This document shows, in pieces, positions 1-16,566 of a stretch of DNA of 16,566 nucleotides. This stretch comes from Bacillota bacterium (lineage in GTDB: Bacteria; Nitrospirota_A; Leptospirillia; Leptospirillales; JAMCRA01). Made by a program: the position numbers and the translations under genes. Where the stretch lies: the NCBI GenBank assembly GCA_023380285.1, contig JAMCRA010000011.1:1-16566 (forward strand), read 5' to 3'. How positions within the stretch are numbered: position 1 is the stretch's first letter; the number at the start of each line of letters is the position of its first letter. Below the pieces are notes generated by a model. The model saw only the letters and a program-made list of their open reading frames with translations. It was not told the origin of the DNA and did not search any database.

Positions 1-376
1 CCTGCCGGATCCCTTTCGCCTGCTTTTTGTATTTTTCCACCAGTCCGGACAACTTCGCCAGATCAACCTTGGGTGCTCTCATGACTTTTTCCAACATCAA
101 TTGGTTTTCTGACATATGAAGCTTGATTTTTTTTGCCTGATAAAAAGACCACTGGTCGGAAGACTTTGCCTGATAAAAGATTGCCGAATTCTTTAGAAGA
201 ATGGCTTCCGATGTCTTTTGTTCGGACTCAAGATTTGACAATGCCGCAAGAACAGCCAGTATAGACGTCGTCAGTGCCACCCGGATGTTCCATTCATCTC
301 TTTTGTGTTCCCGCTCATCGAGAGATTCCGTGACGGATTCAATCAGTTCATGCGCTTCCAGAGATTCTTTTCCCAT
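1..376 (-). CDS. DUF4337-like membrane protein, N-terminal part (gene runs off the left edge)
   Basis: An open frame of 125 codons on the minus strand starts at ATG 376-374 and leaves the window without a stop. The N-terminus is acidic (MGKESLEAHELIESVTESL). A charged stretch and a Trp-Asn lead into one predicted membrane helix (VALTTSILAVLAALSNLE, about residues 33-50). After that come LLKNSA and SSDQWSFYQAKKIK, a pattern I recognise from DUF4337 proteins, whose role is unknown. AGG lies 6 nt before the ATG. A TTG at 400-398 in the same frame has a better-spaced AAGGA and would add eight residues, so the start is not settled. It lies 57 nt downstream of the cheV stop on the same strand and is probably co-transcribed with it. 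The family call is from memory of the motif. Confidence 0.75.
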   Translation of the reverse strand, partial: MGKESLEAHELIESVTESLDEREHKRDEWNIRVALTTSILAVLAALSNLESEQKTSEAILLKNSAIFYQAKSSDQWSFYQAKKIKLHMSENQLMLEKVMRAPKVDLAKLSGLVEKYKKQAKGIRQ

Positions 377-433
377 GCCTTGCCTATACCCTTTCCCCAA
401 TAACTTATCCTTCGATCAAAAGCCTAAAGGTTC

Positions 434-1414
434 TCAGCCGACCGAAGCCTGAAAACTATTTTTTTGCAGTACCTTTTCAACAATAGAGACAAAAGCTTCG
501 GGATCGAACTTCACAATATAATCATCAGCCCCGGCCTCTTTTCCTTTTCTCACATTCTCTTTTCCGGACATGGAAGAATGCATCAGAACAGGCAAAGCTT
601 TCAGGGTCGGGTCAGCCTTGACTTCCTTTGTAAGCGTATAGCCGTCCATGACAGGCATCTCAACGTCCGTAATCAGCAGGGCCACCCTGTTCATAATGTT
701 TTTTTCCGGATCCAAATCCCTCTGCATACGCAACTTTTCTATCGCTTCCTGTCCATTTTTTACCCCCATCACCGAAAACCCTCCCTTCTGCAGAGCTTTC
801 GTAAGCATATTGAGAGCGACAGGACTATCATCTGCTGCCAAAATATACCGATGTTCCATGTTTTTCTTTTCCGTCATCCGCTCAAGGGTCTCCTCCTGAC
901 GACCGAAGATTCCCATTTCATCGACAATAGATTCAAAATCCAGGATCAGAAGCACTTCTTCATCCGAAAGTTTCACGGTCCCGGTCACCTTGCTGCCCGT
1001 ATGGCGACCTGTCGTCGCCATCGTGATCGGAACAATTTCCTTCCAAGAAATCCTTCGGATCTGCGAAGCCTTATGGACAATAAAACCCAAACGAACGGAA
1101 CTGAATTCCGTGACAATAATCTGCTTGGTTTTAGGTTCGATGCAATCCGGTTCCTTAATCTTCATCCATTTCGCCAGGTTGATCACAGGGATCACTTGCC
1201 CTCGCAGATTGATAATGCCCGCCTGATATGGATTCGAATCCGGAACAGGGGTCAAGGTTGGAGGCATCCGAATAATTTCAATCACCTTTGACACATTGAC
1301 CCCATAAATTCCTTCGCGAATTCCCCCGCCATCCTCTTCCTGGAACATTCGGAAATCCACGAGTTCCATCTGGTTCGTTCCAACCTGAAGAATCAAGTTA
1401 TCCAACTGACTCAT
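434..1414 (-). CDS. cheV: Chemotaxis protein CheV (CheW domain + response-regulator receiver)
   Basis: This 326-residue protein has the length and two-domain order of CheV, a cytoplasmic adaptor linking chemoreceptors to the CheA kinase and thought to tune adaptation through phosphorylation. Residues about 15-170 form a CheW-like domain (YGVNVSKVIEIIR, then the typical GIINLRGQVIPVINLAKW at 66-83). Residues about 188-318 form a receiver domain: acidic pair D195/D196 (AADDSP), phospho-acceptor D250 (LLITDVEMPVMDGY), Ser280/281 at the switch position, and K302 (IVKFDPEAF). All receiver catalytic residues are present, so it should be phosphorylatable. The start is supported by GGGAGGGG eight nt upstream (1423-1430). 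No other chemotaxis gene is in view. The following gene on the same strand is a DUF4337-like membrane protein. Confidence 0.96.
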   Translation of the reverse strand: MSQLDNLILQVGTNQMELVDFRMFQEEDGGGIREGIYGVNVSKVIEIIRMPPTLTPVPDSNPYQAGIINLRGQVIPVINLAKWMKIKEPDCIEPKTKQIIVTEFSSVRLGFIVHKASQIRRISWKEIVPITMATTGRHTGSKVTGTVKLSDEEVLLILDFESIVDEMGIFGRQEETLERMTEKKNMEHRYILAADDSPVALNMLTKALQKGGFSVMGVKNGQEAIEKLRMQRDLDPEKNIMNRVALLITDVEMPVMDGYTLTKEVKADPTLKALPVLMHSSMSGKENVRKGKEAGADDYIVKFDPEAFVSIVEKVLQKNSFQASVG

Positions 1415-1455
1415 TTTTCATTCCCCTCCCGCCGGCCGTATAAGCATATCATCGT

Positions 1456-1510
1456 TTCTTCCTACAACTTTCATCCTCAAATGAACGACCTTCCTTAACT
1501 CTAGGAAGAA
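1456..1510. repeat. Perfect 9-bp inverted repeat in the region upstream of cheV
   Basis: TTCTTCCTA (1456-1464) and TAGGAAGAA (1502-1510) are exact reverse complements, separated by 37 bp. A third partial copy, CTTCCT at 1490-1495, can form a 6-bp, 7-nt-loop hairpin with AGGAAG at 1503-1508. The elements sit 42-96 bp upstream of the cheV ATG, between it and tRNA-Thr. They could be binding sites for a regulator of cheV or part of a transcript hairpin. No promoter hexamers for cheV could be assigned with confidence, and I see nothing else in 1415-1648. Confidence 0.4.
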
Positions 1511-1648
1511 CCACCCTGAGACATAACACAGCCTACCCCGAAATCAATTAAGGACCGCGTTCGAAAAAAACTTTTATGCATGTAGAAAACATGAGTCGTA
1601 TAAACGAAGAGAAAAGACGACAAAGGGATTGAAGAAAATGGCAGGGGT

Positions 1649-1724
1649 TGGAGCTCCTGCGCGGAATTGAACCGCGAACCTTCCGCTTACAAGGCGGGTG
1701 CTCTGCCAATTGAGCTACAGGAGC
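1649..1724 (-). tRNA. tRNA-Thr (anticodon UGU), CCA encoded
   Basis: Read on the minus strand, the 76-nt sequence folds as a standard cloverleaf. The acceptor stem is GCTCCTG paired with CAGGAGC (7 bp). The D arm is GCTC/GAGC with an AATTGGCA loop. The anticodon loop CTTGTAA gives anticodon TGT, which reads the Thr codon ACA. The T arm is CGCGG/CCGCG with a TTCAATT loop. The discriminator base is T (U), followed by an encoded CCA at 1651-1649. The outermost anticodon-stem pair is C-A, a minor mismatch. Confidence in the amino-acid identity is high because the 32-38 loop is that of bacterial tRNA-Thr(UGU). Confidence 0.96.
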
Positions 1725-1742
1725 ACTCATTTTTCCCCTCAT

Positions 1743-1772
1743 ATTCTAAACAGTTGCAGAGAAAAAAGGCAA
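1743..1772 (-). promoter_or_regulatory. Predicted sigma70-type promoter for tRNA-Thr
   Basis: On the minus strand TTGCCT (1772-1767) and TAGAAT (1748-1743) are separated by 18 nt. Transcription would start near 1736, giving about 12 nt of leader before the mature tRNA 5' end at 1724. This is the spacing expected for a tRNA gene. It is seen in sequence only. Confidence 0.5.
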
Positions 1773-1816
1773 CAGAAGATCATCAAGACACTCCAAATCC
1801 GGGCAACATAACACTT

Positions 1817-1832
1817 CTGTGACAAATCACAG
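1817..1832. promoter_or_regulatory. Palindromic operator candidate, CTGTGA-N4-TCACAG
   Basis: Perfect 6-bp arms flank CAAA. The half-sites TGTGA/TCACA resemble those of the CRP/FNR regulator family, but the 4-nt spacer is that of FNR-type sites (TTGAT-N4-ATCAA) rather than the 6-nt CRP spacer. The centre lies about 52 bp upstream of the predicted start of transcription toward the thioredoxin-fold gene. It could also be a hairpin, but no T-tract follows, so it is not a terminator. Confidence 0.45.
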
Positions 1833-1841
1833 GAACAGGGG

Positions 1842-1870
1842 TTGGGTGGGTAGATCAAATCAGCTATAAT
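1842..1870 (+). promoter_or_regulatory. Predicted promoter for the thioredoxin-fold gene and ppk2 operon
   Basis: TTGGGT (1842-1847) and a perfect TATAAT (1865-1870) are 17 nt apart, giving a start near 1877 and a leader of about 100 nt before the TTG start at 1981. A palindromic operator candidate lies just upstream. A second TATAAT (1887-1892) is nearby but has no matching -35 hexamer. Confidence 0.5.
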
Positions 1871-1898
1871 CTTATCGGACTTGTCGTATAATCTGATC
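1865..1898 (+). repeat. Direct repeat TATAATCT(T/G)ATC spaced 22 bp
   Basis: TATAATCTTATC (1865-1876) and TATAATCTGATC (1887-1898) match at 11 of 12 positions and start exactly 22 bp apart, about two helical turns. Both contain a perfect -10 hexamer. They may be tandem promoter cores or a repeated regulator site overlapping the promoter. The rest of 1725-1980 holds no gene that I can support. Confidence 0.45.
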
Positions 1899-1980
1899 AG
1901 GCCTGAATTTCTGCCTCAATACGGGGTGGTTTGTCTGGCATGTTTGACCATGAATAGCAAGGAGAGGGGCGGTATCCAAA

Positions 1981-2958
1981 TTGACAGATCATTCAGCCCA
2001 CAAACACGTTTTCCGGTTCCCATGGATTTTTCTTTTGCTCTCGACCCTTCTTTTTCAAAGCATATCGGGTATTTCCCGCGCTTTTGCAGACACTCCCCAG
2101 GAGCATTCCCAAAAAACACCCGAGCACCAGGATACGATCGGACAAGCTGCTCTTCAGGAAAAATTCCGGAAGGTTATCACCTCGTCTCTGACCATGCAAA
2201 AGGTCCCATTTAAAAACTTTACATGGCTGGACCCCAAGGAAGTTACGGGAAACGTGACTGCGTTTCCGTTCGCTATCGATATCGGAAACAAGAGAATCGT
2301 CTCCGTTGTTTACCTTGTCAACGGACGCTATCTTGCAACATCCCCCCTTCTCGACATCACCGACAACTACAAACCTGTCCCTCCCATTCCTCCACCCTCT
2401 CTGATCAGTATGAACATCCCCTCATCTCTCTTTTCTCTTGAAAAATTCCCAAGCAGCGGGAAACCTTCCGATACGGCTCTCGTTATTGAATTTGGGGATG
2501 ACCAATGTCCAGTCTGCCGAAAATGGAACCAGAACGAAGAACAGAAAGTTCTTCAGGATCCTTCCATTCGGTTTACGTATATCCCGATGCCTCTTGTCAC
2601 GATTCACCAGAACGCATTGAAGGCCGCTCTGTTTGAAATGTGCGCATATCAGATACGCCCATCCTCTTTTTGGACAATTCATGATCTGCTGAACAGAAGG
2701 GTTGAGCTCGGGAGCGTGGACGAAAAGGACCTCGACGGAGTCCTGAACGGTCTTGCATCCAGTCAGGCACTTCCGGCGACAAAAATGAACCAATGCATGA
2801 GTGAACAGTCGCCTCTGCCGGATATCGAAACGGCAGATAATACCCTGACACAAAAAACGGGTATCCCGACGACGCCGACCTTTATTGTCGGTGGTCAGGT
2901 CAAAACCGGATACCTGACCTACGGAGAAATCAAAAAATTACTCGGACAAAAGAAGTAG
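1981..2958 (+). CDS. Secreted thioredoxin-fold thiol oxidoreductase (DsbA/BdbD or DsbC/G-like)
   Basis: This 325-residue protein begins at TTG 1981. An in-frame stop at 1951 excludes longer forms, and the next ATG would delete the signal peptide. G-rich GAGGGG lies 11 nt upstream. The signal peptide has a charged/His N-region, hydrophobic IFLLLSTLLFQSISGIS (16-32) and a likely cleavage after AFA (residue 36), so it should act in the periplasm. Residues about 55-135 form an N-terminal region of unknown role, perhaps a dimerisation module as in DsbC/DsbG. From 165 a thioredoxin fold follows: active site C176-P-V-C179 (FGDDQCPVCRKW), two further cysteines C221 and C272, and cis-proline P299 in GIPTTPTFIVGG. 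The role is probably disulfide formation or isomerisation in exported proteins. Oxidase or isomerase cannot be decided from sequence. ppk2 follows after 46 nt on the same strand. Confidence 0.88.
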   Translation: MTDHSAHKHVFRFPWIFLLLSTLLFQSISGISRAFADTPQEHSQKTPEHQDTIGQAALQEKFRKVITSSLTMQKVPFKNFTWLDPKEVTGNVTAFPFAIDIGNKRIVSVVYLVNGRYLATSPLLDITDNYKPVPPIPPPSLISMNIPSSLFSLEKFPSSGKPSDTALVIEFGDDQCPVCRKWNQNEEQKVLQDPSIRFTYIPMPLVTIHQNALKAALFEMCAYQIRPSSFWTIHDLLNRRVELGSVDEKDLDGVLNGLASSQALPATKMNQCMSEQSPLPDIETADNTLTQKTGIPTTPTFIVGGQVKTGYLTYGEIKKLLGQKK

Positions 2959-3004
2959 TTTCTCCAAATCCAATTTCCTGCCCCAAACCAAACACGGAGG
3001 GACA

Positions 3005-3841
3005 ATGACGGATAAGAGAGAGGAAACCTCTTTTGGACTAAAATACAGAATCAAACCAAATTCAAAATTCCGTCTGTCCGATATTCCCCCTGATTGCTCC
3101 GACCCTTTTAAGGGAAAGGGTGGGAAAGAAAAAGCAGACAGGCTTGTTGTCAAGAACCTTGAACAAATCGGTGAGCTCCAAAATGTCCTTTATGCCTCAA
3201 AAAAAGCTTCTCTTCTCATCGTTCTTCAGGGCATTGATGCTGCCGGAAAAGACGGAACAATCAAACACGTTTTATCCGGAGTCAATCCACAGGGGTGCTA
3301 TGTTCGGTCCTTTAAAGTTCCAACAGAAGAAGAAAAACTCCATGATGTCCTCTGGCGGGTTCACAGATACACCCCCGAGAGGGGAGTGATCGGCATCTTT
3401 AACCGCTCGCATTATGAGGAAGTCCTTGTCGCTCGTGTCCACAAACTAAAACCCAAAGGGGTTTGGCAAAAACATTACGAGCAATTCAATGCATTCGAAA
3501 AAATGCTTTCTGACAATGGAACAATAATCCTTAAATTTTTTTTAAGTGTTTCTCAGGAAGAACAATTAAAAAGAATTGAGGAAAGGCTTACCCGCCCGGA
3601 TAAAAAATGGAAATACTCCTCCAGTGACCTGGTCGAAAGAGAATACTGGGATGACTACCAGAAAGCTTACGAGGACATGATTAACAAGTGTTCAACCGAA
3701 TATGCGCCTTGGTTCATTATTCCGTCTGACAAAAAATGGTTCCGTAATTGTCTGATTTCGAGTATTTTATGCGATACTCTCAAAAATCTTGACCTTAAAT
3801 ACCCCGAACCCGAAAAAGAGACCTTAACTCTGAAACATTAA
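3005..3841 (+). CDS. ppk2: Polyphosphate kinase 2 (PPK2), class III-like polyphosphate:nucleotide phosphotransferase
   Basis: This 278-residue protein matches the one-domain PPK2 family, cytoplasmic P-loop kinases that transfer phosphate between polyphosphate and nucleotides. Walker A is GIDAAGKDG (76-84, K82). The Walker B-like segment reads FNRSHYEEVLVARVH (132-146), with Asn133 where many PPK2 enzymes have Asp. FNRSxYE is, as I recall, characteristic of class III PPK2, which phosphorylates both AMP and ADP. The lid region ERLTRPDKKWKYSSSDL (193-209) and the C-terminal TEYAPWFIIPSDKKWFRN (231-248) are also typical. The start is fixed by GGAGGG just upstream of ATG 3005. It sits between a secreted thioredoxin-fold gene and a small hypothetical gene in one apparent transcript. 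The likely role is ATP/ADP regeneration from polyphosphate under stress. The class assignment is inference. Confidence 0.95.
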   Translation: MTDKREETSFGLKYRIKPNSKFRLSDIPPDCSDPFKGKGGKEKADRLVVKNLEQIGELQNVLYASKKASLLIVLQGIDAAGKDGTIKHVLSGVNPQGCYVRSFKVPTEEEKLHDVLWRVHRYTPERGVIGIFNRSHYEEVLVARVHKLKPKGVWQKHYEQFNAFEKMLSDNGTIILKFFLSVSQEEQLKRIEERLTRPDKKWKYSSSDLVEREYWDDYQKAYEDMINKCSTEYAPWFIIPSDKKWFRNCLISSILCDTLKNLDLKYPEPEKETLTLKH

Positions 3842-3878
3842 CCAGGAAAGATTTTCATTAAGCAGGAGATTTGGACTC

Positions 3879-4196
3879 ATGTTGAACAAATGGACCGATT
3901 TCGACCGATGGACAGATATTGATCTGGACGATCTTACGGCCCAGTCAGAAAAGCTTTCCAATGACTCAAATAAAGATGTCATCAAAGACGCTCTTTATAC
4001 CATCAAAAATTCCTTCACCTTGCTCGAAAAGAAAAAGTCCACCAAAGAGAAGCGAGACCGGATGACGAAAGAGCGTATCAATATTCTTATCCGTCTTGGA
4101 TTCGAAATTCGCTATCGATCTCCCTCCCCGACAAATGCGAAAACAGAGGAACTCCCCTCCCAGACAGAGGCGAATTCGGCACAAACCTCCCCTTAA
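3879..4196 (+). CDS. Hypothetical 105-residue protein downstream of ppk2
   Basis: I do not recognise this protein. It is soluble and strongly charged, with no signal peptide, membrane segment or cysteine. The N-terminus repeats a W-T-D pattern (WTDFDRWTDIDLDDL, residues 5-19). Residues about 20-75 look helical and amphipathic, with a Lys/Arg-rich stretch (LLEKKKSTKEKRDRMTKERI). The C-terminus (from about 80) is a Ser/Thr/Pro/Gln-rich, probably disordered tail. AGGAGA (3864-3869) lies 9 nt before the ATG, so translation is credible. The gene starts 37 nt after the ppk2 stop, which suggests one operon and possibly a linked role in polyphosphate metabolism. That link is only inference from position. 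Confidence 0.7.
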   Translation: MLNKWTDFDRWTDIDLDDLTAQSEKLSNDSNKDVIKDALYTIKNSFTLLEKKKSTKEKRDRMTKERINILIRLGFEIRYRSPSPTNAKTEELPSQTEANSAQTSP

Positions 4197-4237
4197 AAGG
4201 CGGGAAGGAAGTTTCAGACAGGGTGCTTCACAAATTT

Positions 4238-4272
4238 CCTCCCACAGGCATCCATCGCCGCCTGACGGGAGG
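4238..4272 (+). other. Strong stem-loop ahead of the prepilin peptidase gene
   Basis: CCTCCC (4238-4243) pairs with GGGAGG (4267-4272), and within it AGGC (4246-4249) pairs with GCCT (4260-4263), closing a 10-nt loop. This gives ten pairs with small internal bulges. No T-run follows, so it is not a standard intrinsic terminator. It lies 77 nt upstream of the chosen prepilin peptidase ATG and within the 152-nt gap after the hypothetical gene. It could be an mRNA-stability or processing hairpin separating two parts of the transcript. Confidence 0.45.
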
Positions 4273-4348
4273 GTGTTCAGAAAGTGCCCTGTCCCTGAAG
4301 AAAGAGCAGCTTCATGTTTCCCCATCCCTTTCAGGTAAAGACGACCCC

Positions 4349-5140
4349 ATGAATATTTCCAGTTTTATTCAGGAAATTTGTTACATTCTTGGAGGGCTGA
4401 TTTGGGGAAGTTTTCTTGGGGTACTGGCTGACCGGATTCCCCGAGGGGAATCTATCCTGACTCCTCCCTCCCATTGTCTGACTTGTCAAAAACGACTTTC
4501 TCCCCTCGACCTCATTCCGTTGTGGGCCTGGGTTGGGAACAAGGGCGTTTGCCGATACTGCGGGGCAACCATTGACCCTCAGATGCTTGGAAGCGAAATG
4601 CTGTCCGGACTCTTTTTTGGGATTCTCCCTTTTATCAGCAAAGACTTCAGAAATGGAATCGTGCTGGCCACCTTTTTTTCCTTTGCACTCCCCCTTTCCC
4701 TGATCGATTTGAGACACAGAAGGCTTCCGCATAGCCTCACCTGGACGGCAGGTTTCTCTGGGCTTCTTCTCGCATGGTCCGGCCCTGAAAGATTTTTTTA
4801 TCCCATATGGGGATTCCTGGCAGGGTTCATTACACTTGGACTGGTCTCCATCCTTCACCCCAAAGGAATGGGGATGGGAGATGCTTTCTGGATTGGTTCG
4901 ATTGGCACGTTCGTTGGCGCCACAGGAGTTGTAGAAACTCTTTTCCTTTCTTCATTTTTCGCCATTCTCTCCCTTCTCCCCCTGTTCCTCGTCAAGAAAC
5001 CGGACTCCTCTGGCGTTCCCTGGTACAAGACGTCCCTGCCTTTCGGCCCTTATCTTTCGCTGGGAGCCATCCTGGTCCTGGTAGACCCTGGCCATATGCT
5101 AGAAGCTCTTCAATCGGCCGCATCACTCAACAATTCCTAG
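4349..5140 (+). CDS. pilD: Type IV prepilin peptidase / N-methyltransferase (A24 family)
   Basis: This 263-residue polytopic membrane protease removes leader peptides from type IV pilins or type II secretion pseudopilins and methylates the new N-terminus. The N-terminal domain has the expected LIWGSFLGVLADRIPRGES (17-35) and two zinc-type pairs, C43-x2-C46 and C68-x2-C71. The GxGD aspartyl protease site is intact: D120 in LSLIDLRHRRLP and D178 in GMGMGDAFW. The residues after GxGD (AFW) differ from the usual KL. LPFGPYLSLGA (230-240) near the C-terminus is typical. The open frame extends upstream to GTG 4223, but those 42 residues are not family-like and the hairpin at 4238-4272 lies there, so ATG 4349 is preferred. 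Its Shine-Dalgarno sequence is weak (AGGTAAAG about 9-13 nt away). No pilin gene is in view. Confidence 0.93.
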   Translation: MNISSFIQEICYILGGLIWGSFLGVLADRIPRGESILTPPSHCLTCQKRLSPLDLIPLWAWVGNKGVCRYCGATIDPQMLGSEMLSGLFFGILPFISKDFRNGIVLATFFSFALPLSLIDLRHRRLPHSLTWTAGFSGLLLAWSGPERFFYPIWGFLAGFITLGLVSILHPKGMGMGDAFWIGSIGTFVGATGVVETLFLSSFFAILSLLPLFLVKKPDSSGVPWYKTSLPFGPYLSLGAILVLVDPGHMLEALQSAASLNNS

Positions 5141-5284
5141 CCCTTTACAGAAATCCGGCTCCACAAGAGGAAAGACCCATTTCGGAAAAAGGAACAGGAC
5201 CAATCAGAAATGCATGGAGCGGGGAAAGACGTTTTAATGTGATTTGGCTCACCGATAAAACCTTATTGTATTGAGGCTCAGACT

Positions 5285-5317
5285 ATGGTAGAACCGTTTT
5301 ATGTCAACCCCTTTTAA
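5285..5317 (+). CDS. Possible 10-codon upstream ORF overlapping the usp start
   Basis: ATG 5285 opens a frame of ten codons (MVEPFYVNPF) ending at TAA 5315-5317, 16 nt inside the usp gene. It has GAGG at 5273-5276, 8 nt upstream, whereas the usp ATG at 5301 has no recognisable Shine-Dalgarno sequence. It may be a translated leader that controls usp by ribosome occlusion or reinitiation, or it may be chance. This rests on sequence reading only. Confidence 0.25.
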   Translation: MVEPFYVNPF

Positions 5318-5837
5318 ATCTCTTGTTTTACCCTATGATTTAACACCTGTCCCTCCAGGGACAATGGAAACCTTGAAAAATATCCTGCATGGAGAAGGTT
5401 CCACCCTTCACGTCTTTCATGTTTTGGATATTTATGAAGAAACCCCGATGGGATACCCTCTTCCCCCTGAATATTCCGCCGAGATGGAAAAAGTTGTTTG
5501 TCAGGAAGTCAAAAAGCTGGCAGACCTCTATCGCGCCGATGGCATAGAAACCACTGCAGGCGTTTACCGTGGAAGAGTTGACCGGACCATTATAGAGGTT
5601 GCACTCCAACAAAAAGCGGACGCTATTCTTCTTTTATCCCATGGCAAAGGAATTCTCGGACGCATCCTGCTTGGTTCTGCTTCCAACTCGGTACTTCACC
5701 ACTCTCCCCTTCCCGTCATTCTCCTGAAACCCGACGAAACTCGAAAAGACCTTCTCCGTAGCTTCACGGAAACCGATCCACCCGTTAACCTGATTGATAC
5801 CTTTGCCCGGTCAGACGCATCCGGGCAGGGCTTTTAA
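5301..5837 (+). CDS. Universal stress protein, UspA family
   Basis: This 178-residue protein has a single Usp domain. It has FKSLVLPYDLTP at the N-terminus, where the first beta strand ends in the conserved Asp (D13), then VFHVLDIYEETP (38-49). VDRTIIEVALQQKADAILLLS (93-113) leads into the nucleotide-binding loop HGKGILGRILLGSASNSVL (114-132), which keeps the G-x2-G...GS pattern of ATP-binding Usps. The domain closes with HSPLPVILLKP (134-144), and a 34-residue tail of unknown role follows. The family protects cells under stress, but the precise activity of most members is unknown. No clear Shine-Dalgarno lies before ATG 5301, and a short overlapping reading frame just upstream has a better one. 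The 160 nt before it (5141-5300) contain no confident promoter. Its stop overlaps the phoH start (TAATG). Confidence 0.93.
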   Translation: MSTPFKSLVLPYDLTPVPPGTMETLKNILHGEGSTLHVFHVLDIYEETPMGYPLPPEYSAEMEKVVCQEVKKLADLYRADGIETTAGVYRGRVDRTIIEVALQQKADAILLLSHGKGILGRILLGSASNSVLHHSPLPVILLKPDETRKDLLRSFTETDPPVNLIDTFARSDASGQGF

Positions 5838-6832
5838 TGGATCCCATACAAAAGACGTTCGATCTTCCCGAAGGGATTGACCACGCCTCTTTTTTTGGGG
5901 AGCTCAATCATCATCTCCGTCTCTTCGAACAGGCTTTTGGCATACGATTGACAGCCAGCGGACATCGTTTGACGGCAACCGGGGAGGAAAGCCGCGTTGT
6001 CCAGGGGGAAAAAGTGATCGGAGAGCTGGCATCCTTGATGGCGTCAGGATATTCCATCCGGGAAGAGGAGATTCGTCAGGCCATAAACTTGACGAAAACA
6101 ACTCCCCATATCACTCTTCGGGACCTCGTTTCAGAGTTTTTGCCCATCAACAGTCGCAAACGAGTCATTTTTCCAAAATCAGCCAACCAGCTTCATTACA
6201 TCCAGGCCATCAAGGCCCACGATATTGTTTTTGGAATTGGTCCCGCTGGGACCGGAAAAACTTATCTTGCGATGGCCATGGCCGTTTTCTACCTGCTCAA
6301 GCACTCTTTCCGACGTATCATCCTGGTAAGGCCCGCTGTCGAGGCCGGAGAAAAACTGGGATTCCTTCCAGGAGATATTGCAGAAAAGATCAACCCATAT
6401 CTTCGCCCACTCTACGACGCTCTGTTTGACATGATCGACGTCGACAAAGTGAACAGGATGATCGACAAGAGAGAAATAGAAATCGCTCCGTTGGCATTCA
6501 TGCGGGGAAGAACCCTGAATGATTCTTTTGTTATTCTGGATGAAGCGCAGAATGCCACCATTGAACAGATGAAAATGTTTCTGACCCGAATCGGTTTTAA
6601 CTCCAAGGCTGTGATCACGGGGGATGTCACACAGATTGACCTTCCACAAGGGCGAACCAGCGGACTCATCGAAGTCCAGAATATATTGAAAAACATATCC
6701 GGCATCGAATTTCTCTATTTTAACGAAGTGGATGTCGTCCGCCACCGGCTCGTTCAGGAAATCATCAAGGCCTACGAACGATATGAAAATCCAGAGAATG
6801 GCCAAAGATCACCTGCGGATAAATCCGCCTGA
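5837..6832 (+). CDS. phoH: PhoH-like P-loop ATPase (YbeZ type)
   Basis: This 331-residue protein has the length and motifs of PhoH/YbeZ. These are cytoplasmic ATPases that bind RNA and work with YbeY in ribosomal RNA maturation. The N-terminal region (1-110) is family-typical, with the GYSIREEEIRQAI segment. Walker A is GPAGTGKT (135-142), Walker B is FVILDEAQNAT (231-241), and between them LVRPAVEAGEKLGFLPGD (163-180) is a PhoH signature. VITGDVTQIDLPQG (259-272) is the usual post-Walker motif. ATG 5837 overlaps the usp stop by one base (TAATG), and CAGGG lies about 7 nt upstream, so translation is likely coupled. It is followed by the membrane HD phosphodiesterase and YbeY, the conserved gene order. 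Confidence 0.97.
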   Translation: MDPIQKTFDLPEGIDHASFFGELNHHLRLFEQAFGIRLTASGHRLTATGEESRVVQGEKVIGELASLMASGYSIREEEIRQAINLTKTTPHITLRDLVSEFLPINSRKRVIFPKSANQLHYIQAIKAHDIVFGIGPAGTGKTYLAMAMAVFYLLKHSFRRIILVRPAVEAGEKLGFLPGDIAEKINPYLRPLYDALFDMIDVDKVNRMIDKREIEIAPLAFMRGRTLNDSFVILDEAQNATIEQMKMFLTRIGFNSKAVITGDVTQIDLPQGRTSGLIEVQNILKNISGIEFLYFNEVDVVRHRLVQEIIKAYERYENPENGQRSPADKSA

Positions 6833-8369
6833 CCCGAGAAGCTTCAGGCTGACTCTTCTTTTGACAGGAACTGCTCTGTTTATGGGGGGAGGATTCTGGG
6901 ACCGGACTATTTTATCCGCTCTCCAGATCTCCTCCCTCCCATCATCCACTCCCTTTGCAAGAGAGTCCTTGTACAACAGTCTCTCTTTTCTGACAGGGGG
7001 GCTCCTGCTGGCGGTTTTTGTCTTTCTGGCAGCCCGTTCTATCCGGGAGGCTGTTGATCACTCTCCTGACATGTTTGAACGCATCAACCAGAAGTCCGTC
7101 AGCATCCTCTTTTTTTCTCTTCTTTGCGGATCATGGATTCTGACCGTTTTTCCGGCACCATGGCTCCTTGCATCAGGAAGATTCGGTGTGCCGCTGGAAA
7201 GCCGGGCAACCATTCTTGCGCTTCCAACCCTCATCGCAGCTGCACTTTCGACGCATCTCATCGGAAAACGGCAATCTGTCGCCCTGTCCCTTGTCACCGG
7301 CATCTCGATCAGTTTTCTGCCCCATTCTCAACCCTGGACTTCCGTATTCATTTTGATCGCAGGAATCCTTGCAGGTTTTTCAACAGCCCTTTTCCGGGGA
7401 CGCATCGGCTTTATCAAATCCGGCATACTCACCGGTCTTGTTCTCTTTCTGATGGAGTTGGCGGAACACCTGTACTGGAATTCTTCAAGTCCACTCGAGC
7501 CTCTGATCCTGTTTGTCACAGGAATCTCGGCAGGATTGTTATCCGCTCTTGGAGCGGTCTTTCTTCTCCCATTAATTGAACGGGGGTTCGGCGTTCTCTC
7601 GGACATGGCCCTGACCGAGCTTCTTGATGTCAATCACCCTCTTCTTCGGGAGTTTTACCTTAAAGCCCCCGGATCCTACCAGCACAGCATGTCCCTCGCC
7701 TACCTGTCGGAAGCCGCGGCAACATCCATCGGAGAAAATCCGAAACTCGCGCGTATCAGTGCCTACTTTCATGATATTGGAAAAATGGAACGACCCCAGT
7801 ATTTTATCGAAAACCAGGCCGCCTATAATCGTCATGAACTTTTGACCCCGAGAATGAGCGCGATCATCCTGATCGATCACGTCCGGCGCGGGATCGAAAT
7901 CGGACATCGATATCACTTGCCGCAGATCGTGATTGATGCAATTCCCGAACATCACGGGACCCGCCTCATGCAATTCTTTTACAGAAAAGCGTTCGAACAG
8001 GAATCGGAAGAGCACAAGATGGGACCGGATTCGGATTTTCGTTATCCCGGACCGAAGCCCCGATCGAGAATTACAGCGATCATCATGCTTGCTGATGCCG
8101 TCGAAGCAGCTGGACGGGTCTTGCAAAGGTCTTCTCCAACTCCCGCAAGAATCCAGGGGATGATCGAAGACGTATTTTCAGATATCATCAAAGATGGCCA
8201 GCTGGATGAATCTCCGCTCACTCTTGAAGAGATCGCCGTCATCAAGCGAACATTCACACAAATTCTCGTATCGATATACCACCACCGGATTCCATATCCC
8301 AAAGCAACCACTTCCGGACAGAAAAAAAATTCTCCGGAAAAGGTTCAGGGAGCTTTCAATGCCCGTTGA
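6783..8369 (+). CDS. Membrane HD-domain phosphodiesterase, 7TM-HD (YqfF/PgpH-like) without the large extracellular domain
   Basis: Numbered from ATG 6783, the 528-residue protein has one membrane helix (about 22-38), then only some 28 residues before seven further helices (about 65-85, 105-125, 142-160, 163-180, 186-204, 210-231, 240-265). A cytoplasmic HD domain follows. Its metal ligands are all present: H301 (YQHS), H330-D331 (YFHDIGK), H366, H390-H391 (PEHHG) and D438 (LADAVEA). In PgpH this fold hydrolyses cyclic di-AMP. That family normally carries about 250 extracellular residues (7TMR-HDED) between helices 1 and 2, absent here, which explains the short length. The start is uncertain: ATG 6732, 6783 and 6798 are all in frame inside the phoH end and none has a strong Shine-Dalgarno. 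It ends inside ybeY. The substrate is inferred from the family. Confidence 0.9.
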   Translation: MKIQRMAKDHLRINPPDPRSFRLTLLLTGTALFMGGGFWDRTILSALQISSLPSSTPFARESLYNSLSFLTGGLLLAVFVFLAARSIREAVDHSPDMFERINQKSVSILFFSLLCGSWILTVFPAPWLLASGRFGVPLESRATILALPTLIAAALSTHLIGKRQSVALSLVTGISISFLPHSQPWTSVFILIAGILAGFSTALFRGRIGFIKSGILTGLVLFLMELAEHLYWNSSSPLEPLILFVTGISAGLLSALGAVFLLPLIERGFGVLSDMALTELLDVNHPLLREFYLKAPGSYQHSMSLAYLSEAAATSIGENPKLARISAYFHDIGKMERPQYFIENQAAYNRHELLTPRMSAIILIDHVRRGIEIGHRYHLPQIVIDAIPEHHGTRLMQFFYRKAFEQESEEHKMGPDSDFRYPGPKPRSRITAIIMLADAVEAAGRVLQRSSPTPARIQGMIEDVFSDIIKDGQLDESPLTLEEIAVIKRTFTQILVSIYHHRIPYPKATTSGQKKNSPEKVQGAFNAR

Positions 8370-8868
8370 AATCGACAATCGCCAGAAAAAGTTTCCGGTG
8401 GACACCCTTGCGCTCTCTCTTCTGGCAAACGAGGCCCAAAAAACACTGGGAGAGGCCCAAAAAAATGTCACCATTACGTTCGTCAATAACCGTCGGATCC
8501 GGATTGTCAACCGGGAATATCGTGGAAAGAACAGGTCGACTGACGTCTTGTCTTTTTCCTACCCTTCTCCTCCCTTTCCCGACATTCCCTTTCCGGACGG
8601 AGAAATTCTCATCTCGACGGAAAAGGCTGAACGCCAGGCCCGCGAACAAAATATCCCGCTGGAAACAGAAATCGTCAACCTGATCATTCATGGCTTGTGT
8701 CATCTCGCCGGACATGACCACGAGACAGGACCGGAAGACGCCCTCCGTATGAAACACGCGGAACGGAAGATCGCCAAAACACTTCAGAAAGTGATTGTCA
8801 AACGGAATCTTTTTTCAATCGGACCACAAAACGCGCCGAGCCAGATTTTTGGAAAAATTCCCGACTGA
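8359..8868 (+). CDS. ybeY: Endoribonuclease YbeY (16S rRNA maturation)
   Basis: This 169-residue protein is a single-domain zinc-dependent endoribonuclease acting in 16S rRNA 3'-end maturation and ribosome quality control. The metal site is complete: H111, H115 and H121 in IIHGLCHLAGHDH. The preceding family motif VNREYRGKNRSTDVLSFSY (50-68) is clear. The last 20 residues (NLFSIGPQNAPSQIFGKIPD) extend past the usual end and are unrecognised. ATG 8359 is chosen over longer in-frame starts because AGGGAG lies 6 nt upstream and the family N-terminus begins here. The gene overlaps the HD phosphodiesterase stop by 11 nt, indicating translational coupling. phoH lies one gene upstream, matching the functional PhoH-YbeY pairing. 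Confidence 0.96.
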   Translation: MPVEIDNRQKKFPVDTLALSLLANEAQKTLGEAQKNVTITFVNNRRIRIVNREYRGKNRSTDVLSFSYPSPPFPDIPFPDGEILISTEKAERQAREQNIPLETEIVNLIIHGLCHLAGHDHETGPEDALRMKHAERKIAKTLQKVIVKRNLFSIGPQNAPSQIFGKIPD

Positions 8869-8898
8869 CGGAATTCTCAGAAGAAGGACAGGTTTCTC

Positions 8899-9828
8899 AT
8901 GAATATTCTGCAACGCTTGGGTGCCGGATTGAAAAAAACCCGGGAAAAACTGGGAAACAATCTTGCACAACTGTTCGGAAAAGAACGGTCTCCCCAGTTT
9001 TACGAAGAACTTGAGGACCTTCTGATCCTCTCTGATGTTGGCCCGGAACAAGCAACTCTTTTGATTCGGGATTTGAAAGATTGGGAAAAAAATTCGGGAA
9101 ATGGGACAAAAGGAGATCCACTGCTCTTTTTGGAAGAGAGAATAGCGAGTTTCTTTCCACTGAATCCTCCGGTGTGGGTCGAACAGCCTGACTGGAAGCC
9201 CGTTGTCATCCTGATGGTCGGCGTCAACGGGGTGGGCAAAACCACAACAACCGGAAAACTCGCGCACCGATTCCAGCAAGACGGGAAGTCCGTCATCCTG
9301 GGGGCCGCAGACACCTTTCGAGCGGCAGCGGTCCAGCAGTTGCGCCTCTGGGGAGAAAAACTGGAAATCCCTGTTGTTCACCAGAAGGAAGGTGCCGATC
9401 CGGCAGCGGTCGCTTTCGATACCGTCAAAGCAGCCCTGGCCCGAAAAGTGGATGTTGCCATCATCGATACGGCGGGAAGGCTCCAGACAAAACACAATCT
9501 GATGGCAGAACTTGGGAAGATCCATGGACTGGTCAAAAGGGAAATGGAAGACAGGCCCTTTGAAACACTGATCGTCCTGGACTCAACTCTTGGGCAGAAC
9601 ACTGTCAGCCAGATGGAACATTTCCGGAAAGCCATCCCGGTTTCCGGAATGATCCTCACCAAACTTGATGGCACCTCAAAAGGAGGGATTGTCGTCAGCC
9701 TGGCCCGAAAATTTCATCTTCCGGTCAGGTTTGTCGGGGTTGGAGAGGGAAAGGACGACCTTGTGGAATTCGATCCGGTTCTCTATGCACGGGCCCTTTT
9801 GAGACCGGAAGACTCTTCCCGGTTCTAG
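8899..9828 (+). CDS. ftsY: Signal recognition particle receptor FtsY
   Basis: This 309-residue SRP GTPase docks ribosome-SRP complexes at the inner membrane for co-translational insertion. The N-terminal helical N domain (about 1-95) is short, with no long acidic A domain, so membrane association would rely on the amphipathic start (MNILQRLGAGLKKTREKLG). The G domain has G1 GVNGVGKTTTT (108-118), the AADTFRAAAVQQL insertion-box motif (136-148), G3 DTAGR (190-194), G4 TKLD (254-257) in TKLDGTSKGG, and closing GVGEGKDDLVEF (280-291). All nucleotide-binding residues are present. It begins 30 nt after ybeY with AAGGACAGG before the ATG, so it is likely the last gene of the usp-phoH-HD-ybeY transcript. 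The stop TAG (9826-9828) shares CTAG with the convergent aroE stop. Confidence 0.97.
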   Translation: MNILQRLGAGLKKTREKLGNNLAQLFGKERSPQFYEELEDLLILSDVGPEQATLLIRDLKDWEKNSGNGTKGDPLLFLEERIASFFPLNPPVWVEQPDWKPVVILMVGVNGVGKTTTTGKLAHRFQQDGKSVILGAADTFRAAAVQQLRLWGEKLEIPVVHQKEGADPAAVAFDTVKAALARKVDVAIIDTAGRLQTKHNLMAELGKIHGLVKREMEDRPFETLIVLDSTLGQNTVSQMEHFRKAIPVSGMILTKLDGTSKGGIVVSLARKFHLPVRFVGVGEGKDDLVEFDPVLYARALLRPEDSSRF

Positions 9829-10715
9829 ACCATTTTGGGCATTTCACCTCCAAAGGAAAGGCTCCTTCCCAATTTTTTCCGGAGAGCCTCGGCCATGACG
9901 TCTCTCGGCGCCGACTGTCCCGTCCATATCTCAAATGACAAAGCACCCTGTTCGAGAAGCATTCGGAGGCCATCTTCCACGGGTCTCTTCAGGGACAACC
10001 CAACCTTCAGAAAGGATGTCGGCAGACCATCCGGCCGATAGGACAAGTCAAAAAATCCTTTGATACCGGAGCAGTCCACCCTGTCCAGAAGTGCAAACCT
10101 GTCCGGAAAAGCTTCCCGAGACAGAGCGTTGATCAGGACGTCGCATTCCCCAACTCCCTGATTGGACATCTCCTCAAGGGAAATCACCGATATCTCTTTC
10201 CTCGTATCCGGGGAAAAAAGAGAATCCAGAAGCCTATGTGCTCGATCAAGAGAACGATTGGCAATGGTTAAACGACGGAAACCAGACTCCCGGAGAGCAA
10301 AAAGCACACTTCTGACAGACCCTCCAGCCCCCAAAACCATCGGATGGGACACGTCTTTCTTTATTTTGCTTTGCAGAAAATGGCGAAATGCTTCCTGAAA
10401 TCCCCCGACATCGGTGTTCGAACCGAACCATCCGTCAGCTTTCCGGGAAACCGTATTGACGGCACCGACAATTGTTGAGATACGGTCCTTCCCCGCAACC
10501 AGTCCGGAAACCGCCTCCTTGTGGGGAATTGTCACGTTAAATCCTTCGACACCAAGAATTTCCATCGACTTCAAGGCGATCCCGATTTGATCCGGAGGAA
10601 TTTCAAAAGGCACATAAGCCGCGTCAAGGCCCAAGGATTCCATTGCCGCCTGCTGGAACAAAGGGGACAGGGAGTGGGAAACAGGATAACCAATCACTCC
10701 ATAGAGTTTTTTCAT
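9825..10715 (-). CDS. aroE: Shikimate dehydrogenase (NADP+)
   Basis: This 296-residue cytoplasmic enzyme reduces 3-dehydroshikimate to shikimate in aromatic amino-acid synthesis. Substrate-site motifs are SHSLSP (13-18), NVTIPHKE (60-67, catalytic K66), GAVNT (84-88) and NTDVGGF (100-106, catalytic D102). The Rossmann glycine loop is LGAGGSVRSV (128-137), followed by NRS (153-155). DLSYRPDG (223-230) and MLLEQGALSFEIWTG (252-266, Q256) close the active site. INALSREAF replaces the more usual INAT-GM segment, a mild divergence. The open frame reaches TTG 10793, but the family N-terminus (MKKLYGVIGYPVSHS) begins at ATG 10715. The Shine-Dalgarno there is poor (GAAAAGA). It lies 38 nt after a small membrane-protein gene on the same strand, and its stop overlaps that of ftsY. 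Confidence 0.95.
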   Translation of the reverse strand: MKKLYGVIGYPVSHSLSPLFQQAAMESLGLDAAYVPFEIPPDQIGIALKSMEILGVEGFNVTIPHKEAVSGLVAGKDRISTIVGAVNTVSRKADGWFGSNTDVGGFQEAFRHFLQSKIKKDVSHPMVLGAGGSVRSVLFALRESGFRRLTIANRSLDRAHRLLDSLFSPDTRKEISVISLEEMSNQGVGECDVLINALSREAFPDRFALLDRVDCSGIKGFFDLSYRPDGLPTSFLKVGLSLKRPVEDGLRMLLEQGALSFEIWTGQSAPRDVMAEALRKKLGRSLSFGGEMPKMV

Positions 10716-10753
10716 TCTTTTCGGAAGACTCTTGGGAAGAGAAAAAGCATGGA

Positions 10754-11008
10754 CTAGGCGATCTCCTTCAGAACGTACCGGAAAATGACCCAAAGAACGA
10801 TGCCGACCAGAAGGGTGACTCCGGCGATGAGGGCTGCTTTCGGACCGGCGAAAATCATATAGAAAAAGACGAAAAGAAGAAAAAGACCGAGGACAAAATA
10901 GACGAAAGCTCTTATCCAGTCCTTTCCAGTCATTTTTTCCTCATCGGCGGGGTCTGCCTTCCCCTCCGTTTCCTCCGACCGGGTATCGTGCACGCTTGCC
11001 GGATCCAT
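10754..11008 (-). CDS. Small two-helix membrane protein of unknown function
   Basis: The 84-residue protein has a polar, acidic first third (MDPASVHDTRSEETEGKADP) with no signal-like features. Two hydrophobic segments follow: AFVYFVLGLFLLFVFFYMIF (34-53) and ALIAGVTLLVGIVLWVIF (59-76), with a short GPKA turn between them. It ends RYVLKEIA. This predicts a hairpin inner-membrane protein with the N-terminus in the cytoplasm. AAGGAAGG lies 6 nt before ATG 11008, so it is a credible gene. It precedes aroE by 38 nt and they probably share a transcript. I do not recognise the family and no function can be assigned. Confidence 0.75.
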   Translation of the reverse strand: MDPASVHDTRSEETEGKADPADEEKMTGKDWIRAFVYFVLGLFLLFVFFYMIFAGPKAALIAGVTLLVGIVLWVIFRYVLKEIA

Positions 11009-11059
11009 TGGGAACCTTCCTTCTTGTAAAAATCGGTTAAGTCCTCTCCCCCGCGATAC

Positions 11060-11073
11060 CTTGTAGTATAATC
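11060..11073 (+). promoter_or_regulatory. Predicted promoter core (-10) for uvrC
   Basis: CTTGTAGTATAATC contains a perfect TATAAT at 11067-11072, giving a start near 11079 and a leader of about 25 nt. No good -35 hexamer is visible at 16-18 nt. The same 14-mer, with one difference, occurs at 1880-1893. Transcription from here would produce the uvrC-AAA transcript. Confidence 0.4.
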
Positions 11074-11094
11074 AACCCGTCCGCCCGAGAACAA
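11065..11094 (-). promoter_or_regulatory. Predicted promoter for the small membrane protein and aroE
   Basis: On the minus strand TTGTTC (11094-11089) and TATACT (11070-11065) are 18 nt apart. Transcription would start near 11058, about 50 nt upstream of the ATG at 11008. Its -10 element overlaps the TATAAT (11067-11072) read toward uvrC on the other strand, so the two directions would compete for polymerase. Confidence 0.45.
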
Positions 11095-11104
11095 TGGAGG
11101 GAAT

Positions 11105-12994
11105 GTGTCGAACCCAGAGAATTCGTCTGCGAATCTCCCTTTTTCATCCCTTGTCGAAGACCGTCTGAGAACTCTTCCGGAAGAGCCGGGTGTCTATCTC
11201 ATGAAGAGTGAAACCGGTGAGGTCCTCTATGTGGGAAAATCCCGAAGTCTTAAGGACCGGGTCCGCTCCTATTTCCAGGAGACGAGAGTCCGTTCCACGA
11301 GGATAGCCCTTCTCGTATCACGCGTTCGGGATCTCGAGATTATACGGACGAAAACAGAACTGGATGCCCTTATCCTCGAAAACACGCTGATCAAACGATA
11401 TCGCCCCCGATACAATGTCCTCCTCCGGGACGATAAAACATACCCCTACCTGAAATTCAGCTGGAACGACACTTACCCACGACTCACCGTCACGCGCCGG
11501 GTTCGAAACGACGGGAGTCTCTATTTTGGTCCCTACCCCAATCCCTCGGCCATGAAAGACACGCTCAGGCTTATTCGACGGACATTCCCGCTGGCGACCT
11601 GCACCATTCCTCTCGATAAACCAACACTTGAAAGGCCTTGCGTCGAATACCAGATCAAAAGATGCCTTGGCCCTTGCGTTGAGGGACTGACTACAGAAAC
11701 GGAATACCGGCAGGTGGCAATGGGCGTCCGCCTTTTTCTCCAGGGCAAGAGCAACGATCTTCTGTACCTACTGGAAAACGAGATGAAAGCACGCGCAAAA
11801 AACCTTGAGTTTGAAAAAGCCGCTGCCGTCCGCGACCGGTACAGGAATGTCCTTCAGGTTTTGGAAAAACATACCGTCTCCTTTCCCTTTCATCATCCGA
11901 TCGATGGACTCTATCTGGCACGCAGTGGCACGACGGCGGTCATGCTGGTGATGCATATACGAAACGGCCTTCTGATCGGCAAAGAGGAAGTTGAGCTCAA
12001 GAATACCGAAGAAGCTTCGGACGAAGAACTTCTCGTCGCCTTTCTCGAACAGTTCTACGGAAAAGAGTCCGCCTTCCTTCCGGGTGAAATTCTTCTTCCC
12101 GTTTCATTGCCCGAAGAAGACCTCATGACACTCTCCTGGATGTCCGAAAAGAAAGGAGAAGACCCCGTCCGGATAATCTCTCCAAAGAGAGGGGACAAAA
12201 AAATGATTCTGGATCTGGTCAGGGAAAATGCGGAAGAGGCGTTAAATGCCCGCGAAAAGAGATCGCTCAACTCGACAGAAGTACTCGACGAGGCCCGATC
12301 TCTCCTGAAAAGGGATCGTCCCCCGCGACTTCTATGCTGTGTGGACATCTCCAACACTGGAGACCTTCTTCCTGTCGCCTCTCTCGTCACCTTCCAGGAC
12401 GGGAAACCGGAAAAATCGCTTTACCGAAAGTTCCGGATTCGCTACGAAAAAGGCCAGGACGATTTCAAAATGTTGAGCGAGGTGATGGAGCGACAATACA
12501 GAGAAAATCCGCTCCCGGATCTTCTGGTAATCGATGGAGGACCGCTTCAGCTTGATGCCTGCGTCCGGACACTTGAGGAAATGGGGCATGACGATGCCAG
12601 GCGGCGTGTTGTATCCCTCGCCAAGGAACGAACGAACAAGAACAAGTCCGAACGAATCTTTTTTCCCGGACAGGATACGCCGCTCATTCTTCCCGGACAC
12701 CACCCGGTCACACATCTTCTTGTCCGCTTGCGCGATGAAGCCCACCGTTTCGCGATAAAGTATCACCGGACATTAAGAGAAGAGTATCTCACACACTCCC
12801 GGCTTCTGCATATTCCCGGCGTTGGGCCGGCAAGAGAAAAAAAACTTCTCCAGTCTTTCGGATCGGTAAAAAACCTTATGGAAGCAACGATCGAAGAGAT
12901 TGTGCAAAACGCTGGACTATCCGTGGCTCTGGCAACTTCAATCTACCACTCCCTCCGTGACAAACAGGATGCTCCGCCCGGGAGTTCGTCGTGA
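11105..12994 (+). CDS. uvrC: UvrABC excision nuclease subunit C
   Basis: This 629-residue protein makes the dual incisions in nucleotide excision repair after UvrA/UvrB damage recognition. The N-terminal GIY-YIG nuclease is GVYLM...LYVGKSRSLKDRVRSYF (29-57), with E92 in LENTLIK. A Cys-rich segment RPCVEYQIKRCLGPC (177-191) follows. The UvrB-binding UVR motif is LEFEKAAAVRDRYRNVL (234-250). The C-terminal RNase H-like nuclease has D414 (CVDISNT), D477 (LVIDGGPLQL) and H547 (RDEAHRFAI). Helix-hairpin-helix repeats end the protein (HIPGVGPAREKKLLQSFGS, 569-587). All catalytic residues look intact. The start is GTG 11105, with GGAGGG only 3 nt upstream. An ATG two bases earlier is out of frame. 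Its stop overlaps the next gene by GTGA. Confidence 0.97.
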   Translation: MSNPENSSANLPFSSLVEDRLRTLPEEPGVYLMKSETGEVLYVGKSRSLKDRVRSYFQETRVRSTRIALLVSRVRDLEIIRTKTELDALILENTLIKRYRPRYNVLLRDDKTYPYLKFSWNDTYPRLTVTRRVRNDGSLYFGPYPNPSAMKDTLRLIRRTFPLATCTIPLDKPTLERPCVEYQIKRCLGPCVEGLTTETEYRQVAMGVRLFLQGKSNDLLYLLENEMKARAKNLEFEKAAAVRDRYRNVLQVLEKHTVSFPFHHPIDGLYLARSGTTAVMLVMHIRNGLLIGKEEVELKNTEEASDEELLVAFLEQFYGKESAFLPGEILLPVSLPEEDLMTLSWMSEKKGEDPVRIISPKRGDKKMILDLVRENAEEALNAREKRSLNSTEVLDEARSLLKRDRPPRLLCCVDISNTGDLLPVASLVTFQDGKPEKSLYRKFRIRYEKGQDDFKMLSEVMERQYRENPLPDLLVIDGGPLQLDACVRTLEEMGHDDARRRVVSLAKERTNKNKSERIFFPGQDTPLILPGHHPVTHLLVRLRDEAHRFAIKYHRTLREEYLTHSRLLHIPGVGPAREKKLLQSFGSVKNLMEATIEEIVQNAGLSVALATSIYHSLRDKQDAPPGSSS

Positions 12995-15900
12995 TCCTCA
13001 GCATCATGATGGTCCTTGCCGGCGTCGGCTGGGTGATCGCAACCTCCTTTTTTCGGTCGGTCGTCGATCCCTGGTTTAACGCATACCCTCTGTTGTCGGC
13101 ACTCGTCATGGCGACGGTTCTCCTCACCTATGCAACGATCCTTCTCCTTGCCGGCAGCAATTTTGGAAAGCCCCTTCCGGAAAAAAAGAAGGGGAAGATC
13201 CCTTTTTCCGCCGCCCCTCCGTTGTATTACATTCTTCAATGGTCTCTTGTCGGGGCCATTTTCATTCTTTCAGGATTCTTTACCATCGGCATGATGCCTT
13301 ATCTGTCTGGCTTCCTGTGGCTGACCGGGACCATCACCATGCTTTCCCAGTTTCTCTTCCTGATGATTCCCGGCAACTTTCGACAGGAAACCGGGCCCGG
13401 CAAAGTCGACCTGATTCCCAATCGGCTTCGGCTCAAGGATCAGGCCTATCATTTTTGGGACACATGCATCATGGCCGGCGGGTTCTTTCTTGTCACCGGT
13501 ACCCTGCTAAAGCCCATTTCCATCGTTGCCGGACTTCTTTCGATCGGAACCGGCCTTTCCTGGCTTCTCGGAGCTGTCTCCTTCTCTTTGGTCAGCACCT
13601 TTCATCTGTCGGGGGCGTTTCGGAAAAAAACGCCGCCCTCTTCCTACAGTGTTCCGGAAGATACGCTTTCCGTCTTTCCCAGGAATAATCCGACCAGAAT
13701 GGCCCTGATCGAAGCCTACTCGGCTCATTTGAGCGCCCGGTCCCTCTTCCGGTCGCAAAAAAACGGAATTCTCCTGTGGGGACCTTCCGTCAAGGCCAAC
13801 CATATTTTTGCACGAGCCCTGGCCGGAGAGTCAGGAAGGGCCTACATGACGTTCGAACTCGCTTCTCTAAGGGGACTCTCTCTCTCTACCGCGGAACACG
13901 AGCTGCGGAATACTCTCTACAAGATTCATCTTTACAAACCGGTCCTTCTGCATATCACCGACTTCGAAGCTTCCGTCTCTTCCCTCTCGCAACCAGAGAG
14001 AGAAAGTTTGAAAAAAATACTTCTTCGTCTTCTGATGAACAAACACGCCCTGGTTGTCATGAACGCACATCAGATCGACGACATTCCGGAAGAGTTCAAA
14101 ACTCCACCGGTGGTGCATTGGGTCATCGGAACAGGAGAAGCCGATACGCCAACCCGAACAACATTCCTCCGGCTCGCCCTGCGGGAAGTCGCCCGTCAAA
14201 ACGAGATTCTTCCCGGGCAGGTGCCCCTTCTGACCCTCGACATGATCGACGGGTATGACTTGTTCAAATTGGCAGAGATGATGGAAGGATTTTCCCCTGA
14301 GGATATCGATGACGTTCTTCTGCGGAGCATCAAAAGTGCCCGTTCCCTCCGAAGATCTCTCCGTCAGCTGGACATCGACGTTTCCATTCGTCGGAAGATG
14401 CAAGGCTGGCAGGATCCGACACTGGAACCCATGGAAGCTGTCCGTGCCCGGCTCACCGAAGAAGCCATTGCTCCTGCGCTCATCATCAACGCTTCTGAAA
14501 AGATTCTGAAACAAAAGCGCCACACGAGCGAGTCCTTGCTTATTGTGGGAAAATCTCCAAGTTTGCGACAGAAGCTCGCACAGACCCTTGCGCAAAGAGA
14601 AAACTATCACTTCGCTTCCGTTTCCCAGAAGGAGTTTTCCCGGGATAGCCTAGGCACTTTCCGCAACTTCGTCATTCAGAACAAAAAACTCCGGCCGGCC
14701 GTTCTTTTTGTCGACCCTCTTGAAGTTCTCTTTCCCAGGGTCCAGCTTTCCCATTTCAGTTATCACGGCGAAATTTACAACCAGAAGGTGATCGAGCTTT
14801 CCCAGGTTCTCCAGGAGCGACAATTCTGGCTCATCTGCGGGACATCCGGGATCAACGATATCGATCCCATGATCCTCCGGAAGTTTTCACGCGTGATCGA
14901 GATCGGAGACATCCAGAAAGAATTTCTTCAGGATGTTGAAGCCTACGCCATGGAAAAGCTACTGGAGGGATTCTCGTCGGATAATATTGATTTTTCACGC
15001 TTCCATCTCTTTACCGGGTCCTCCCCATTCATGGAAAACTCTTCGGACGACAAAAATCAAACAGACAAATCCACGTTCGCCCTCACTCTTCCGGAAGAGC
15101 TCCCACCGCCTATCCGGGATTACTTTGGGCGGGAATCCCTACAAAACGAAATCCTGGCAACTCTTGAGACAGGGCGGCTGAAAATCCGAAAGGACGGGTC
15201 TGCCCTCAGCGGAACCTTCTTCTTTTTGGGCCCGCCCCAGAGTGGCCGAAAGTTCCTGGCTGAAGCTCTATCCAGACAGGTCTACAAGAAACCAGAGGCT
15301 TTTGTGTACCGGGATATGAGTCTGTTTGACGAGCTTTTTTTCGCAGAACAATTCCTGAAAAAATCCGCGTCCCCGGCACCGACGAACCCTCCCGTTCCTG
15401 ATGATCTGTGGGAAGTCTTCCATCAGGACCCCAGACGTCTCCTCTATATGGACAATGTGGAAAAAGCACATCCCAGCCTCTGGAACGCTCTTTTACCGGT
15501 TCTCAAGACCGGTCGCCTTTCGTGGGGGGAAAAGACCAGAGATATTTCCGACAGTATTTTTGTCCTTGCCTCAACATTGTTCTCTCCCCAGGACTTTGCT
15601 CAGGTAGAGCCCTGGAGCCGTCCCGACGTCATGATTCAGGCCGTCCGGAACAACAACAGAAGATTGGCCTATCTCCCCCTTTTTCAGCCGCCGTTCCTCC
15701 AGCACGTCGACCTGATCTTGCCCTTTCCCGAATACTCCACGGAGGACATTCACACCATTCTTCGGCAGACAGCGACGAAAATTCTGCATGATTTCTCCCG
15801 CAATATTCCCTTTCCGGGGACCCTTTCGGTTGAACCAGGTCTCTTTGAGCAGCTGACGTCAAAACTCGATATTTCCCGGCGCGGCATGGATGGTCTCGAT

Positions 15901-16071
15901 CGAAAGCTCCAGTCCCAGTTTCTCCCCGCCCTGACTAAAATCCGAGCAACTTTTGAAAACGAACCGGGTCCGCACGACTTTCTTCTCTCCTGGGACGGAA
16001 GGGGCATATCCGCCGTGACGGTCAGTCCTTCGGAACAAAAAACCGAAGAAGAGGCTGTCGTATCTCCTTAA
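12991..16071 (+). CDS. Membrane-anchored protein with three tandem degenerate AAA+ modules
   Basis: This 1026-residue protein has about six membrane helices in residues 1-205 and then a large, presumably cytoplasmic region. Module 1 (about 235-460) has a broken P-loop, GPSVKAN (264-270), a weak Walker B (ITDFE, D324) and an FtsH-like lid (GFSPEDIDDVL, 433-443). Module 2 (about 490-675) resembles FtsH/VCP-type AAA: GKSPSLRQ (520-527) lacks the P-loop lysine, LFVDPLE (572-578) has Pro for the Walker B Glu, and INDIDPMILRKFSRVIEI (621-638) keeps the Arg-rich box. Module 3 (about 705-985) resembles the ClpA/ClpB second AAA: GPPQSGRK (747-754) has Arg at the lysine position, and LLYMDNVEKAHPSLW (817-831) has Asn for the Walker B Glu. 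PFLQHVD has His for the Arg finger, and GMDGLDRKL replaces sensor-2 GAR. It is probably a non-hydrolysing scaffold or assembly partner. GTG 12991 overlaps the uvrC stop, with GGGAG 6 nt upstream. Confidence 0.9.
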   Translation: MILSIMMVLAGVGWVIATSFFRSVVDPWFNAYPLLSALVMATVLLTYATILLLAGSNFGKPLPEKKKGKIPFSAAPPLYYILQWSLVGAIFILSGFFTIGMMPYLSGFLWLTGTITMLSQFLFLMIPGNFRQETGPGKVDLIPNRLRLKDQAYHFWDTCIMAGGFFLVTGTLLKPISIVAGLLSIGTGLSWLLGAVSFSLVSTFHLSGAFRKKTPPSSYSVPEDTLSVFPRNNPTRMALIEAYSAHLSARSLFRSQKNGILLWGPSVKANHIFARALAGESGRAYMTFELASLRGLSLSTAEHELRNTLYKIHLYKPVLLHITDFEASVSSLSQPERESLKKILLRLLMNKHALVVMNAHQIDDIPEEFKTPPVVHWVIGTGEADTPTRTTFLRLALREVARQNEILPGQVPLLTLDMIDGYDLFKLAEMMEGFSPEDIDDVLLRSIKSARSLRRSLRQLDIDVSIRRKMQGWQDPTLEPMEAVRARLTEEAIAPALIINASEKILKQKRHTSESLLIVGKSPSLRQKLAQTLAQRENYHFASVSQKEFSRDSLGTFRNFVIQNKKLRPAVLFVDPLEVLFPRVQLSHFSYHGEIYNQKVIELSQVLQERQFWLICGTSGINDIDPMILRKFSRVIEIGDIQKEFLQDVEAYAMEKLLEGFSSDNIDFSRFHLFTGSSPFMENSSDDKNQTDKSTFALTLPEELPPPIRDYFGRESLQNEILATLETGRLKIRKDGSALSGTFFFLGPPQSGRKFLAEALSRQVYKKPEAFVYRDMSLFDELFFAEQFLKKSASPAPTNPPVPDDLWEVFHQDPRRLLYMDNVEKAHPSLWNALLPVLKTGRLSWGEKTRDISDSIFVLASTLFSPQDFAQVEPWSRPDVMIQAVRNNNRRLAYLPLFQPPFLQHVDLILPFPEYSTEDIHTILRQTATKILHDFSRNIPFPGTLSVEPGLFEQLTSKLDISRRGMDGLDRKLQSQFLPALTKIRATFENEPGPHDFLLSWDGRGISAVTVSPSEQKTEEEAVVSP
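13207..13225 (+). repeat. 19-bp sequence repeated exactly at the right edge of the window
   Basis: TCCGCCGCCCCTCCGTTGT occurs here, encoding SAAPPL in the AAA-like protein, and again at 16548-16566 as the last bases of the window. A 19-bp exact repeat is unlikely by chance in a window this size. Confidence 0.9.
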
Positions 16072-16115
16072 AGATTGCCAGGGGCCATTTTCCGGATCTC
16101 ATACAAAGAGAAAAA

Positions 16116-16145
16116 TTGACAGACCCAGAACACGCATAATAAAAT
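16116..16145 (+). promoter_or_regulatory. Predicted sigma70-type promoter for thiC
   Basis: A perfect TTGACA (16116-16121) and TAAAAT (16140-16145, one mismatch to TATAAT) are 18 nt apart, the best promoter match I see in the window. The start would be near 16152, giving a leader of about 150 nt before the thiC ATG, long enough for a regulatory RNA. Confidence 0.65.
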
Positions 16146-16182
16146 CGCCAAATGGTAAACTCTCGGCTTAGTTAAACCTTGC

Positions 16183-16254
16183 CAGATACAGTACGGATCC
16201 AGATCGAATCCTGTCATCTGCGTCCGGCGAGACCCCCTGTCCTCAGCCGGATGC
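16183..16254 (+). other. Structured 5' leader of thiC: two adjacent stem-loops
   Basis: Stem 1 pairs CAGAT (16183-16187) with ATCTG (16216-16220), ACA (16188-16190) with TGT (16212-16214) across one bulged C, and GGAT (16195-16198) with ATCC (16208-16211). Stem 2 follows at once: CGTCCGGC (16221-16228) with GCCGGATG (16246-16253), one G-U pair, and inner GAG (16229-16231) with CTC (16242-16244). No conserved TPP-riboswitch bases (CTGAGA, then ACCC and GAACCTGAT-type segments) are present. TTTAAT after stem 2 is too poor a T-run for a confident terminator. It may be an attenuator, a divergent riboswitch or a protein-binding leader. Confidence 0.5.
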
Positions 16255-16259
16255 TTTAA

Positions 16260-16566
<307 letters not shown>

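Follow-up and report, generated by a model that had tools for sequence, protein, structure and literature searches.

Degenerate AAA+ domains usually neighbor active ones. FtsH has two membrane helices, and ChlD is a soluble protein whose known active partner is ChlI. Structural and regulatory roles of degenerate AAA+ domains are described in the available sections of PMC3789969, PMC8042743 and PMC11154593, and they include the allosteric role of the AAA+ domain of ChlD in magnesium chelatase (PMC3789969). EccC and EssC, from type VII secretion, are membrane-anchored chains of tandem ATPase domains, several of them degenerate, and the EccC5 DUF has an extended helix in place of the P-loop (available sections of PMC11154593). 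We describe a protein of similar general design, encoded in the window (the whole stretch of DNA analyzed, 16,566 nucleotides of contig JAMCRA010000011.1). However, EccC is built of FtsK-like domains, with an active D1, according to the same sections, whereas the new family combines AAA and Clp folds and all three of its modules are altered.

Membrane helices ahead of a classical AAA module, a feature of FtsH, are present in the family by prediction, but there are six of them, followed by three AAA+ modules that all lack catalytic residues. Compared with FtsH, plant FtsHi and the Ycf2-FtsHi complex, the family is without HEXXH. As in CDC48/p97 (NCBIfam TIGR01243), modules 1 and 2 are two consecutive classical AAA modules, a likeness found in profile and fold matches, although the window protein reached 26.7 bits where the cut-off is 802.65. 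The CDC48/p97 N domain was not recognized by Pfam, the Walker motifs are lost in the family, and a membrane anchor and a third, Clp-type module are added. The match to ClpB (TIGR03346) reached 53.9 bits, with a cut-off of 1232.1, and covered only residues 735-928. Compared with the second AAA+ domain of ClpB/ClpC, the family has DN instead of DE, lacks the Arg finger, sensor 2 and a GYVG-type pore loop, and is membrane-anchored. No description of the protein was found among the listed titles and abstract beginnings of CC-licensed PMC papers, and the available portions of papers on L. ferriphilum (PMC5772234) and acidophile proteostasis (PMC10490939) do not single it out.

The gene, its neighbors and its family

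The gene (12991..16071, + strand) starts with GTG and encodes 1026 amino acids. These ORF coordinates, as well as every motif quoted for the window in a first-pass annotation (the P-loops and Walker B motifs of the three modules, FLQHVD and GMD), were found in the sequence. The gene directly 5′ is uvrC (11105..12994, +), identified by a TIGR00194 match of 543 bits, and its TGA stop codon overlaps the GTG start in GTGA. Neighborhoods were compared at 18 loci (the window, L028-L043 and L001), and uvrC was immediately 5′ in 16 of them, a count that leaves out L033 and L036, where the ORF picker lengthened the upstream frame. On the 3′ side, thiC was found at eight of the 18 loci (including the partial frame of the window, judged by eye; ThiC at L032 was confirmed through a family search) and an unnamed convergent membrane gene at ten. 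With uvrC on one side and thiC or the convergent gene on the other, no partner gene was evident beside the gene at these 18 loci. Further upstream, the window has the order phoH, HDIG protein, ybeY, ftsY, aroE (- strand) and uvrC (5837-12994), which is partly kept across the compared loci. The frames listed for the HDIG protein and ybeY (6732-8868) overlap by 176 bases, and the real ybeY start is probably further inside its frame (8194-8868). A frame for an 84-amino-acid small membrane protein (10754-11008, -) has no NCBIfam match, and its relatives adjoin uvrC at 14 of the 18 loci.

A first protein search identified 19 family proteins (P0002-P0020, 35-100% identical). A second, profile-based search listed 22, seven of which were new (P0024-P0030), and missed P0014-P0017, so that 26 family proteins were collected in total. 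Beyond these, both searches gave AAA+ proteins with partial coverage. The searches covered about 5.8 billion proteins, with scoring limited to some 8000 candidates per search; given this number and the missed P0014-P0017, they do not prove that the family is absent elsewhere. The 26 proteins, the window and 20 genome loci, minus one fragment and four exact duplicates, gave 42 distinct sequences (30 clusters at 97% identity). Length is 1021-1034 amino acids in 41 of them, the exception being P0020 (933 amino acids), which is annotated as partial.

A profile of modules 1 and 2 found matches in 21 of the 295 genomes sampled from the phylum of G002 (E <= 1e-20, one match each), and a membrane-domain profile matched the same 21 among 148 genomes (E <= 0.001), the match in G021 being in two pieces from a gene split across contigs. 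When the full profile was run on 100 relatives of G002, full-length or contig-split matches appeared in the same 21. The matches listed for the remaining 78 fall in the module 3 part of the profile (positions 704-988) and apparently come from ClpB/ClpC-like proteins, and G073 had no match to the full profile. The 21 gene-carrying genomes apparently form one lineage, as judged from the tree, the L001 and L002 records (Leptospirillum sp. and Nitrospirae bacterium) and the protein names, with the lineage defined by presence of the gene. Named members are assigned to Leptospirillum, "Leptospirales" or Nitrospirae; we take "Leptospirales bacterium" in two member names to be a naming slip.

The dN/dS of the whole gene was 0.062-0.105 (Nei-Gojobori, eight pairs, with synonymous sites near saturation in the most distant ones), indicating purifying selection. 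Module 2 had the lowest value of four regions in all eight pairs (0.023-0.061). The most conserved blocks of 20 residues were 581-600 (0.91) and 461-480 (0.86).

A predicted membrane domain and three predicted AAA+ folds

Residues 1-206 (12991..13608, +) are predicted to form a six-helix membrane domain, with the N terminus and the AAA modules predicted inside. The first-pass annotation had counted about six membrane helices, in agreement with the six hydrophobic segments found within the first 215 residues of all seven members checked (the window and six others) and with the six long helices inside residues 2-206 of the structure model. An additional seventh, weak segment lies within module 3 of P0012. 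Positive charges strongly dominate loop 2-3 (mean K+R 5.7, D+E 0.3 over 42 members) and charges are few in loops 1-2, 3-4 and 5-6, a pattern that places the AAA modules inside. Loop 4-5 is charge-balanced (mean K+R 2.8, D+E 2.8, 42 members) and gives no support to this topology, and the charge rule is also weak after helix 6 (mean K+R 2.0, D+E 1.5). There was no Pfam match in residues 1-206. A protein search with the membrane domain returned five proteins of 165-248 amino acids resembling pieces of the same family, and within the searches run the domain was seen in this family alone.

The three modules follow in one chain. Module 1 (residues 215-485; 13633..14445, +) has a classical AAA fold like that of FtsH and the proteasomal ATPases, with a lid; module 2 (residues 486-680; 14446..15030, +) has a CDC48/p97-like AAA core; and module 3 (residues 700-1000; 15088..15990, +) has the fold of the ClpB/ClpC second domain. 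An AAA+ alpha/beta core was recognized in the model of each, and Pfam matches above the cut-off were obtained for modules 2 and 3. PF00004 gave 45.6 bits for the whole protein (cut-off 21.2), with its best stretch at 529-639 and a second stretch, and PF07724 gave 47.7 bits on module 3 (cut-off 27). The Pfam lid model at 423-442 stayed under its cut-off (11.8 against 27.2 bits), and when a lid was looked for in the module 2 model, structural matches stopped at its residue 154 of 210. The pTM of the structure model, 0.40, leaves the arrangement between modules uncertain. These results agree with the earlier assignment of modules 1 and 2 to an FtsH/VCP type and of module 3 to a ClpA/ClpB second-domain type; the models matched solved AAA+ cores, not the non-AAA+ folds that would have spoken against this, in match lists that do not exclude other families.

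The mixture of Clp and FtsH types in one chain was also confirmed, but it is less unusual than had been claimed. In the metagenomic protein P0041, a Clp-type module and an FtsH-type AAA+ module are likewise joined in a single chain, although in the opposite order, with intact Walker motifs and an M41 domain. P0040 is another metagenomic Clp-type/FtsH-type chain, in which DQ for DE was read in the Clp-type module. Therefore, a unique mixed ancestry of the family was not retained. PF02861 (ClpN) appears in the precomputed domain list of P0041 and is absent from our own domain scan.

Loss of catalytic motifs in all three modules

Motif positions were read from the 42-member alignment, with the module profiles aligned to CDC48, FtsH and Clp proteins. 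No module of any of the 42 members combines Walker A (GxxxxGK[ST]) with Walker B (hhhhDE) at the corresponding alignment positions, and as a control the patterns detected both motifs in 27 of 28 comparators. Relatives with intact motifs, which had been named as evidence against degeneration, did not turn up in the searches run. A [AG]x4GK[ST] string occurs out of register in P0006, and a stray FLLDE occurs at about residue 401 in P0019, P0026, L019 and L022.

In module 1 the degenerate P-loop GPSVKANH (residue 264; 13780..13803, +) lacks the P-loop Lys, and the predicted helix begins at residue 267, three residues past the first Gly. Lys was absent from this position in the whole family, with Arg in 34 members. 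The Walker B motif (D324-F325; 13960..13965, +) has Asp in 21 members and Asn in 21 at its first position, and the Glu is replaced in all 42 (Tyr in 40, Phe in two). The end of the lid is a conserved stretch (residues 455-480; 14353..14430, +). The pore-loop pattern was matched in two of 42 members by an aromatic-x-G string in the pore region.

Module 2 has lost its P-loop (GKSPSLRQ, residue 520; 14548..14571, +), with Arg replacing Lys in all members. Its Walker B (D575-P576; 14713..14718, +) keeps Asp in 42/42 and has Pro in place of Glu in 42/42, and the pore-loop pattern was absent from all 42. From the Walker B onward runs the strongly conserved stretch DPLExLFPRVQLSxFxYHGEIYNQKVIELSQ (residues 575-605; 14713..14805, +), a supposed interaction surface. 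The Arg-finger-like R630 (14878..14880, +), invariant in the 42 members, occupies the first Arg-finger position, and the usual spacing of the pair is shortened around it.

In module 3 the P-loop Lys is kept in 35 of 42 members (GxxxxGK) and replaced by Arg in seven, among them the window (GPPQSGRK, residue 747; 15229..15252, +), and the following Ser/Thr is absent from all. In a FastTree tree these seven sequences form a single clade (support 1.0), and this monophyly indicates that the window's clade is the furthest in degeneration. The Walker B (D821-N822; 15451..15456, +) has Asp in 42/42 and Glu in 0/42 (Asn in 41, His in one). The Arg-finger position (H905 in FLQHVD; 15703..15705, +) is Arg in no member, with an Arg one place earlier in one of them, and the sensor-2 Arg, replaced in the window by D967 of GMD, is absent from the 41 members that have a residue there (one gap). 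No GYVG-type pore loop was found in module 3 of the 42 members. The first-pass annotation had stated that key residues were altered in every module; this holds for the Walker B Glu throughout the family, but not for the P-loop Lys of module 3 in most members.

The M41 protease site was also sought; HEXXH was absent from the 42 members and PF01434 had no match in the window protein. The C-terminal HbYX motif of proteasome activators was found in none of the 42.

A proposed structural role and its alternatives

The family shows the marks of a degenerate scaffold: the AAA+ fold is kept, the catalytic residues are lost family-wide and the gene is under selection. A lineage-specific, membrane-anchored, non-hydrolyzing pseudo-AAA+ scaffold is the best explanation, with a probability of about 0.5. 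Since the catalytic residues and the canonical pore-loop motifs are absent, the protein alone probably neither hydrolyzes ATP nor threads substrates, and since evolution has kept the losses, it is probably a fixed platform rather than a motor. At the level of sequence, "non-hydrolyzing" is strongly suggested; "not nucleotide-binding" is not suggested for most homologues, because of the GxxxxGK and Walker B Asp of module 3. These two features and R630 of module 2 could serve nucleotide-dependent roles or a hetero-ring.

The six helices would anchor the protein in the inner membrane, with the three modules, predicted to be cytoplasmic, keeping the AAA+ fold without catalytic residues or canonical pore-loop motifs. 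Most likely, the protein would self-assemble via these modules into a fixed docking platform beneath the membrane, where residues 575-605 and the tail of the module 1 lid (455-480) may act as binding or inter-subunit surfaces. The ancestral module 3 could probably bind nucleotide without hydrolysis, as a structural or sensing site, and the window's clade would then have lost even its P-loop Lys. More tentatively, all three modules may have given up hydrolysis and pore threading in the common ancestor of the lineage, leaving a triple pseudo-AAA+ machine that has no active module of its own and has been maintained as a structural hub at the membrane.

A scaffold had been inferred before, and the AAA+ folds, the predicted anchor and the family-wide loss speak for it. 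The accompanying idea of capping an active ring or presenting substrates to a protease gained no support: no partner is evident beside the gene, and the M41 site and the HbYX tail are absent. Docking to the proteasome was considered and rejected; PF00227 is found in all 21 genomes, but this family also covers HslV, and HbYX is absent. A crude [LIV]G[FLY] scan for a ClpP docking loop after residue 700 in three members gave one stray match. Proteasome-type loci appear to occur twice in several leptospirilla, with an AAA ATPase of about 580-650 amino acids close to each; in G009 (L056, L065) the two loci lie at about 73-77 kb of C19 and about 160-164 kb of C12. Pupylation enzymes have been reported in L. 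ferrooxidans (available sections of PMC3511204).

The main rival, which we consider rather unlikely, is a regulatory pseudo-subunit that tunes the activity of FtsH, ClpB/ClpC or a proteasomal ATPase in a mixed ring, supplying structure and perhaps an Arg finger, comparable to ChlD and to the proposed association of FtsHi with FtsH12. R630 is the best hint in its favor, but the shortened Arg-finger spacing, the lack of a genetically linked partner, and the mismatch of three tandem modules and six helices with a one-module partner argue against it. FtsH is near-universal; thus its co-occurrence with the gene is uninformative. Module 3 might instead be a nucleotide-gated switch that binds ATP/ADP without hydrolysis and shifts the conformation of the platform. 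This is improbable: although its GxxxxGK and invariant Walker B Asp would fit, and module 3 is the only one in which a helix is predicted to begin after the P-loop glycines, no member has the Ser/Thr after the Lys or a sensor-2 Arg, and the window's clade has Arg for Lys in a protein that is still conserved. The Walker B Asp of modules 2 and 3 leaves a very small chance of ATPase activity through non-canonical residues, against which stand the missing catalytic Glu of three modules in 42/42 members and the missing Arg finger and sensor 2 of module 3. Motif loss alone would also fit a decaying or chimeric pseudogene, which we dismiss given the constant length of 41/42 members and the low dN/dS; losses common to 42 members under such selection are not chance or decay.

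The structural scaffold is thus preferred, and the sequence argues against the names "AAA family ATPase" and "putative ATP-dependent Clp protease" given to members in their source records. Because degenerate AAA+ domains and Clp/FtsH fusions are already known, the protein represents a new family and a variant of a known theme, not a new kind. If the structural reading is true, the AAA+ fold would be reusable wholly as architecture, with three altered modules joined to a private membrane domain, and the leptospirilla, important iron oxidizers in acidic, metal-rich waters, would gain an unrecognized core membrane complex.
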